From positions 1 through 64,000 of the forward strand of contig JAUWGP010000012.1 in assembly GCA_030606335.1 (NCBI GenBank): 64,000 nt of DNA, read 5' to 3'. This DNA is from Caldifarciminota bacterium (GTDB lineage: Bacteria > Hydrothermota > UBA3073). Below the pieces are notes generated by a model. It searched no databases. It saw nothing but the letters and a program-made list of their open reading frames with translations, and was not told where the DNA came from. Shown here piece by piece: positions 1 through 64,000 of this stretch (positions are counted from its first letter, which is position 1; the number at the start of each line of letters is the position of its first letter). A program made the position numbers and the translations under genes.

Positions 1-600
1 AGGTTACGGTATTGTGGGTTTGAAATTTTGGATTTTAAGGAAACAGAAAGATTTTTATATTTTATAAGTTTTAAGAATTTAGAACCATCGAATCAATTGC
101 CATATGACGGTATGTTAATTACAATTCCAAAGGTTGGAGAAAATGGACGTACTATATATTGCTATAAATTTAGAACTATGCATGCTTATGCCAATAACTT
201 ACACGATTATATTCTCAATAATCATAAGTTAGATAATGAGGGAAAGGTCCTAAATGATTTTCGTATGACTGGTTGGGGAAAATTCTTGAGAAGAACCTGG
301 TTAGATGAGATGCCACAACTTATTAATATAATAAAAGGTGACTTATCTTTTGTCGGACTTAGACCCCTATCCAGAGAATTTTTATCACTGTATCCTGAGG
401 ATTGGAGAAAAGAACGCATGAAGATTAAACCTGGATTTGTCCCTCCATATTATGCAGATTGTCCAAAGACCTTTGAGGAAATCATAGAGTCAGAGAAGCG
501 ATACTGCGAACTTAGGAAGAAGAACCCTGTGAAGACAGATTTTATTTATTTTTTTAAGGTTGTGAGGAATGTTATATTGGGGAGGACGAGGATGGGGTGA
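1..600 (+). CDS. Sugar transferase (polyprenyl glycosylphosphotransferase), C-terminal part, 5' end outside window
   Basis: The reading frame is open from base 1, so the gene begins upstream; a TTG at 28 is only an internal codon. The visible 199 residues form the cytoplasmic catalytic domain of the bacterial sugar transferase family (PF02397). They carry the KFRTM motif, the block FLRRTWLDEMPQLINIIKGD and the GLRPL motif near the end of the core. Such enzymes move a sugar-1-phosphate from a nucleotide sugar to undecaprenyl phosphate at the inner membrane and start capsule, O-antigen or exopolysaccharide units. The Wzi-like gene and the aminotransferase remnant downstream fit a polysaccharide locus. 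A second full-length family member lies at 53322-54668. The substrate sugar cannot be read from the fragment. Confidence 0.87.
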   Translation, partial: RLRYCGFEILDFKETERFLYFISFKNLEPSNQLPYDGMLITIPKVGENGRTIYCYKFRTMHAYANNLHDYILNNHKLDNEGKVLNDFRMTGWGKFLRRTWLDEMPQLINIIKGDLSFVGLRPLSREFLSLYPEDWRKERMKIKPGFVPPYYADCPKTFEEIIESEKRYCELRKKNPVKTDFIYFFKVVRNVILGRTRMG

Positions 601-837
601 GGGGATTAAGAATGACTAATTTCTAATTACTAATGACGAATTACTAAGAAGAAAAGGTTGTTATTGGTTGAAGGGAGTTAGGTAGTGAGATAGTGAGGGA
701 GTAAGGGAGTTAGGGAGGAGATGATTGTTATTGGTTATTGGTTAATAGTTATTGGTAGGAAGATGAATGTTATTTGTTATTGGTTTAAGGGAGTTAGATA
801 GTGAGATAGTGAGGGAGTTAGGGAAGAAGGAGGGGAA
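601..837 (+). repeat. Degenerate short-word tracts
   Basis: There is no gene here. The spacer is built of three quasi-periodic words: CTAATGA/CTAATTT (about 7 bp), GTTATTGGTTA, and GTGAGATA/GTGAGGGA/GTTAGGGA (about 8 bp). The same words recur in many other spacers of the window. The ribosome-binding site of the next gene lies at its right edge. Confidence 0.7.
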
Positions 838-1292
838 ATGGATAAGCCGCATAAAAAATTGAAAACATGGCAAGAAGCTATGGAACTATGTATTAAAATA
901 TATAAAATTACAGAGAAATTCCCAAAGCATGAATTATATGGTCTTGTAAGTCAAATGAGAAGGGCTGCTGTATCGATACCTTGTAATACTTGCCCCGTTA
1001 AATAGTGCTTAAATATTGCTTAGATATTTTTAAAGTTTACCAGGATATGCAATTTAGATCGTTTATACGAAAGGATTATTTAACAGGGTAAAAGGGTGCA
1101 GCTCGAAGCTCTAAAAAGGAATCTGCACAATTTTATAACATTGCTCGAGCTTCATTAAGTGAATTAGATACACAAATTGAAATCGCAAATCGTTTAATGT
1201 ATACAAACGAAGATGTAAATAAAAATGTTGATGATTTAATGCTTAAAGTAGATCGACTTCTATACGGTTTATGGAGAAAAGTATCAAGTTAA
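838..1292 (+). pseudogene. Four-helix-bundle protein (TIGR02436/S23-like), interrupted by an inserted palindromic element
   Basis: An ATG at 838 follows the ribosome-binding site GGAGGGG. The first 49 codons read as the N-terminal half of the four-helix-bundle (23S rRNA intervening-sequence) family: a KTWQEAM start, then QMRRAAVSIPCN. The family normally continues with IAEGAAR. Instead about 105 bp intervenes and creates a TAG at 1003. The C-terminal half then resumes in another frame at about 1095 with GAARSSKKESAQFYNIARAS and runs to TAA at 1290-1292. Both halves are well preserved, so the disruption looks recent. The molecular role of this family is unknown. Family identity is from recognised sequence pattern; loss of function is inferred. 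Confidence 0.85.
988..1093 (+). mobile_element. Long palindromic element inserted in the four-helix-bundle gene
   Basis: The insert begins with TTGCCCCGTTAAATAG and ends with TTATTTAACAGGGTAAAA. The arms GTTAAATA and TATTTAAC are perfect inverted repeats flanked by CCC and GGG. Its ends have the same layout as the short palindromes in the spacers: CCC, arm, AATAG, then arm, GGG, TAAA. It encodes no protein. A few bases of the host gene around IAEG seem to be missing or replaced, so the exact borders are uncertain by several bases. Confidence 0.72.
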
Positions 1293-1376
1293 GTGTACTT
1301 TTGCCGCTTTAAAAATCTTCAATCTACCTCCCTATCTCACTATCTAACCATTTCACATAAATAAGATTTAGAATAA

Positions 1377-2993
1377 ATGTTATCTTGCTTTATAGTGCTT
1401 GTACTCAATGCGGTATTCATCCCGGTGGAGGCGGGAGTAAATGAGGTGATTGATGAGTTGAGGGTGAGAGGGGTGCCGGTGGTGAGATTTGTGAATATAT
1501 TACCATACAAGATGAGAGGGAAAGAGGAAATGTTAAATGTTAAATGTTTAATGTTAAATGTTGAATGTGAAATGTTAGATGTTGAATGTTTAATGTTTAA
1601 TGTTAAAGGAAAAAGGAGATGGGAAAAGACCACCCCACAAAGTCGCTTCGCTCCAACGGTGCAAGCAGACAACAGACCACCCCATAAAGTTGCTCCGCTC
1701 CAACGGGGCAAGCAGACCACAGACCGAAGAGAAGAGAGGATTGTTAGTGAAATGTTGATGGGGAGGTTGGATTATTTAGATATATCTAAGCCACAGGTGA
1801 GGTTTTATGTAACGGGAGAGGGAATTAGTGATACAGTTACAAGGTATTTTCAGGATGTTGGAGTTATTGCATCACTACCAGGACTTGATATCTATATACA
1901 ACCGTTTATCAGGTTGGGAGAGTCTGATGAATATCCTATCTTTTTCTGGCATGATATTATAGGTGGAGACTTTAGAAGGACATATGGTAGTTTAGAATTC
2001 AGGGGGTTAGATATTTTAATTGGGAGAGAACCTTTAAGATGGGGACCTCAGCCCGGGAATTCTTTTATTTTGTCTGGGACTTCTCCAGCATTTGACCTAA
2101 TCTATGCGTCTTATGAATACAAATTCTTCAAGGGGTCATTTTTCTGTACATCTTTAGAACCATACATCTTAGAAGAAACATTTGAGGCATGGTGGCGTAG
2201 AGAGACATTTCCAGCAGGAACCTATAAAAGATTCTTTTCAGGACACAGGCTCGATTTCTCACTTTTTGGTGATAAAGTTCTCATTGGCTTATCAGAGGTA
2301 ATTATGTATTCTGGAGAAGATATCAACTTCATTTCAGGTTACTTGAACCCTTTTAATTTCTATTGGGCACAGAAACGGAACAGGGGAAAGGGTGAATATG
2401 AAGATAACATAGGATGGGGGTTTGATTTCTCTTATTATATTAAAAATGGAATCTGTCTTTATGGAGAATTGTTTATAGATGATGCACAGTATGGTGAGAC
2501 TGAGGAGAATATTCCGAATATGCTTGCTTACAGGATAGGATTTAAGGGTGCAAGGCGTAAGAACTTCTGGACTATGCAGTATACGAGGGTCAATACTTGG
2601 ACGTACATACATCAATTCTACTGGAATGATTATTTGTTCCTTGGTTATCCTATTGGTCATCCAAAAGGTCAGGACTTTGATGAGATATATGGAAGACTTG
2701 TCCATCATTTAAACTATAACTGGGATATTACACTTGATTTTTGGTATACGAGGAAAGGGGAGAATAGTTTCGATAACCTTTGGCCTGGTGTCTTTCCTGA
2801 ACGTATAAAATTCCCATCTGGTGTCGTGGAGAGGTCGTTATTGGTTGAGGCGGGGGTGAGGTTCTTTAATTTACCCAGATTGTCGGTGGAGGTAGTAGGG
2901 GGGTATACGTGGATAGGGAACTATCGGAATGTAACCAACGAAAATAAATGGTTCCCAGCGGTGAGGGTCAGGGTTAGCTCTGTGATCTTTTAA
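1377..2993 (+). CDS. Wzi-like capsule assembly outer-membrane protein, with in-frame repeat insert
   Basis: The 538-residue product has an N-terminal signal peptide (residues 1 to about 19) and an aromatic-rich body typical of a beta-barrel. It carries the Wzi family hallmark GREPLRWGPQPGNS at about 217-229. Proteins of this family (PF14052) bind or help assemble surface polysaccharide at the outer membrane, which fits the sugar transferase upstream. The ATG at 1377 is the only sensible start, although no good ribosome-binding site is seen. Residues about 48-120 are foreign. They translate an intergenic word tract plus two copies of a CCCC...GGGG palindrome, kept in frame and without stops. 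The barrel resumes at about residue 122. Whether the insert is tolerated is not known, but the rest of the frame is intact. Confidence 0.82.
   Translation: MLSCFIVLVLNAVFIPVEAGVNEVIDELRVRGVPVVRFVNILPYKMRGKEEMLNVKCLMLNVECEMLDVECLMFNVKGKRRWEKTTPQSRFAPTVQADNRPPHKVAPLQRGKQTTDRREERIVSEMLMGRLDYLDISKPQVRFYVTGEGISDTVTRYFQDVGVIASLPGLDIYIQPFIRLGESDEYPIFFWHDIIGGDFRRTYGSLEFRGLDILIGREPLRWGPQPGNSFILSGTSPAFDLIYASYEYKFFKGSFFCTSLEPYILEETFEAWWRRETFPAGTYKRFFSGHRLDFSLFGDKVLIGLSEVIMYSGEDINFISGYLNPFNFYWAQKRNRGKGEYEDNIGWGFDFSYYIKNGICLYGELFIDDAQYGETEENIPNMLAYRIGFKGARRKNFWTMQYTRVNTWTYIHQFYWNDYLFLGYPIGHPKGQDFDEIYGRLVHHLNYNWDITLDFWYTRKGENSFDNLWPGVFPERIKFPSGVVERSLLVEAGVRFFNLPRLSVEVVGGYTWIGNYRNVTNENKWFPAVRVRVSSVIF
1518..1736 (+). 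repeat. Intergenic-type repeats inserted inside the Wzi-like gene
   Basis: The block contains an AATGTTA/G heptamer tract (about 1529-1606), followed by AGACCA-type words carrying two copies of the CCCCATAAAGT...CCAACGGGGCAAGC palindrome. Identical material is found in spacers at 19857-19950, 37400-37450 and 39330-39430. It is about 219 bp, a multiple of three, and free of stop codons in the gene's frame. Confidence 0.8.
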
Positions 2994-3453
2994 AAACTTA
3001 TTGCCCACGAAGGACACCCCGATATAGTCGTTCCTCCCTACGGGGCAGGCGAAGTTCACTAAATTAAAAAGATAGAAGATAAATTATAATAAAAGAACAA
3101 AAGAGTACCTACGAAGGACAGTAAAAATTTAACAAATGGCCCACGAAGGACACCCCGATACAGTCATTCTTCCCTACGGGGCAAGCGGAGTACACGAAAG
3201 ATACTATGTTAAAAAGAAATTAAAGAATAAAGAATTTAAAAAATTTCGTGGGTTTTGTGTATTTAGTGGGAGAAAAAAATTTTGTGGGAGAGAGATGGCC
3301 CACGAAGGACACCCCGATACGGTCGTTCCTCCCTACGGGGCAGGCGAAGTACACGAAAGATATAAATTAAAAAGAAATTAAAAGAATTAAAGAATTTTCG
3401 TGAGTTTAGTGCATTTCGTGGGGAAAAAGTCTTACCTTTAGTGGGAGGTATAT
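2994..3453 (+). repeat. CACGAAG word repeats with CCCCGATA...CTACGGGGCAGGC palindromes
   Basis: Repeated modules start GCCCACGAAGGACAC and end GTATTTAGTGGG or CATTTCGTGGGG, so each module has inverted ends (CCCACGAA / TTCGTGGG). Palindrome copies of about 34 bp sit at 3017-3050, 3153-3186 and 3312-3345, each inserted right after GGACAC. Open frames across this area only translate the repeats and are not genes. Confidence 0.75.
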
Positions 3454-3828
3454 GTGGCTGATTTAATCTATAAAGATGAGAGTTACAATATAATTGGAGC
3501 AGCCATAGAAGTTCATAGAACCCTTGGTCATGGTTTCTTGGAACCCGTTTATCAGGAAGCATTAGCCTATGAATTTAATCTTTCAAAAATTCCTTATGAA
3601 AAAGAAAAGAAACTCCAGATACATTATAAGGATATTATTTTGGAAAAAGTATATGTTGCTGATTTTGTTTGTTACGATAAGATTATTGTCGAATGTAAAG
3701 CAATTGAAAAATTATTGCCAGAACATGAATCTCAGGTAATAAATTATCTTAATGCTACGGGGTTTAAATTAGGATTGTTAATTAATTTTGGACAATCTGA
3801 AATTGAAGTTAAGAGATTGGTTCATTAA
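3454..3828 (+). CDS. GxxExxY family protein (copy 1)
   Basis: This 124-residue protein belongs to the GxxExxY family (TIGR04256). The signature is at residues 27-33 (GFLEPVY). An Asp at 70 and an E-x-K at 80-82 (IIVECK) give the D...ExK arrangement of the PD-(D/E)XK nuclease fold. A GTG start at 3454 is preceded by GGGAGG at 3443-3448 with suitable spacing; the overlapping ATG at 3452 is in another frame. The gene is embedded in CACGAAG repeats on both sides, as copy 2 (9392-9802) is in a different array. The family has no established function; a nuclease-like role is inferred from motif pattern only. Confidence 0.85.
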
Positions 3829-4162
3829 AGAATTGCCCACGAAGGACACGAAGATCACTAAATTAAAAGGAATATTGCCCACGAAGGACACGAAAATCAC
3901 TAAAATAAGTAAATAGAAAATAAATTATAATAAAAGAACAAAAGAGGACCTACGAGAGACATAGAGAATTAAAGAATTGCCCACGAAGGACACGAAGTTC
4001 ACGAAAGATATAAATTAAAAAGAAAAAGAATTATAAACACTTAGTGGATTTCGTATATTTAGTGGGAAAAGAATTTTGTAGGAGAGAGATGGCCCACGAA
4101 GGACACCCCGATACGGTCATTCTTCCCTACGGGGCAGGCGGAGTACACTAAGTAAAAAGATA
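3829..4162 (+). repeat. CACGAAG repeats, empty and filled copies
   Basis: Copies at about 3835, 3876 and 3978 read GCCCACGAAGGACACGAA without a palindrome. The copy at 4091 carries one (4105-4139). These empty sites define where the element enters in the filled copies. No gene is seen. Confidence 0.75.
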
Positions 4163-4558
4163 ATGAGAATAAATAAGAATTTTCGTGGATTTCGTGAATT
4201 TCGTGGGGGAAAATTGTCTATTATCTTTGGTTTAATATCTGCGGCTTATATTGCCCTAATTTTCATTCTTTCTGGTATTCCCAGTCAGATTGAATTAATA
4301 AGTAAGTTTAATCCGCTTAGTCTGCTGCATATCCCATTATATGGTTTATTAACATTTTTTCTTATACGCACCTTCTGGAGAAAGGGAAAAAAGTCATTAA
4401 TCCTTGCAATTTTTATTGCTCTTTTAGTAGCGGTTTTTGACGAGTTGAATCAGATTCATATACCAGGAAGAATGGCATCAGGATGGGATGTGGTGATGGA
4501 TGCGGTGGGGATAGGAGGGATGGCGCTGTTATGCGTAAGGCGTAGAGCGTCCCAGTGA
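4163..4558 (+). CDS. VanZ-like small membrane protein with repeat-derived ends
   Basis: A protein of about 131 residues with several hydrophobic segments (about 18-37, 50-68, 76-90 and 108-125). It shows the VanZ-family pattern of a conserved acidic/Asn motif (FDELNQIHIPGR) before the last helix. Family members are integral membrane proteins of mostly unknown role. The first 17 residues are the translated TTTCGTGGATTTCGTG word repeat, and the last eight are the GCGTAAGGCGTAGAGCG repeat. A TTG at 4214, 4 bp after GGGGG, is an attractive alternative start that would remove the repeat-derived N terminus. The gene lies in a repeat-rich, degraded area. Confidence 0.65.
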   Translation: MRINKNFRGFREFRGGKLSIIFGLISAAYIALIFILSGIPSQIELISKFNPLSLLHIPLYGLLTFFLIRTFWRKGKKSLILAIFIALLVAVFDELNQIHIPGRMASGWDVVMDAVGIGGMALLCVRRRASQ

Positions 4559-4622
4559 AATATGCTTCCCGACGAAATAGTTAGACAATTCACGGGACAA
4601 GTCGCATTTCACGGGATAAATA
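4551..4622 (+). mobile_element. Palindrome within palindrome (filled site)
   Basis: The outer element is split into CCCAGTGAAATATGCTT (4551-4567) and CGCATTTCACGGGATAAAT (from 4603). Between them lies a complete 35-bp element, 4568-4602, from CCCGACGAAATAG to CACGGGACAAGT. The same outer element is uninterrupted at 22550-22586, so the insertion point is defined to within a base. Confidence 0.85.
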
Positions 4623-4934
4623 GGGCGATGAATTGAGAAACGGTGAATGGGAGAAATGGAGAGGATAAGACAATAGACTACAGACAGCAGACAATAGACT
4701 ACAGACTAACTGAAAATGACTAATTATTAATTTCTAATTTCTAATGGAAAAGAGGAAAAGGGAAATCAATTAACAATGCAAAATTAGTAATGCAAGTAGT
4801 AAGCTGACAACAGATGAAATTACAAGACTGTTAGGACTGCTATGGGTGTTTTTATATTGTAGCAGATAAAAACAGTTGTAGCAGAACTGTTTGATAAAAT
4901 TGTGCATAAGGAAGGTCGTTTATAGAAAGGAGAG

Positions 4935-5000
4935 ATGATGCGAGTACCAATTATGGACTTGAAGAGACAGTATCTTTCAATAAAGTCTGTGGACAGGTAA
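4935..5000 (+). pseudogene. DegT/DnrJ/EryC1/StrS aminotransferase, N-terminal remnant
   Basis: After a ribosome-binding site (AAAGGAGAG) the ATG opens MMRVPIMDLKRQYLSIKS, which matches the usual N terminus of PLP-dependent sugar aminotransferases of the DegT family. The frame stops after 22 codons and no further part of the gene is seen. Intact enzymes make amino sugars for surface polysaccharides. This remnant supports the idea that a polysaccharide cluster has been eroded here. Confidence 0.6.
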
Positions 5001-5096
5001 GAGAGAATTCAGACAGATAGGTGAGGAGGATGCAAACGGATAAGAAAAGATGCAGACTGAAGACCAGAGACAAGGGGAAAAGGAAAAAGGGAAATT

Positions 5097-5220
5097 GCCC
5101 ACGAAGGACACTAAGTTCACGAAATATATAAATTAAAAAGAAAAAGAATTAAAAACACTTCGTGCATTCCGTGTATTTCGTGGGGAAAGTTTTTTTGTCT
5201 TTAGTGGGAGAAAGTCTTCG
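5097..5220 (+). repeat. CACGAA module with inverted ends
   Basis: The left end GCCCACGAAGGACACTAAG and the right end GTGTATTTCGTGGGG are inverted repeats about 75 bp apart around an A-rich centre. A further TTTAGTGGGAGAAAG follows. It could fold into a hairpin in RNA or single-stranded DNA. It has the same layout as the modules at 2994-4162. Confidence 0.6.
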
Positions 5221-5234
5221 TGGATAGTTTTTTC

Positions 5235-5263
5235 TTGACATTTTATCAACGGTGTGATATAAT
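5235..5263 (+). promoter_or_regulatory. Consensus promoter P1 upstream of the ATPase gene
   Basis: TTGACA (5235-5240), a 17-bp spacer and TATAAT (5258-5263), a perfect sigma-70-type promoter. Transcription would start near 5270 and run into a ribosome-binding site and a nine-codon frame before a possible terminator. Confidence 0.75.
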
Positions 5264-5313
5264 TACAATGTAATTTTGTCAAGGAGATAGTAACTCAGTA
5301 GGAGGAAAATTTT

Positions 5314-5340
5314 ATGCCCCTTTGTGGGCTTTTTTCTTGA
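5314..5340 (+). other. Possible eight-residue leader peptide
   Basis: A strong ribosome-binding site (AGGAGGAAAA) is followed by ATG and the short frame MPLCGLFS, stopping at 5338. The stop overlaps the -35 box of the next promoter. It may be a leader peptide or the stub of a deleted gene. Confidence 0.3.
5316..5335 (+). terminator. Possible short intrinsic terminator
   Basis: GCCC, six bases, GGGC, followed by six T residues. The stem is only four pairs, so it is weak, but the position between two promoters fits attenuation. Confidence 0.35.
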
Positions 5341-5365
5341 CTTTTTTGCGAAATTATAGTATAAT
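5337..5365 (+). promoter_or_regulatory. Promoter P2 of the ATPase gene
   Basis: TTGACT (5337-5342), 17 bp, TATAAT (5360-5365). The start codon at 5401 gives a leader of about 30 bases without a ribosome-binding site. Confidence 0.7.
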
Positions 5366-5374
5366 GCATTATAC
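5359..5374. promoter_or_regulatory. Palindromic operator candidate
   Basis: GTATAATGCATTATAC is a perfect 16-bp palindrome covering the -10 box of P2. A dimeric repressor bound here would block the promoter. No regulator gene is adjacent, so this is inference from geometry. Confidence 0.45.
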
Positions 5375-5400
5375 AAAATAGTATAACAACAATTACTATA

Positions 5401-6507
5401 ATGAAAAATCCCTTCAAATATGGTGAAACTGTAAGTGGTGAATACTTCACCGACAGGAAGAAAGAGATAAGGGATATAACTGAGTGTATTAAGGCTTCTC
5501 AGAATATGTTCATTTACTCCTACAGGCGGATGGGCAAGACATCACTAATTAAAAATGTCCTGTCTCTGTTTAAAGACAAGATAACTCCCATTTATATAGA
5601 CTTGGAAAAGTCGCCGACCATAAATCACTTTCTTAAGGATTATTCTGCTTCAATAAGTCAGCATTTTCTTGGCACAAAGGAGAGATTGAAGGAGATCGCC
5701 TCTTTCTTCAAGCGAGTTATTCCAAGTTTTGAACTTTCAGAGGGAAGATGGAAGGTGTCTTTTGACTTTTCAAGAACCACAGCAGGTATTGAAAAGGCGC
5801 TGGATGAGGTGATTGAAATACCCCAAAAGATTGCAGAAAGGTACAAAAGGCATGTTGTCGTGGTTTTTGATGAGTTTCAGGAGATAGAGCAATATAATGG
5901 TAAAGTATTTGAGAAGAGGTTAAGAGCGTCTATTCAGCATCAGAATGATGTATGTTATATCTTTATAGGTAGTAAGACCCATATAATTCTTAATATGTTT
6001 ACCAATCCTGAGCGGGCGTTTTTCAGGTCTGCTATGGTTTATCCCCTTGATTATATCCCGGATAATGAACTAGTAGAATTTATACAAGGTCGTTTCGGTT
6101 CAACGGGCAAAGCTGTTTCTGAATCATCAGCAAAAAGGATTGTTCAACTCTCTAACAGAAGTCCCTATCATATACAACTACTTTGTTTCCATATTTGGTT
6201 AGTAAGTGGAAAGAAGATTGACGAAACACAGATTGATAAGGCACTTGACGAGGTTTTGAGCGCTCAGAATGAGTTGTATTACAGTTGGTATGATTCGCTC
6301 TCGTTGTATCAGAAGGCCGTCCTTTTGGCACTTTCGCAGGAGAGGGAGATATTTTCCCAGGATGTAATACTGACCTATGGTTTGAAAAATCCCTCTACAA
6401 CCCAGGCATCGGTGAAGGCACTGTTGAGGAATAATCGGATTATAAAGACAAAAGAGGGATATGACATCTTCGATCCATTCTTTAAGTTATGGCTGATGAA
6501 GAGATAA
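5401..6507 (+). CDS. P-loop ATPase, archaeal-ATPase-like (COG1672 type)
   Basis: This 368-residue protein opens with a nucleotide-binding domain. The P-loop at about 41-48 is the non-classical YRRMGKTS seen in this family, and Walker B is VVVVFDEFQ at about 152-160. A C-terminal part (about 275-368) looks like a winged-helix segment. Members are single-domain ATPases common in archaea and some bacteria, and their substrate is mostly unknown. The ATG at 5401 has no ribosome-binding site but lies 36 bp after a good -10 box. The gene has its own double promoter and a palindromic operator candidate. It stands alone between repeat-rich spacers, consistent with accessory status. Confidence 0.85.
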   Translation: MKNPFKYGETVSGEYFTDRKKEIRDITECIKASQNMFIYSYRRMGKTSLIKNVLSLFKDKITPIYIDLEKSPTINHFLKDYSASISQHFLGTKERLKEIASFFKRVIPSFELSEGRWKVSFDFSRTTAGIEKALDEVIEIPQKIAERYKRHVVVVFDEFQEIEQYNGKVFEKRLRASIQHQNDVCYIFIGSKTHIILNMFTNPERAFFRSAMVYPLDYIPDNELVEFIQGRFGSTGKAVSESSAKRIVQLSNRSPYHIQLLCFHIWLVSGKKIDETQIDKALDEVLSAQNELYYSWYDSLSLYQKAVLLALSQEREIFSQDVILTYGLKNPSTTQASVKALLRNNRIIKTKEGYDIFDPFFKLWLMKR

Positions 6508-6861
6508 GGGCCCACGAAGGAGATAGAGGGAAAAGACTGCAGACAGCAGACATCAGACGACAGACTAACTGAAAATGACTAATTATTAATTTCTAATTTC
6601 TAATTAAATCCTAATTTCCAAATGCAAAAGGAGAAAGGGTATAGCGTCCCAGTGGAATAGATACTTAATTCCACCACGATGTAATATAAAAAAACTAATT
6701 ACATATGGCAAGCCCCGTACGCTATCGCTACAGGACAAGCACCCGATGAAATAGATACTCATTTCACGGGGCAAGCGGGATAAATAAGGCAAATGACCCT
6801 GATGAAATAGCTTACGAGTTCGCATTTCACAGGGCAAACAAATGTCAAATGACTAAAAGAA
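6508..6861. other. Repeat-filled spacer between convergent genes
   Basis: It contains AGACAGC and CTAATTT word tracts, the large nested palindrome at 6648-6786 and a simple palindrome at 6797-6839 (CCCTGATGAAATAG ... CATTTCACAGGGCAAAC). No gene is seen. Confidence 0.65.
6648..6786 (+). mobile_element. Composite of an outer palindrome holding three inserted palindromes
   Basis: The outer element runs from CCCAGTGGAATAG to GGGATAAAT. Inside it are, in order, a CCACGATGTAAT...ATTACATATGGCAAG element (6674-6712), a CCCCGTACG...CTACAGGACAAGC element (6713-6740), and a CCCGATGAAATAG...CATTTCACGGGGCAAGC element (6742-6776). Each also occurs elsewhere in the window in a different host. Confidence 0.8.
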
Positions 6862-8523
6862 TTAGGGTTTAAATTGAGTGATGGGTATCCCTTTTGAAAT
6901 GAGATAGTTTTTTATAGCCTCTATCCTCTTTTTCGTTAAATCTCTTTGAACTTCACTTTCTTCAGGTAGTAAAGTAGTAATATCAATTATTAAATGAGGA
7001 TTGTGTTTGAGTGTGAGAACAACCCTGTCAAGAAATTCCTTTGCAGCATAATCCAGAGAGGATTTACCCGGAGCGAATTTTATACGCAGCGACTCAATCT
7101 CCTCGAGTGAGAACCCTGCTTCAGGAATAATTGGACCCGGGGATAGCAAAAAATTAACCCACAATTCTTTTCCTTCCTCGATACTGACCTCTTTTACTGC
7201 AGAGATATAACCTTCGCTCTTTGCTTCCAACCGATATTTACCAGGATTTAAATAAATACTATAATATCCTTCTATGTTGGCAGCTACTTTAAATGTCGCT
7301 GTATCCTCTCCATCAATCAATATCGATGCCTGAATTGGTTTGTCTGTATCCTTATCCATTACCTTTCCTGCTAAAGTAATATTTTCAGGAGTAAGGGTGA
7401 ATAAAAGATTCATTGTGGTTCCAGGTTTTAGAGAAACATCTTTCTCTAAAGTTCTATAACCCTGTGCTGAGAGAATTAAAACAACCGTTTCTTGTTTGAA
7501 AGACACATCGAATCTTCCATTATTATCAGTCTTTTTAGGTTTAACTTTAGTATTAGGAAATATTATATCCGCTAAAATTGGTTTTCCAGTCTCTGAATCA
7601 ATTATTTCACCAACTAACATTGTTTTATCAACGATTGGCCTGCCAAATGTGTATTTTGCTCCTAAGGTTATTGCCCAGGGTTGGGACCTTCCTGGACCTG
7701 CAGTTATATAATTATCACTTATCCAGTCTATTGGGTGTGTTCCACCAAAATATTCCTCCCAGGATATTCTAATATCAACAGCAAAGAGTAGTGAGAGATT
7801 AGAAAAAGGATTGTAGACCAGTCCTGGTGTGCAATACATAATATCTGAACCATATTTCTCTGAATCGTCTGTATTAAAACCTGCTCTATCCTCTCCTATT
7901 ACCTCTATAAATGGTCTAAACTCACCAAGCTCATAGCAAACTCCAAATTGTCCAATATATTTATCATCAAGACCATGGTATATGTAGGCACCGCCAGCAG
8001 TAAATCTTATATCTTTAACTTTGTAACTTAATGCTGCTTTAACACCTAAGTCTACCCTACCTGTGGTGAAGGACCTGAACTGTCCTTCCCCTTCTTCTGG
8101 ACCTAATATACCCTTTCCCAGGGGTGTAATTATATATGGCTCGATGGATAGTATATCATTGATACTGTATTTTAACCCAATTCCAATATCACCAAAACCA
8201 ATATCTCTGCAAGACCAGTTTGTTTTTATGTCAAGATAAAATGGCATCCATAATCTTGCGGAAAGATTATCCACTATGCCATAATCCAGACCAAGTGTAA
8301 GACTGCCACCTCTATAGGTCTGTGTTTCTTCTTCCGGGTCATAGTTAAATCCCCTTAAGGCAAGTCCGATACTGAAGTTTCCTTGAGGTATTCCAGTTGC
8401 AGGTTCTACACGGAGAAATCCTGAGTTGGCAATCGATGCAGGGGAGATGTCGAAGCCTGGTTCACTAAAAGTGGTGGGAGATAGTAGAACTAAGCTTATG
8501 GATATAAATAAGAGTTTTTTCAT
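6862..8523 (-). CDS. Outer-membrane barrel with two CarboxypepD_reg-like repeats and OmpA-like C terminus
   Basis: The 553-residue product has a signal peptide (about 1-20). A beta-barrel-like region follows (about 21-295), rich in alternating Gly/aromatic strands such as GFGDIGIGLKYS. Two regulatory-like beta-sandwich repeats lie at about 303-375 and 383-460 (VGEIIDSETGKPILADI, LAGKVMDKDTDKPIQASI). An OmpA-like domain occupies about 480-553 (LTKKRIEAIKNYLISKGI). The last normally binds peptidoglycan, but its central loop is degenerate. The ATG follows a strong AGGAGGT. The barrel part is paralogous to 10552-11475, which lacks the later domains. A structural link between outer membrane and cell wall is inferred. 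Confidence 0.8.
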   Translation of the reverse strand: MKKLLFISISLVLLSPTTFSEPGFDISPASIANSGFLRVEPATGIPQGNFSIGLALRGFNYDPEEETQTYRGGSLTLGLDYGIVDNLSARLWMPFYLDIKTNWSCRDIGFGDIGIGLKYSINDILSIEPYIITPLGKGILGPEEGEGQFRSFTTGRVDLGVKAALSYKVKDIRFTAGGAYIYHGLDDKYIGQFGVCYELGEFRPFIEVIGEDRAGFNTDDSEKYGSDIMYCTPGLVYNPFSNLSLLFAVDIRISWEEYFGGTHPIDWISDNYITAGPGRSQPWAITLGAKYTFGRPIVDKTMLVGEIIDSETGKPILADIIFPNTKVKPKKTDNNGRFDVSFKQETVVLILSAQGYRTLEKDVSLKPGTTMNLLFTLTPENITLAGKVMDKDTDKPIQASILIDGEDTATFKVAANIEGYYSIYLNPGKYRLEAKSEGYISAVKEVSIEEGKELWVNFLLSPGPIIPEAGFSLEEIESLRIKFAPGKSSLDYAAKEFLDRVVLTLKHNPHLIIDITTLLPEESEVQRDLTKKRIEAIKNYLISKGIPITQFKP

Positions 8524-8537
8524 GATACCTCCTGGTA

Positions 8538-9377
8538 TTGTTAGTTCTTTTTTTAACAGAGACTCTTAAGGGACTATATCTTTATTTAAAAGGCTTATTT
8601 AATAGGGACTCGGACGAGACTTTATCCTTATTTTAAAAGACTAATTATAACAGGGACTTGGATGAGACTTTATCCTTATTTAAAAAGACTTTTTTAACAG
8701 GGACTTGGAAGAGACTCGTAAGAGACTATATCTTTATTTAAAAAGACTTTTTTAACAGGGACTTGGAAGAGACTTTTAAGAGACTACATCCTTATTTAAA
8801 AAGACTTAATTAACAGGGACTTGTACGAGACTTTTAAGAGACTACATCCTTATTTAAAAAGGCTTAATTCACAGGGACTTGTACGAGACTTTTAAGAGAC
8901 TACATCCTTATTTAAAAAGACTTTTTTAACAGGGACTTGGAAGAGACTCGTAAGAGACTTTATCCTTATTTTAAAAGACTAATTATAACAGGGACTTGGA
9001 TGAGACTTTATCATTATTTAAAAGACTTAATTAACAGGGACTTGGACGAGACTCGTAAGAGACTATATCTTTATTTAAAAAGACTTTTTTAACAGGGACT
9101 TGGGAGAGACTTTTAAGAGACTATATCTTTATTTAAAAGACTTAATTAACAGGGACTTGGATGAGACTTTATCCTTATTTAAAAGGCTTAATTAACAGGG
9201 ACTTGAACGAGACTTTTAAGAGACTATATCTTTATTTAAAAAGACTTAATTAACAGGGATTTATAAGGGACTTGTACGAGACTATATCCTTGTTTAAAAA
9301 GACTTTTTTAACAGGGACTTGGAAGAGACTTTTTATTTCAAAAGACTAATTATAACAGGGACTTGTACGAGACTATA
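8538..9377 (+). repeat. Tandem degenerate array R1, part 1 (about 15 units)
   Basis: Units of roughly 45-65 bp read AACAGGGACTTGGAAGAGAC, then a short variable stretch often containing CTCTTAAGAG (a perfect palindrome), then ACTATATCCTTATTTAAAAA, then GACTT. Units differ by single-base changes and loss of the middle part. It ends directly at the GxxExxY gene and lies upstream of the barrel gene at 6862-8523. There are no unique spacers, so it is not CRISPR. Confidence 0.85.
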
Positions 9378-9391
9378 CATATTTTGATTCA

Positions 9392-9802
9392 TTAATCAAG
9401 TCTCAACCCACTCTTTTCTATTTCATAAAAATTATCAAACCTTTTAAATTTCACTTCCTTTTTGCTAAAGTTTACAAGAAACCCAATTAGTATTTTACTT
9501 ACTCGCAGCTGTGATATTATCTGTGCTTTATGGTCTTCACAAAATCCCTGTACTACTTTAACTTCAACTATAATTTTATGCTCTATTAACAAGTCAGGTA
9601 CGTACTTACTAACTTTCTGAGTCTCGTATATAACAGGAAATTCTTTTTCAGAATCAACTTTAAAATATTTACTTAATTCAATTAAAAGAGCGTTGTGATA
9701 AGCTTTTTCTAACAAGCCTGGACCAAGAGAATCATGAACCTTGTAGAATGACTTAATGATTTTATCAGTGATGGGTCTATATTTAGAATCGTCCCATTTC
9801 AT
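9392..9802 (-). CDS. GxxExxY family protein (copy 2)
   Basis: This 136-residue protein carries the family signature at residues 29-35 (GLLEKAY), then Pro-Asp at 69-70 and E-x-K at 80-82 (IIVEVK). The last two match PD-(D/E)XK nuclease motifs even better than copy 1. The ATG follows AGGAGG. The gene lies inside the R1 array, with repeat units starting within about 15-20 bp of both its ends. The sequence is well diverged from copy 1, so the two copies were not made by a recent local duplication. Function is unknown; a link with the surrounding repeats is a hypothesis from location. Confidence 0.85.
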   Translation of the reverse strand: MKWDDSKYRPITDKIIKSFYKVHDSLGPGLLEKAYHNALLIELSKYFKVDSEKEFPVIYETQKVSKYVPDLLIEHKIIVEVKVVQGFCEDHKAQIISQLRVSKILIGFLVNFSKKEVKFKRFDNFYEIEKSGLRLD

Positions 9803-9810
9803 ATTCCTCC

Positions 9811-10313
9811 TTTGACAGGAATTTTTAAAAGGCTTATTTAACAGGGACTTGGAAGAGACTCGTAAGAGACTTTATCTTTATTTAAAAGGCTTATTTAACA
9901 GGGACTTGTACGAGACTTTTAAGAGACTACATCCTTATTTAAAAAGGCTTAATTCACAGGGACTTGGAAGAGACTTTTAAGAGACTACATCCTTATTTAA
10001 AAAGACTTTTTTAACAGGGACTTGGAAGAGACTCGTAAGAGACTTTATCCTTATTTTAAAGACCTATTTAACAGGGACTTGTAAGAGACTCTTAAGAGAC
10101 TATATCTTTATTTAAAAAGGCTTAGTTAACAGGGACTTGGAATTTACGATTTTAGATTTCTTTAGTGACCAATGACAAATGACTTTTAACTTAACAGGGA
10201 TTTGGACGAGACTTTATCTTTATTTAAAAAACCTAATTAACAGGGACTTGTAAGAGACTCTTAAGAGACTATATCTTTATTTAAAAGACTTAATTAACTG
10301 GGACTTGGAATTG
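9811..10313 (+). repeat. Tandem degenerate array R1, part 2 (about 9 units)
   Basis: The same unit as in 8538-9377 continues on the other side of the GxxExxY gene. Around 10145-10195 one unit is broken by TTTACGATTTTAG and CAATGACAAATGAC words, showing that word tracts and R1 units mix. Confidence 0.83.
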
Positions 10314-10314
10314 A

Positions 10315-10420
10315 CCCCGATGAAATAGATACCCTGTTGAATAGCTCTGCTTCCACAGGGCAGGCTACATTTAACCATAATGTAATAAAGTGAAACATTA
10401 CACATGGCAAGTAGGGTAAA
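10315..10420 (+). mobile_element. Nested palindrome composite (two inner elements)
   Basis: The outer element runs CCCCGATGAAATAGATA ... GGGTAAA. It contains a CCCTGTTGAATAG...CCACAGGGCAGG element (10332-10364) and a CCATAATGTAAT...ATTACACATGGCAAG element (10375-10411). Confidence 0.82.
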
Positions 10421-10551
10421 CGATTTACTTTTTTACTTTTTACTTTTGCCTTTTTACTTGTCTTTTAACCCAACGAACAGAGTAAACTGAGTAAACTCAA
10501 AAAACAGTGTCGACCCTAAGACTAATTATAACAGTGAACTTTTTTTGTGTA

Positions 10552-11475
10552 TCAATACTCACGCCCAAAAAGGTATTCTTCAGTTGATTGTATTTTAAAT
10601 GTATATTTAACTGCAAGATTAATTGCCCAGGGTTGGGATTTTCCAGGACCTGCAGTAATAAAGTACTCATTCCTCCAATCTGGAAGATATTCACCACCAA
10701 ATAATTCTTCCCAATTTACTCTAATGTCAATTCCAAAGAGTAGTGAGAGGTCTGGATTGAGGTTGTATACAAATCCAGGTGTGAGATACGCAAGGTCAGG
10801 TCCACTTATAGTACTCTCGTCTGTGCCAAATCCCCCTCTGTCCCCGACAATTAAATCTATGAAAGGTTTAATCTTTTTGAAGTCAAAACTCAAACCAAGT
10901 GTCCCTATATATTTATCAATAGTACCGTGGTATATATACCCCCCACCAACTGTGAGTAGCACATTTTCTTTTTTATAGGTTATAGCTACCTTCACACCGA
11001 TGTCTATCCTGCCTGTAGTAAAATATCTGAATTTACCTTCTCCTTTTTCTGGGCCGAATATTCCATTACCTGTTGGGATTATGATAATTGGTTCGATGGC
11101 AAATATGTCATCGATACTATATTTCAATCCAATACCAATATCACCAAACCCACTTTCTCTATGAGACAGGTTTGATTTCGCATCCAGGTAATGAGGCATC
11201 CAAAACCTTAAAGATACATTGTCCTCCATTACATAGTCCAGACCAATCATAAGACTCCCACCTGTATAATTACTGGACTCATTATTTGGACTATAATTAA
11301 ATCCTCTTAAGGCAAGTCCAATACTGAAGGTGCCTTTTTTAATACCAATTGCAGGTTCTACCCTTAAGAATCCCATATTACCCATTATAGCAGGAGAGGT
11401 ATTATAATACGTTTCAGAGAGTGCAATGGTAGATAAATGAGTTAATAATATTATGATGATGAAAATTCTATTCAT
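10552..11475 (-). CDS. Outer-membrane barrel protein, short paralogue
   Basis: The product of about 307 residues starts at the ATG at 11475 (MNRIFIIIILLTHLS, a clear signal peptide). A longer open frame to 11526 would only add the translation of a palindromic element. Signature strands such as SIGLALRGFNY, GFGDIGIGLKYS and ITAGPGKSQPWAI are shared almost unchanged with the barrel part of 6862-8523. This copy stops soon after the last strand and lacks the regulatory-like and OmpA-like domains. No ribosome-binding site is evident. It is probably an outer-membrane protein; transport or structural role unknown. Confidence 0.78.
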   Translation of the reverse strand: MNRIFIIIILLTHLSTIALSETYYNTSPAIMGNMGFLRVEPAIGIKKGTFSIGLALRGFNYSPNNESSNYTGGSLMIGLDYVMEDNVSLRFWMPHYLDAKSNLSHRESGFGDIGIGLKYSIDDIFAIEPIIIIPTGNGIFGPEKGEGKFRYFTTGRIDIGVKVAITYKKENVLLTVGGGYIYHGTIDKYIGTLGLSFDFKKIKPFIDLIVGDRGGFGTDESTISGPDLAYLTPGFVYNLNPDLSLLFGIDIRVNWEELFGGEYLPDWRNEYFITAGPGKSQPWAINLAVKYTFKIQSTEEYLFGREY

Positions 11476-11492
11476 AGAATACAAGTAGACCA

Positions 11493-11527
11493 CCCCGTTG
11501 AAATAGATACTCATTTCACGGGGCAAG
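11493..11527 (+). mobile_element. Simple (empty) palindrome inside AGACCA words
   Basis: CCCCGTTGAAATAGATACTC, then CATTTCACGGGGCAAG. It serves as the empty counterpart of the filled copies at 10315, 11806 and 13867. It sits immediately upstream of the barrel gene start. Confidence 0.8.
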
Positions 11528-11709
11528 CAGACTAAAGGAAAAAGGATAAAGGATAAATTACTAATTGCTCTAATTTCTAATGCCTAATTAAATCCCAATG
11601 TCCAATGACTAATTTCTAATGACAAAAGGAAAAGACATTAGACTACAGACCGCAGACCAGTAAATAGTAAGCACTATGGACTAGGAAGTAGGCACTATTC
11701 AAAAAGACT

Positions 11710-11795
11710 TGCCGGGAGTCGGACTCGAACCGACACGGCTTCTAAAAGCCAGCAGATTTTAAGTCTGCTGTGTCTACCAATTCCACCATCCCGGC
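11710..11795 (-). tRNA. tRNA-Leu (anticodon UAA)
   Basis: Read on the minus strand the gene begins GCCGGGATGGTGGAATTGG and pairs with TCCCGGC at the 3' end in a seven-base acceptor stem. The anticodon arm is CAGACTTAAAATCTG, giving UAA. A long variable arm and the T arm GGTTCGAGTCC are present, as expected for a class II tRNA. CCA is not encoded. A T-rich run follows the 3' end. The gene stands alone between nested palindromes. Confidence 0.96.
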
Positions 11796-11805
11796 AATCA
11801 ATTGA

Positions 11806-11874
11806 CCCCGATGAAATAGATACCCTGTTGAATAGCTCTGCTTCCACAGGGCAGGCTACATTTCACGGGGCAAG
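11806..11874 (+). mobile_element. Nested palindrome, one inner element
   Basis: CCCCGATGAAATAGATA, then the 33-bp CCCTGTTGAATAG...CAGGGCAGG element (11823-11855), then CTACATTTCACGGGGCAAG. Removing the inner element leaves a sequence that differs by one base from the empty element at 11493. Confidence 0.85.
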
Positions 11875-11932
11875 TATGGCGAGTAGGGTAAACTAATAAC
11901 GAATAACAAATAACGGTTGATTGATTTGGGTG

Positions 11933-13645
11933 TTATTTTAGAATAACAACTTTTTGGGTTTTTATATACTGTTCTGTTGATAAGTTTATAAAATATATTC
12001 CTGTAGGTATATTTTCTGTGTTCCATTCAATTGCGTGTTCACCAACATTGTATTTCCCTATGGTGAGTTCAGTCATTATCTGACCTAACATATTATAGAC
12101 CTTTAATGAGATGGCGCTCTCTTTTGATAGTGTAAATGATATTTTAGTATTGTCTCTAACAGGATTCTCTATATTATTTAGGGAGATTAAGCAACGAGTT
12201 TCTTCTATTCCAACAGCAGTGAGGTCTCCCACATCTCTGGGTAGAATCTGGTAGTTTGAGTCATATGGTGCTGAGTTATCATATTGGTCCATTATACCTA
12301 CTATGTCTATGGGCCAGCTTGGCTCTGGACTACCATCAATATCTGTTTTATAATATACTCTCAATGTAACCGTATCTGATTCTGTGTCATTTGTTATAAG
12401 CATATTAGCACTGCTACCGGTAACGGGCCAGGCATCACCGCCTGCATAGTATACATTTTCGACTCTTATTAGACTACCCTCATTGTCCTCACCAAATTCC
12501 GATAGAAGAACTGTTTGAGGTGATGGCACACCAGCCTGTCCAATTACTTCAAATCTTGCCAGGTTCTTTATTTCAGTTGTTCCTGTATACTGAGCAACCT
12601 CTCCCGCAACCCTTGCAATATCTCCTCTTAATATACCTGGATCAAACCCTGGGGTATAGATATTAATTCCCGCTGTAAGGTCTTGAATAAAGCAGGCACT
12701 TGATGATATAATATACCACTCAACAGTCGTAGTTCCTTCTACTGTTATTATATCTCCTTTCTTATCTGGGATAAAGTCTGAATCAAGATCTTCCCTTGCA
12801 GATGCAATAGTAGAAATACCACCCCAGAAGTAGGTTGTATCACCGGGCATAGGATTTCCAGCAACATCCTCCACGTTAGTAATAATCAGGGTGTAGAAAA
12901 CATTGCTCTGGGCTGATGATGTAAGATGGACAAGTGCGGCATCAGTGGCATCAAGCTCTGCATTTGTTATACTAATACCCTGGTCTATGTTATAATTAAG
13001 TACGTTTTCTGCAGTTGTGGGATCAAGGGGTTCATTGAAAATTACCTCAATAGAATTTTGTCCCCATGAGAATGCACATTCAATATCTGGTGGGGTTACA
13101 TCACCACCTCCACCTATCAGAGATGCATCATCTACATAGAATAGAGCATCTCCATCCCAGTTTGCTGATACATCATATCCTCTTATTTCTACCCTTAATG
13201 ATTCAGCATTAGTAGGAGCAGTTCCTGTGTAAGAACATTGCTGCCAATTGGTATTATCTTCAGTATACAAATCCGGTCCCTCACTGCTTATGAAACTTCC
13301 CGATGCATCCAACCAGGTCAACCAAACGCGCATTCTACCTGCTGGGTCGTTATCATATGCCCAGAATTCAAATGTATAATCCGTATTGGAGGCTATGTTA
13401 CCTATGGTTTGAGTAAACTTCTGAGTACTTGTAGAGGTAAGATAGAGTCTAACGCTGTAACTACCTCCATGGATTGTATCCGAATGCTGGGTTGCATCGA
13501 AATCATCAGTAAGTTCAACCCAATTGTCAGGTGGTTCAGTCGCTCCTCCTGACCAGGTCTCAAAGTCACCATTTATCAGGAGATTTTGGGCTCCTGCAAT
13601 ACCTACGGTGAATATTATAGAAAATAATATGATATATATTCGCAT
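11933..13645 (-). CDS. Secreted multidomain protein with C-terminal sorting domain
   Basis: The preferred start is the ATG at 13645 (MRIYIILFSIIFTVGIAGA, signal peptide), preceded by GGGGGT. Upstream codons to 13675 are unlikely. Of about 570 residues, the first 160 after the signal form a carbohydrate-binding-like jelly roll (LLINGDFETWSGG ... FYVDDASLIGG). An Ig-like segment (DVTPPDIECAF) and an OB-fold-like segment (about 280-470) follow. The last 75 residues are a Por/type IX sorting domain (LKVYNMLGQ, PTGIYFINL). The N-terminal domain is closely related to that of 14251-17718. It is likely exported and attached to or released from the surface; ligand unknown. Confidence 0.8.
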   Translation of the reverse strand: MRIYIILFSIIFTVGIAGAQNLLINGDFETWSGGATEPPDNWVELTDDFDATQHSDTIHGGSYSVRLYLTSTSTQKFTQTIGNIASNTDYTFEFWAYDNDPAGRMRVWLTWLDASGSFISSEGPDLYTEDNTNWQQCSYTGTAPTNAESLRVEIRGYDVSANWDGDALFYVDDASLIGGGGDVTPPDIECAFSWGQNSIEVIFNEPLDPTTAENVLNYNIDQGISITNAELDATDAALVHLTSSAQSNVFYTLIITNVEDVAGNPMPGDTTYFWGGISTIASAREDLDSDFIPDKKGDIITVEGTTTVEWYIISSSACFIQDLTAGINIYTPGFDPGILRGDIARVAGEVAQYTGTTEIKNLARFEVIGQAGVPSPQTVLLSEFGEDNEGSLIRVENVYYAGGDAWPVTGSSANMLITNDTESDTVTLRVYYKTDIDGSPEPSWPIDIVGIMDQYDNSAPYDSNYQILPRDVGDLTAVGIEETRCLISLNNIENPVRDNTKISFTLSKESAISLKVYNMLGQIMTELTIGKYNVGEHAIEWNTENIPTGIYFINLSTEQYIKTQKVVILK

Positions 13646-13837
13646 AAGACCCCCGGTAGTGATATTAAAAATCAAAAATTAAATATCAAATACCAAAAAT
13701 TAAAAAAAAAATCAAAAGCCAAAGATCGAGAATATATAAATAAAAAATCAAATTGATTAGTTAATTAGTTGATTAGTTGATTAGTTAATTAGTTGATTAG
13801 TTGAATAGTTGATTAGTTAATTAGTTGATACATTACA

Positions 13838-13960
13838 CCCTGTACGCTATCACTACAGGACAGGCACCCGATGAAATAGATACCCTGTTGAATAGCTCTG
13901 CTTCCACAGGGCAGGCTACATTTCACCCTGTACGCTATGCTACAGGACAAGCGGGGCAAG
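13838..13960 (+). mobile_element. Palindrome composite with two inner elements beside a third
   Basis: A CCCTGTACGC...TACAGGACAGG element (13838-13865) is followed by CCCGATGAAATAGATA (13867). That outer element holds the 33-bp CCCTGTTGAATAG element (13883-13915) and a second CCCTGTACGC...TACAGGACAAG element (from 13926), and is closed by CGGGGCAAG. Confidence 0.83.
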
Positions 13961-14049
13961 CAGACATAAGACCACAGGGAGTAAGCAGTAAGCACTAATA
14001 AGACCAATGACTGTTGACGATTTACGATTGACAATTTACGGTCAACTGA

Positions 14050-14240
14050 TAACATTAAACATTTAACATCCAACATTTAACATCCAACATCTAACATTCA
14101 ACATTTCACATTAAACATTCAACATTTAACATTCAACATTTAACATCCAACATTTAACATCCAACATTTAACATTCAACATTTCACATTAAACATTTCAC
14201 ATCCAACATTTAACATTTCACATTAAACATCCCACATTCC
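14050..14240 (-). repeat. AATGTTA/G heptamer tract, long copy
   Basis: About 25 degenerate units of the 7-8 bp word AATGTTA/AATGTTG/GATGTTA (read on the minus strand) occur without interruption. The same word is found at 1529-1606, 28325-28450, 29700-29830, 37318-37382 and 52440-52490, mostly on the other strand. Confidence 0.8.
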
Positions 14241-14250
14241 ACCTTACGCT

Positions 14251-17200
14251 CTATCTCACTATTACCATCTTCCTTGTGTCCACAAAATCGCCTGTTTCAA
14301 ATCTTATGAAGTATAAACCACCTGGTAGTGATTTATTATTACTATCTGTTCCATCCCAGGATGTTGTGTAAATACCTGGTTTTTCCTCTCTTTCTAATAT
14401 AGTTTTAATAAGCCTTCCACCTATGTCGTATATCTTTAGAGATATATTTACACATTTATCACTATTACCACCGCTTATAAGCCCGGGAACGGTGTATCTT
14501 ATACTTGTTTCGCCAATAAACGGGTTGGGATAATTAGTCTCGAGTCCGGGTTTTAGATGCTGAAACTCCGCTATGGCACATATAGGTCCAAACCAGGCAG
14601 TATCACCATATTCATCTATCGATGTCAACTTATAGTAATATATCTCCTGTGCCAGGACAAGCGTATCATCATAGCGATATTCTGTTTCATGGGGGATAGT
14701 ACCCTGTCCAGTTAGTTCCGTTATTTTTGTGTAATTTTCTTCCTCTTCTTCTGTCCTGTATACAACCCATTTGCTGTTCTGTGTCTCGGATGCGGTTACC
14801 CATTGTAGGGTAATATATCCAGGTCCAGGTAGTGCCTTGAAATAAACGAGCTCTACAGATAAAGCACCTACACCACCAAGAGTAAATGGTGAAAATTCAC
14901 TAATATTTGTAACCTCGACCCAATGAGGATTTTCTCCAAACCCAACACCATTGGTTGTATTTTCTTCAGGTAAAAGCTGCCAGTGAGAGATGGGGGTATT
15001 CCATCTATTCATCGGCATTTCGTCCGCAGGTGTGCTACCTCGTTCACCCTCATAGTAGTATATCCTTATTGTGGCAGTTCCTGTGTTGTCTGGTACAATG
15101 TTAGTAAATCTACTAACACTTGTTATACCAGGAGCACAACCGCTTCCAAATGCATTCTGTGGAATCATGGAACCGCATCGTGTATGAATCCTTACAGTAT
15201 CTATACTTCCACTGGTTGGTGTAAATACAAGTGCATCTCTTCCAAATCCATCATTGAATGTAGCACTTTTAGTGCTTACCTTTTTTTTCTGTATCTTCTG
15301 TATAGAGCCCCAGTTATAACAGGTATCAAGGTTTGCTACCGAGATAAAACTGGTTATATCAGTTGAGTCAACATCCAATATAGTACCATCGACTATTAGG
15401 TCATAGAATTCTGGAGAGCCAATTACAGCAACTGTTGCCAGTCCACCCTTATTGAAGGTCACACACTTGTTATTATGATAAAATGTTCCGTTCTCTACTA
15501 TGAAATTTTCCTTGATTGTTATGTTAGAATTGAGCTTAACACTATCACTGTTCTGAGATTTGTTTATTGTTATGTTATTAAAATAACTGCTGTCTCCCAT
15601 ATATACATTACTATTTATAGTACCATCGAATATCACAATTCCACCAGATGGCTGGAATCCTGCATCGGTTGTGTCATGTAAATCCCCGCCACAAAGTATC
15701 GTTCCATTTGTTATTTCTGTTATTGCTTGGTGGGATGGTCCTTTATTCAATATAATACCTTCATCTAAATCGAGTGTATCTGCAGCATTGTTCATTCTGA
15801 GTCCACCATTGGTTCCCACAAAAAGCACTGCATCTGTAACGGACGTCTTATGACCACCGGGAGAATAGACACCAGTGGTTATATTGAAACTATCTGCAGT
15901 TATATCAGTGAGTGCCGTAACACTATCCATTGAATCGGCAGCAGCAGTTGCCTCTATCTTGAGGAAATTGAAATAATTACCATTGCCGGATACGGATATT
16001 GTATTGTAGTCAATATTTCCGTTCATACGAACCTGACCACTGTCTGATGTAAAGATATTGTCTCCTGAGATGGAAAGATTGCCTGCACATTCCAGACGTG
16101 CCTGGGGTTTTAGGAAAATATAATGGGATGAAATACTTACACTCCCTGCAACATCTATCTCACCATTATTTCCTAACATCACGTATCTTCCACCAACAAG
16201 AGTAAAATCTGAGTCTACAGTAAAATCCTGCTGTTCTTGCTTGAATGTTCCCTGATTTATATTAAAGTTGTTTGCCCATATGGAGTCACTCGAGTTTGCC
16301 ATTATCGTATCATTTATAGAAGATAATCCAATAACAAGGTTATGGAATCTTTCCCTTGCGCCAGCACCTGTATTCTTGTTTATTTCCTTATTGCCTGAAC
16401 CCATGAATGCTACTGTTGAGCTTCCTCTGTTGAACGTGCCATCATTCTCCCAGTTTCCATATATAAACAATGTATCGTCGCTTCCACCACTGTATGTGAG
16501 AGTTCCATTTATGAATAAATCTTTACAATAGGCATCTCCTCCTGCATCTCTTATTGTAACTGTCTTGCTGGAGTTTATTTGAGCTCCAAAGTCCTTGGTA
16601 GGCACACCCTCTGGTGTCCAGGTAGATGTTTGGTCCCAGTAAGTTCCAGAATTTCCAGTAGTTGATATCCACCTGAAGGTTGAGTTTGTATCACCTGGTG
16701 TGCCATAGTTTTCCGTTGCAGCAAGCCAGTTTGCACCCTGTGTATTGTCGAGTTCTGGATTGATTAGCTCAAGAGACGGATCATTTCCATTAGCTTCTGT
16801 GGGCCAGGGAGATGTTGTCCCATATGAGAGACTGTCAATGAACTTATTATCTCCATTACGTACTACTACCTCATCACCACTGTTGCTTAATTGTAATCCT
16901 GATGCTGTAGTAACATAGTCGTTCCCAGTTCCAAGGTTATCGCTGTATTCACTCTCATTAATTATAGAATTAGGATTTGAGGGTATGATTATGAAATGCC
17001 AGGGAGGTATTATTGCACCTCCGGGGATATCAAAAGTATCTTCAACGTCAGTAATAGTCCATCCACTCACATCCATAGTATCTGAATCGATATTCCATAG
17101 TTCTATCCACTCAAAATTGGCATCACTGCCCTGAGTCAATGAGGGATTATACATTATTTCGTTTATCACAATGTTTCCAGAGTCCGTGCTTGGGTATGAG

Positions 17201-17718
17201 CTAAAATACACGTCGTCAATATAAAAAACTGCATCTCCATCCCATGGTGATGTATCATAAAACCTGAAAGAGGGTTTAGCCCAGGTTGCACCTGTTGGTG
17301 CGGTCCATTCATAGGATAGCTGCTGCCAATTGGAATTGTCACTACTGTAAATATTTGGCCATGATATCCCTATATTGGATTGTATATATATCCTTACTCT
17401 ACCTGCAATATCGTTATCATACACCCAGGCAGTAAAGGAATACTCCTGGTCCGCGGTTACTGATATCTGAGAGGTATGCCAGAAATCTGTTTCTGCTTGT
17501 GTTTGTGTGGTGCAGACAACCTGTGCGCTGTAACTGCCTCCATGTATGGTATCTGTTTCCTGACTCAGGATTATTTTATTGTCGCTGCTCCAGTCATCAG
17601 GATTCCCTGCTGTCCAGTTTTCAAAACCTGGATTGTTTGCCAGATTGGCGGACAGGAGTATAGAGGGTGATGCAAACAATAAAGTGCAAACAATAATATA
17701 AGCATATTTTCTTATCAT
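14251..17718 (-). CDS. Large secreted protein with lamin-tail domain and C-terminal sorting domain
   Basis: The start is the ATG at 17718 (MIRKYAYIIV), six bases after GGAGG; an ATG four codons upstream overlaps that ribosome-binding site. After a signal peptide the 1155-residue product has a jelly-roll domain like that of the neighbouring surface protein (NPGFENWTAGNPDDW). A lamin-tail-type domain follows (about 185-340: IVINEIMYNPS, FEWIELWN, GWTITD). A long beta-helix-like region (about 370-860) has repeated GNW, FNI and NGT turns. A fibronectin-like segment precedes the sorting domain (LKIYDIGGRLIKT ... LPGGLYFIRF), which is preceded by TNYPNPF. Such proteins are exported across both membranes; adhesion or polymer binding is inferred. 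Confidence 0.82.
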   Translation of the reverse strand: MIRKYAYIIVCTLLFASPSILLSANLANNPGFENWTAGNPDDWSSDNKIILSQETDTIHGGSYSAQVVCTTQTQAETDFWHTSQISVTADQEYSFTAWVYDNDIAGRVRIYIQSNIGISWPNIYSSDNSNWQQLSYEWTAPTGATWAKPSFRFYDTSPWDGDAVFYIDDVYFSSYPSTDSGNIVINEIMYNPSLTQGSDANFEWIELWNIDSDTMDVSGWTITDVEDTFDIPGGAIIPPWHFIIIPSNPNSIINESEYSDNLGTGNDYVTTASGLQLSNSGDEVVVRNGDNKFIDSLSYGTTSPWPTEANGNDPSLELINPELDNTQGANWLAATENYGTPGDTNSTFRWISTTGNSGTYWDQTSTWTPEGVPTKDFGAQINSSKTVTIRDAGGDAYCKDLFINGTLTYSGGSDDTLFIYGNWENDGTFNRGSSTVAFMGSGNKEINKNTGAGARERFHNLVIGLSSINDTIMANSSDSIWANNFNINQGTFKQEQQDFTVDSDFTLVGGRYVMLGNNGEIDVAGSVSISSHYIFLKPQARLECAGNLSISGDNIFTSDSGQVRMNGNIDYNTISVSGNGNYFNFLKIEATAAADSMDSVTALTDITADSFNITTGVYSPGGHKTSVTDAVLFVGTNGGLRMNNAADTLDLDEGIILNKGPSHQAITEITNGTILCGGDLHDTTDAGFQPSGGIVIFDGTINSNVYMGDSSYFNNITINKSQNSDSVKLNSNITIKENFIVENGTFYHNNKCVTFNKGGLATVAVIGSPEFYDLIVDGTILDVDSTDITSFISVANLDTCYNWGSIQKIQKKKVSTKSATFNDGFGRDALVFTPTSGSIDTVRIHTRCGSMIPQNAFGSGCAPGITSVSRFTNIVPDNTGTATIRIYYYEGERGSTPADEMPMNRWNTPISHWQLLPEENTTNGVGFGENPHWVEVTNISEFSPFTLGGVGALSVELVYFKALPGPGYITLQWVTASETQNSKWVVYRTEEEEENYTKITELTGQGTIPHETEYRYDDTLVLAQEIYYYKLTSIDEYGDTAWFGPICAIAEFQHLKPGLETNYPNPFIGETSIRYTVPGLISGGNSDKCVNISLKIYDIGGRLIKTILEREEKPGIYTTSWDGTDSNNKSLPGGLYFIRFETGDFVDTRKMVIVR

Positions 17719-17756
17719 AATGTCCTCCATTTGTAAGGTAAGGAAACCTATATATG

Positions 17757-17785
17757 ATTATAGCATAAAAATTGGGATTTTGCAA
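17757..17785 (-). promoter_or_regulatory. Promoter of the large surface-protein gene
   Basis: On the minus strand TTGCAA (17780-17785), 17 bp, TATAAT (17757-17762). The start codon is about 40 bp downstream, with a ribosome-binding site. Confidence 0.7.
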
Positions 17786-17810
17786 GAAAATTTTTAAAAA
17801 AAGAACTAAA

Positions 17811-17911
17811 AACAGAGACTTATTTAACAGGGACTTGTAAGAGACTCTTAAGAGACTATATCCTTATTTAAAAAGACTTATTTAACAGGGAATTTAAAGA
17901 GACTATATTTA
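17811..17911 (+). repeat. R1-type repeat, two units
   Basis: AACAGGGACTTGTAAGAGAC and the following CTCTTAAGAG and TATATCCTTATTTAAAAA segments match the array at 8538-10313. Again the units lie upstream of a minus-strand gene. Confidence 0.75.
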
Positions 17912-17956
17912 GCAAGAATTAAAATAGACAATGACAGATTAATTTTAACTTTTTCC

Positions 17957-17985
17957 TTGACAGTGGAACGAATTTGTGATATAAT
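17957..17985 (+). promoter_or_regulatory. Promoter of pyrG
   Basis: TTGACA (17957-17962), 17 bp, TATAAT (17980-17985). The leader to the start codon is about 180 bases and contains a palindromic element. Confidence 0.8.
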
Positions 17986-18030
17986 TTGAATAAGTATAAT
18001 TGATATTGACTATTGACTATTTACTATTGA

Positions 18031-18072
18031 CCCTGATGAAATAGCTTACGAGTTCGCATTTCACAGGGTAAA
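18031..18072 (+). mobile_element. Palindrome in the pyrG leader
   Basis: CCCTGATGAAATAGCTTACG ... CGCATTTCACAGGGTAAA. Arms TGAAAT and ATTTCA pair. Removing it would restore the words TATTGA CTAATGAC. Near-identical copies lie at 6797, 45441 and, inverted, 20126. Confidence 0.8.
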
Positions 18073-18172
18073 CTAATGACTAATAATGAATGTCTAATTA
18101 CTAATGAAGGATTAAGATTGATAAAGAAGTAGCGAGTAGTGAGTAGGGAGAAAAAGAAAAAGGATAAAAATT

Positions 18173-19855
18173 ATGGAAAAGTATGTAGTTATAATTGGAG
18201 GGGTTATATCGGGTGTTGGCAAGGGAGTTGCGGCTGCTTCTATAGGTAAGATACTCCAGGAATATGGTTATTCAGTAACTGCAATAAAAATAGATCCTTA
18301 TATAAATTATGATGCAGGAACCCTCCGTCCTACTGAACACGGTGAGGTTTGGGTAACTTATGATGGTGGTGAGATAGACCAGGACCTTGGGAATTATGAG
18401 AGATTCCTGGGGATTTCTATTTCAAAACAAAATAATATTACAACAGGACAGATATATAGTGCTATAATCGAGGGTGAGAGAGGAGGTAAATATCTTGGTG
18501 AGACTGTCCAGTTTATACCACATATACCAGATGAGATTAAAAGAAGGATAAAAAAAGCAGGTAAGGGATACGATATATCAATTATTGAGATAGGTGGGAC
18601 AGTTGGGGACTATGAAAATATACCTTTTTTATTCGCTGTGAAAGGCATAGAAAGGGAATTGGGTAAAGAAAATGTATGTTACGTTTTAATAACCTTTTTG
18701 CCAGTGCCAGACCATATTGGAGAAATGAAGACAAAACCAACTCAACAGGCAGTAAAGCTACTTCAAGAGAATGGTATTAATCCAGATATAATACTTTGTA
18801 GGGGTCATAAATCCCTTGATATGGTTAGAAAAAAGAAAATAGAGATATATGCAAATATAAAAAGTGATTACGTAATATCTGCACCTGACATCGAGATTTT
18901 ATATGAAGTTCCTCTCAATTTCGAGAAAGAACATCTTGGCTTAAAACTTCTTGACAAACTCGATCTCTCTTTACGGAAGAAACCTGACTGGTACAGATGG
19001 AAGAATCTCCTATCAAGAATCAGAAATCCTAAGAAGCGTGTAAGTGTTGGAATTGTAGGGAAGTATCTAAAGATTGGGGACTACAGTCTCAAAGACTCCT
19101 ATATTTCAATAAATGAGGCACTTATTCATGCTGGCGCAAAACTAAATACAGGTATAGATGTTGAGTGGCTTAACTCTGAAACTATAACTTCTAAAGACCT
19201 ATCCAAACTCGATGGTATATTGGTGCCAGGAGGATTTGGTGAGGGGGGGACAGAAGGTAAAATAAGAGCAATTAAATATGCAAGAGAGCATAATAAACCA
19301 TTTTTAGGTCTTTGTTTGGGGATGCAATTGGGAGTTATAGAATTTGCCAGAAATGTGCTGGATATGGATGCTGATTCAACAGAATTTAACCCTGATACAA
19401 AATGCCCGGTCGTTGATATACTTCCCTACCAGAGAAAATTATTAAAGGAAGATAGATATGGTGGAACCATGAGACTCGGAGCATATGCTGCTTTTATAAG
19501 AAAGGGAACTTTAGTTCAGCGTCTTTACAAAAGAGAAAAGAGGTTCGCAAAGGATATGTCAATTAGGATTGATCCTTTTCGAATTGGAAAGGTTATACCG
19601 GATGCAAAATATGTTCTGGAGAAACACAGACATAGATATGAGATTTCGCCTGATTTTATTCCAATATTAGAAAAAGCTGGAATGGTGTTCTCAGGTTTAC
19701 ATCAACCTCTAAATGGTCCAACTTTGATGGAGTTTGTAGAACTTCCAGAACATAAATATTTTGTAGCTACTCAGGCTCACCCCGAATTTAATTCAGATTT
19801 AACCGCACCAGCACCTCTCTTTATTGGTTTTATAGAGGCAATGGTCAATAAGTGA
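18173..19855 (+). CDS. pyrG: CTP synthase
   Basis: The 560-residue enzyme makes CTP from UTP, ATP and glutamine. The synthetase domain starts with YVVIIGGVISGVGKGVAAAS (P-loop at about 12-20) and contains KIDPYINYDAGTL and GEVWVTYDGGE, followed by the GGTVGD motif. The glutaminase domain (about 285-560) has the catalytic Cys in GLCLGMQLG and the catalytic His-Glu in THE type form AHPEF. It is slightly longer than usual because of an extra basic stretch after the RLGAY segment (about 435-480). The ATG follows AAAAAGGA. It has its own promoter and stands alone. Confidence 0.97.
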   Translation: MEKYVVIIGGVISGVGKGVAAASIGKILQEYGYSVTAIKIDPYINYDAGTLRPTEHGEVWVTYDGGEIDQDLGNYERFLGISISKQNNITTGQIYSAIIEGERGGKYLGETVQFIPHIPDEIKRRIKKAGKGYDISIIEIGGTVGDYENIPFLFAVKGIERELGKENVCYVLITFLPVPDHIGEMKTKPTQQAVKLLQENGINPDIILCRGHKSLDMVRKKKIEIYANIKSDYVISAPDIEILYEVPLNFEKEHLGLKLLDKLDLSLRKKPDWYRWKNLLSRIRNPKKRVSVGIVGKYLKIGDYSLKDSYISINEALIHAGAKLNTGIDVEWLNSETITSKDLSKLDGILVPGGFGEGGTEGKIRAIKYAREHNKPFLGLCLGMQLGVIEFARNVLDMDADSTEFNPDTKCPVVDILPYQRKLLKEDRYGGTMRLGAYAAFIRKGTLVQRLYKREKRFAKDMSIRIDPFRIGKVIPDAKYVLEKHRHRYEISPDFIPILEKAGMVFSGLHQPLNGPTLMEFVELPEHKYFVATQAHPEFNSDLTAPAPLFIGFIEAMVNK

Positions 19856-20755
19856 GACCACCCCATAAAGTCGCTCCGCTCCAACAGGGCAAGCAGACAT
19901 CAGACCACAGACCACCCCATAAAGTCGCTTCACTCCAACGGGGCAAGCAGACCACCCCATACTATTCGCCAAATGCCCTATGGTCTATTGTTATTGGTTA
20001 TTGGTTAATTGTTATTTGTCACCAAGCCACTAAGACAAAAAGTATTTAAAAAATTATATATATTTAAAAAATCAGTTATTGAGTATACCCGGTTTACTCA
20101 ATTCATTGAGTTATTCGTTAATCGTTTACCCTGTGAAATGTGAACTTGTGAACTATTTCATCGGGGTCAATCTTCATTCGTTCTGATTGAATAATAAACA
20201 TTCCATAGGATAAATCATTGAGTAATTGTGTTGTAGAGACGACACGGTTTATTGAGTCCCAGTGAAATATGCTTTGCATTTCACCATGAACACTATCGTT
20301 ACATGGCAAGCGGGATAAATTTATTGGGTTTATTGGGTTCATTATGTTTATTTGGTTTATTTAGAAATTAGAAATTAGAAATTATTCGTTATTCTGTGTT
20401 CTGTTGTCTCTAATTAGTAATTTGTCATTAGAAATTAGTCATTCTCCCCTCTTCTCCCTTTCCCCTTGGTCTGTAGTCTGTGGTCTGCTTGCCCTGTTGC
20501 TCCAAAGGAGCTATACGGGGTAGTCTGCGGTCTTTTTCTTCTATCATTTTGCATTGCTAATTGCTAATTTTGCATTGTTAATTGACTTCTCTACCCCTAC
20601 CCTCCTTTTATCTTCCCCCTAAAAAATTATTTTAGTGTTATTTTTTTCAGTTTTTTAACGTAAAAGTTGGCTAGTAAACAAATAAGGTGGAAATTAGCCA
20701 TTAAGACCATTTTGAAAAAATTCTATAAATGGGTAAATTTTCTTTATTTTTTTCC
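19856..20755. other. Repeat-filled spacer between pyrG and mraZ
   Basis: It holds two CCCCATAAAGT...CCAACGGGGCAAGC palindromes (19861-19893, 19916-19946) in AGACCAC words. Also present are TTGGTTATTGG words, inverted palindromes at 20126-20167 and 20488-20520, a nested palindrome at 20258-20320, GGTTTATTGGGTTTATT words and inverted GTCTGTGGTCT words. From about 20620 the sequence is plain AT-rich. No gene is seen. Confidence 0.65.
20258..20320 (+). mobile_element. Palindrome within palindrome (second filled site of the same outer type)
   Basis: The outer element CCCAGTGAAATATGCTT ... GCATTTCA | CGGGATAAAT is split by CCATGAACAC...GTTACATGGCAAG (20284-20310). The insertion is at the base of the right arm, a different position from that in the copy at 4551. 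Confidence 0.83.
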
Positions 20756-20784
20756 TTGACAAATTGGGTTTTTTGGTGTAAATT
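20756..20784 (+). promoter_or_regulatory. Promoter of the mraZ cluster
   Basis: TTGACA (20756-20761), 17 bp, TAAATT (20779-20784). The -10 box is less perfect than at other promoters here, which fits a regulated promoter. Confidence 0.6.
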
Positions 20785-20790
20785 ATATAT

Positions 20791-20820
20791 GAGTGGTGAA
20801 AAGTGGTGAAAAGTGGTGAT
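20791..20820 (+). promoter_or_regulatory. Triple 10-bp direct repeat, likely MraZ operator
   Basis: AGTGGTGAA(A) occurs three times with starts exactly 10 bp apart, between the promoter and the mraZ start codon. MraZ is known to bind arrays of short direct repeats with 10-bp spacing upstream of its own gene (AAAGTG-type boxes in mollicutes, TGGG-type in E. coli). Autorepression of the whole cluster is inferred. Confidence 0.75.
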
Positions 20821-20821
20821 T

Positions 20822-21250
20822 ATGTTTAATGGTTTTGAGATACATAATATAGAAGAAAAAGGAAGGCTTGCTATACCTGCAAAGTTCCGCAAGACTATTG
20901 AGGATAGTATGGTGGTTACAACAAGGGGTTATGACGGGTGTCTTACAGTATATACATTAAATGAATGGCGTTCTTTTGAGGAAAGATTAAGCAGATTATC
21001 GATGGCTGATTCAAGAGCAAGAAGAATCAAAAGGTGGTTTTCAAGTAATGCAGAGGTCTTAAAAATGGATAGACAGGGTAGAATAAATTTACCGCAACAT
21101 CTTATTGAATTTGCGGGAATTAAGAAAGAGGTGGTCATAACCGGTGTTCTTGACCATCTTGAGGTTTGGAGCGTAGAGAACTATGAGAAACAGAATCTTA
21201 GTGGCGATCCCTCAGAAATTGAGGGATTAGATGGATTGGAGGTATTATGA
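20822..21250 (+). CDS. mraZ: Transcriptional regulator MraZ
   Basis: The 142-residue protein has two SpoVT/AbrB-like DNA-binding modules. The first carries EEKGRLAIPAKFR and the second DRQGRINLPQHL, the two conserved family blocks. The ATG at 20822 gives the usual MF-start of the family; the in-frame GTG codons at 20813 and 20816 lie inside the operator repeats and are less likely. It stands first in the division and cell-wall cluster, its usual place, and its stop overlaps the next start (ATGA). It likely represses the cluster through the repeats at 20791-20820. Confidence 0.94.
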   Translation: MFNGFEIHNIEEKGRLAIPAKFRKTIEDSMVVTTRGYDGCLTVYTLNEWRSFEERLSRLSMADSRARRIKRWFSSNAEVLKMDRQGRINLPQHLIEFAGIKKEVVITGVLDHLEVWSVENYEKQNLSGDPSEIEGLDGLEVL

Positions 21251-21576
21251 AAAAAGTAGAGGTAACAGATAGAGTGGTCAAGATTTTGATATCGGGTATG
21301 CTTACAGAGAAATGTTTCTATGGTGTAGAAGACCTAATTGAGGGGCTTATCACCATGGGAAAGAAATATTTCGTACTCGATATGCGTAAAACCACTCACA
21401 TACACTATAAAATTGGTGAGTTGATAGACAGGCTGAAGGATACATTATATCTTTATGAGGCCGAACTACGTGTTGTATGTGACGACCCCTATCTTCTTGA
21501 AATAATGAAGTTTGCAACAGGGGAAGCCTATCCTTCAGTTTACACAAGTGTTAGAGAGGCAAGTAGAACCTTTTAG
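21247..21576 (+). CDS. Small STAS-like protein in the division cluster
   Basis: The 109-residue product overlaps mraZ by four bases and precedes rsmH by five, so it is translationally tied to both. Its pattern resembles a STAS (anti-sigma antagonist) fold: two N-terminal strands (VEVTDRVVKILISG), then KKYFVLDMRKTTHIHYK where STAS proteins have a strand and the D-x-S-G loop. The helix GELIDRLKDTLYLY and the strand AELRVVCDD follow. The phosphorylatable Ser is absent; His-Ile-His-Tyr stands in its place. I do not recognise it as a standard member of this cluster. Role unknown; fold assignment is tentative. Confidence 0.7.
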   Translation: MKKVEVTDRVVKILISGMLTEKCFYGVEDLIEGLITMGKKYFVLDMRKTTHIHYKIGELIDRLKDTLYLYEAELRVVCDDPYLLEIMKFATGEAYPSVYTSVREASRTF

Positions 21577-21581
21577 GATTG

Positions 21582-22400
21582 ATGCTTCACACACCAGTTT
21601 TAGTCGATAAAGTACTCTGGTATGTAAAGGGTGGGATATGGGTAGATGCTACTATTGGTACAGGAGGGCATACAGAGGCTATACTTACCAGATATAAAGA
21701 AGTATTTATATATGGTGTCGATATAGATGGAGAAACGCTCGATGTTGCTCGGAAGAGGTTGAGAAAATTTAAGGGAAGGTTCAAATTAATCCAGGGGAAC
21801 TTCCGCAATCTAAATAAACTCATACCCGGTTATTTTGATGGAGTGCTCTTTGACATCGGAGTATCTTCTTTCCAGTTGGATGATGCAAAAAGAGGGTTTT
21901 CGTTTAGATTTGATGGTCCCCTTGATATGAGAATGGATAGAAACAGTGGTGTAGCACTATATAGACGATTTAAATATCTTAGAAAGATGGAGATAGAGAA
22001 AATTATCAGGAATTATGGTGAGGAAAGGTATGCGAGAGTGATAGCAGGGAGATTATACGATTTAAAGGATAAGATTCGTACTACAGGTGAATTTCGAAGC
22101 CTTATAGGGAGGAATCCCAAAACACTCTCAAGGGTTTTCCAGGCTTTCAGGATATTCATGAACGAGGAATTAGAAAATCTTAAGGGGGGACTGCAATTTG
22201 CTGTCTCTAAGCTTAAGGAGGGTGGTAGAGTCACTGTTATATCCTATCACTCGCTTGAAGATAGGATTGTTAAGCAATTTTTTAAAGATAATGATAATCT
22301 TAGGATTTTGACGAAGAAACCAATAACACCATCTGATGAAGAGATTAGTTTAAACTCCCGTGCAAGAAGTGCCAAGATGAGAGTTGCGGAGAAAAGGTAA
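21582..22400 (+). CDS. rsmH: 16S rRNA m4C1402 methyltransferase
   Basis: The 272-residue SAM-dependent methyltransferase starts HTPVLVDKVLWYV. It has the SAM loop VDATIGTGGHTEAIL at about 22-36, DGVLFDIGVSSFQLD, the GPLDMRMD motif and the C-terminal block VISYHSLEDRIVKQFF. It methylates N4 of C1402 in 16S rRNA. It is shorter than the usual 300-315 residues. The ATG at 21582 is chosen over the TTG one codon before. The C terminus (ARSAKMRVAEKR) is complete, and repeats begin right after the stop. Confidence 0.95.
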   Translation: MLHTPVLVDKVLWYVKGGIWVDATIGTGGHTEAILTRYKEVFIYGVDIDGETLDVARKRLRKFKGRFKLIQGNFRNLNKLIPGYFDGVLFDIGVSSFQLDDAKRGFSFRFDGPLDMRMDRNSGVALYRRFKYLRKMEIEKIIRNYGEERYARVIAGRLYDLKDKIRTTGEFRSLIGRNPKTLSRVFQAFRIFMNEELENLKGGLQFAVSKLKEGGRVTVISYHSLEDRIVKQFFKDNDNLRILTKKPITPSDEEISLNSRARSAKMRVAEKR

Positions 22401-22549
22401 GAGTGTAGAGCGTAAGGCGTAGAGCGAAGGGCGTAAGGCGTAGAGCGATAAACTGAGAATGGGAGAAAGGCAGAGGATAAGACAATAGACTACAGACAGC
22501 AGACCAAGGACAGTAAGGCGTAGGGAGTAGAGCGTAGGGAGTAAGGCGT

Positions 22550-22586
22550 CCCAGTGAAATATGCTTCGCATTTCACGGGATAAATA
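22550..22586 (+). mobile_element. Empty reference copy of the CCCAGTGAAAT palindrome
   Basis: CCCAGTGAAATATGCTT joins CGCATTTCACGGGATAAAT directly. Arms GTGAAAT and ATTTCAC pair. It lies in GCGTAGG words and shows the uninterrupted form of the copies at 4551 and 20258. Confidence 0.85.
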
Positions 22587-22641
22587 AGGCGTAGGGAGTG
22601 AAACGGAGAAGAGGGGAGAAACGGAGAAGAGGGGAGAATGA

Positions 22642-22770
22642 CCCTGATGAAATAGATATTCATTTCACCATAATGTAATAAAGTGAAACATTACACATGG
22701 CAAGCAGGGCAGGCTACATTTCACCATAATGTAATAAAGTGAAACATTACACATGGCAAACAGGGTAAAC
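22642..22770 (+). mobile_element. Rearranged nested palindrome with two identical inner elements
   Basis: CCCTGATGAAATAG ... CATTTCA is followed by a CCATAATGTAAT...ACATGGCAAG element (22668-22704) and CAGGGCAGG. Then comes CTACATTTCA with a second copy (22724-22760) and CAGGGTAAA. One left arm serves two right arms, suggesting recombination between copies. Confidence 0.78.
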
Positions 22771-22933
22771 TAATTTCTAATGACAAATTACTAGTTAGAG
22801 ACAACAGAACACAGGATAACGAATAATTTCTAATTTTTAATTTCTAAATAAATAAGATAGACACTAAGACTCTATGACTCTAAGACCCTAAGACTTTATT
22901 ACTTAATTAGTTAATAACAAATACTTTAATATT

Positions 22934-23236
22934 ATGCGTGCTCCTATGTACATATTAATAATTGCAGGGATATTTATACTTTCCTTTTTATATCTCTATT
23001 TACACTCAGTAACAATACAGCTCACACTTAGACTTGACGAGAAGCAAAAGGAACTCTCAAGCATCGATGATGAAGTAGAAGAATTGAGAGTTGGCATTGC
23101 GCGTCTTCTTTCTTACCCAAGAATTGAGGAAGTTGCCTTACAAATAGGCTTCAGGTATCCTTCAGCTAAAGAAATAATAGTTATCTATGATATAGATTCA
23201 ACAGTTGTTGATAGCCAAAGCTTCGATAGCTTATGA
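22934..23236 (+). CDS. ftsL: FtsL-like divisome protein
   Basis: The 100-residue protein has a short cytoplasmic start, one membrane helix (about 5-24) and then a coiled coil (about 30-60: LDEKQKELSSIDDEVEELR), ending in a small extracytoplasmic part. This bitopic layout, the length and the place between rsmH and ftsI identify it as the FtsL position, although FtsL proteins are poorly conserved in sequence. In other bacteria FtsL joins FtsB and FtsQ to activate FtsWI. No ribosome-binding site is clear, and the large repeat spacer upstream is unusual for this operon. Confidence 0.75.
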   Translation: MRAPMYILIIAGIFILSFLYLYLHSVTIQLTLRLDEKQKELSSIDDEVEELRVGIARLLSYPRIEEVALQIGFRYPSAKEIIVIYDIDSTVVDSQSFDSL

Positions 23237-23557
23237 TAGGCAATTGATTTCGCAACAGCAATTTTAGTCCGCATCCCATAATAAAACATCGATTCTAACT
23301 TTTTAATTAATAATCTACAAATATCACTCATCCATTCTGCGGGTTGAGGATATTCTGTGTATATAACTATAATGGTGACTTCTTGTTTGAAGCTATTATC
23401 CGATGTAAAAAATATAATTTAATATAAAAGTTGTTATAATTATATTTTCCTTTTACTTGGTCTGCTTGCCCTGTAGCGTAGTGTACAGGGCCTGCCCTGA
23501 GACATTAGAAATTAGAGCAATTAGTCATTTTCACTTTATCCTTTATCCTTATATTTT
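23237..23557. other. Spacer with possible minus-strand gene fragment and an inverted palindrome
   Basis: On the minus strand, about 23410 down to 23230, an open stretch without a proper start reads like protein (for example QEVTIIVIYTEYPQPAEW). It may be the remnant of an old gene or chance. An inverted palindrome lies at 23465-23492 (read on the minus strand, CCCTGTACAC...GCTACAGGGCAAGC), next to CTAATTT words. No complete gene is seen. Confidence 0.35.
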
Positions 23558-25165
23558 ATGCATACTCGTCGCTTATTCTTTACGATCTTCTGCTTATTAG
23601 CTATAGAGGGACTTCTACTTGGCAGGATTGTTTGGCTTCAGACTGCAAAGTGGGGAGAATATAAAAAGATGGTAGATGATCAAGCGACCTGTAATATAAC
23701 ATTTAGACCAAAAAGAGGGAGAATATACGACTGTAATTTTGAGCTTCTTGCCACGAGCATAAAAACAAAATCACTTTATACAATTCCTGCAATACTTGAA
23801 AACCCCAGAGTAACCGCAAGAATCCTGGAAGAAAAAGGCTTTGGTTCATACCAGGGAAATAGAGCCAGGTTCGAAAAATACCCTAAGTTTGTCTGGATTA
23901 AAAGGCATATCAACACAGAAGGTGATGAGAAGATTGAGGGTGTTTATATTTCTGATGATGTTAAAAGGGTATATCCTCTTGAGTTAGCATCATCTGTTAT
24001 AGGTAAAACAGACCCATACGGAGTAGGACTTGCTGGTATTGAATATAAATTTAATAAGATGTTAGAGGGAGAGCCGTGTACTGTAACCATGGGAAAAACA
24101 CCTGCTGGACGATTATACCCCCATCCTTTATATGTACTAAAAGAACCCAAGCGGGGCTATGATATAATACTTACCATAGATGCTACAATTCAGTCCACAA
24201 TAGAGGAAGAGTTGAAAAAAGGGGTAGAAAAATTCAAAGCAAAAGGAGGAATGGCAATTGTGGTTAATCCTAAGACAGGTGAGATTCTTGCTATGACATC
24301 TATAGGTAAGAATGGTAACAGTACTGTTGAAGCACAATTTGAACCTGGCTCTACATTTAAAATAGTTACTCTTGCCAGTGTTCTTGAAGATAGTCTCGCA
24401 TCATTTGATACAATTGTGGAAGATGGTACTGGAAGTTGTGTTGTAGGGAGAAAGGTAATAAAGGATGAAAGAAAGCATGGGCCTTTTACTCTTAGGCAGG
24501 CAGTTGCACGAAGTTCAAATGTTGCATTTGTTAATTTAGCAAATATGGTAGGGAATAAGAAACTATACGAAATGTCAATTATGTTTGGATTTAGTCAAAA
24601 GACTGGTATAGGTCTGCCATGTGAAGTGTTAGGAAATATTTATCCTTCTTCGGAGTGGACACCACTTAGATTGGCAAATGTCGCATTTGGTCAGGGGGTC
24701 TCATGTACATTCCTTCAACTCTCTATGGCGTATGCCAGTATTGCAAATTGGGGTTTGTTGCTCAAACCTTATATTGTGAAAGAGATAATTGATGGCTATG
24801 GAAAGGTATTATATACTACTGAAACAGAGGTAGTCAGAAGGGTTATTGATGAATCAACTTCCAGAGATATGATTGACCTTCTAATGGGTGTTGTAAGTGA
24901 TACTGGAACAGGAGTTCTTGCACAGGTGAGGGGTCTCAATATCGCTGGGAAGACAGGAACAGCACAAAAATTTAAGAATGGGAAATATACAGAGGACTAT
25001 ATTTCAAGTTTTATTGGGTTTTTCCCTGCAAATGATCCATCCTTTCTTGTGGGGATATTGATTGATGAACCAGAGGATATACATTTTGGAAGTCTAGTAG
25101 CTGCTCCACTGTTTAAAAATATTGTCACGAGAATAATCTCCTCAGAGATGATAGCGAGAAACTGA
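23558..25165 (+). CDS. ftsI: Class B penicillin-binding protein, divisome transpeptidase
   Basis: The 535-residue protein has an N-terminal membrane helix (about 6-26), a pedestal domain (RPKRGRIYDCNFELLA) and a transpeptidase domain. The active-site motifs are STFK at 265-268, SSN at 319-321 and KTG at 465-467. It cross-links septal peptidoglycan and works with FtsW. No PASTA repeats are present. The ATG at 23558 opens MHTRRLFF. The last residues (about IARN) are encoded by the beginning of a repeat tract. The position after ftsL and before murE is the standard one. Confidence 0.93.
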   Translation: MHTRRLFFTIFCLLAIEGLLLGRIVWLQTAKWGEYKKMVDDQATCNITFRPKRGRIYDCNFELLATSIKTKSLYTIPAILENPRVTARILEEKGFGSYQGNRARFEKYPKFVWIKRHINTEGDEKIEGVYISDDVKRVYPLELASSVIGKTDPYGVGLAGIEYKFNKMLEGEPCTVTMGKTPAGRLYPHPLYVLKEPKRGYDIILTIDATIQSTIEEELKKGVEKFKAKGGMAIVVNPKTGEILAMTSIGKNGNSTVEAQFEPGSTFKIVTLASVLEDSLASFDTIVEDGTGSCVVGRKVIKDERKHGPFTLRQAVARSSNVAFVNLANMVGNKKLYEMSIMFGFSQKTGIGLPCEVLGNIYPSSEWTPLRLANVAFGQGVSCTFLQLSMAYASIANWGLLLKPYIVKEIIDGYGKVLYTTETEVVRRVIDESTSRDMIDLLMGVVSDTGTGVLAQVRGLNIAGKTGTAQKFKNGKYTEDYISSFIGFFPANDPSFLVGILIDEPEDIHFGSLVAAPLFKNIVTRIISSEMIARN

Positions 25166-25468
25166 GAAACGGTGAATGGGAGAAAGGGAGTAAGGCGAAA
25201 GGCGTAGAGAGTAGAGCGTAGGGCGATAAACTGAGAAACGGAGAAACTGAGGGTAAGTACTAAGCAGTAGGCAGTATGCAGTATTAAGAGAGATGGAATG
25301 GGAGAAACGGTGAATTGGGGAAAGGGAGAAGAGGGAAGTCAATTAACAATGCAAAATTAGCAATTAGCAATGCAAAATGTCATATTAACTTTTTACTTTT
25401 AACTTGTCTTTTAACTCAACAAACCCAATAAACACAACAAACACAATAAACTCAAATAGGAAAATGTT
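25166..25468 (+). repeat. Word tracts between ftsI and murE
   Basis: GAGAAACGGTGAATGG octamers, GCGTAGA heptamers, AAGCAGTAGGCAGTATGC words, AATTAGCAATGCAAAATG, TTTTTACTTTTAACTTG and AACCCAATAAACACAAC words fill the spacer. There are no palindromes and no gene. Confidence 0.7.
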
Positions 25469-26908
25469 ATGCTTCTAAAGGAAATTATACCAGATGCAAT
25501 AGAAGAGTTGAAGATTGATTCAGAGCTTGCTAATATTGATATTAAAGGAATTGCATATGATTCACGTGATGTTAAACCCGGGTACGTATTTTTTGCCAGA
25601 AAGGGTGAGAAGTTAGATACGCATAATTATATAGAGGATGCCCATAATAGAGGTGCAGTTTTATTTATAGTAACAAAGGATGTTGACAATCCATATCCAA
25701 AAATAGTTGTAAAAGATTCAAGGAAAATGCTTGCTGTTCTCTCCGGCAGATTCTATGGTAATCCCTCAGAGAAAATGAAGGTTGTAGGGATAACTGGTAC
25801 AAATGGAAAAAGCACAGTAACCATCATATTACATTCAATTTACGAAACCAGTGGTATTCCATGTGGACTTATTGGAACTATTTTTTATAAAATATCATCA
25901 TCAACTCTTTCTGCGAATCTGACAACCCCTGAGTCACTTGATATTGCGAGGTTAATGCATAAGATGTTAAAAAGGAACGTAAATAATGTTGTTATGGAGG
26001 TATCCTCACATGGCATAGCACAGAGTCGTATAGAAGGAATAGATTTTGATATTTCAGGTCTTACATGTATTGGCAGAGACCATCTTGATTATCATCTGAC
26101 ATTTGAAAATTATCTTGAGACCAAACTATCTTTCTTCAGGGGATTAAAGAAGCAAGGCTTAGCTGTGTTACCACAGGGAGATTATTTTAAACTATTTAAA
26201 TCCAGTACCGGTGCAAGGACATTAAGCTATGGTTACACAGGTGGATTGGATTATTGTGGAAATATAATCTCAATAGGAAGGGAAGGTATGGAGTTGGAGT
26301 TTGAAACGCCTTATGGTAAAGAAAAATTTCATTCAAGGATGACTGGAAGACACAATGCATTTAACATACTTCTAGCATATACAATCGCAAGAGAGGATGG
26401 TCTTCAGCCATCAGATATAATTGAAGGTATTAAAAAGGTGAGTATGATTCCTGGAAGATTTGAACGCATTGGAAATGTCATCGTGGATTTTGCTCATACG
26501 CCGGATGCAATGACTGCAGTTTTGAAATCGGCAAAGGGTTTTACAAAAGGAAAGTTAATTACCGTATTTGGGTGTGGAGGAGATAGAGATAAAGGTAAAA
26601 GACCCTTAATGGGAGAAGTTGCATCCAGTTTATCTGACTCCGTATTCATAACATCAGATAATCCAAGAACAGAGGACCCTTATACAATAATAAAAGACAT
26701 AGAAGAAGGGATAAGTGGGAAAAATTATGAGGTTATCTTTGATAGAAAGAATGCTATAATAAAGGCATTAAACTTAGCTTGTGAGGATGATATCGTGCTT
26801 ATACTTGGTAAGGGACACGAAACATACCAGATAATTGGCAAAGAGAAAAGACCCTTTAATGATAGGGAAGTTGTTAAGGAAATATTGGGGAAGATGGAAA
26901 TCAATTAA
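25469..26908 (+). CDS. murE: UDP-MurNAc-tripeptide synthetase (meso-DAP type)
   Basis: The 479-residue Mur ligase adds the third amino acid to UDP-MurNAc-dipeptide. It has the N-terminal UDP-binding domain (IAYDSRDVKPGYVFFA), the ATP loop GITGTNGKST at about 108-117 and the central MEVSSHG motif. The DNPR-x-E-D-P motif at about 397-404 marks meso-diaminopimelate specificity. This supports a Gram-negative-type peptidoglycan. The last two residues come from a repeat word (ATCAATTAACAATGC). Confidence 0.95.
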   Translation: MLLKEIIPDAIEELKIDSELANIDIKGIAYDSRDVKPGYVFFARKGEKLDTHNYIEDAHNRGAVLFIVTKDVDNPYPKIVVKDSRKMLAVLSGRFYGNPSEKMKVVGITGTNGKSTVTIILHSIYETSGIPCGLIGTIFYKISSSTLSANLTTPESLDIARLMHKMLKRNVNNVVMEVSSHGIAQSRIEGIDFDISGLTCIGRDHLDYHLTFENYLETKLSFFRGLKKQGLAVLPQGDYFKLFKSSTGARTLSYGYTGGLDYCGNIISIGREGMELEFETPYGKEKFHSRMTGRHNAFNILLAYTIAREDGLQPSDIIEGIKKVSMIPGRFERIGNVIVDFAHTPDAMTAVLKSAKGFTKGKLITVFGCGGDRDKGKRPLMGEVASSLSDSVFITSDNPRTEDPYTIIKDIEEGISGKNYEVIFDRKNAIIKALNLACEDDIVLILGKGHETYQIIGKEKRPFNDREVVKEILGKMEIN

Positions 26909-27014
26909 CAATGCAAAATTAACAATTAGCAATTCAAAATGTCATATTAACTTTTTACTTTTGCCTTTTTACTTTTAACTTGTCTTTTAACTCAATAGCC
27001 AATATGGGTTTGAT

Positions 27015-28334
27015 ATGCAACTTACAACAAATGAGCTTATCAAGGTTGTAGAAGGAAAGGCAAGAGGAATATCCTATGATAAAATTGAAATCGCTGGGAT
27101 TTCTGTGGACTCAAGAACAATAAGGAAAAATGAGGTCTTTTTTGCCATAAAAGGGGAAAGATATGATGGACACGATTTTCTTAATGAAGTTCAGGAAAAA
27201 GAGGGAGTGTTTAGTGTAATCGAGAAAGACGAGAACTCAAGGGGTGTATTGGTTAAGGATACTAAGTTAGCTCTTTGTCATCTTGCCCGATATTATCGAA
27301 GTAAATTCAAACCCTTAACCATAGCTATAACAGGTTCGAATGGCAAGACTACAAGTAAATGTCTCACCAATCTTGTTCTTAGACAGAGATTCAATGTTCT
27401 TTCATCTCCCCGTAGTTATAATAACGAGATTGGCGTCCCGCTTACAATATTTCAGCTTCAGAAAGAGAATGAGGTTCTTCTTCTTGAATTTGGCATGAAC
27501 CACAAGAATGAGATTAAACACCTATCCGATATAGCGAAACCAGATATCGGGGTAATTACAAATATCGCTCCTGTTCATATTGCTAATTTCAGTTCCATTG
27601 ATGAAATACTACGAGAAAAAATCAAACTTACAAGGTCTTGCAATACCGTTTTGTTAAATGCAGATGACGATATGCTAATGGGAGCTTTAGAGGATATAAA
27701 TTCAAAAAAGGTTATAACCTTTGGAATAAAGACAGGTGATATTAGAGCAATAGATATTACCCTTGACAAAAGTGGTTCTAAATTTAAATTAAATAATAAT
27801 GATTTCTTCCTACCACTTTTTGGAAAACATAATATATATAACGCATTGGTTTCTATAGCCTTAGGTGATATACTTGGGGTAGGCAGAACAAACAGTATGT
27901 TCGCTCTTATGAAAGCAACCCCAGAGAATGGAAGGGATAAACAGATATACATAAATAACTCCATAATTGTAGATTCAACATACAACTCTAATCCTGTGTC
28001 GCTTATATCATCACTTGAGGGTATAGGGTTAATAAAGGGAAGAAAAATAGCAGTTATTGGTGACATGCTTGAATTGGGTAAAAAGGCGGCTCAGTACCAT
28101 AGAGAAGTTGGTAAAAGATTAAAAGAATTAGATATTCAGGCGCTTTTTACTTATGGAGAATTAGCAAGAGAAATTGCAGAGTATGCAATGCTTCCATTCG
28201 TCTCTTCATATCATGACATTGATAAGCTTATAAGAGAACTAAAGAAATTCATAAGAGATGGGGATGTCATCTTAGTCAAGGGTTCAAGGAAGATGAAAAT
28301 GGAGAGAGTGGTGGAGGAGCTGTGTGAAATGTGA
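27015..28334 (+). CDS. murF: UDP-MurNAc-tripeptide D-Ala-D-Ala ligase
   Basis: The 439-residue Mur ligase joins D-alanyl-D-alanine to UDP-MurNAc-tripeptide, the last cytoplasmic peptide step. It has ISVDSRTIRKNEVFFA near the N terminus, the ATP loop AITGSNGKTT at about 109-118, LLEFGMNHKNEI and YNSNPVSL, all typical of MurF. It follows murE after a 106-bp spacer of AACAATGCAAAATT and TTTTTACTTTT words. No Ddl gene, which would supply the D-Ala-D-Ala, is seen in the cluster. Confidence 0.95.
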   Translation: MQLTTNELIKVVEGKARGISYDKIEIAGISVDSRTIRKNEVFFAIKGERYDGHDFLNEVQEKEGVFSVIEKDENSRGVLVKDTKLALCHLARYYRSKFKPLTIAITGSNGKTTSKCLTNLVLRQRFNVLSSPRSYNNEIGVPLTIFQLQKENEVLLLEFGMNHKNEIKHLSDIAKPDIGVITNIAPVHIANFSSIDEILREKIKLTRSCNTVLLNADDDMLMGALEDINSKKVITFGIKTGDIRAIDITLDKSGSKFKLNNNDFFLPLFGKHNIYNALVSIALGDILGVGRTNSMFALMKATPENGRDKQIYINNSIIVDSTYNSNPVSLISSLEGIGLIKGRKIAVIGDMLELGKKAAQYHREVGKRLKELDIQALFTYGELAREIAEYAMLPFVSSYHDIDKLIRELKKFIRDGDVILVKGSRKMKMERVVEELCEM

Positions 28335-28498
28335 AATGTTAAATGTTAGATGTTGAATGTGGAGTGTGAAATTTGGAATGTTTAATGTTGAATGTGGAGT
28401 GTGAAATGTTAAATGTTAAATGTTGAATGTTAGATGTTTAATGTTTAATGTTATTGATCAATTGTCAATCGTAAATTGTAAATCGCCAATTATCAGCT
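28335..28498 (+). repeat. AATGTTA heptamer tract
   Basis: The tract follows the murF stop immediately, in the same orientation as the copy in the Wzi-like gene. It ends in CAATTGTCAATCGTAAATTG words before mraY. Confidence 0.75.
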
Positions 28499-29575
28499 AT
28501 GCTTTATTATTTCTTATATCCACTTGCAGATAAGGTTGGGCTATTTAACCTCTTCAGATATATAACCTTCAGAGCGGCTTACGCTGGTACAACTTCACTT
28601 CTTATCATGATTTTGTTGGGGCCGCATATCACGAGATGGCTCAAAAATAAGGGGTTCGTTTCAGGTATAAGAGAACCTTCCCTTAAAAAACATGAGGTTA
28701 AGAAAGGTACTCCACTTGCGGGACCCCTTATTATTATGTCAATAATTGTCTCATCCCTCCTGTGGACAGATATACAAGAACCCTATTTCTGGATTATGAT
28801 GTATACTGTTATTACGTTAGCAATTCTTGGGTTTTCAGATGATTTAAAGAAGATAAGATTGGGTAAAGGTGTATATGGTAGATACAAGTTTTTGTGGCAG
28901 ATTCTAATCGCTATACCCATTGCAGTATTTATGGTGGTTTTCCCCAAAAGACCTGATTTTGCTACTATGACCACACTTCTATTTTTAAAGAATATGTTCT
29001 GGAATTTAGGAATCTTTTACATACCTTTTGTAATAATTGTCTTAGTTGCAACTACAAACAGCGTTAATATTGCTGATGGAATAGATGGTCTTGCCTGTGG
29101 TCTTGTTGGAATTGCTACGGTTGCGTATGTAGTACTCTCATATTTGACAGGGCATTACAAATTTGCCTCTTATCTGAATATTCTTTTCATTCCTGGCAGT
29201 GGAGAGGTTGCAGTTGTTCTTGCATCCGTTGTGGGAACAGCTATAGGATTCCTGTGGTTTAATGCACATCCTGCAGAGGCATTTATGGGTGATATGGGGT
29301 CACTTCCACTTGGAGGATTATTGGGAGCTTCAGCCATTCTCATAAAACAAGAGATTTTATTGATAATTGTATGTGGAGTTTTTGTGGCAGAAGCATTATC
29401 CGTTATAATACAGGTTTTATTTTATAAAAGAACGGGTAGAAGAGTTTTCAAAATGGCTCCACTTCATCATCATTTCGAGCTCATGGGAGTGTCTGAGTCT
29501 AAGCTTGTTGTTAGGTTCTGGATAGTGGGGATAATATTTACACTGATTGCAATATCTACTCTAAAGATTAGATGA
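28499..29575 (+). CDS. mraY: Phospho-MurNAc-pentapeptide transferase
   Basis: The 358-residue integral membrane enzyme has about ten hydrophobic helices. It transfers phospho-MurNAc-pentapeptide to undecaprenyl phosphate, making lipid I. Family signatures are KKGTPLAG, LGFSDDLKKI, NSVNIADGIDGLACG, the substrate-binding GDMGSLPLGG and the cytoplasmic PLHHHFE. All catalytic Asp positions appear present. The ATG at 28499 gives the usual MLYYFLYPL start. Confidence 0.96.
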   Translation: MLYYFLYPLADKVGLFNLFRYITFRAAYAGTTSLLIMILLGPHITRWLKNKGFVSGIREPSLKKHEVKKGTPLAGPLIIMSIIVSSLLWTDIQEPYFWIMMYTVITLAILGFSDDLKKIRLGKGVYGRYKFLWQILIAIPIAVFMVVFPKRPDFATMTTLLFLKNMFWNLGIFYIPFVIIVLVATTNSVNIADGIDGLACGLVGIATVAYVVLSYLTGHYKFASYLNILFIPGSGEVAVVLASVVGTAIGFLWFNAHPAEAFMGDMGSLPLGGLLGASAILIKQEILLIIVCGVFVAEALSVIIQVLFYKRTGRRVFKMAPLHHHFELMGVSESKLVVRFWIVGIIFTLIAISTLKIR

Positions 29576-29854
29576 GTTGCAAGATGTTAAATGGGATAAA
29601 AGTTGATTAGTTGATTAGTTAATTAGTTGAATGGGATAAGAGTTGATTAGTTGAATAGTTAATTAGTTGATTAGTTGAATAGTTAATTAGTTGATTGGTT
29701 GAATGTTGGATGGAATGTTAAATATTACATGTTACATGTTTAATGTTGAAGGTGGAATGGAATGTGAAATGTTACATGTTACATGTTTAATGTTGAATGT
29801 GGAATGAAATGTTGAATGTGGAATGGAAAATAATGAAGGTGTAAGGAAATAGAT
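29576..29854 (+). repeat. TTGATTAG octamer and AATGTTA heptamer tracts
   Basis: TTGATTAGTTAATTAG words (29603-29700) pass into TTGAATGTGGAATG and TTACATGTTAAATG words up to the murD start. No gene or palindrome is seen. Confidence 0.75.
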
Positions 29855-31177
29855 ATGAATCTTGTAGATAAAAGAGTATCTGTGGTTGGGCTTAGAAGAA
29901 GTGGAAGTGCGGTTGTATCTCTTCTTAAAAGGCGAGGTGCATTCGTGTTTGGTAGTGATACTGATAAGACATTGGATGTGTCATCTCTTGATATACCACT
30001 TGAACTTGGTAGGAATACGAAAAGGATACTTGGTGCAGACCTTATCGTTGTGAGCCCGGGTGTCTCTTTAAATAATCCGATAATTAAGGCTGCCAAGAAA
30101 GAGGGTATCAAAATTATTGGCGAACTTGAGCTCGCATCCTATTATATACAATCTAAAATTATAGCTGTAACCGGCACAAACGGTAAGACTACAACATGTC
30201 TGTTAATAGATAGTATAATGAAGGCTGCATCAGTTGATTCTGTGGTGGCTGGTAATATATATCCTGGAACACCTCTTTCTCTTATAGTTGATAAAATATC
30301 CCCTGATACTGTGGTTATAGTTGAGGTTTCTTCTTTCCAATTGGAAACAATTGAGAAGTTCAGACCATATATTGGTGTTTTACTTAATGTAACACCTGAT
30401 CACCTTGACAGACACCCATCTATGGAGGAATATATAAAAATAAAGTCGAGAATTTTTGAAAACCAGACAGAGGAAGATTTCGCTGTTATGAATTATGACG
30501 ATATAAATATAAGGAATTTACAAATTAGAACAAGGTCAAAGAGATATAATTTTTCAATTACTGAAGGTCCACAGATGAGTGTGTATACGAAAAATGGTTT
30601 CATTTGTTTTAATGACAAACAACTTATGGAGATCCCTGCAATTGATATACCACTTGAGGATATACTTGCAGCAATCAGTGTGGTAGGTATATGTGGTATT
30701 AAACAAAATTCAATAATAGAAGGGCTTAACTCATTTAAGGGAGCACCTCATAGAATGGAACATATAGGAGAGGTATACAAAAGAACATTTATAAATAATT
30801 CGATGTGCACAAATCCCTCATCCTTTGTAAAGTCACTTGAGGTTCTTACCAAGAGACCCGTCTTGATTATGGGTGGTAAATCAAAAATGGTTGATGTTGA
30901 ACCTATTCTCGATTCGATAGTTAAGGAAGTAAAATTTTGCGTTGTTGTAGGTGAGATAAGCAAGCTCATTATAAGTGGTTTAAAGAAGAAGAATTACTGT
31001 GATTTCTATGTTGCGAAAGAAATGAAGGATGCTGTTAGAAAGGCATATTCAGTTTCCTTACCTGGTGATATAGTTATACTTTCACCAGGATTCGCATCAT
31101 TCGATATGTTTGAAAATTTTGAGGAGAGAGGAAACACCTTTAAAAAAGAGGTAGATAATTTATTTGAGGATTGGTGA
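29855..31177 (+). CDS. murD: UDP-MurNAc-L-alanine D-glutamate ligase
   Basis: The 440-residue ligase adds D-glutamate. It has an N-terminal Rossmann-like domain (VSVVGLRRSGSAVVSLL), the VSPGVSLNNPII segment, the ATP loop AVTGTNGKTT, EVSSFQLE and NVTPDHLDRH. A C-terminal ligase domain carries LIMGGKSKM. It lies four bases upstream of ftsW. All family motifs are intact. Confidence 0.95.
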   Translation: MNLVDKRVSVVGLRRSGSAVVSLLKRRGAFVFGSDTDKTLDVSSLDIPLELGRNTKRILGADLIVVSPGVSLNNPIIKAAKKEGIKIIGELELASYYIQSKIIAVTGTNGKTTTCLLIDSIMKAASVDSVVAGNIYPGTPLSLIVDKISPDTVVIVEVSSFQLETIEKFRPYIGVLLNVTPDHLDRHPSMEEYIKIKSRIFENQTEEDFAVMNYDDINIRNLQIRTRSKRYNFSITEGPQMSVYTKNGFICFNDKQLMEIPAIDIPLEDILAAISVVGICGIKQNSIIEGLNSFKGAPHRMEHIGEVYKRTFINNSMCTNPSSFVKSLEVLTKRPVLIMGGKSKMVDVEPILDSIVKEVKFCVVVGEISKLIISGLKKKNYCDFYVAKEMKDAVRKAYSVSLPGDIVILSPGFASFDMFENFEERGNTFKKEVDNLFEDW

Positions 31178-31181
31178 ACAT

Positions 31182-32264
31182 ATGGAACAAGCCAAAAAAG
31201 GATTAGACGTAACTCTATTACTTGTAACAGTAACCCTTCTTCTCCTGGGGTTACTTGCAATCTATTCTTCAAGCTCATTCCATGCTATTAGGAGTAAGGA
31301 TAACAGTCTATTTTATATTGTAAATCAGTTAAGGCCACTTTTTATAGGAGGTCTACTTGCATTAATAATAAGTAAGATAAATTACAAAATTTGGGGAAAA
31401 CTTTCGCCGGTCTTTCTGTTATTTGCATTGTTTTTACTCTTCTATGTTGTATATTTCAGCAAACCAATAAATGATGTTCAGAGATGGATAAAAATTGGTG
31501 GTGTGTCTATACAACCCAGTGAATTTGCCAAGATAGCAATTATTCTCTGGATTTCCTATTATCTCACCAGATACAGGGAAAAGATAAAAAGGCTGCGTTG
31601 GCTTTTACCAGTGGTTTTGGTCTCTTCTGCTGTTATTGTTTTACTTATACTTGAGCCATCTTTTGGTGTGGCGTTCACAATCTGCCTCTCTGTGTTAATC
31701 CTGATGTTTGTTGGAGAGGTTAAAATGAAATATATAATCATCTTTACAGGTCTTGTTGGAATCATGTTATTATTAAGTATGTCAAGAACTCCATATGCAA
31801 AAACACGGTTCTCTAATTATTTATCAGGTGAGGTGTATCAGGTAACCCAGTCTATGCAAGCCATAGGCTCGGGTGGAATTTTTGGTGTGGGTCTTGGACA
31901 GGGTAAAGAGAAATTATTCTTTTTACCTTACCCGCATACAGATTTTATCTTCGCAAGTTTTGCAGAGGAAATTGGTTTGGTTGGTTCTATTCTGATATTT
32001 GGTCTTTTTTCTATATTCTTTTTACGAGGGATAAGAATATCCGCACATGCTCCAACAAAATTTGGGAGTCTTCTTGCATTCGGGCTATCCTTAAACATAT
32101 TTCTCTCAGCGCTTCTACACATAGGTGTGGCTTCTGGTTTAATTCCAACCACCGGGATTCCTTTGCCGTTTATATCATATGGAGGAAGTTCACTTGTAGT
32201 CAACCTTGTATCTGTAGGAATACTTCTAAATATATCAAAACAGGGAAAGATGTTGATTAGTTGA
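31182..32264 (+). CDS. ftsW: SEDS-family peptidoglycan polymerase FtsW
   Basis: About 360 residues and ten membrane helices. FtsW polymerises lipid II during septation, working with the FtsI upstream. Seen motifs are RWIKIG, QPSEFAKIA, the HTDFIFA loop with the catalytic Asp, and the C-terminal PLPFISYGGSS. One oddity is EPSFGVA where most FtsW/RodA proteins have EPDLGTA. The ATG at 31182, just after the murD stop, is preferred over a TTG inside murD. The C terminus (MLIS) is read from a TTGATTAG repeat. Confidence 0.93.
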   Translation: MEQAKKGLDVTLLLVTVTLLLLGLLAIYSSSSFHAIRSKDNSLFYIVNQLRPLFIGGLLALIISKINYKIWGKLSPVFLLFALFLLFYVVYFSKPINDVQRWIKIGGVSIQPSEFAKIAIILWISYYLTRYREKIKRLRWLLPVVLVSSAVIVLLILEPSFGVAFTICLSVLILMFVGEVKMKYIIIFTGLVGIMLLLSMSRTPYAKTRFSNYLSGEVYQVTQSMQAIGSGGIFGVGLGQGKEKLFFLPYPHTDFIFASFAEEIGLVGSILIFGLFSIFFLRGIRISAHAPTKFGSLLAFGLSLNIFLSALLHIGVASGLIPTTGIPLPFISYGGSSLVVNLVSVGILLNISKQGKMLIS

Positions 32265-32670
32265 TTGGTTGAAGGTGGAATGGAATGTTACATGTTAAAT
32301 GTTAAATGTTTAATGTGGTAGGAGTCCGTCGTTTGACGGACGATAATAGGTAGGAGAGACTTCTCTACCTGTCGGTAGACAGGCAAGTCTCGATAAATTC
32401 CCATACTGGTTAATCGGGGTTGGGAAACCCCTCCTACAAAAAGGAAGGTAGGAATCCGTCGTTTGACGGACGATAATTTGGTGAATGTTAGATGTTACAT
32501 GTTGAATGTTTAATGTGGAATGGGATAAAAGTTGATTAGTTGAATAGTTAATTATGAAATGACCCAATAACCCGATTACTCTGAGACCCTATGACTCAAA
32601 GATTTTATGTGTAAACTCAACAAACTCAATGAACCCAATAAACTCAATGAACTAAATAAACCAAACAATT
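32265..32670 (+). repeat. Word tracts and GTAGGAG hairpin repeats
   Basis: AATGTTA words are followed by two copies of GTAGGAGTCCGTCGTTTGAC (hairpin TCCGTC/GACGGA) at about 32323 and 32450. Between them, GAGACTTCTC...GCAAGTCTC and GGGGTTGGGAAACCCC hairpins occur. CCCAATAAACTCAATGAA nonamers precede murG. Related GTAGGAG hairpins lie at about 52312 and 52486. No gene is seen. Confidence 0.7.
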
Positions 32671-33720
32671 ATGAAGGTTCTAATAGCAACTGGGGGAACG
32701 GGTGGACATATATTTGTAGCTCTTGCATTAGCTCGTGAGTTGAATAAGTATGGTATTAATACAGTTTTTACGGCATCAGGTAACCAGGATGATTTTAAGG
32801 AATGGCCTTGCTATTACATACATATGAAAGGGCTTTTGGGGAAAAATATTTTGAAGAAGTTAATGTTCCCATTCTCATTTTCTTTATCGATGGTGGAGTC
32901 ATTTCTTGTAATTGTCAAGGAGAGACCACAGGCAGTACTTGGTACGGGTAGCTATCCTTCGGTTACACCGGCTCTTGCATCGAAATTCTTTCTCATACCT
33001 TTATTTATTACAGAGATAGATTCTGTACCTGGTATGGCAACAAGATTTCTCTCATTTTTTGCCTCAAGGATTTACTTGTGTTACAAGGATGCAACAAGAT
33101 GGTTGCCAAAAAGCAAAACAAGGGTGTTTGGCTGCCCGGTGAGGGCGTTAAGGTTCATAAATAACAATACAGCAAAAGAAAAGCTCGGTTTTAATTCCAG
33201 TTTACCTTTGGTTTTTGTATTCGGAGGTTCAAGCGGAGCAAGAAGAATAAATAATCTAATGGTTAATTTAGTACCCCAGTTAGGGAGTATTCAGTTTCTT
33301 CTATCTACAGGTATAAGGGATTATAATGAAATAAACGAAAAGTTGGAAGGTTATAATAATGTGAAGATATATCCATTTATTGATGATATGGGACTTGGTT
33401 ACAGTGCAGCAGATCTGTTAATATCAAGGGCAGGAGCACTAACCCTTGCAGAAATCATTAAATTTAAAAAACCTGCTATTTTGATACCATTTCCCTATGC
33501 GACACTACAACATCAATATAGAAATGCCAGGTCTCTCGAGGAGATGGGTTGTGTAAGGGTAATAACTGAAAAGGTTCTTTCAGCTGAGAAGTTGAAAGAA
33601 GTGATAGAAAATTTGATAGAGGATGCTGACCTAAGAAAAACTATGACCAACTGTTTTCCTGATGCAAATAATGGGGCAAAGAATATTTCCAAAGATATAG
33701 CTAAATGTTTAGGCATATAA
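32671..33720 (+). CDS. murG: UDP-GlcNAc:lipid I GlcNAc transferase
   Basis: The 349-residue GT-B enzyme makes lipid II at the inner face of the membrane. The N-terminal domain has ATGGTGGHIFVALALA and GTGSYPSVTPALASK. The C-terminal domain has FGGSSGARRIN and the donor-binding segment SRAGALTLAEIIKFKKPAILIPFP followed by HQYRNA. The start follows the AACTCAATGAA repeat without a clear ribosome-binding site. Its stop lies inside the murC start region (16-bp overlap). Confidence 0.95.
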   Translation: MKVLIATGGTGGHIFVALALARELNKYGINTVFTASGNQDDFKEWPCYYIHMKGLLGKNILKKLMFPFSFSLSMVESFLVIVKERPQAVLGTGSYPSVTPALASKFFLIPLFITEIDSVPGMATRFLSFFASRIYLCYKDATRWLPKSKTRVFGCPVRALRFINNNTAKEKLGFNSSLPLVFVFGGSSGARRINNLMVNLVPQLGSIQFLLSTGIRDYNEINEKLEGYNNVKIYPFIDDMGLGYSAADLLISRAGALTLAEIIKFKKPAILIPFPYATLQHQYRNARSLEEMGCVRVITEKVLSAEKLKEVIENLIEDADLRKTMTNCFPDANNGAKNISKDIAKCLGI

Positions 33721-35060
33721 ATCATATACATTTGGTTGGTATTGGCGGCTCTGGAATGAGTGGAATTGCAGAGGTACTTATTCGTTCAGGTTACAAGGTT
33801 ACAGGGTCTGATATAAAAAGGTCAGCTGTAACCGATAGACTTGAGAGACTCGGTGCAGCTATAGTGTACAGGCATAGAGGGGAAAATGTAAAGAATTCAG
33901 AAGTGCTTGTTTATTCATCCGCTATAAAGGATTCCAACCCTGAAATCGTGGCTGCTCAAATGAAGGGAATACCAATTATACCAAGGGCAGAAATGCTTGG
34001 TGAGTTAATGAGAATGAAACAGGGTATAGCCATTGCGGGAACGCATGGTAAGACAACCACAACCTCGATTGTTGCCAGAATACTTGAATTTTCTGGTTAT
34101 GACCCTACTGTTGTGGTTGGAGGTAGAATAAAGAATATAGGAACAGGTGGAAAACTTGGAGAAGGCGAGTATTTTGTATGTGAAGCAGATGAGAGTGACC
34201 GGTCTTTTTTATGTTTATCTCCAGTAATATCAATGATAACATCAATTGACGCTGATCATCTTGATATGTATAAGGATATTGAGGAAATAAAAGCTGCATT
34301 TGTTGAGTTTGCTAATAGAGTTCCTTTTTATGGATTTTTAATACTTGCCTATGATGATGAAAATGTTAAGGGTATAATAGAGAAGGTAAGAAGAAGGACC
34401 ATTACATATGGTCTTTCCCGAGGTGTGAATGTGCTGGGATATGACTTGTCTCTTGGTGTGACCTCAGAATTTAGTGTAAAGAAGAATAGGGATAAAATTG
34501 GTAGGTTCTCTTTCCCCCTTCCGGGTAAGCACTATGTAACAAATGCTGTTGGTGCAATAGCCCTTGGTTTAGAATTGGAGATTCCGGGAGGTTGTTTGAG
34601 AGATGCAGTTGCAGGTTTTGAAGGAGTGGAAAGGAGATTTGAATTCATCAAGAAAGACAATATAAGAATTATAGATGATTATGCCCATCATCCAAAGGAA
34701 ATAGAGGAAACTATAAAAGCCGCGAGACTTATACAGGATAAGAGGATAATTATTATATTTCAACCACACCTCTACTCAAGGACCTTTAAGCTTCTTGATG
34801 GTTTTGCAAAAAGTTTGGGTATGGCAGATGAGGTTATAGTAACGGATATATATCCTGCCAGAGAGGAGCCAATTCCCGGGGTAACTGGAAAGATTATTGT
34901 AGATAAGATGATTAAAAATGGAAAAAAGGCTTTGTATATCCAGGAAAGTAGGGAGATAGCGAAACATGTTAAAAAAATGGTAAAGAAAGACGATATGATT
35001 CTAACACTTGGGGCAGGTAATATCCGAAAGGTGGCATTAGAACTTAATAAAATCCTATGA
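33705..35060 (+). CDS. murC: UDP-MurNAc L-alanine ligase
   Basis: The 451-residue ligase adds L-alanine to UDP-MurNAc, the first peptide step. It begins with HINHIHLVGIGGSGMSGIAE, has the ATP loop AGTHGKTTTTS at about 108-118, FVCEADESDRSF, and a C-terminal domain with IDDYAHHPKEIE and FQPHLYSRT. The ATG at 33705 lies within the end of murG, so translation is coupled. Its stop overlaps the murB start as ATGA. Confidence 0.96.
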   Translation: MFRHINHIHLVGIGGSGMSGIAEVLIRSGYKVTGSDIKRSAVTDRLERLGAAIVYRHRGENVKNSEVLVYSSAIKDSNPEIVAAQMKGIPIIPRAEMLGELMRMKQGIAIAGTHGKTTTTSIVARILEFSGYDPTVVVGGRIKNIGTGGKLGEGEYFVCEADESDRSFLCLSPVISMITSIDADHLDMYKDIEEIKAAFVEFANRVPFYGFLILAYDDENVKGIIEKVRRRTITYGLSRGVNVLGYDLSLGVTSEFSVKKNRDKIGRFSFPLPGKHYVTNAVGAIALGLELEIPGGCLRDAVAGFEGVERRFEFIKKDNIRIIDDYAHHPKEIEETIKAARLIQDKRIIIIFQPHLYSRTFKLLDGFAKSLGMADEVIVTDIYPAREEPIPGVTGKIIVDKMIKNGKKALYIQESREIAKHVKKMVKKDDMILTLGAGNIRKVALELNKIL

Positions 35061-35941
35061 AATTACTTCAGAATGAACCACTAAGACATCACACGACTAT
35101 GGGTGTTGGGGGAAATGCAAAAATATTCGCATATCCTGAGACATTCGATGAATTTCTCATGCTCCTTAAGGAAAGATATTTCATCATTGGAAGGGGTAGT
35201 AATCTTATATTTACTGACAATAATTTCGATGGTACAGTTATATCTTTGGAAAAATGTTTTAATGCACTTTCTTTTGAACAAATCGACAGTAAAAGGAAAC
35301 TTGTAAAAGTTGGGGGTGGAGTTTCCCTTAAGAGACTTCTTAGAGAGTGTGTAAGAGAAGGGTTACAGGGGCTTGAATTTCTATGGGGAGTTCCTGGAAG
35401 TGTGGGGGGGGCTTGTCACACAAATACAGGTGCATTTGGTTCTTCATTTCTTGAATATATCAGGGAGATACAAATCGTAAATCAAGATGATAAAGGCATT
35501 AAATCCTTAAGAAGGGAGGATATTATCTTCTCAGATAGAGTTGGCATTAAGTCTGTAATTGTAATAGATGCCCTACTCATACTTGAAAGGGGGGAATCAG
35601 AAGAAAGATTGTCAGAATTTCGTAAATGGCGACGCGGACATCAACCAATTGATAAGAAAACAGCAGGATGCATTTTCAAAAACCCTCCAGGAGATTATGC
35701 AGGAAGGCTAATTGAGAAGGCAGGATTGAAGGGGAAAAGAATTGGTGATGCTGGAATATCCGAAAAACATGCAAATTTCGTAGTCAACTTTGGGAAAGCG
35801 ACATTTAGAGATATTTTGTCTCTAATAGAAATGATGAGTGAAAAGGTTTTCGAGATGTTTGGAGTAAAATTTGAGTTAGAGGTTGAGATTGTAGGGGAAG
35901 AGGGAAAGACATCAGACTACAGACCACTGACTACAGACTAA
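35057..35941 (+). CDS. murB: UDP-N-acetylenolpyruvoylglucosamine reductase
   Basis: The 294-residue flavoenzyme reduces UDP-GlcNAc-enolpyruvate to UDP-MurNAc. The FAD domain shows GRGSNLIFTD, GGGVSLKRLL and GVPGSVGGACHTNTGAFGSS. The substrate domain has TAGCIFKNPPG and a C-terminal KHANFVVNFGKAT. In the KNP motif the usual proton-donating Ser is Cys. The last 15 or so residues (EGKTSDYRPLTTD) are the translated AGACATCAGACTACAGACC repeat, so the natural end was probably earlier. It overlaps murC by four bases. Confidence 0.93.
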   Translation: MKLLQNEPLRHHTTMGVGGNAKIFAYPETFDEFLMLLKERYFIIGRGSNLIFTDNNFDGTVISLEKCFNALSFEQIDSKRKLVKVGGGVSLKRLLRECVREGLQGLEFLWGVPGSVGGACHTNTGAFGSSFLEYIREIQIVNQDDKGIKSLRREDIIFSDRVGIKSVIVIDALLILERGESEERLSEFRKWRRGHQPIDKKTAGCIFKNPPGDYAGRLIEKAGLKGKRIGDAGISEKHANFVVNFGKATFRDILSLIEMMSEKVFEMFGVKFELEVEIVGEEGKTSDYRPLTTD

Positions 35942-36056
35942 CGAAAAATGACTAATGTCTAATGACAAATGACTAGATTGTCAATCGTAAATTGTCAATC
36001 GTAAATAGTCAATCGTAAATAGTCAATCGTAAATTGTCAATTATTCAGGGGGAATT
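35942..36056 (+). repeat. CTAATGA and CAATCGTAAATTGT words
   Basis: These tracts link murB to ftsA. In most clusters ftsQ (and often ddl) lies here, but no frame of suitable length is present. A ribosome-binding site (CAGGGGGAATT) precedes ftsA. Confidence 0.6.
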
Positions 36057-37286
36057 ATGAAGAATGAAATTATTGCTGGGCTTGATCTCGGCACAACAAA
36101 GGTTGCTTGTATTATAGCCAATGTTATACAAAAGAACAATGTCGAGATAATAGGATTAGGAATTAGTCCCTCAACAGGTTTGAGAAGAGGAATAGTGGTC
36201 AATCTCGAAAGAACTACAGAGTCTGTCAGAAATGCAGTAAATGAGGCAGAGAAAATGGCAGGGATAAAGCTCACACAGGCATATACCGGTATTGCAGGAG
36301 ACCATATAAGGGGTCAGACCTCAAGAGGGGTTATTGCAATATCAAGACCTACAAAGGAGATTAGTAAATCAGATATTGATAGGGTGATAGAACAAGCAAA
36401 GGCAGTTTCTATACCCATGGATAGGGAAATAATACATGCAATCCCGCAGGGGTTTATCGTTGATGACCAACCTGGCATAAAAGATCCGGCAGGAATGTCA
36501 GGAGTGAGACTCGAGGCAGACGTCCATATAGTAACTGGTGCAGTTACATCTGCACAGAATATATACAGGTCGGTTGAGAAAGCTGGAATTCAGGTAAGGG
36601 ATCTTGTCCTGCAACCTATTGCCTCAAGCTATGCTGTAATAGACCCTGAAGAAAAGGAGCTTGGTGTAGCACTAATTGATATAGGGGGAGGAACAACAGA
36701 TACTGCACTGTTCTATGATGGTACTATAAGAGATACTTTCGTTATTGGACTCGGCGGTGTAAATGTAACAAATGATATTGCTGTAGGATTGAGGACACCC
36801 AGGATGTATGCTGAAGAGATAAAGATAGGTCAAGGTGTGGCGAGAAATAACCTTGTAGGTGATACTGAGACAATAGACGTTCCTGGTATCGGAGGAAGGC
36901 CAGATAGAAAAATAAAACGCAAGCTTCTTGCCAGCATAATACAACCCAGGCTTGAAGAGATATTCACACTCGTATATAGAGAACTTCGTAGAAGTGACTA
37001 TATAGATCTCATATCAGCAGGTATAGTATTGACAGGTGGGGCTGCCAAGATGGATGGCATAGAAGAACTTGCCGAAAGTATCTTTGGATTACCAACAAGA
37101 GTGGGGATTCCCAGTGGAGCAGGAAGTATGGCAGACATGGTTAGGGACCCCATACACTCTACAGGCGTTGGACTCGTTCTATATGGATATGAACACAGAG
37201 GAAGAGCTGGTATAGGAAGACCTGGGATAGATGGCTCTTTATTTACAAAAATCCTTGAGCGAATGAAAAGATGGCTTTTGGAATAA
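36057..37286 (+). CDS. ftsA: Cell division protein FtsA
   Basis: The 409-residue actin-like ATPase tethers FtsZ to the membrane. It has AGLDLGTTKVACI (phosphate 1), a 1C domain around residues 85-165, GVALIDIGGGTTDTALF (phosphate 2) and VLTGGAAKMDGIEELAE (adenosine motif). A C-terminal amphipathic helix, FTKILERMKRWLLE, acts as the membrane anchor. A good ribosome-binding site (GGGGGAATT) precedes the ATG. It is followed by ftsZ after a 391-bp repeat spacer. Confidence 0.96.
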   Translation: MKNEIIAGLDLGTTKVACIIANVIQKNNVEIIGLGISPSTGLRRGIVVNLERTTESVRNAVNEAEKMAGIKLTQAYTGIAGDHIRGQTSRGVIAISRPTKEISKSDIDRVIEQAKAVSIPMDREIIHAIPQGFIVDDQPGIKDPAGMSGVRLEADVHIVTGAVTSAQNIYRSVEKAGIQVRDLVLQPIASSYAVIDPEEKELGVALIDIGGGTTDTALFYDGTIRDTFVIGLGGVNVTNDIAVGLRTPRMYAEEIKIGQGVARNNLVGDTETIDVPGIGGRPDRKIKRKLLASIIQPRLEEIFTLVYRELRRSDYIDLISAGIVLTGGAAKMDGIEELAESIFGLPTRVGIPSGAGSMADMVRDPIHSTGVGLVLYGYEHRGRAGIGRPGIDGSLFTKILERMKRWLLE

Positions 37287-37677
37287 TTAGTTGATTAGTT
37301 GAATAGTTGATTAGTTAAATGTTGAATGTTAAATGTGTAATGTTAGATGTTGAATGTGGGATGTTGAATGTTAGATGTTAAATGACTAATTTGAGACCAC
37401 AGACATCAGACCACACCATAAAGTCGCTCCGCTCCAACGGGGCAAGCAGACAACAGACTAAAGACAGTAAGGCGTAGGGAGTAGAGCGTATGGCGAAGAG
37501 CGTAGGGCGAATGACTATTTACGATTGACTAACGACAATTGACGATTTTCGATTGAAGATTAGGAACAAGGCAAATGGCAAATATAAAGACATTTCGGAT
37601 TTTGAATTTCCAAATCAACTAAACAAACAAGATAGACTCAAAGAATTTCTATAATTTAAAATAAATAAGGGGGGAAT
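37287..37677 (+). repeat. Word tracts and one palindrome between ftsA and ftsZ
   Basis: TTGATTAG and AATGTTA words, then AGACCAC words carrying a CACCATAAAGT...CCAACGGGGCAAG palindrome (37415-37447), GCGTAGGGAGTAGA heptamers and TGACGATTTTCGATTGA words fill the spacer. A ribosome-binding site (GGGGGGAAT) precedes ftsZ. Confidence 0.75.
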
Positions 37678-38799
37678 ATGCGGTTTTTATTTCCAGATGA
37701 TGGTTCGCGAAAGTGTAAGATAAAGGTTGTTGGAGTTGGAGGGGGTGGTGGTAATGCCGTTAACAGGATGATTGATGCAGGATTGAAGGGTGTAGAATTC
37801 GTCACCTGTAACACAGACATGCAGGTTCTCTCGCTTAATAGGGCTCCAATAAAGGTTCAAATCGGAGCTAAACTCACCTGTGGGCTTGGTTCAGGTGGTA
37901 ATCCTGAAATAGGGAAAAAAGCAGCAGAGGAGAGCCGAGAAGATATTAAGACCTCACTTAGGGGAGCTGACTTAGTTTTTATAGCATGTGGAATGGGAGG
38001 AGGAACCGGCACAGGCGCATCTTCTACCATTGCTGAAATAGCGAAAGAGGAGAATGCATTCGTTGTTGGAGTTGTAACCAAACCTTTCCAGTTTGAAGGA
38101 AAGAAAAGGATGCAGCAGGCTCTGGAAGGCGTACGAGAGCTAAAGCAGAGATTATCTACTGTCATTGTAATACCAAACCAAAAGTTAACAGAGGTGGCTC
38201 CAAAGAATGTAACCTTTGCAGAGGCATTTAGGATGGTTGATAATATACTGCTGCTTGCAACGAGGAGTATTTCTGAATTGATTACGGAGGCGGAGCTAAT
38301 AAACCTTGATTTTGCAGACATTAAGAGTGTTATGGCTGAACAGGGTAATGCAGTTATGGGTGTTGGGAGTGCTGTGGGTGAAGACAGGGCTATTCATGCA
38401 GCTGACATTGCCATAAATTGTCCCCTTCTCGAAGACTCAGACATAAGGGGTGCACGTGGAATACTTGTAAATGTAAAAGGTGGGTCTGATATGACATTAC
38501 ATGAGGTAGAGGATGCAGTTTCTCTTATAAAAGATACTGCGGGTGGTGATGCAAATATAATATTTGGCGCAGCTGTATCAGATAAGGAAAAGAAGCAAAT
38601 CGAGGTAACAGTGATTGCTACAGGTATTGAAAGAGAATCCAAAATCGAGGGTAAGATACTGAAGAGTTACAGTCTTGAAATTCCAGCATTCCAGAGAAGA
38701 GAGACAAGAGAAGAGTTGACAGGTGATAGAGAAAAACCCTCAATATATAGCAATGAAGACCTTGAAATACCGACATTCATACGTAGACAGATGGATTAG
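37678..38799 (+). CDS. ftsZ: Cell division protein FtsZ, with two C-terminal tail motifs
   Basis: The 373-residue tubulin-like GTPase forms the Z-ring. It has VVGVGGGGGNAVNRM, the GTP loop GMGGGTGTGASS, PFQFEGKKRM and the catalytic T7 segment INLDFADIKSVM. After the core (ending about residue 325) the linker is very short. The conserved tail peptide that binds FtsA and other partners appears twice: SLEIPAFQRR at about 332-341 and DLEIPTFIRRQMD at 361-373. Only one copy is usual. Confidence 0.96.
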   Translation: MRFLFPDDGSRKCKIKVVGVGGGGGNAVNRMIDAGLKGVEFVTCNTDMQVLSLNRAPIKVQIGAKLTCGLGSGGNPEIGKKAAEESREDIKTSLRGADLVFIACGMGGGTGTGASSTIAEIAKEENAFVVGVVTKPFQFEGKKRMQQALEGVRELKQRLSTVIVIPNQKLTEVAPKNVTFAEAFRMVDNILLLATRSISELITEAELINLDFADIKSVMAEQGNAVMGVGSAVGEDRAIHAADIAINCPLLEDSDIRGARGILVNVKGGSDMTLHEVEDAVSLIKDTAGGDANIIFGAAVSDKEKKQIEVTVIATGIERESKIEGKILKSYSLEIPAFQRRETREELTGDREKPSIYSNEDLEIPTFIRRQMD

Positions 38800-39286
38800 A
38801 TAGTTCATGGATTGTAAGTATGTTAGATATAATATAGAGATTAAACATCTATATGATAATATATTTGGTTCATGTCCGATTTAGTTGACAAAATATAGGG
38901 ATAAATCTTGTTCAATTCTTATTACTTATATACTTGTATTAAGTAAAGATGATTTAAGATGAACAATTGCTTCTGCCTATCACCAGGTAGATGAGACAAT
39001 ATATTCAATTGAAATTGTACGACAAAGCTAAATGAGATTGCCACGCTCTCGTTGGTCGCTCGCAATGACACCTCCATTCTCGTCATTGCGAACCGTAGGT
39101 GAAGCAATCGCATTCAAGGAGGGATAAGTAATAAAGGATGAGATTGCCACGTCCGTCAAGAAGTGCGACGGACTCGCAATGACACCTCCATTCTCGTCAT
39201 TGCGAACCGTAGGTGAAGCAATCTCATGTTGGCAGGGAATTGGAGAAGCACCTAATTATTTGATGTAAACTGGATTTAAATTTTCG
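38800..39286. other. Spacer with ATTGCGA-type dispersed repeats
   Basis: From about 39036 to 39225 there are two units of GAGATTGCCACG ... CTCGCAATGACACC and TCGTCATTGCGAACC ... GAAGCAATC in opposite orientation. This resembles the widespread ATTGCGAG/GAAGCAATC intergenic repeat of many bacteria. The rest is plain AT-rich sequence. No gene is seen. Confidence 0.7.
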
Positions 39287-39315
39287 TTGACAAACGATGC
39301 ATTTTATGGTATAAT
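39287..39315 (+). promoter_or_regulatory. Promoter of alaS
   Basis: TTGACA (39287-39292), 17 bp, TATAAT (39310-39315). Confidence 0.82.
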
Positions 39316-39547
39316 AGGTTGCCGAAAAAAACCAAGACAACAGACCACAGACAACAGACCACAGACCACAGACAACAGACCACCCCATAAAGTCGCTCCG
39401 TTCCAACGGGGCAAACAGACAACAGATAGTAGAAAGTAAAGAGGAAAAAAGGATAAAGGATAAAGTAAAAAGGAAAAAGTAAAAAGGATAAAGTAAAAAG
39501 GAAAAAAAATTGAAAATAAGCAGTTGAAAATTAACAATCGAAGGACT
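39316..39547 (+). repeat. alaS leader made of repeats
   Basis: AGACCACAGACAAC words with one CCCCATAAAGT...CCAACGGGGCAAA palindrome (39383-39415), then AAAAAGGATAAAGTA words. I see no T-box or other riboswitch pattern. Confidence 0.65.
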
Positions 39548-42091
39548 ATGTATACGTCAAATCAATTACGCAGGATATATATAGAATTTTTTAAAGAAAG
39601 GGGACATACACCTGTACTATCCTCACTTCTTGTACCAAAGGACGATCCAACGTTGCTTTTTACATCTGCAGGGATGGTTCAGTTTAAGAATCTCTGGCGA
39701 GGGGATGTGCCACTTCCCTATAAAAGGGCAGTAAGTATACAGAAATGTCTACGGGGTAGTGATATTGAAGAGGTCCAGGTTAGCGGTAGACACCATACAT
39801 TTTTTGAGATGCTTGGTAATTTTTCATTTGGTGATTATTTTAAGGTTGAGGCAATAAAATGGGCATGGGAATTTATAACTGAGGTTTTGGATATAAACAA
39901 AGACAGACTAAGTATATCTGTGCATTTGTCGGATGACGAATCATATAATATTTGGAAAGATGTGATAGGTATACCCGTAGAAAAAATTATAAGGATGGGA
40001 GATGAGGATAACTTCTGGGGTCCTGCTGGTGGTTCTGGTCCATGTGGACCATGTACAGAGATACTCTATGAAAACTCTAAAGAACTAATCGAGATCTGGA
40101 ATATTGTATTCCCACAATATTATCAGGATAAAACAGGAAGAAAGAAATCCCTGAAGAATAAAGGTGTTGATACAGGAATGGGCCTTGAGAGGTTGACAAT
40201 GATATGTCAGTTTAAAGAGACTACATATGAAACAGATCTGTTCTGGCCAATTATAGAAGATATAGAGAGACTTCTATCCTGTCAGTATATTGAAAGAAAG
40301 GAATCTTTCCACATCATTGCCGACCATATAAGAGCACTTGTTTTTGCACTCTCCGAAGGTGTATATCCCTCAAATGAGAAAAGGGGTTATTTTGTAAGAA
40401 AAATTCTAAGAAGGGCATTGCTGGAGGGAAACAGATTAGGGGTGGATAAACCTTTTCTCTATAGTCTTGTACCTGTAGTAACAGATGTTATGAAGAATCC
40501 CTATCCAGAAATTTTACAGAAAAGAGAGAATATTGCTATTTTGATTAAGAACGAGGAAGAGAAGTTTCTTGCAACACTTAAACAGGGAATAGATGAGCTA
40601 GAAAAAGTGATTGATGAGTTAGAAGGGAAAAAACTTCCTTCTTCTAAGGTTTATAAATTGTACGATACACATGGTTTTCCACCTGAACTTGTATTAGAAA
40701 TTGCAAGAAAAAGAGGATATAATGTAGACATAGAAGAGGTAGAAAAAATAGCTCAAAGTGAAAGAGAAAAGGCGAGACAATCCTCAAGATTTAAGATGGG
40801 GGAAAGGGAAGAGTGGAAAGAGTTTATAAAGATTGAACAAGATGAGTTTGTAGGATATGACAACCTCAATGTGACATCAGAGATTGCCAGGTTGAGACAG
40901 GATGGACAAAACGTTGAGCTTATTCTCATCAATACACCATTCTACGCAGAATCAGGGGGACAGATTGGTGATAAGGGCATAATATATTCGGATAACTTTG
41001 AGATAGAGGTTATAGATACGAAACTTGAAACTACTTTTCATATTCATATAGGTAAGATAAAAAGAATAGAGTCAGGGAAAGAGATAAAAGGACATGTCAC
41101 CTGCCGAGTCGATAAAAAAAGCAGGAGATTCATCGAGGCAAACCATACAGCAACACATCTTCTTCAGGCTGCACTGAGAAAGATTTTGGGCGAGCATATT
41201 CATCAGGAAGGCTCCTGGGTTGGTCGAGATAAAATGAGGTTTGATTTTACACATTTTTCTCATCTATCAGAGAGTGAAATAAAAAAGGTTGAGGATACAA
41301 TAAATGATTGGATCCTTCTGAATATACAAGTGAATGTACGTCACACCAGCCTTAAAGAGGCAAAGGAATTAGGAGCAATTGGATTATTCGGGGAGAAATA
41401 TGAGGAACCTGTAAGGATGATTGAGATTGGTAATGTATCTCGAGAATTATGTGGGGGTACTCATGTGAAAAATACCAGCGATATCGGAATGTTCAAGATA
41501 ATATCTGAAGCAGGTGTACATACCGGTATCAGAAGGATAGAGGCAGTGACATCAATGGGAGTTAGAAATTATTTATTAAGATATGAATCTTTAATTGGAG
41601 ATATTAAGCAGTTGTTGGAAACCCGGGACATAAAAGCAAGTATAAATAAATTGTTAATAGATAATCAGGAACTTAAACACAGGATTCGGGAGCTACAGAA
41701 AAATATGATTAGAGGTGGAGAAAAAATGGATGATAGGCTAAAAAAGGAAAAAATAGATGATATTGAGATAGTCACAGGATATCTACAGGGTTTTGATATA
41801 GAGGACCTTAGAATATTTAGTGATGATATAAGGAGTAGACCTAAAAAAGTATGTGTTGTTGCAACGAAAAAAAAAGGAAGACCATTTTTTGTTGTATCAG
41901 TAAGTGATGATATAAAAAGTTATATCGAAGCAGGTAAAATTGCTGCATCGATTGGAAAACTCACAGGTGGAGGTGGGGGCGGAAGACCTCATATTGCAGA
42001 AGCAGGTGGAAGACCAGATATAGATATAGATGATATATTAGTAAAGGTTGGTGAGATTGTCCGAGCCCTGAGGAGTAAGAAAGGAAAGTAG
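39548..42091 (+). CDS. alaS: Alanyl-tRNA synthetase
   Basis: The 847-residue class II synthetase charges tRNA-Ala. The catalytic domain starts TSNQLRRIYIEFFKERGH and has FTSAGMVQFKNLW and the ATP-binding GPAGGSGPCGPCTEI. The editing domain has the zinc-binding HTATHLLQAAL at about 531 and LCGGTHVKNTSDIG at about 634. A C-Ala domain ends with GGGGGGRPHIAEAGG. The ATG at 39548, after GAAGGA, matches the family start better than the ATG eight codons upstream, which lies in repeat sequence. All domains are complete. Confidence 0.96.
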   Translation: MYTSNQLRRIYIEFFKERGHTPVLSSLLVPKDDPTLLFTSAGMVQFKNLWRGDVPLPYKRAVSIQKCLRGSDIEEVQVSGRHHTFFEMLGNFSFGDYFKVEAIKWAWEFITEVLDINKDRLSISVHLSDDESYNIWKDVIGIPVEKIIRMGDEDNFWGPAGGSGPCGPCTEILYENSKELIEIWNIVFPQYYQDKTGRKKSLKNKGVDTGMGLERLTMICQFKETTYETDLFWPIIEDIERLLSCQYIERKESFHIIADHIRALVFALSEGVYPSNEKRGYFVRKILRRALLEGNRLGVDKPFLYSLVPVVTDVMKNPYPEILQKRENIAILIKNEEEKFLATLKQGIDELEKVIDELEGKKLPSSKVYKLYDTHGFPPELVLEIARKRGYNVDIEEVEKIAQSEREKARQSSRFKMGEREEWKEFIKIEQDEFVGYDNLNVTSEIARLRQDGQNVELILINTPFYAESGGQIGDKGIIYSDNFEIEVIDTKLETTFHIHIGKIKRIESGKEIKGHVTCRVDKKSRRFIEANHTATHLLQAALRKILGEHIHQEGSWVGRDKMRFDFTHFSHLSESEIKKVEDTINDWILLNIQVNVRHTSLKEAKELGAIGLFGEKYEEPVRMIEIGNVSRELCGGTHVKNTSDIGMFKIISEAGVHTGIRRIEAVTSMGVRNYLLRYESLIGDIKQLLETRDIKASINKLLIDNQELKHRIRELQKNMIRGGEKMDDRLKKEKIDDIEIVTGYLQGFDIEDLRIFSDDIRSRPKKVCVVATKKKGRPFFVVSVSDDIKSYIEAGKIAASIGKLTGGGGGGRPHIAEAGGRPDIDIDDILVKVGEIVRALRSKKGK

Positions 42092-42093
42092 AT

Positions 42094-44127
42094 ATGATTA
42101 ATAGAAAGATAATATTGTATGTCTTTATTGCTGTTCTGGGTATATACCTTTTAGTAGCTGGTTTTTTTATGGGTATATTGACCACCCTGAAGAAAACACT
42201 CCCTGCAGTTGAGGCTGTGCAAGAATACAAATCCCCTTTAGTTACTTATGTATATGATGAGAATGGTGAGGTTCTAACGGAGTTTTATAACGAGTTACGA
42301 ATTCCTGTTGAATTAGAGGATATTCCTGAGCTGGTAAAGAAGACGACAATTGCCGTAGAAGATAGAAAATTTTATTCGCATTGGGGTATTAATCCTTTTG
42401 CAATTTTCAGGGCATTTATAGCAAACGTTTTAGCAAGGAGAACAGTCCAGGGAGGCTCAACCATAACTCAACAGCTTGCAAGAAGTATGTTTTTATCTCT
42501 TGAGCGTACATATATGAGAAAGTTAAAGGAACTTATTCTAACCTGGACCATTGAACGTACCTACTCAAAGAATGAGATACTGAATATGTATTTAAATGAG
42601 ATTTATTATGGTAATGGCTGTTATGGAATAGAGGCGGCTTCAAGGAAGCTATTTGATAAAAGTGTAAAGGTCTCAAACCTTTCTGAATGTGCGCTTCTTG
42701 TAGGGTTACCAAGATCACCTATTTACTATGATCCCTTGAAACGTCCTGAGAATGCATTACGAAGGAGGGCTGTTATACTTGGGGTAATGGAAGAGACCGG
42801 TGTGGGTGATAAGATCGAAATAGTGAGGGCAAAGAATTCTCCATTAGGTATTGAGCCAGATAGACATAGATACTCAAAGATAGGACCCTACCTTGTTGAA
42901 GAGATAAAGAAACAGATAGGGGAAAGGTTTGGCAGCGAGATTTTTTATCGTGGAGGTGCTTTTGTATACACATGTGTTGATAAGAAAATGCAGCGGATAG
43001 CTGATGAGGTGGTTGTTAGAAAGATTGAAGAATTGGAAGAACTCTGGGAAATTATGCCTGATTCTACAAATCCTCTTCAGGTTGCTCTATTTGCAATGGA
43101 TCCTCGCACAGGAAGAATCAAGGCAATGGTAGGGGGAAGGAATTTTGGTGTTTCACAATTTAATCGTGCTGTTCAGGCATACAGACAACCTGGTTCCGCA
43201 TTCAAACCCTTCGTTTACACCACAGCTATCGATGAAGGATATACAACCACATATAAACTATTGGATCAACCAATAGTTATAGAAGTTCAGGATACTATAT
43301 ACAGCCCTTCTAATTATGATAGCACATTCCGCGGTGAAATGACATTAAGAGATGCGCTTGCATTTTCAAGAAACCTTGCTTCTGTGCGTCTTATATTGGA
43401 TGTGGGCCCCGAAGATGTAGTAAATCATGCAAAAAGGATGGGAATAGAAACGAAACTTTTGCCGGTAATCTCCCTTGCTCTTGGTTCAAATTCGCTCACG
43501 CTGCAGGAGTTAGTTACAGGTTACGCAACCATAGCAAACGGTGGGTACAGGGTAAAACCGTATACAATAGACAGGATTATTGGTCAGAATGATGAAGTGT
43601 TGTATGAGGCAAAACCCTACAAGGAACGGGTCCTGAGAGAAGAGACTGCATATCTTATGACTTCGCTTCTTGAAAGTGTTGCAGATTATGGTACAGGAGC
43701 AGGGATGAGGTGGAGAGGATTCTTAAGACCTGCTGCTGGTAAAACCGGGACAACTAACGAATGGCGGGATGCCTGGTTTATTGGCTTTACACCGGAGCTT
43801 ATTTGTGGCGTATGGCTAGGACGTGATGAACCTGATACGATTATGAAGGGAGGGTCTGGTGCAGCACTTGCATTGCCAATATGGACTGAGTTTATGAAAA
43901 GAGCACTCTCTGATGAAACTGTAAGTAATTTCATTATGCCATCAGGAATAGTAAAGTGCACAGTATGTAAAGAATCTGGTCTGCTTCCAGTTGAGGGTTG
44001 TAAAGAACTTGTAGAAGAGCTGTTTATAAAAGGAACAGAGCCAAAAACAACCTGTGATATCCATTCTAACAAAAAGGAATTTGATTTTAGGAGATTGGAT
44101 GCAGAAACCAGGGAAAAGAGACTTTAG
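42094..44127 (+). CDS. Class A penicillin-binding protein (PBP1A type)
   Basis: The 677-residue bifunctional enzyme has one membrane helix (about 5-28). Its glycosyltransferase 51 domain shows VEDRKFYSHWGINPFAIFRA, GGSTITQQLARSMFL and NEIYYGNGCYGIEAAS. The transpeptidase domain has GSAFKPF with the active Ser at about 368, the SRN motif and KTGTTNEWRDAWFIGFTPEL at about 550. It polymerises and cross-links peptidoglycan in the periplasm. It starts two bases after the alaS stop, so it is probably co-transcribed. Confidence 0.93.
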   Translation: MINRKIILYVFIAVLGIYLLVAGFFMGILTTLKKTLPAVEAVQEYKSPLVTYVYDENGEVLTEFYNELRIPVELEDIPELVKKTTIAVEDRKFYSHWGINPFAIFRAFIANVLARRTVQGGSTITQQLARSMFLSLERTYMRKLKELILTWTIERTYSKNEILNMYLNEIYYGNGCYGIEAASRKLFDKSVKVSNLSECALLVGLPRSPIYYDPLKRPENALRRRAVILGVMEETGVGDKIEIVRAKNSPLGIEPDRHRYSKIGPYLVEEIKKQIGERFGSEIFYRGGAFVYTCVDKKMQRIADEVVVRKIEELEELWEIMPDSTNPLQVALFAMDPRTGRIKAMVGGRNFGVSQFNRAVQAYRQPGSAFKPFVYTTAIDEGYTTTYKLLDQPIVIEVQDTIYSPSNYDSTFRGEMTLRDALAFSRNLASVRLILDVGPEDVVNHAKRMGIETKLLPVISLALGSNSLTLQELVTGYATIANGGYRVKPYTIDRIIGQNDEVLYEAKPYKERVLREETAYLMTSLLESVADYGTGAGMRWRGFLRPAAGKTGTTNEWRDAWFIGFTPELICGVWLGRDEPDTIMKGGSGAALALPIWTEFMKRALSDETVSNFIMPSGIVKCTVCKESGLLPVEGCKELVEELFIKGTEPKTTCDIHSNKKEFDFRRLDAETREKRL

Positions 44128-44130
44128 ATA

Positions 44131-45183
44131 TTAGATAGAAATAGAAAGGTCTTTTATATCCCTTCCAAATGCATTCCTGCCGCATCTTATCTGTCTTCCA
44201 ACGATAAAAGCAGGTTGACTTTTAGTGATAATCTTATCATCCATTGTTTTATATTCTACCCTGTAGTTTCTTTTAGACACTCCCCAGAGATAAGGAAATA
44301 ATCCAGTTGCTTTAAAAGCACAAAGTAGATAGTCCTCAGTACGTTTAATATTATCCTGAATTTTTACTGTTCTCCATGATGAAGGTGGTCTAATACCAGG
44401 AGTAAGTGCGTATATCTTCCCAGTATCAAGTGAAGTGACATCTTCTACTGAAGTAAATGGATTTACTTCAATCAAGCTGCTTCTGAAGATTTTAGAACCT
44501 AAATTTCTCATTTTTTCAACTGCGCTTACTTGCCAGCCTGGACAGAGTGGAACTGCGCTTCTATCAGTAATACTCAAATCTGCTGGATGAGTATCGTCTA
44601 TAAGAATGCTATTTCCTCTCGAAATTGAATGCATTATAGGGAAATTATATCCTCTCAGTGAAATCAGGTTCGGTAGTTCAGTATATTTTTTTATCTTATC
44701 GAATAATGCCCTGTCAAATTCTACTCTTATATTGAATCTTTTAATAAGAGAATCAGAATTATTTGTGTCTATAAAAAGGCTCGTTTCTCTTGTTGGTTTT
44801 GAAGATACGGGATTGTAGTTCTGCCTGTACCATGTATTAAAATCCATAACTACAAGAGGGAGCTTAAACTCTAAAGCAACCTCCTGTGCTCTACATTTCT
44901 TTCTATTTGTAACGATAAGCGTATATCTTACTGGAGACCATCCTAATTCCTTTTCAATCAGTCTAGCAATGTATATCTCATATCTACCAGTTGAGAAACT
45001 ACCAGATCCGAAGACAGCACAGGTCAGGGGTGTATCATTAAACTCGTACAAAGGTTGGAATTCACTCTTCCATAATTCATCAAGTCTTTTTCTTAAATCT
45101 CTCAGTGAATAGTATCTCCATAGATCAAGTGCACTCCTGATTATTCTATCTATGCGGGATTTTGATATAGCAGATATATTCAT
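44131..45183 (-). CDS. Unknown protein with PurN-like formyltransferase fold
   Basis: The 350-residue protein has no family I can name. A segment at about 52-115 resembles the start of formyltransferase/PurN-type Rossmann domains: a first strand LTCAVFGSGSFSTG, then YTLIVTNRKKCRAQEVALEF and LPLVVMDFNTW. Later NLISLRGYNFPIM and ILIDDTHPADLSI look like the LAGYM strand and the His-Pro segment of these enzymes. The 50-residue helical N terminus and the C-terminal extension (about 230-350) are additional. It has its own promoter, is convergent with the PBP gene and ends three bases from it. Function unknown; fold assignment by eye. Confidence 0.6.
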   Translation of the reverse strand: MNISAISKSRIDRIIRSALDLWRYYSLRDLRKRLDELWKSEFQPLYEFNDTPLTCAVFGSGSFSTGRYEIYIARLIEKELGWSPVRYTLIVTNRKKCRAQEVALEFKLPLVVMDFNTWYRQNYNPVSSKPTRETSLFIDTNNSDSLIKRFNIRVEFDRALFDKIKKYTELPNLISLRGYNFPIMHSISRGNSILIDDTHPADLSITDRSAVPLCPGWQVSAVEKMRNLGSKIFRSSLIEVNPFTSVEDVTSLDTGKIYALTPGIRPPSSWRTVKIQDNIKRTEDYLLCAFKATGLFPYLWGVSKRNYRVEYKTMDDKIITKSQPAFIVGRQIRCGRNAFGRDIKDLSISI

Positions 45184-45257
45184 ATTATTATTATCTAAAG
45201 ATCCGTATTTACAGGGATTTAAAGAGATTGTAAGAGATTCTTGATTTTAACACCTCT

Positions 45258-45286
45258 ATTATAACATAAAAAGTCATAAAAATCAA
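45258..45286 (-). promoter_or_regulatory. Promoter of the PurN-like gene
   Basis: On the minus strand TTGATT (45281-45286), 17 bp, TATAAT (45258-45263). A degenerate R1 unit (CAGGGATTTAAAGAGATTG) lies between it and the start codon. Confidence 0.65.
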
Positions 45287-45390
45287 GTCTTAAAATTTTT
45301 TGGGGGAGTATCGGGGTCAGGCTAAGAGATAAGAGATAATTACTAGACATTTAATCAAAAAGGTAATAATAAGTGACCCCGCCAAATGAC

Positions 45391-45419
45391 TTGACAAATT
45401 GAGAATTTTATGGTATAAT
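45391..45419 (+). promoter_or_regulatory. Promoter of secA
   Basis: TTGACA (45391-45396), 17 bp, TATAAT (45414-45419). Confidence 0.82.
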
Positions 45420-45740
45420 TGTTCTGGAAATGACTATTGACCCTGATGAAATAGCTCACAAGTTCGCATTTCACAGGGTAAACGATTGAAGATTAAGTTA
45501 ATTAGTTCATTGGTTGAATAGTTAAATGTTAGATGTAAAATTTGTAATGTTGAATTCGAAACGGAGAATCGGTGAAAGGGAGAAACGGAGATATGGGGAA
45601 AGTACCGAGTATCCAGTCCCGATGGAATAGTTTAAACATTCAACGGGATAAATAGTAAGTAGCGAGTAGGATGAATCAATGACTCGAAGATACAAAGACC
45701 TATAAAAATAAACGTTTATAAAGTTATTGGAGGGTTTTTT
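45420..45740 (+). repeat. secA leader with two palindromes and word tracts
   Basis: A CCCTGATGAAATAG...CATTTCACAGGGTAAA palindrome (45441-45482), AATGTTA words, GAGAAACGG words and a CCCGATGGAATAG...CATTCAACGGGATAAAT palindrome (45618-45653) fill the 320-base leader. No conserved SecM-like leader frame is seen. Confidence 0.7.
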
Positions 45741-48700
45741 ATGCGAAAAATAATCAAAAAAATATTTGGGACGGCAAACGATAGAGCGCTTGCAAAGCTT
45801 AGACCAATTGTAGATGAGATAAACCAACACTATGAGAAGTTACATTCACTTACTGATGAGGAGTTAAAGAATAAAACAGAGGAGTTTAGAAAGGGGATAA
45901 AAGAGATACTGAGACCCTTTGAGGAGAAGATAGATAAACTTGAGGTAGAAAGGGATAAATCTGATATGGAGACGAGACAGAGAATTGCCGTAGAAATAGA
46001 TACGCTCAAAGAAAGATTAGAAAAAGATGAGCAGGCTTATCTTGATGAATTATTACCTGAGGCATATGCGGTTGTTAAGGAAGCCTGCAAGAGATTAATT
46101 GAAAAGAAATGGATGGTTACGGAGCATGAATATACATGGGATATGATACCTTTTGATGTACAGCTTGTTGGAGCGATTGTATTACATAAAGGAAAGATTG
46201 CCGAGATGGCAACAGGTGAGGGAAAAACACTTGTCGCAACAATGCCGCTCTATCTAAATTCTCTTTCAGGCAAAGGAGCCCATTTGATTACTGTAAACGA
46301 TTATCTTGCAAGTAGAGATGCAGAATGGATGGGTGGAATTTATGGATTCTTAGGGGTATCCTGTGGTTGTATTCAGACAGGCATGAGTCCAGAGGAAAGG
46401 AAAGAACAGTATAGTAAGGATATAACATATGGAACGAATAATGAGTTTGGTTTTGATTATCTCAGGGATAATATGACTTGGAGAAGTGAGGATATAGTTC
46501 AGAGTGGTCATCACTATGCTATTGTAGACGAGGTTGACTCCGTTCTTATAGATGAGGCAAGAACCCCGTTGATAATATCGGGTCCTGTAGAGGTTTCTAT
46601 TAACAAGGAATACGATGCACAAAACTTGAGAGCAAAAAGAGTTAATCAACAACAAACAAAACTTACCAACTCACTGATTGCAGAAGCAAGAAGACTACTC
46701 AGCGAGGAAAAGGATAAGGAGGCCGGGGTAAAACTCCTTGCTGTTCAGAGAGGAGCTCCTAAGCACCGTCAATTAAGAAAGCTTATTGAAGAAGAACCCA
46801 GGGTTAAGAGATTAATTGACCAGACAGAGGCAGAATACATGAGGGATAAAAAATTACATGAGATTGATGAAATGCTTTATTATTCCATAGATGAAAGAGG
46901 ACATACAGTAAATGTATCAGAAAAGGGAAGAAATGTAATTGCGCCTGAGGATATAGATTTCTTTACCCTACCAGACCTATCGCAGGAACTTACAAAAATC
47001 GATGAAAATGAGGCTTTATCGCCAAGGGAGAAGATAGTAGAGAAAGAAGCGGTTCAGAGGGAATATGCGGAAAAATCTCAGACGAATCATGTTATTCAAC
47101 AGTTATTAAGGGCATATGAGTTGTTTGAAAAGGATGTTGAGTATGTTGTCCAGAATGGAAAGGTGATGATAGTCGATGAGTTTACCGGAAGGCTAATGCC
47201 TGGAAGAAGATACTCCGATGGATTACACCAGGCAATAGAGGCAAAGGAGAGAGTTAGAGTCGAGGCAGAGACTCAGACGCTTGCTACAATCACAATCCAG
47301 AATTATTTCAGGATGTATGATAAGCTTTCTGGTATGACAGGTACTGCTGCCACCGAGGCTTCAGAGTTTTATGATATTTATAAATTAGAGGTTATATCAG
47401 TACCGACAAATAAACCAATAAGGAGAATTGATTATACTGATGTTATATATAAAACAAAGAGGGAGAAATATAATGCCGCTATCAATGAGATAGAGAAGCT
47501 TCACAAATCAAAAAGACCAGTTCTTGTAGGGACAGTGTCAGTAGATGTATCTGAAACGATTTCAAGAATGCTACGTATGAAGGGAATTGCTCATCAGGTT
47601 CTTAATGCAAAACATCATCAGAAAGAAGCAGAGATAATTAAAAATGCCGGAGAGGGTGGAAGAGTAACGATATCAACAAATATGGCAGGAAGGGGTACAG
47701 ACATAAAATTGGGTTCGGGTGTAGTAGATTGTGATAAGTGCTGTATAAAGTGTGGAGAAGATGGTACATGTAATGAATGTGGGAATGGAGAAAATAGGTT
47801 AGAGTGCCTTACGGATCCTCCTTGTGGTCTTCATGTAATTGGTACTGAGAGACATGAATCAAGAAGAATTGATAATCAGCTGAGAGGTAGGTGTGCAAGA
47901 CAGGGAGACCCGGGTTCCTCAAGTTTTTATCTATCGCTTGAAGACAACCTTATGAGACTTTTCGGGTCTGAAAGAATTGCCGGTGTCATGGAGCGATTTG
48001 GGGGAAAGGAGGGTGAGCCCATACAACATAATCTCATTATGCGTGCAATTGAGGGAGCACAAAAGAGAATAGAGAGGATAAACTTTGATATAAGAAAGAG
48101 ACTTCTTGAATACGACGATGTTATGAATCGGCAAAGAGAGGTAATTTATTCAATGAGAAGGGAAATTCTCACAGGAAGAGATATAAAGGTAAGAATAAAT
48201 GATATAATTGATAGAGTGCTTTCTGATATTATAGATTCTTATATAACTGATTCACATTTTGAAAAAGAGAGCCTTGTTGGCTTGAGGCAAGAAGTAAGAG
48301 ACCTTTACCTTCTTGATATGCAGATTCCCGATGATGGTATAACACCGGAGATATTGCATGAAAGAATGAAAGAGGCTGTATTTGGATTATATAGCAGAAG
48401 AGAACAGGAGCTCGGTGACGAGGCTATGAGAGATCTTGAGAGACAGGTTATGCTTCAGGTTGTTGATGGGAGGTGGAGAGAGCACCTTTATGAACTCGAT
48501 GCCCTGAAGGAAGGTGTATCTCTACGTGGTTATGCTCAGAGAGATCCTCTTGTAGAATATAAGAGAGAGTCTTTTGGATTATTTGAGGAAGTTCTTGATG
48601 AAATAGACAGAGATGTGGTGAGGTATATGTATGGTTTAAGGCTTGTAAAGAGGGAGGAAACTGAAGACACCAGGGCCAGGGCTTATAAACCTGGAGTTAC

Positions 48701-48863
48701 TGCAGTAGAACAGCAGGCACCAAAAACACCCCAAGAGGGAGAAACCCCTCAGAAGCCAAAAACATTTATGAGAAATGGCAAGAAGGTGGGGAGAAATCAT
48801 CCCTGTCCATGTGGTTCCGGGAAGAAATATAAAAATTGTTGTTGGCCCAAATATGGGGCATAG
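45741..48863 (+). CDS. secA: Preprotein translocase ATPase SecA
   Basis: The 1040-residue motor drives export through SecYEG. It begins MRKIIKKIFGTANDRALAKL and has Walker A at about 157-163 (ATGEGKT), VNDYLASRDAEWMG, the FDYLRDNM segment, GMTGTAATEASEF and GRGTDIKLG. A cysteine-rich insertion of about 30 residues (about 664-694, eight Cys) stands between GRGTDIKLG and GLHVIGTERHESRR. The C-terminal zinc tail CPCGSGKKYKNCC is present. A helical insertion near residues 56-100 also lengthens the N terminus. The ATG follows GGAGGG. Confidence 0.97.
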   Translation: MRKIIKKIFGTANDRALAKLRPIVDEINQHYEKLHSLTDEELKNKTEEFRKGIKEILRPFEEKIDKLEVERDKSDMETRQRIAVEIDTLKERLEKDEQAYLDELLPEAYAVVKEACKRLIEKKWMVTEHEYTWDMIPFDVQLVGAIVLHKGKIAEMATGEGKTLVATMPLYLNSLSGKGAHLITVNDYLASRDAEWMGGIYGFLGVSCGCIQTGMSPEERKEQYSKDITYGTNNEFGFDYLRDNMTWRSEDIVQSGHHYAIVDEVDSVLIDEARTPLIISGPVEVSINKEYDAQNLRAKRVNQQQTKLTNSLIAEARRLLSEEKDKEAGVKLLAVQRGAPKHRQLRKLIEEEPRVKRLIDQTEAEYMRDKKLHEIDEMLYYSIDERGHTVNVSEKGRNVIAPEDIDFFTLPDLSQELTKIDENEALSPREKIVEKEAVQREYAEKSQTNHVIQQLLRAYELFEKDVEYVVQNGKVMIVDEFTGRLMPGRRYSDGLHQAIEAKERVRVEAETQTLATITIQNYFRMYDKLSGMTGTAATEASEFYDIYKLEVISVPTNKPIRRIDYTDVIYKTKREKYNAAINEIEKLHKSKRPVLVGTVSVDVSETISRMLRMKGIAHQVLNAKHHQKEAEIIKNAGEGGRVTISTNMAGRGTDIKLGSGVVDCDKCCIKCGEDGTCNECGNGENRLECLTDPPCGLHVIGTERHESRRIDNQLRGRCARQGDPGSSSFYLSLEDNLMRLFGSERIAGVMERFGGKEGEPIQHNLIMRAIEGAQKRIERINFDIRKRLLEYDDVMNRQREVIYSMRREILTGRDIKVRINDIIDRVLSDIIDSYITDSHFEKESLVGLRQEVRDLYLLDMQIPDDGITPEILHERMKEAVFGLYSRREQELGDEAMRDLERQVMLQVVDGRWREHLYELDALKEGVSLRGYAQRDPLVEYKRESFGLFEEVLDEIDRDVVRYMYGLRLVKREETEDTRARAYKPGVTAVEQQAPKTPQEGETPQKPKTFMRNGKKVGRNHPCPCGSGKKYKNCCWPKYGA

Positions 48864-48879
48864 GACTTATCTCAAGGTA

Positions 48880-48955
48880 TGTAGGCACGAATTCAATTCG
48901 TGCCCGATACATTCGCACAGTTAAAAACTGTGCCTACAACTGTCATTCCTGCCAA
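48880..48955. repeat. GTAGGCAC hairpin repeats
   Basis: GGCACGAATTCAATTCGTGCC and GCACAGTTAAAAACTGTGCC are two perfect hairpins in tandem, flanked by GTAGGCAC and CCTACAACTGTCATTCCTGCC. They lie between the convergent secA and radical SAM genes. There is no T-run, so they are repeats rather than classic terminators. Confidence 0.65.
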
Positions 48956-49003
48956 TAAGTAAGAAATTTTGATTTTTTATATTTGATATTTAATTTTTCT
49001 ACG

Positions 49004-50098
49004 TTATTCCCATACACCATAAATTTCATAATCACAATACTTACATCTTCCATTAATCACATTGTTTTGCAGAATTGTATATCCCCTTCTTTCTATAAGA
49101 AGCCTTCCACAGTTAGGGCAGAAGGTATTTTCCCAATCACCTCCTGGATAGTTACCAATGTAAACGTAGTGCAAACCCTCATCCAGTGCAATCTGTCTTG
49201 CAGTCTGTAGGGTCTGGACTGGTGTTGGTGATAGATGTTGAAGTTTGTACATTGGGAAGAATCTCGAGAAATGAACCGGTATGTCAGGACCGAGATTTTC
49301 TTTTATCCACCTGACGAGTTCTCTAATCATATCCTCGTCGTCATTTAATGTTGGTACAATGAGATTGGTTATTTCAAGATGAACATTATTTTCAATCAGT
49401 GTTTTACAGGTTGAGAGTACAGGTTCAAGACTTCCTCCAGACATTTCTCTATATAGGTCTTCTGTAAACCATTTTATATCAACATTTGCAGCATCTAAAT
49501 ATTTACATAACTCAAGAAGAGGTTCTTTATTCAGGAAACCATTAGTAACCCACACGTTTTTTATGCCCCTGTCCCTGGCAATCTTTGCCATATCCAGCAT
49601 ATATTCATAGAATATAGATGGCTCCGAGTATGTGTATGCAATTATAGGGATATTGTGCACATCGGCGCTATCTACCAGCTGCTCTGGTGAAAATGAATAG
49701 TTTTCTGTCTCATCAGGACTTTTCTGTGATATACTCCAGTTCTGACAGTATCTACATCGGAAATTGCAGCCAGCAATGGCGAGGGATAGTGCAGAATTTT
49801 CAGGGAGAAAATGAAAGAGTGGTTTTTTTTCAATCGGGTCTATATGAATGGCACAGGGATTGGAATATGCATGTGTATATAGTTTACCATCTATATTTTC
49901 ACGTACACGGCAAATTCCTATCTGCCCTGGGGAAAGAACACACATATGCGGACAGTTGAGACACCTCACCTTATTCCCATCTAATTGTTCATAGTAATAT
50001 GCTTCTTTCTGTGCTTCTCCATATCCCATGCTGGGAAGTAATAGAAAGAGAAATACAGGTATAATTATAAATGTTATATTTGTGATTTTCATTTTCAA
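49004..50098 (-). CDS. AmmeMemoRadiSam-type radical SAM enzyme with signal peptide
   Basis: The 364-residue protein carries the radical SAM CxxxCxxC motif at 111-118 (CNFRCRYC). An N-terminal Cys cluster (C46, C49, C53, C63) and two C-terminal CxxC pairs (FCPNCG, RCKYCD) accompany it. This is the pattern of the AmmeMemoRadiSam system enzyme (TIGR04337, related to pyruvate formate-lyase activases). Residues 1-27 form a clear hydrophobic signal or anchor sequence, so export is predicted, which is odd for an oxygen-sensitive SAM enzyme. The partner AMMECR1 and Memo genes are not in the window. Substrate unknown. Confidence 0.85.
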   Translation of the reverse strand: MKMKITNITFIIIPVFLFLLLPSMGYGEAQKEAYYYEQLDGNKVRCLNCPHMCVLSPGQIGICRVRENIDGKLYTHAYSNPCAIHIDPIEKKPLFHFLPENSALSLAIAGCNFRCRYCQNWSISQKSPDETENYSFSPEQLVDSADVHNIPIIAYTYSEPSIFYEYMLDMAKIARDRGIKNVWVTNGFLNKEPLLELCKYLDAANVDIKWFTEDLYREMSGGSLEPVLSTCKTLIENNVHLEITNLIVPTLNDDEDMIRELVRWIKENLGPDIPVHFSRFFPMYKLQHLSPTPVQTLQTARQIALDEGLHYVYIGNYPGGDWENTFCPNCGRLLIERRGYTILQNNVINGRCKYCDYEIYGVWE

Positions 50099-50291
50099 CC
50101 CCTATAGATTAAGAAAAATCCCCTCAGTAATATGGATTATCTTTTGAGTATTTTAAGAGATGAATGAAAATATATGTTGATAATAGTTTCCCATCATTTT
50201 TTAAGTATAATACAGAAAAAGAATTTTGTCAAGAAATTTGTTAAATTTTTCTTCTCTTTTTGTCTGTGTAGTTTCTATTGTGATTTTTTTC

Positions 50292-50320
50292 TTGACATTT
50301 TGGTTGATTTGGTTTATAAT
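50292..50320 (+). promoter_or_regulatory. Promoter of the JAMM gene (leaderless)
   Basis: TTGACA (50292-50297), 17 bp, TATAAT (50315-50320). The GTG start at 50327 coincides with the expected transcription start. Confidence 0.8.
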
Positions 50321-50326
50321 TTCCAC

Positions 50327-50845
50327 GTGGAAGAGTTTAATGTATATATAAAAGAGAGAGCATTTCTCGCTATGATTCTTTCGGTTATTGAGGTCTACAA
50401 AAGAGAAACTCTTGGGCTTTTGCTTGGGCACAGGGGAGAAAATAAATTCGTTATTGAGTATGCAATTCCTTCTCAAACAGCAGAAAGGATGTTTTCCTGG
50501 AGTGAGCCAAAGACAAGTGCTATTGAGAGGATGACTGAAATAATAGAGAACATGCCCATTAATGTAATTGGTGATTATCATTCACATACCGAATTTAGAG
50601 GGGATAGGGCAAGGGCAGTTCCAAGTGGTGAAGATATAGCAGATATGCGGATGGGAAATGTTCATATTATTATTGCAGTTAATCAAAAATCAAAAAGTAA
50701 AAGATGGAGACAGAATAAAGACGGGACAATTTCTGGAACACTTTCTGATTACCATATAAAAATATCTGCCGCAACACCAATAAGTGATTATAAATTCAAA
50801 CCCGTAAGGATAATCTGTCCCTCTGCAACCGGGATTTTTGACTGA
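50327..50845 (+). CDS. JAMM/Mov34-type metalloprotease
   Basis: The start chosen is GTG 50327. The frame is open further upstream, but that part contains the promoter and is not coding. The 172 residues from GTG cover the JAMM fold from its first strand (VYIKERAFLAMIL). The catalytic residues are Glu 27 (ETLGLLLG), His 85 and His 87 (GDYHSHTEF), and Ser 100 and Asp 103 (PSGEDIAD). The loop between the second His and the Ser is longer than in the classical motif. JAMM proteins are zinc isopeptidases or peptidases; the substrate here is unknown. It lies 20 bp upstream of dprA and is probably transcribed with it. Confidence 0.85.
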   Translation: MEEFNVYIKERAFLAMILSVIEVYKRETLGLLLGHRGENKFVIEYAIPSQTAERMFSWSEPKTSAIERMTEIIENMPINVIGDYHSHTEFRGDRARAVPSGEDIADMRMGNVHIIIAVNQKSKSKRWRQNKDGTISGTLSDYHIKISAATPISDYKFKPVRIICPSATGIFD

Positions 50846-50865
50846 GCATATTTTAATATAATGCT

Positions 50866-51930
50866 ATGAAGGAAATTGAGGCATGGATAAAACTCTCATT
50901 AGCAAGAGGAGTTGGTGATGAAACACTTAAGCACCTGATTAATAACCTTAGTTCACCTGTTAATGTCATACAGGCAGATGAGGAAAGAATTAAAGAACTT
51001 ACCAGCAGTGAAATTGCAAAAAGTATAAGAGAATGTGTAAATATAGATGTTGATAAAAGTATTTCTCTTATAGAGAGTTTGGGGGTTAAACTTATTCCCT
51101 TTACAAGTGATGAATATCCAGAGCGCCTTAAGAATCTTCCCTATTCTCCACCACTTTTGTATATTAGAGGAGAATTGAAAGATAATGAACCCTCCATTGC
51201 AATTGTGGGTTCCAGAAGGGCTTCACATTATGGTAAGATTGTCGCCGAGAGGTTTGCACGAGACATTGCAAGAGTAGGCTTGACAGTTGTATCTGGTCTT
51301 GCAAGGGGAATTGATACTTGCGCACATAAAGGAGCAGTTGATGAGGATGGAAGAACGATTGCAGTTCTGGGTTGTGGAATAGATAGGGTTTATCCATCTG
51401 AAAATGTTAATCTTTTGGGAAAGATAATAAATAATGGCGCCTGTATATCTGAATTTCCAATTGGAACTCAACCATTTGCAGGTAACTTTCCTCGCAGAAA
51501 TCGAATAATAAGCGGATTGTCTGATGCCATACTGGTCGTCGAGGCAACAATGCGCAGCGGTACGTTTTCAACAGTACAGTGGGCTCTTGAACAGGGCAAG
51601 GAGGTATTTGCTGTTCCCGGAAATATAACAGAGGAAACATCAAAGGGTACAAATAAATTGATAATGGATGGAGCAAGACCTGTTACAAACACACAGGATA
51701 TAATTGATGGTCTGAAAATGGATAGAGTAATTACAAAGAGGCAACTACCCAAAATGACTGAAGAGGAGATGAATGTATACGAAAGACTGGGTAATCAAGC
51801 GCTTCATATTGATGAATTGGCAATCTCTCTATCAATACCAGTCTCCAGGTTGTCAGGTCTTCTTCTTTCACTTGAGTTAAAATCGATAGTAAAAATCCTT
51901 CCGGGTAGGTATTTTATGAGAGAACAGTGA
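50866..51930 (+). CDS. dprA: DNA processing protein DprA
   Basis: The 354-residue protein loads RecA on incoming single-stranded DNA in natural transformation. It has a short N-terminal SAM-like helical region (about 1-60). The Rossmann-like core shows AIVGSRRASHYG, VVSGLARGIDTCAHKGA, VLGCGIDRVYPSEN and FPRRNRIISGLSD. A C-terminal winged-helix domain spans about 295-354. The core motifs are complete. The C terminus passes into GAGAGAAGAGAG words right at the stop. No other competence genes are in the window. Confidence 0.94.
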   Translation: MKEIEAWIKLSLARGVGDETLKHLINNLSSPVNVIQADEERIKELTSSEIAKSIRECVNIDVDKSISLIESLGVKLIPFTSDEYPERLKNLPYSPPLLYIRGELKDNEPSIAIVGSRRASHYGKIVAERFARDIARVGLTVVSGLARGIDTCAHKGAVDEDGRTIAVLGCGIDRVYPSENVNLLGKIINNGACISEFPIGTQPFAGNFPRRNRIISGLSDAILVVEATMRSGTFSTVQWALEQGKEVFAVPGNITEETSKGTNKLIMDGARPVTNTQDIIDGLKMDRVITKRQLPKMTEEEMNVYERLGNQALHIDELAISLSIPVSRLSGLLLSLELKSIVKILPGRYFMREQ

Positions 51931-51987
51931 AGAGAGAAGAGAGAAGTTGAAGTCAATTAACAATGCAAAATTAACAATGCAAAATGG

Positions 51988-52142
51988 CCCTGATGAAATA
52001 GATGCCCTGTTGAATAGCTCTGCTTCCACAGGGCAGGCTACATTTCACCATAATGTAATAAAGTGAAACATTACACATGGCAAGCAGGGCAGGCCACGAT
52101 GTAATATGAAAAAACTAATTACATATGGCAAGCAGGATAAAT
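51988..52142 (+). mobile_element. Largest palindrome composite (three inner elements)
   Basis: CCCTGATGAAATAGATG is followed by the 33-bp CCCTGTTGAATAG element (52005-52037), CTACATTTCA, a CCATAATGTAAT...ACATGGCAAG element (52048-52084) and CAGGGCAGG. Then come a CCACGATGTAAT...ATTACATATGGCAAG element (52094-52132) and CAGGATAAAT. Confidence 0.83.
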
Positions 52143-52149
52143 AGAGCGT

Positions 52150-52211
52150 CCCGATAGAATAGCTGCGCATTCTACCCCGTACATTGTTACTACAGGGCAG
52201 GCGGGATAAAT
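52150..52211 (+). mobile_element. Palindrome within palindrome (third filled site of the GGGATAAAT type)
   Basis: CCCGATAGAATAGCTGCGCA ... TTCTA is split from CGGGATAAAT by a CCCCGTACATTG...TACAGGGCAGG element (about 52175-52201). It enters at the base of the right arm, as in 20258-20320. Confidence 0.8.
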
Positions 52212-52744
52212 AGGGCGTAGGACGATAAACGGGGAACCGGAGAAAGGGAGAAACGGGGAAGGGAGAAGGGAGAATGACTAATGTCTAATGACGAATGACT
52301 AAGGAAAGGTAGGAGCCCGTCGTTTGACGGACGAAAAGGGAAGAAACAAAAGCTAAAGTCATCGGTTATCAGTAATCAGTAAATAAAAAAAACTTTGTGC
52401 CTTTCCGTTAGCTAACAGACTTGGTGGCATTAGAAGAAATGTTTAATGTTAAATGTTAAATGTGAGATGTTGAATGTTTAATGTGATGGTAGGAGCCCCG
52501 CCTTTGGCTGGGCGAAGAGGAAGGAGGTAGAGTAAGCAGTATGTAATAAACAAACTAAGTAAACTAAATAAATTTATCCCGTGAAGTGCGTAACATACTT
52601 CACTGGGACCAGATAAATATGATAGACTCAATAACTCAATGAACCCAACAAACTCAACAAACTCAATAAACCAGATAGATTCTATGACTAAGATGCAAGC
52701 AGTTTATAGATATAAGGTTATATAAAAAGAAAAATGGAGGTGTT

Positions 52745-53305
52745 ATGGCAACTACTACTGACTTTAAAAGGGGTATAACATTAAAGATTGACGGAGAGTT
52801 AATGACACTTTATGACTTTCAGCATGTGAAACCAGGAAAGGGTGGTGCGTTTGTTCGCACAAAATTGAAAAGGATGAAGAACGGAGCTATCATCGACAAA
52901 AACTTCAGGGCAGGTGAAAAAATCGAAATTGTGTGGATAGAAGAAAGAAAGTTTCAATATCTTTATAATGATGAACATCTATTTTTTTTCATGGATACAC
53001 AAAATTACGAACAGATATCACTACCATCATCTCTTTTGTCAGATAAAATCCTTTATCTGAAAGAAAATGAGGAGATTTCTATTATTTTTGCAGAAGGAAA
53101 GCCAGTTGACGTAGAAATTCCTACATTCTGTGAATTAAAGGTTGTTGAAACCGATCCAGGGGTAAAAGGAGATACAGCACAAGGAGGGTCAAAACCCGCA
53201 ACACTTGAAACAAGTCTTAAGGTTTCTGTTCCTCTTTTTATTAATATTGGGGATACAATAAAGGTTGATACAAGAACTGGAAAGTATATGGAGAGGGTTA
53301 AATAA
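52745..53305 (+). CDS. efp: Translation elongation factor P
   Basis: The 186-residue three-domain factor relieves ribosome stalling at polyproline. The KOW-like first domain contains HVKPGKGGAFVRTKLK, with the modifiable Lys in the PGKGG loop. Domain II has WIEERKFQYLYNDEHLFFFMD, and the C-terminal OB domain ends VPLFINIGDTIKVDTRTGKY, the family signature. The ATG follows GGAGGTGTT. The lysine-modifying enzymes are not in the window. It is convergent with the sugar transferase gene 16 bp away. Confidence 0.96.
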   Translation: MATTTDFKRGITLKIDGELMTLYDFQHVKPGKGGAFVRTKLKRMKNGAIIDKNFRAGEKIEIVWIEERKFQYLYNDEHLFFFMDTQNYEQISLPSSLLSDKILYLKENEEISIIFAEGKPVDVEIPTFCELKVVETDPGVKGDTAQGGSKPATLETSLKVSVPLFINIGDTIKVDTRTGKYMERVK

Positions 53306-53321
53306 GGGAAAAAGAGGAATT

Positions 53322-54668
53322 TTAATAAGCGCCTCGACCAGATATGATAGCGGGAATAGTAAATAGGAGGAGTTTTAAGTCCAATAGTGGTGACCAGTTG
53401 TCTATATACTCGAGATCCAATTCCATCCATCTATCAAAATCAATCTCGTTCCTACCAGATATCTGCCATAAACAGGTAAGACCAGGCTTCATAGAAAGTC
53501 TTCTTCTTTCTTGAAGGGTATAATTTTGAACCTCTTCTGGGATAGGGGGTCTTGGTCCTACTAAGCTCATATCTCCCTTTATACAATTTATGAGTTGAGG
53601 TAATTCATCGAAACTTAGCCTCCTCAATAATTTACCCACCCTGGTTATTCTTGGGTCATCTTTCATCTTGAAAACTACCCTATCCATCACATTCAGGTCT
53701 AAATAATTGTCCTTTATTTTATCTGCCTTTTCCACCATAGTTCTGAACTTATAAAGGTTAAATATTTTACCGTTTAAACCACATCGAGTTTGTTTGAATA
53801 TAATGGGACCTTTTGATTCCAATTTTATGAAGAAAGAGATTATAGTAAGTAATGGGAATAATAACAACAATAATGACAGAGAGATTAGACTGTCCAATGC
53901 ATATTTCACAATGAGGAAAATAGATACCTCTGGTGCAGTAGATAGTGTTAATATCGATAAATCATTATATGATTCTATATCAAATCTTGTTCTCATAAAG
54001 GTATGTTTTTCATTTATGGCGTATGATACAGGTATCCCCATTTCCCTGCAGGATCGCACGACATTCTCATATCTTGAGAATTTCTCTGGTGTTGATGCTA
54101 TTATTACCCAGTCCATCCAGTCTGAAATAAGTTTGTTAAAATGTTTTGTATCGTCACGAAATTCTTTTATGTGGAACTTAAATGGAGAGTATGATAAAAA
54201 GACCTTAACAAAATCTCTATCTTCTTTAGAACCTAAGATTAATACCCCCTTACTCTCCCTTGAGGCGAAGGCAGGGAATATCCATATACGAAGAGAAAGT
54301 AAAAGAATGGTATCCAATGTGGCAAAAAGTATTACAAAGAGTCTTGATTGAGTAATCGCCTTCATTATGAATATTGCAGCCAATAGAATTAGCGTTCCGA
54401 AGAATATGGCTCTTATAACCGGGAGATATGTATCACGAGGTTTCCTTTCAATTGTAATATATGCATTCTCATTGGAGAGAAGTACAAACCAAACAGGTAT
54501 TATAATAAAAAGCAACCAGGAAATTGAAACAAACTCAAATGGAGCGTTTTCAGGGAGTGGTATTACGAATGCTCTTAAAAGATATGCAAGATAGAATGCA
54601 ACAACCGTGAAAATTATGTCCAGAAATAGTCCAATCTTAGAGTGTATGAGTAATCTTTCCTTAATCAT
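53322..54668 (-). CDS. Polyprenyl glycosylphosphotransferase (exopolysaccharide initiation)
   Basis: The 448-residue enzyme has four N-terminal membrane helices, a Rossmann-like middle part (about 140-240: GVLILGSKEDRDFVK) and a further helix (about 258-280). The catalytic sugar transferase domain then shows YKFRTMVEKAD, LLRRLSFDELPQLINCIKGD and LVGPRPP. It links a sugar-1-phosphate to undecaprenyl phosphate. It is last in the minus-strand operon that starts at 61806 and lies 55 bp after the glycosyltransferase gene. The C terminus of the partial gene at 1-600 is a paralogue. Confidence 0.92.
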   Translation of the reverse strand: MIKERLLIHSKIGLFLDIIFTVVAFYLAYLLRAFVIPLPENAPFEFVSISWLLFIIIPVWFVLLSNENAYITIERKPRDTYLPVIRAIFFGTLILLAAIFIMKAITQSRLFVILFATLDTILLLSLRIWIFPAFASRESKGVLILGSKEDRDFVKVFLSYSPFKFHIKEFRDDTKHFNKLISDWMDWVIIASTPEKFSRYENVVRSCREMGIPVSYAINEKHTFMRTRFDIESYNDLSILTLSTAPEVSIFLIVKYALDSLISLSLLLLLFPLLTIISFFIKLESKGPIIFKQTRCGLNGKIFNLYKFRTMVEKADKIKDNYLDLNVMDRVVFKMKDDPRITRVGKLLRRLSFDELPQLINCIKGDMSLVGPRPPIPEEVQNYTLQERRRLSMKPGLTCLWQISGRNEIDFDRWMELDLEYIDNWSPLLDLKLLLFTIPAIISGRGAY

Positions 54669-54723
54669 ATTATTTAATTAGCTTGACCTTGTTTTTATTT
54701 TATTAATTATCACTCTATTGTAA

Positions 54724-55641
54724 TTAATGGGAGAATCCCATCTCTTTTAATTGTTCTTTAATCATATGAAACGTTAGGATATATAAAACCCTTAATGCAA
54801 GGCTAAAAAATAACAGGTGTTGTAAAAGAAAATTTGGATTGTAATGTTTTTCAAAAAATTTAAACATTCCGACGTTATGAGAGAACAAAGAACGTTGCGG
54901 GAGCTTGTTTGTGGCTGCTCCAAATAGATGTGTAACCTTTACTTCTGGAATATAGAAGACCTTATATTCATGTTCTTTCAGCCTATAGCAGAGGTCAGCA
55001 TCTTCAACGAATAGAAAAAACTTCTCATCGAGAAATCCAATCTCCTCAAGAGTGCTCTTTCTTGTCATAATACATGCTCCCATTACCCAGTCAACTTCTT
55101 GTTGTTTGGTATGGTCAAGGTCAGTTAAGAGATACGACCTTGTAATCGGATTGTTAGGAAAAAGTCTTGTAAACAAAGATTGTCTTCCACAAAAAACCTT
55201 TAGGAAAGTGGGGAAGCTTCTAACTGAGGGTTGAGGGTTCCCATCAGGGTAAGTGATAGCCGGCGCAACACAACCTGCTTCTTTTTTATTTTCCATGAAA
55301 TCTAAGAGAGTTTGAATGGTATTATCTTCAACCTTGGTATCAGGATTCAGAAGGAGAATATAGTCTCCTTCTGAGCGATATATTCCCTGATTAACAGCTC
55401 TGGCAAATCCAACATTTCTGATGTTGTGTACAATTCGAATGTTAAACCTCTTTTTTATCTTATCAAGACCGTCTCTATGTGAGGCATTGTCAATAAGGAT
55501 TATTTCATAGTTCACTTTAATATTGCTGTGGAAAATACTCAAAAGACATTGAAATAACTCCTCTTCCGTATTGTAGTTTACGATTATGATAGAAAGGTTA
55601 GTATTTTCTTTAGGACTCATCTTTAATATATTTAATAGCAT
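54724..55641 (-). CDS. Family 2 glycosyltransferase (rhamnosyltransferase-like)
   Basis: The product of about 300 residues has a GT-A domain with LSIIIVNYNTEEEL at the start, LIDNAS, FARAVNQGI and the metal-binding NPDTKV in place of a strict DxD. WVMGACIMTRK and FVEDADLCYRL, typical of rhamnosyl and related transferases, follow, and then a C-terminal membrane-associated helix. The start could be 55641 or the ATG at 55620; both overlap the end of radA. It likely adds a sugar to the lipid-linked glycan begun by the next gene. Confidence 0.88.
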   Translation of the reverse strand: MLLNILKMSPKENTNLSIIIVNYNTEEELFQCLLSIFHSNIKVNYEIILIDNASHRDGLDKIKKRFNIRIVHNIRNVGFARAVNQGIYRSEGDYILLLNPDTKVEDNTIQTLLDFMENKKEAGCVAPAITYPDGNPQPSVRSFPTFLKVFCGRQSLFTRLFPNNPITRSYLLTDLDHTKQQEVDWVMGACIMTRKSTLEEIGFLDEKFFLFVEDADLCYRLKEHEYKVFYIPEVKVTHLFGAATNKLPQRSLFSHNVGMFKFFEKHYNPNFLLQHLLFFSLALRVLYILTFHMIKEQLKEMGFSH

Positions 55642-56947
55642 CTCGAACCCAGCGTACTTCTTTTATCTCAATAGATGTATCATTTCTAATCCTGGATACT
55701 GGAATTATTGCAGTCTTAAAACCAAGTTTTTTTGCTTCCATAATTCTCTTTTTGATTCTTGGTACTGCCCTCACTTCACCGGTCAATCCAACCTCTCCAA
55801 GTACTAATAGTTTTTCGGAAATATTGAAGTCCTTGAGTGAGGAAGCAATTGATGAAATAACAGCAAGGTCACACGATCGCTCTTCTACTTTTAGTCCTCC
55901 AACTACATTAAGAAATACGTCCTGGTTTGATACAGGAATACCCAATTTCTTTTCGAGAATTGCAAGTAACATTGATAACCTTCTCTGGTCTATACCACTT
56001 GATACCCTTTGTGGATAACCATAATATGTAGGTGATGTAAGTGCTTGAATCTCTACAAGAAAAGCTCTTGAGCCTTCCAGGACACAACTAATTGATGTAC
56101 CTGGCACACATACACCTTCCTCCTTAATAAATAACATGGATGGATCCTTTATCTGTTTTAAGCCCTTTTCTTCCATTTCAAAGACTCCTATCTCGTTGGT
56201 TGAACCAAATCTGTTCTTAACAGCTCTAAGTATCCTGAAGTAGTGATTGCGGTCTCCTTCGAGATATAATACTGTATCGACTATATGTTCGAGCATTCTC
56301 GGACCGGCAATTGCACCGACCTTTGTAACATGACCAATTATAAAGACAGACAAATCCTTATTCTTGGCAATCTTTAACAGCCTTTGTGTACATTCTCTAA
56401 CTTGTGAGACAGACCCAGCTGTTGAATCTATATCCGGAGTATACATGGTTTGGATTGAATCAATGATAAGCAGTCCTGGAGAAGTTTCATCCGTTTCTTC
56501 ATGAATTCTTTCGATATCTGTTTCACTAAGCACGAATACTCCCTCATCTTTTATACCCATCCTATTTGCTCGCATCTTTATTTGATAAGGGGATTCTTCA
56601 CCAGATACATACAGGATTTTTATTCCCTGTTTGACAAGGTTTTTTGCAACCTGTAAAATTAATGTTGATTTTCCGATTCCCGGCTCGCCCCCAAGAAGTA
56701 CAAGTGATCCTTTTGTAATACCTCCACCAAGAACCCTATCGAACTCATCTATATTAGTCTTGTGTCTTTCTCCCTTTCTGATCTTTATATCATGCAGAGA
56801 TAATGGGGATTGTCTTTCAGATGTACTGTGTTTTCCCTTTACAGCTCTTATCTCCTTGAAGGTATCCCATTTGCCACAAGACGGACATCTACCCAACCAT
56901 TTGGGTGACGAATAACCGCATTCACTACATACAAATCCAGATTTCAT
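55610..56947 (-). CDS. radA: DNA repair ATPase RadA
   Basis: The 445-residue RecA-like helicase acts in recombinational repair and branch migration. The N-terminal zinc finger has C7, C10, C21 and C24. The ATPase has GGEPGIGKST at 86-95, the IIDSIQT Walker B and the family-specific KNRFG motif at 244-248. A Lon-protease-like C-terminal domain (about 275-445) has lost the protease residues, as in all RadA. It lies in the middle of an envelope operon, and its 3' end overlaps the glycosyltransferase start. Confidence 0.95.
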   Translation of the reverse strand: MKSGFVCSECGYSSPKWLGRCPSCGKWDTFKEIRAVKGKHSTSERQSPLSLHDIKIRKGERHKTNIDEFDRVLGGGITKGSLVLLGGEPGIGKSTLILQVAKNLVKQGIKILYVSGEESPYQIKMRANRMGIKDEGVFVLSETDIERIHEETDETSPGLLIIDSIQTMYTPDIDSTAGSVSQVRECTQRLLKIAKNKDLSVFIIGHVTKVGAIAGPRMLEHIVDTVLYLEGDRNHYFRILRAVKNRFGSTNEIGVFEMEEKGLKQIKDPSMLFIKEEGVCVPGTSISCVLEGSRAFLVEIQALTSPTYYGYPQRVSSGIDQRRLSMLLAILEKKLGIPVSNQDVFLNVVGGLKVEERSCDLAVISSIASSLKDFNISEKLLVLGEVGLTGEVRAVPRIKKRIMEAKKLGFKTAIIPVSRIRNDTSIEIKEVRWVRDAIKYIKDES

Positions 56948-57048
56948 AATATAGAATTAAAGTTTGAGTATCGAGAAACCCTTGTTCTATTTAAGGAAGA
57001 TTATAGCTGTAATCATATTGTGAACAGTACTGAAAGAGGTTTTAAAGA

Positions 57049-57828
57049 TTAGAAGATACTCAGATATCTTTTTGGGTGTTCCTTTATGTCATCGACCAGT
57101 TCTTTTGTTGCCCTTAATGTATTTTCAATCTCTAAATAAAGAGAATCGTTGGTCATCAATTTGCCTAAAGTACCTTTTCCCTCTTTTAGTGATATAAGTA
57201 TTTCATCTATTCGGTGTGTCGTTTCCTGTAGATCTTTTGAAACGGCTGATATATTTTCTGCACCTTCTCCAACTGAAGTTAAGGTGTTTTTAAGATCATC
57301 TTTTATATTTCTTATTAGACTCTGTAATTCATTTGTCGCTAATTGTATATTTGAGAGAGTAGTAACAATATTCTCCACATTTTCAGTAGAGAGTAAATTA
57401 TCCATTTTAGTAGCTAACTTAGCCAGAATGGCGTAGGGCATACCGATGCCTGCTTCTCCCTTAATCGTATCAGATTCAGTAAAAAGCTCTCCTGAAATGC
57501 CTGGTGTTATCTCCACGTATTTCGTCCCAGCTATCATAGCTACATCTTTAATAGACGCACTTGCACCTTTGTATAAGACGACATCTTTGTCCATCCACAG
57601 GATTAACTCAATATGATCAACTTTGAATTGTATATCCTGAACCAACCCCTTTTCGACACCATACACCCTAACAGCATCCCTTTTTTTTAGACCTGTAACA
57701 CTGGGGAAGGTGGCAATTATTGGATATCCCTCAGACCTCATTCTGAACTGACCCATCCATAAATTTAATAGGATAAGGGCTAATACAATTAATGTAACGA
57801 ATATACCTGTTTTCGCAGCCTTACTCAT
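57049..57828 (-). CDS. MCE/MlaD-family lipid-transport protein
   Basis: The 259-residue protein has a single N-terminal membrane helix (about 7-25) and one MCE domain (about 38-115, with GLKKRDAVRVYGVEKG and AGTKYVEITPG). A long helical coiled-coil tail (about 135-240) follows, as in MlaD-like substrate-binding proteins that shuttle phospholipids between membranes. A good GGAGGT precedes the ATG. The ABC transporter genes normally next to it (mlaE, mlaF) are not here; the barrel and TPR genes upstream may be its partners, which is inference. Confidence 0.88.
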   Translation of the reverse strand: MSKAAKTGIFVTLIVLALILLNLWMGQFRMRSEGYPIIATFPSVTGLKKRDAVRVYGVEKGLVQDIQFKVDHIELILWMDKDVVLYKGASASIKDVAMIAGTKYVEITPGISGELFTESDTIKGEAGIGMPYAILAKLATKMDNLLSTENVENIVTTLSNIQLATNELQSLIRNIKDDLKNTLTSVGEGAENISAVSKDLQETTHRIDEILISLKEGKGTLGKLMTNDSLYLEIENTLRATKELVDDIKEHPKRYLSIF

Positions 57829-57866
57829 AATACCTCCAGAAGTGAATTAAAATAATAAATTTCCAT

Positions 57867-59144
57867 TTAAAGGTTCGCTGAAATACCAATATATATCTTT
57901 CTACTTTCCTCATTGCAACCCTTCCATAGTATTGTTTCACCAAATGGGAGGGCTAAATCAGAAATAAGTGAAAAATTTTTAAGGATTGAATACTTGAGTG
58001 ATACTATGGGCATAAAAAAGATTTCACCTGGTTCACGTCTGAATAGAATTGGTGAGGATAATGTGAAATCAAACATACCCCATTCCATCATAAGAACAGG
58101 CGAAATGTGAAGATAAGGCATGTAATCTGTTACATTAAATCTATATCTCATCTCTAAAGAAAGACCTCCAAATTCGATTAGACCCTCAATGAAATATGAT
58201 GTAGTATCCTGTATTGAATAATTAGTTGTATCATATTTGAATATAGGATAGTTCATTTGATAGCCAGCCTTTAATCTACCATGGGTTGAAATTAGAGAAA
58301 GTTCTACTAATGGTCCAGTGTTGAGATTATATGGGATATTATCTGAGAAGGGGTTTTGGTTTAAAATTTCCTCTCTTGATAATATGGTAGTATAAGGTGA
58401 AAATGATATCGATGTTAAAAATTTACTAAATGTACCTTTAATGTAGAGAATAGGATATACTCTTTGAAGATTTTTTGTGTTACTAATGGCTCCCAATACA
58501 CCCGGGGAAAACGTAATACTGCCAATTTGCAAGGGAAAACTAAGTGATAACGAAGATAGATAATTATGGTTTATGTAAATCTTTGTCTTATTCAGGACGT
58601 GTAAATTAATTATGTCATATTTTGCTCCAAATGTAATTTTATCATACTCATCCCCAGCCAATGAGTTTTTTTCGTAGCCCCAAGCTAAAGAAAAAAGTTT
58701 TCTTTTACAATACAATCTGAAGCCTGCTTGATTATATCGTCTGTTTTTAATTTTTTCCCCTCCCTTAAACGAGACATTATAGTAATAGGCTCTCACGTAT
58801 GGTATACCAATATTAAATTCTATCTTTTCATTTAGCCCAATTACATCTTTCTCATATAGAGCATTCAAGGAATACTGGTTGAATCCACTGTAAATTGCTA
58901 CTTTACCAGATGAACCAATCTCTGTAAAAAGTCTGGTTGTATAACTCTTCTTATAGATAATGTCTCTCGCCCTCAATTTCACAGTTTTTGGAGTGTATTC
59001 ACCGAGTAAGGGAAGAGGATATACACTATCGGGTAACAAACTCTTTTTAAGGGCCTCGATTGTTTCCCTTTCACCATATACAGTGATATGAGGAAGTTCA
59101 AGCTCTGGTTGCTGAGAGATTAAAATAATTAATAGTGACCACAT
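57867..59144 (-). CDS. Predicted outer-membrane beta-barrel protein
   Basis: The 425-residue product has a short hydrophobic start, then ITVYGERETIEALKKS, which resembles the beginning of a TonB-box or plug-like segment. About sixteen amphipathic strands rich in Tyr, Phe and Ser follow (for example YSGFNQYSLNALYEKD, IEFNIGIPYVRAYYYNVSF). The C terminus ends in an alternating strand (IYIGISANL), as expected for a barrel recognised by BamA. I do not recognise the family. It starts four bases after the TPR gene and precedes the MCE gene, so an outer-membrane partner in envelope transport is plausible. Confidence 0.75.
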   Translation of the reverse strand: MWSLLIILISQQPELELPHITVYGERETIEALKKSLLPDSVYPLPLLGEYTPKTVKLRARDIIYKKSYTTRLFTEIGSSGKVAIYSGFNQYSLNALYEKDVIGLNEKIEFNIGIPYVRAYYYNVSFKGGEKIKNRRYNQAGFRLYCKRKLFSLAWGYEKNSLAGDEYDKITFGAKYDIINLHVLNKTKIYINHNYLSSLSLSFPLQIGSITFSPGVLGAISNTKNLQRVYPILYIKGTFSKFLTSISFSPYTTILSREEILNQNPFSDNIPYNLNTGPLVELSLISTHGRLKAGYQMNYPIFKYDTTNYSIQDTTSYFIEGLIEFGGLSLEMRYRFNVTDYMPYLHISPVLMMEWGMFDFTLSSPILFRREPGEIFFMPIVSLKYSILKNFSLISDLALPFGETILWKGCNEESRKIYIGISANL

Positions 59145-59148
59145 TTAA

Positions 59149-61806
59149 TTATTCACTTTTTATCTTTTCCAATTTAAATTTTGCTTGATTTACAAGCAGT
59201 GAGTCATCTCCCCTTTTGACCACCATTGTATAAAATTTTCTTGCTTCATCTATATTTTCAAGATTGATATAACATTCTGCAGCATAAAAAAGGGATTTAG
59301 ATATAAAATTATTTTCACCATAGAGATAGTTTACCATAAGATAGGACCTTGCTGCAGATTCGTAATCTCCTTCTTTGAAATATGAATTAGCCTCCAGAAA
59401 CCTTGCTTCTGGTTTTAAAAGTGGATTATTTCCCTCCAGAACAGCAGATAGATAAACGCGTGAATTCTTTGTATCTTCTCTTCCAATATATATGCTCGCT
59501 AATTTTATTCTTGCCCTGTTTGTGGTATTTTCATTACCTTCTATCACAAGTCCATTGAGAATTTTTTCTGCATCTGAGTACCTATCTTCTACTATGTAAA
59601 CCTCGGCAAGTTTCAAGCGAGCCTCATCACTTTTTATCATTAAAAGATAATCCTCAGCCTTTCTATAATTCTTTTTATCAATATAGATGTCCGACAATAT
59701 TATGAGCGCCTTTGCAGTAAATTCTGTTTCACTGAATTCTTTACTGAGTCTTATAAATATTTCCTCTGCCTTATTTATATCCTTAAGTAAGTAATATGAC
59801 ATACCTAACCAATAGAGAGCACGTGGTATGAGTTTCTCTGACTTCACTAATTGATAGTATTCTGCTGCTCTTGAATATTCTCCATTCTGGTATGCAAGAT
59901 CGCCCATTTTTATATATAACTCATCTGAGATGTGTGGATTGGTTTTTATAAAATCCGATGCCAGTGATAGACTACTCATAAGTCCCCTAATTCTGTATTC
60001 TGCATCTATAATTCCATAGAGTGCTTTAACGGCATCTTTAGGTAATGGTCTTGGCAGTAGAGATAGAGATTTCATGTAGGTGACAATGGCATCATCATAT
60101 TTCTCCATGTCAAAGTAATTATCACCAATATGAATGGCTGCATCATATGTATAGTCAGTTGAAGGATAGAGTTTTAACAACTCATTGAATACGATTGTCG
60201 ATGTAGAATAGTTTTGCATGCGTCTTTCAGCAATACCTATTAAAAATAACGCCTCTTCTGACTTCTTATTCATTGGATAATTACTAACAAACTTTTTAAA
60301 ATAAACTATCGAATCTTCATACTTTCCCATATCAAAGTAAACCTTTCCAATGTTATAGTCTGCACCTTCTATCCTATTATAATATGTTACTGCCATTTCA
60401 TACTCTTCCATGGAGTAGGCAATCTCAGCCGACTTATATAAGACGTCATTTTCAGGGTAAAGCCTTACAAGTTCGGTAAGTGTATTTATTGCATTCTTCT
60501 TGTCATCTATTTTTTGGTATGAATATACAAGACCAAGAAGTGCCTGCTTCTCATTTGCTTTGTCCATACTGGCTTTAGTGTACTCATTAATCGCTTTTGT
60601 ATAAACTTTTCGTTCATAATATAACTCACCAAGAATTAGATGTATGTGAGATTTATATTCTTCATAACCCATATTAAGGTATTCAAGAGCAAGATATTCA
60701 GCATCACTTAGACTGCCAGCCTTGAATGAAGAAAGTGAAGCACGATATAATGCCTCTTCATGCTTAATATCTTTATGTAAATTTATGTATCTTTCACTTG
60801 CCTCCTGGTATCTTCCCATCTCAAATAATGTATTAGCTGCCATCAGTCTTGCTTTCGGTGTTGTAACTTTATCAAACCACTGCTGCGCCTCGTCATACTG
60901 CATCATATCAAAATAGGTTCTGCCAATCCTGATTAATACTTCTTCCCTTAAAGGCTTGTTATCTTCAATCTTTTTGTATTCTTTCAGGGCTTTATCCAAC
61001 TCTCCAGTAGCATAGTATATATCACCTATGCCAAGTATTCCAGCAGCAATGTATTTTTTAGAGATAAGAGATTTATATTCTTGTTTTGCCTGTTCGTAAA
61101 AACCTAATTTTAGGTAGGTATGTCCAAGTAATAATGATGCATCCTCTTCATGACTACCCCCAACTTTGATGAGTCTTTCCTCTGCACTTTTGTAATCCTC
61201 TTCTTCATAATATATCCTTCCAGTATAATATAATGCGGCATTCCGAAGAGGGGTGTTCGGGTATTCTTTTATTAGTCTATTAAAGGTAAGAATTGCTTCT
61301 TCAGGGTGTCCGATTTCCATTTCTATAAATCCTACTGAGTATATTGCATATTCGATGTACCTTGATTCTGATAAGACGGATTTATAATAGTGGAGAGCAG
61401 TATCTATTTCGTCAATTCGGTAATGACACTCGCCAAGCCAGTATCTTGAGTCTGGTGAATCAAGGAATTTGTAAATAGAGATTGCTTCAATATATTCACA
61501 AAGCTCAAAATGGGCTCTCCCAAGTTGTTGATTTGCCTCATTTATGAGGTTTGATGTGGGATGGGTGGATATGAATTTTTTGAATTCATCCCTTGCCTGT
61601 GTGTATTTTTCAAGATAGAAATCAGAAGACGCAATATAATATTCTGCTTTCTCACTGTATAGACTCTCCGGGTATTTGCTTGCAAGGTTTACAAATTCCT
61701 CTCTTGCAAGGTTATATACACCGTCACTGTAGAGTCCGAAGGCAAGGTCGAAACATTCCTTTGGTGAGCCAAGGAGTGATAAAAATAGGAATATTATCAA
61801 CATCAT
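59149..61806 (-). CDS. Large TPR-repeat periplasmic protein
   Basis: The 885-residue protein has a signal peptide (about 1-17) and then some 20 TPR-like repeats through the whole length, with recurring Y-x(2)-A-x(2)-F/Y and LG-x-x-Y patterns (for example LGRAHFELCEYIEAISIY, ALYYTGRIYYEEEDYKSAEE). It resembles YbgF/BamD-like scaffold proteins but is much larger. The ATG at 61806 is five bases after a -10 box, implying a leaderless mRNA. First gene of the envelope operon. Role as an assembly platform for the downstream barrel is inferred. Confidence 0.85.
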   Translation of the reverse strand: MMLIIFLFLSLLGSPKECFDLAFGLYSDGVYNLAREEFVNLASKYPESLYSEKAEYYIASSDFYLEKYTQARDEFKKFISTHPTSNLINEANQQLGRAHFELCEYIEAISIYKFLDSPDSRYWLGECHYRIDEIDTALHYYKSVLSESRYIEYAIYSVGFIEMEIGHPEEAILTFNRLIKEYPNTPLRNAALYYTGRIYYEEEDYKSAEERLIKVGGSHEEDASLLLGHTYLKLGFYEQAKQEYKSLISKKYIAAGILGIGDIYYATGELDKALKEYKKIEDNKPLREEVLIRIGRTYFDMMQYDEAQQWFDKVTTPKARLMAANTLFEMGRYQEASERYINLHKDIKHEEALYRASLSSFKAGSLSDAEYLALEYLNMGYEEYKSHIHLILGELYYERKVYTKAINEYTKASMDKANEKQALLGLVYSYQKIDDKKNAINTLTELVRLYPENDVLYKSAEIAYSMEEYEMAVTYYNRIEGADYNIGKVYFDMGKYEDSIVYFKKFVSNYPMNKKSEEALFLIGIAERRMQNYSTSTIVFNELLKLYPSTDYTYDAAIHIGDNYFDMEKYDDAIVTYMKSLSLLPRPLPKDAVKALYGIIDAEYRIRGLMSSLSLASDFIKTNPHISDELYIKMGDLAYQNGEYSRAAEYYQLVKSEKLIPRALYWLGMSYYLLKDINKAEEIFIRLSKEFSETEFTAKALIILSDIYIDKKNYRKAEDYLLMIKSDEARLKLAEVYIVEDRYSDAEKILNGLVIEGNENTTNRARIKLASIYIGREDTKNSRVYLSAVLEGNNPLLKPEARFLEANSYFKEGDYESAARSYLMVNYLYGENNFISKSLFYAAECYINLENIDEARKFYTMVVKRGDDSLLVNQAKFKLEKIKSE

Positions 61807-61811
61807 CGATT

Positions 61812-61840
61812 ATTATACAATCATTTTATATAAATGTCAA
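61812..61840 (-). promoter_or_regulatory. Promoter of the TPR-barrel-MCE-radA operon (leaderless)
   Basis: On the minus strand TTGACA (61835-61840), 17 bp, TATAAT (61812-61817). The first ATG is at 61806, at the expected transcription start. Confidence 0.82.
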
Positions 61841-62341
61841 GAAAAAAATGAGCTTTATGAAATTGCCAGCGGATTTGTTGAATTAAATGAATGAATAGAT
61901 ATACATGTAAAAAAACCACTTTAATATTTAAGAGTAAATCTTATTCCCTCGAATATAAAATTATGAACATTTTTAAATTTAGGGAATGTCCTAAAGTTAC
62001 GTGATACGGGTCTTTTTTGTCATTGCGAATCCGTCGTCCGTCAAGAAGTACAACGGATTGACGGATGAAGCAATCGCTTTTTACTGAATTATGTCACATA
62101 TGAGATTGCCACGTTCATTTCATTCACTCGCAATGACAGACGTTGTGATGAGATTGCCACGTTCATTTCATTCACTCGCAATGACAGATTGAGTAGATAA
62201 GATTGCCAAGTCCATAGAAACTTGTAATGACAGTTGCCCTCTTATTAGTCATAACAACAATTTGGGACAACGTTTAAATTTAAGGCATATAAGAAATAGA
62301 TTTGTTTGTTGAGTAAAATTGTGTTATCCAAGAAAAAAAAC
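61841..62341. repeat. Spacer with ATTGCGA-type dispersed repeats
   Basis: Between about 62020 and 62225 units such as GTCATTGCGAATCCGTCGTC, GATGAAGCAATCGC, and three GAGATTGCCACGTTCATTTC / TCACTCGCAATGACAGA copies are found. They are the same family as at 39036-39225. The remainder is plain AT-rich. No gene is seen between the divergent promoters. Confidence 0.7.
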
Positions 62342-62370
62342 TTGCAATATTTGAAAATTTGTGGTATAAT
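62342..62370 (+). promoter_or_regulatory. Promoter of the TPM gene (leaderless)
   Basis: TTGCAA (62342-62347), 17 bp, TATAAT (62365-62370). The ATG at 62379 is eight bases downstream. Confidence 0.75.
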
Positions 62371-62378
62371 ATTTGGAT

Positions 62379-63077
62379 ATGGGAATTATAATTTGTATTA
62401 TACTTGCTGCTTATCCCTCGGTAGTAGGGTATGTAAACGATTTTGCAGATTGCATACCCGCTGATTACGAGCAGAGGATAATATCAGTTATTTTTGAGGT
62501 TAAACATAAGACAGGTGCAGAGATTGCAGTAGTAACTATCCCCACGACTGGTGGGGAAGATATTACCTCCTATTCTGTAAACCTTTTCACTGAGTGGGGA
62601 ATTGGAGAAAAGGGTAAGGATAATGGTATTCTTATAACTGTTGCATTAAATGATAAAAATACATGGATTACTACTGGATATGGCTTAGAAGGTATACTCC
62701 CGGACGCAACTACAGGACATATATGGAGAAATATAATGCGACCACTCTTTAAAGAGGGAAACTATGGGGGCGGTATCCTTAACGGAGTGATTATAATTGC
62801 TGAGACGATATTGAAGGAATATGGTCATATTCTATCTGGAGAAATAAAACCAGTTCAGCAAGAAAGGCAGCGAGGTTGTGGTGTACTTGGAATCCCCATT
62901 ATAATTTTCCTCTTTTTAATCTTTGGATTTAGGATAATACCGTTTTTGATTTTTGGTAGAATGATAGGGGGATACTGGTCAGGCGGTTCTTTTGGAGGCT
63001 CAGGTGGATTTAGTGGTGGCTTTGGAGGTTTTGGAGGAGGAGCAACTGGTGGTGGAGGAGCAGGAGGAAGCTGGTGA
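62379..63077 (+). CDS. TPM-domain membrane protein (YgcG-like)
   Basis: The protein of about 232 residues starts with a short signal segment, then a TPM domain (about 18-150: VNDFADCIPADYEQRIIS, TGAEIAVVTIPT, WGIGEKGKDNGILITVALND, WITTGYGLEG). One membrane helix follows (about 170-195), then a Gly/Ser-rich tail (SGGSFGGSGGFSGG). The family is widespread, anchored in the inner membrane with the TPM domain outside; its activity is unsettled. A TTG two codons upstream is too close to the -10 box to be the start. Its tail coding region holds the ribosome-binding site of the next gene, overlapping as GTGA. Confidence 0.9.
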   Translation: MGIIICIILAAYPSVVGYVNDFADCIPADYEQRIISVIFEVKHKTGAEIAVVTIPTTGGEDITSYSVNLFTEWGIGEKGKDNGILITVALNDKNTWITTGYGLEGILPDATTGHIWRNIMRPLFKEGNYGGGILNGVIIIAETILKEYGHILSGEIKPVQQERQRGCGVLGIPIIIFLFLIFGFRIIPFLIFGRMIGGYWSGGSFGGSGGFSGGFGGFGGGATGGGGAGGSW

Positions 63078-64000
63078 AATATCCCTTTTTTGTAATTCCA
63101 TTTATAATATCCTTTTTAGGTTGTGCTACTACTCCCGTAATTAGATTGAATTCCCCGAAAAGACCACATCTTGAGATTGAATATACATACGAGAGGATAA
63201 AGATTAAACACCCTTTAATTCTTTCTTACCGTGGGATATACCTCAACTGTTACGCTGCTCGTAATGTTGAAAAATATATTGAACGAATGAGTGACACAGA
63301 ACTCAACTGTGTTGTAATTGATTTTAAAAATGATATAGGACTTGTAACATACAACACAAATGTACAGTTTGCAAGAAGAGTAGGAGCAGTTAAAAATATT
63401 CTTGATTTAGAAGGTGTAATAAAGGTATGTAATGAGAATGGGGTATATTTGATTGGAAGAATAGTTGTATTTAAGGATTCAATATTCTCAAAGTACAATG
63501 GTGGTGAGTTTGGTGTTAAATATATAGATGGAAGAATGTGGAGGGATAGAGCAGGCAATTTATGGCTTGATCAATACTCCATTCAAGTTTGGGATTATGT
63601 AATAGATATAGCAATAGATCTCGCTGTAAGGGGTGTGAGAGAGATTCAATTCGATTATGTGAGATTTCCTTCAAGAGGTGATATGGAGGCAATGTGGTTT
63701 TCACACAAGACTGAGGATATACCGAAAGAAGACCTTATTGTTGAGTTCTTAAAAAGGGCTTATATCGCTTTAAAACCCTATGAAGTCAACGTTGCTGTAG
63801 ATTTATATGGTTATACGATGTGGCTCGAAAGTATGGAGCAGGAAGGGCAGAACCTATCAAAGATAGAAAAATGGGTAGATGTTGTATGTCCCATGCTTTA
63901 TCCATCACATTTTCATGATGATTTTAAAAAGGACACAAATCCAAGGGAATATCACATAGTTTATGAAAGCCTAAAAAATGGTTATAGAAAGATAGGCAAG
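63074..64000 (+). CDS. DUF4015 putative glycoside hydrolase lipoprotein, 3' end outside window
   Basis: A GTG start at 63074 follows AGGAGGAAG within the previous gene. The frame is open for 309 codons to the window edge. The N terminus is a lipoprotein signal with the lipobox FLGC (Cys at about residue 18). The body matches the DUF4015 (PF13200) TIM-barrel family: GIYLNCYAARN, CVVIDFKNDIGLV, a strand with QFDYVRFPSRGD, VAVDLYGYTMW and VVCPMLYPSHF. Members are predicted polysaccharide hydrolases. It is probably attached to a membrane on the periplasmic side and is translationally coupled to the TPM gene. Confidence 0.87.
   Translation, partial: MKYPFFVIPFIISFLGCATTPVIRLNSPKRPHLEIEYTYERIKIKHPLILSYRGIYLNCYAARNVEKYIERMSDTELNCVVIDFKNDIGLVTYNTNVQFARRVGAVKNILDLEGVIKVCNENGVYLIGRIVVFKDSIFSKYNGGEFGVKYIDGRMWRDRAGNLWLDQYSIQVWDYVIDIAIDLAVRGVREIQFDYVRFPSRGDMEAMWFSHKTEDIPKEDLIVEFLKRAYIALKPYEVNVAVDLYGYTMWLESMEQEGQNLSKIEKWVDVVCPMLYPSHFHDDFKKDTNPREYHIVYESLKNGYRKIGK

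What the first reader, a model, noticed from the sequence alone, without database searches (positions are those of the whole stretch)
4551..4622. Short palindromic elements that insert into each other, read directly from filled and empty sites
The outer element is intact at 22550-22586 and split at 4551-4622 by a complete 35-bp palindrome (4568-4602) with no other change. Across the window at least ten sequence types share one layout: CCC, left arm, often AATAG, loop, right arm, GGG, then a tail such as CAAGC, CAGGC, TAAAC or ATAAAT. Known relatives in spirit are REP elements moved by RAYT transposases, Rickettsia palindromic elements, and yeast mitochondrial GC clusters. The nesting and the common ends across unrelated arms suggest one unknown mobilising activity. 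No transposase is in the window.
Basis: partly seen in the sequence, partly recalled or inferred. Interest (0 to 1): 0.85.

Follow-up and report, generated by a model that had tools for sequence, protein, structure and literature searches.

The report
Nested mobile DNA hairpins in bacteria
Tiny hairpin-shaped DNA pieces, 27 to 36 letters long, have jumped around the genome of an uncultured WOR-3 bacterium and very often landed precisely inside one another, like Russian dolls; the pattern suggests movement as single-stranded DNA, but the enzyme that moves them has not been found.

Summary
The 36-bp element at 22550-22585 recurs at 4551-4621, split by a precise 35-bp insert (4569-4603). Across 2.21 Mb of this WOR-3 genome plus 0.36 Mb of a sister genome (about 97% identical in genes), 69 of 184 catalogued hairpin copies have an empty-site counterpart, against 1-9 for excisions shifted by 6-11 bp. 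Two exact insertions distinguish collinear loci of the two genomes. A copy in the same intergenic interval as the 'intact' window element carries four nested inserts in the sister genome. Four tail classes (ATAAAT, CAAGC/CAGGC, ACAAGTC, TAAAC), each with its own short 5' target, share one bulged hairpin with compensatory base changes. There is no target duplication. About half of the host hairpins are occupied, always on one arm (27/52 versus 0/39). Conserved bases lie 5' of both junctions, which is the logic of Y1/HUH single-strand transposition. However, no Y1 gene examined carries these ends, the tails are not the GTAG/CGTC tags of REPs, and no guide was identified. Best reading: REP-sized, single-hairpin, non-autonomous elements moved by a Y1-like single-strand activity supplied elsewhere. 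Mobility is shown; the enzyme is inferred. New variant of a known kind.

The parts
22550..22585 (+). alpha element, empty: CCC...GGG-ATAAAT inserted after GCGT in a heptamer array
   Evidence: a copy in the same intergenic interval of the sister genome carries four inserts
4551..4621 (+). alpha element with its loop occupied
4569..4603 (+). gamma insert (tail ACAAGTC) after CTTC in the alpha loop
   Evidence: the same site is filled in L012, L030, L043, L044, L161 and L171
20258..20320 (+). alpha element occupied at the 3' stem foot: beta insert 20285-20311 between TTTCAC and GGGATAAAT
   Evidence: empty counterparts in L007, L005 and L017
6648..6785 (+). alpha element with three beta-class inserts in tandem (6675-6713, 6714-6740, 6741-6776) between TTCCAC and GGGATAAAT
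   Evidence: L014 holds two of the three and L005:352 none
52150..52211 (+). alpha element occupied by one CAGGC-tailed insert (52176-52202)
   Evidence: empty copies at L029:10237 and L146
52572..52607 (-). alpha element, empty, on the minus strand
45618..45653 (+). alpha element, empty
18031..18073 (+). delta element (tail TAAAC) after TTGA(C) in a heptamer array
45441..45483 (+). delta element (tail TAAAC)
20123..20172 (-). delta-type element on the minus strand
11805..11875 (+). GATGAAATAG hairpin whose loop holds the 33-bp insert CCTGTTGAATAG...CAGGC at 11824-11856; the same nesting occurs at 10333-10365, 13884-13916 and 52006-52038
   Evidence: empty hairpins at 6741-6776 and 11493-11528
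22642..22769 (+). delta-type hairpin occupied by CCAT...ATGG elements (22669-22705, 22725-22761)
3018..3050 (+). beta-class insert at GGACAC^GAAG inside a CCCACGAAGGACAC repeat; further copies at 3154-3186, 3313-3345 and 4107-4139; empty repeats at 3979-4007 and 5097-5124

Best explanation
These are non-autonomous mobile elements that each consist of one imperfect hairpin (27-36 bp, GC-rich foot, bulge, conserved AATAG at the loop) plus a 3' tail of 4-7 nt. Shown: each inserts precisely, without target duplication, just 3' of a short sequence on one strand (GT for alpha, CAC or GC for beta, CTTC for gamma, GAC/GC for delta), and other hairpins of the same superfamily are favourite targets, at the loop or the 3' stem foot. 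Inferred: movement is by a Y1/HUH-type, single-strand, strand-specific cut-and-rejoin reaction. The folded strand would be recognised through the hairpin, the tail would act as the right cleavage site and the 5' target as the left cleavage site, and the enzyme would be supplied in trans. Hairpins exposed as single strands, for example during replication, would be natural landing pads, which would explain the nesting.
For: Empty/filled pairs: 69/184 versus 1-9 for excisions shifted by 6-11 bp. Strain polymorphism: exact 36-bp and 35-bp insertions at collinear loci, and a multiply occupied copy in the interval of the window element. No target duplication: one class has a T-ending left flank and a G-ending tail with an exact empty site (L197:4134; L214:16614). 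Conserved bases lie 5' of both junctions while the right flank varies, as for C_L and C_R of IS200/IS605 elements (PMC6006769). One-arm insertion: CARGC^GGGATAAAT filled 27 versus empty 25, against 0 filled of 39 on the opposite arm that also offers TTYCAC (Fisher 5e-9; sister genome 13/23 versus 0/19; the single raw hit is a coding coincidence). Hairpin under constraint with a conserved bulge, as Y1 enzymes require (PMC8266576). An element's own tail can serve as the next target (CAAGC^CATG...). Y1 genes occur in all 20 genomes with two or more element hits and in 27 of 29 with any, versus 63 of 121 without (Fisher 3e-5).
Against: No Y1 gene among the 5 in this genome or those examined in eight relatives is flanked by these ends. 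No guide tetranucleotide 5' of the hairpin was identified: the same hairpin occurs with different tails and targets. The opposite-arm target has an extra T, so the arm asymmetry may partly reflect sequence. The Y1 association is confounded by phylogeny and genome size. About 9% of this genome was not read and it is estimated 90% complete.
Confidence: 0.55

Rival explanations
1. Ordinary REP elements moved by a RAYT (TnpA_REP) whose tag has changed from GTAG to YTTR (CTTG, TTTA or CCTG, reading the element on the other strand, where the tail becomes a 5' foot).
For: Size, hairpin with bulge, tag 0-1 nt from the stem, and mostly intergenic location: 81 of 108 copies outside ORFs of 150 aa or more, although such ORFs cover 80% of the genome. 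Two RAYT-like genes are present.
Against: The RAYT-like genes here are flanked by their own hairpins (GTAGGGACAGGG..., GGTGGCACAGGC...), not these. In that orientation the conserved bases would lie 3' of the left junction, contrary to the known cleavage logic. GTAG and CGTC are the tags described (PMC3733652).
Confidence: 0.2
2. Miniature elements of a conventional DDE transposase with a 1-2 bp target duplication (T, C or AC).
For: Left flank and tail often share their last one or two bases.
Against: The tail is constant within a class while the left flank varies: ATAAAC after TGAC, AAC and GTT, and GCGAG after T with an exact empty site. A duplication would make the two covary.
Confidence: 0.05
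3. RNA-mediated spread: the hairpin RNA is reverse-transcribed or reverse-spliced into DNA, as proposed for yeast mitochondrial GC clusters.
For: Strand-specific orientation, fixed 5' target, hairpin conservation; proposed for GC42 in PMC4478555.
Against: No Rfam family matched apart from a tRNA. No reverse-transcriptase association was found, and none was searched for.
Confidence: 0.12
4. Mobility driven by the abundant PD-(D/E)XK (GxxExxY, PF13366) genes that sit among these repeats.
For: 13 copies in this genome and 19 in the sister genome; two lie in the window next to arrays.
Against: G020, with 14 element hits, has none; G112 also has none; and G059, with 25, has only a marginal hit (E 4e-4). 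The association is weaker than for Y1.
Confidence: 0.05
5. No active insertion: the nests are ancestral and some copies lost the inner parts by precise deletion, or the differences are assembly errors.
For: Precise excision is possible for single-strand elements, so some empty sites may be excisions.
Against: Elements also sit in unrelated arrays whose repeat phase is restored on removal; two independent assemblies agree on the flanks; the same insert occurs in many unrelated flanks.
Confidence: 0.03

Closest known systems
REP elements with TnpA_REP/RAYT (PMC3733652, PMC8266576, PMC6006769)
   Same: 20-40 bp intergenic imperfect hairpin with a short unpaired tag; proposed non-autonomous single-strand mobility
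   Different: Tag is ATAAAT, CAAGC, ACAAGTC or TAAAC rather than GTAG/CGTC; no flanking Y1 gene found; systematic nesting and many exact empty sites
IS200/IS605 elements and PATEs (Haloquadratum, PMC3119063)
   Same: No target duplication; fixed short 5' target; conserved 3' terminal oligonucleotide; subterminal palindromes
   Different: A single hairpin spanning the whole element, 27-36 bp versus 52 bp or more with two palindromes; no IS with these ends found
SMR-A small mobile repeats of Haloquadratum (PMC3119063)
   Same: Transposase-free, no target duplication, insert into the palindromes of other mobile elements, enzyme unknown
   Different: About 110 bp with terminal inverted repeats; here the elements are far smaller and belong to the same superfamily as their hosts
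Yeast mitochondrial GC clusters (PMC4478555)
   Same: Short GC-rich hairpins, strain-polymorphic, merging into composite clusters, mechanism unknown
   Different: Flanked by AG/ACT direct repeats; organellar; unrelated in sequence
TIRYT Y1 transposases, subclass 2.1 (PMC6006769)
   Same: Present in this genome; for subclass 2.1 no REP-like partner is known
   Different: Their ends (GGGGTCAGGCT...AGCCTGACCCC) do not resemble these elements

Membership tests
REP (RAYT-associated) | GTAG/GTGG or CGTC tag at the hairpin foot | tested here: not met
   Tails are ATAAAT, CAAGC/CAGGC, ACAAGTC, TAAAC; tag definitions from PMC3733652 and PMC6006769
REP (RAYT-associated) | Y1 gene flanked by copies of the same repeat | tested here: not met
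   5 Y1 genes here and about 25 readable loci in relatives carry other ends; not every Y1 locus could be read
REP (RAYT-associated) | 20-40 bp imperfect, mostly intergenic palindrome in many copies | tested here: met
IS200/IS605 derivative (PATE) | No target duplication; conserved left target and conserved 3' end on one strand | tested here: met
IS200/IS605 derivative (PATE) | Two subterminal palindromes | tested here: not met
   One hairpin per element
IS200/IS605 derivative (PATE) | Guide tetranucleotide 5' of the hairpin pairing with the cleavage sites | tested here: inconclusive
   Compared by eye across classes sharing one hairpin; no consistent guide found
IS200/IS605 derivative (PATE) | Cleavage by a Y1 transposase | not testable with these tools
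   Needs biochemistry
Conventional MITE (DDE) | Target-site duplication | tested here: not met
   Exact zero-duplication pair
SMR-A | About 110 bp with terminal inverted repeats, inserting in palindromes of other elements | tested here: not met
   Insertion behaviour matches, size and structure do not

The most novel reading that the evidence does not exclude
A separate superfamily of minimal, single-hairpin mobile elements in WOR-3 and some other phyla, in which one hairpin core is combined with interchangeable 3' tails that go with different short targets. They would be moved by an enzyme not yet linked to any REP, possibly the partnerless TIRYT subclass of Y1 enzymes, and would use each other's folded single strands as preferred landing pads.
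Probability: 0.35. Interest if true: 0.85.

Novelty: new variant of a known kind. Interest (0 to 1): 0.72.

Why it matters
How REP-like hairpins spread is an open question, because clean empty sites are hard to find in the models. Here dozens of exact empty/filled pairs, strain polymorphism and up to four levels of nesting give insertion order, exact ends and target for 27-36 bp elements straight from sequence. That makes the single-strand hypothesis directly testable with short oligonucleotides and a handful of candidate Y1 proteins. The tail and target changing together on a constant hairpin is a natural experiment on target choice.

Tried and rejected
A perfect-arm CCC...GGG scan found almost nothing: the stems are bulged. 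The tail-directed scan at low stringency was noisy (812 real versus 528 reversed-sequence matches), so only dense stems were kept. Rfam: only a tRNA. Y2 (IS91) transposase: no match, but the controls did not ring, so absence is not shown. PD-(D/E)XK as mobiliser: G020 argues against it. Orientation versus GC skew: alpha 28:11 and delta 15:2 along positive skew, beta even; confounded because the target arrays are themselves strand-biased, so not used. A guide code of the IS608 type was looked for by eye without success. An automated peel test found 17 excisions that reveal an outer element versus a mean of 3.5 for shifted ones; it is weak because one pass cannot handle deep nests. The sister-genome copy of 22550-22585 aligns well on the right flank, but its left flank lies in a rearranged heptamer array, so its orthology is very probable, not certain. 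One viral contig matched and was not followed. Paper searches found no description of these elements; only open-access text was searched.

Full report
Setting. The window is contig C57 of a 2.43-Mb draft genome (59 contigs, 90% complete) that belongs with WOR-3: its closest relative, G001, has a contig of the same length (43,312) as one named 'candidate division WOR-3 bacterium RS_17_14'. The window carries the cell-wall/division cluster and ordinary housekeeping genes, but almost every intergenic stretch is packed with 7-, 8- and 9-bp arrays and short hairpins.

The observation. The element at 22550-22585 and its split copy at 4551-4621 are as described, apart from coordinates off by one. The 35-bp insert at 4569-4603 is exact. 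It is a decayed member of a family (ACAAGTC tail) that sits at the same loop position, CTTC^GCATTTCAC, in at least six other host elements, and not a perfect palindrome.

Catalogue. I fetched 2.21 Mb of this genome and 0.36 Mb of G001. Clustering copies with different flanks defines the ends. alpha: CCC...GGG-ATAAAT, after GT. beta: CC...GG-CAAGC, CAGGC, ACAAGC or ACAGGC, after CAC or after another element's GC. gamma: GG-ACAAGTC, after CTTC. delta: GGG-TAAAC or ATAAAC, after GAC or GC. A further class ends in GCGAG after AGCT. Reversed-sequence controls give few matches for the main classes (alpha 50 versus 2, beta 34 versus 2, delta 32 versus 6). Members of alpha, beta, gamma and delta share one hairpin: CC(C/T), a bulged A, TGAAAT-like arm, AATAG, variable loop, complementary arm, GGG. 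Over 35 distinct sequences 97% of stem cells pair, with compensatory changes at 4 of 9 pairs and at most 51% pairing when the partner is slid.

Mobility. Removing each catalogued element and looking for the joined flanks (28 nt, up to 3 mismatches) finds an empty site for 69 of 184, 48 of them outside simple arrays. Between G000 and G001, collinear at roughly 95-98%, a 36-bp and a 35-bp element are present in one and absent in the other with 25-bp matching flanks. In the interval that holds the window's empty alpha element, G001 has an alpha element with the same right flank. It carries a gamma insert in its loop and, at the 3' foot, a beta insert followed by a second beta insert that itself contains a third. 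Some loci are nested three to four deep (L018:6958-7060, L017- near 5650).

Rules of insertion. No target duplication: in the GCGAG class the flank ends in T and the tail in G with an exact empty site. Where one or two bases are shared, the tail stays constant while the left flank varies, so the tail belongs to the element. Conserved bases are 5' of the left junction and at the 3' end of the element; the right flank is free. Occupancy is high: in G000 the alpha 3' foot is filled 27 times and empty 25, and the alpha loop filled 12 and empty 7. The opposite arm of the same alpha hosts also offers TTYCAC, on the other strand and followed by an extra T, yet is never filled (0 of 39; 0 of 19 in G001).

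Mechanism. These rules (folded hairpin with a bulge, one strand only, recognised bases 5' of both cuts, no duplication, own tail reusable as a target) match Y1/HUH single-strand transposition as described for IS200/IS605 and TnpA_REP (PMC6006769, PMC8266576). This step is inferred. Five Y1 genes exist in this genome. C51 and C53 (and probably C28) have GGGGTCAGGCT...TGACCCC-like ends, the TIRYT subclass for which no REP-like partner is known (PMC6006769). The other two have their own GTAG-type or GGTGGCACAGG hairpins. Y1 loci of eight relatives likewise carry other ends. Across 150 relatives Y1 genes occur in 27 of 29 genomes with the alpha/beta/delta right-end pattern against 63 of 121 without, including every genome with two or more hits. 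That is supportive, but confounded by ancestry. PD-(D/E)XK genes fit worse.

Distribution. The same right-end pattern occurs in 29 of 150 relatives, with 0-1 matches per genome for the reversed control. Named contigs of WOR-3, Cloacimonadota and Deltaproteobacteria carry the core.

Comparison. In size and look these are REP-like, but the tag is not GTAG/CGTC and no flanking Y1 gene was found. In insertion logic they are IS605/PATE-like, but with a single hairpin. In nesting they resemble the SMR-A repeats of Haloquadratum, which insert into the palindromes of PATEs by an unknown mechanism (PMC3119063), at about a third of the size. I therefore file them as a new variant of a known kind and not as members of any of these families.

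Limits. About 9% of the genome was unread. G000 and G001 counts are partly the same loci and not independent. Empty sites inside arrays are weaker evidence than the 48 outside them. Whether some empty sites are excisions cannot be told. The enzyme and the guide are unknown.

Noticed in passing
window 838-1291: A 23S rRNA-intervening-sequence protein gene (PF05635) is interrupted after codon 51 by a hairpin of about 100 bp (993-1088, CCCCGTTAAATAG...TTTAACAGGG) that brings in an in-frame stop; the second half of the gene reads on downstream.
   Followed up: partly
window 1528-1725: A heptamer array (AAATGTT) and two CAAGC-tailed hairpins lie inside the 5' part of a 538-aa ORF and are read in frame (MLNVKCLMLNVEC..., HKVAPLQRGKQ), reminiscent of Rickettsia palindromic elements inside genes.
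   Followed up: no
window 45312-45344: Remnant of a TIRYT-type Y1 transposase end (GGGGTCAGGCTAAGAGATAAGAGATAATTACT), nearly identical to the left end of the intact copy on contig C53.
   Followed up: partly
L212:11675, L205:981, L214:6895, L211:18123, L215:11165: A second class of very small palindromes (19-21 bp, CCTGCCTGCCGGTAGGCAGG-like) is also precisely present or absent between the two sister genomes.
   Followed up: no
window 8552-9384 and 9823-10310: Long arrays of 46-58 bp units (AACAGGGACTTGGAAGAGACT...) flank a PD-(D/E)XK (PF13366) gene at 9392-9802; 13 such genes occur in the genome.
   Followed up: partly
L202 near 5200: In the sister genome a beta element (CCCCGATATAGTCGTTC^CTCCCTACGGGGCAGGC) is split by a 36-bp hairpin with tail ATAAAC (CCCATTAAATATTGCTTCGCATTTAACGGGATAAAC); empty copies are in the window at 3018 and 3313.
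   Followed up: partly
L217 (IMGVR_UViG_3300030433_001006) 5281-5307: One viral-collection contig carries the GATGAAATAG...ATTTCACRGGG core; it may be a host fragment.
   Followed up: no
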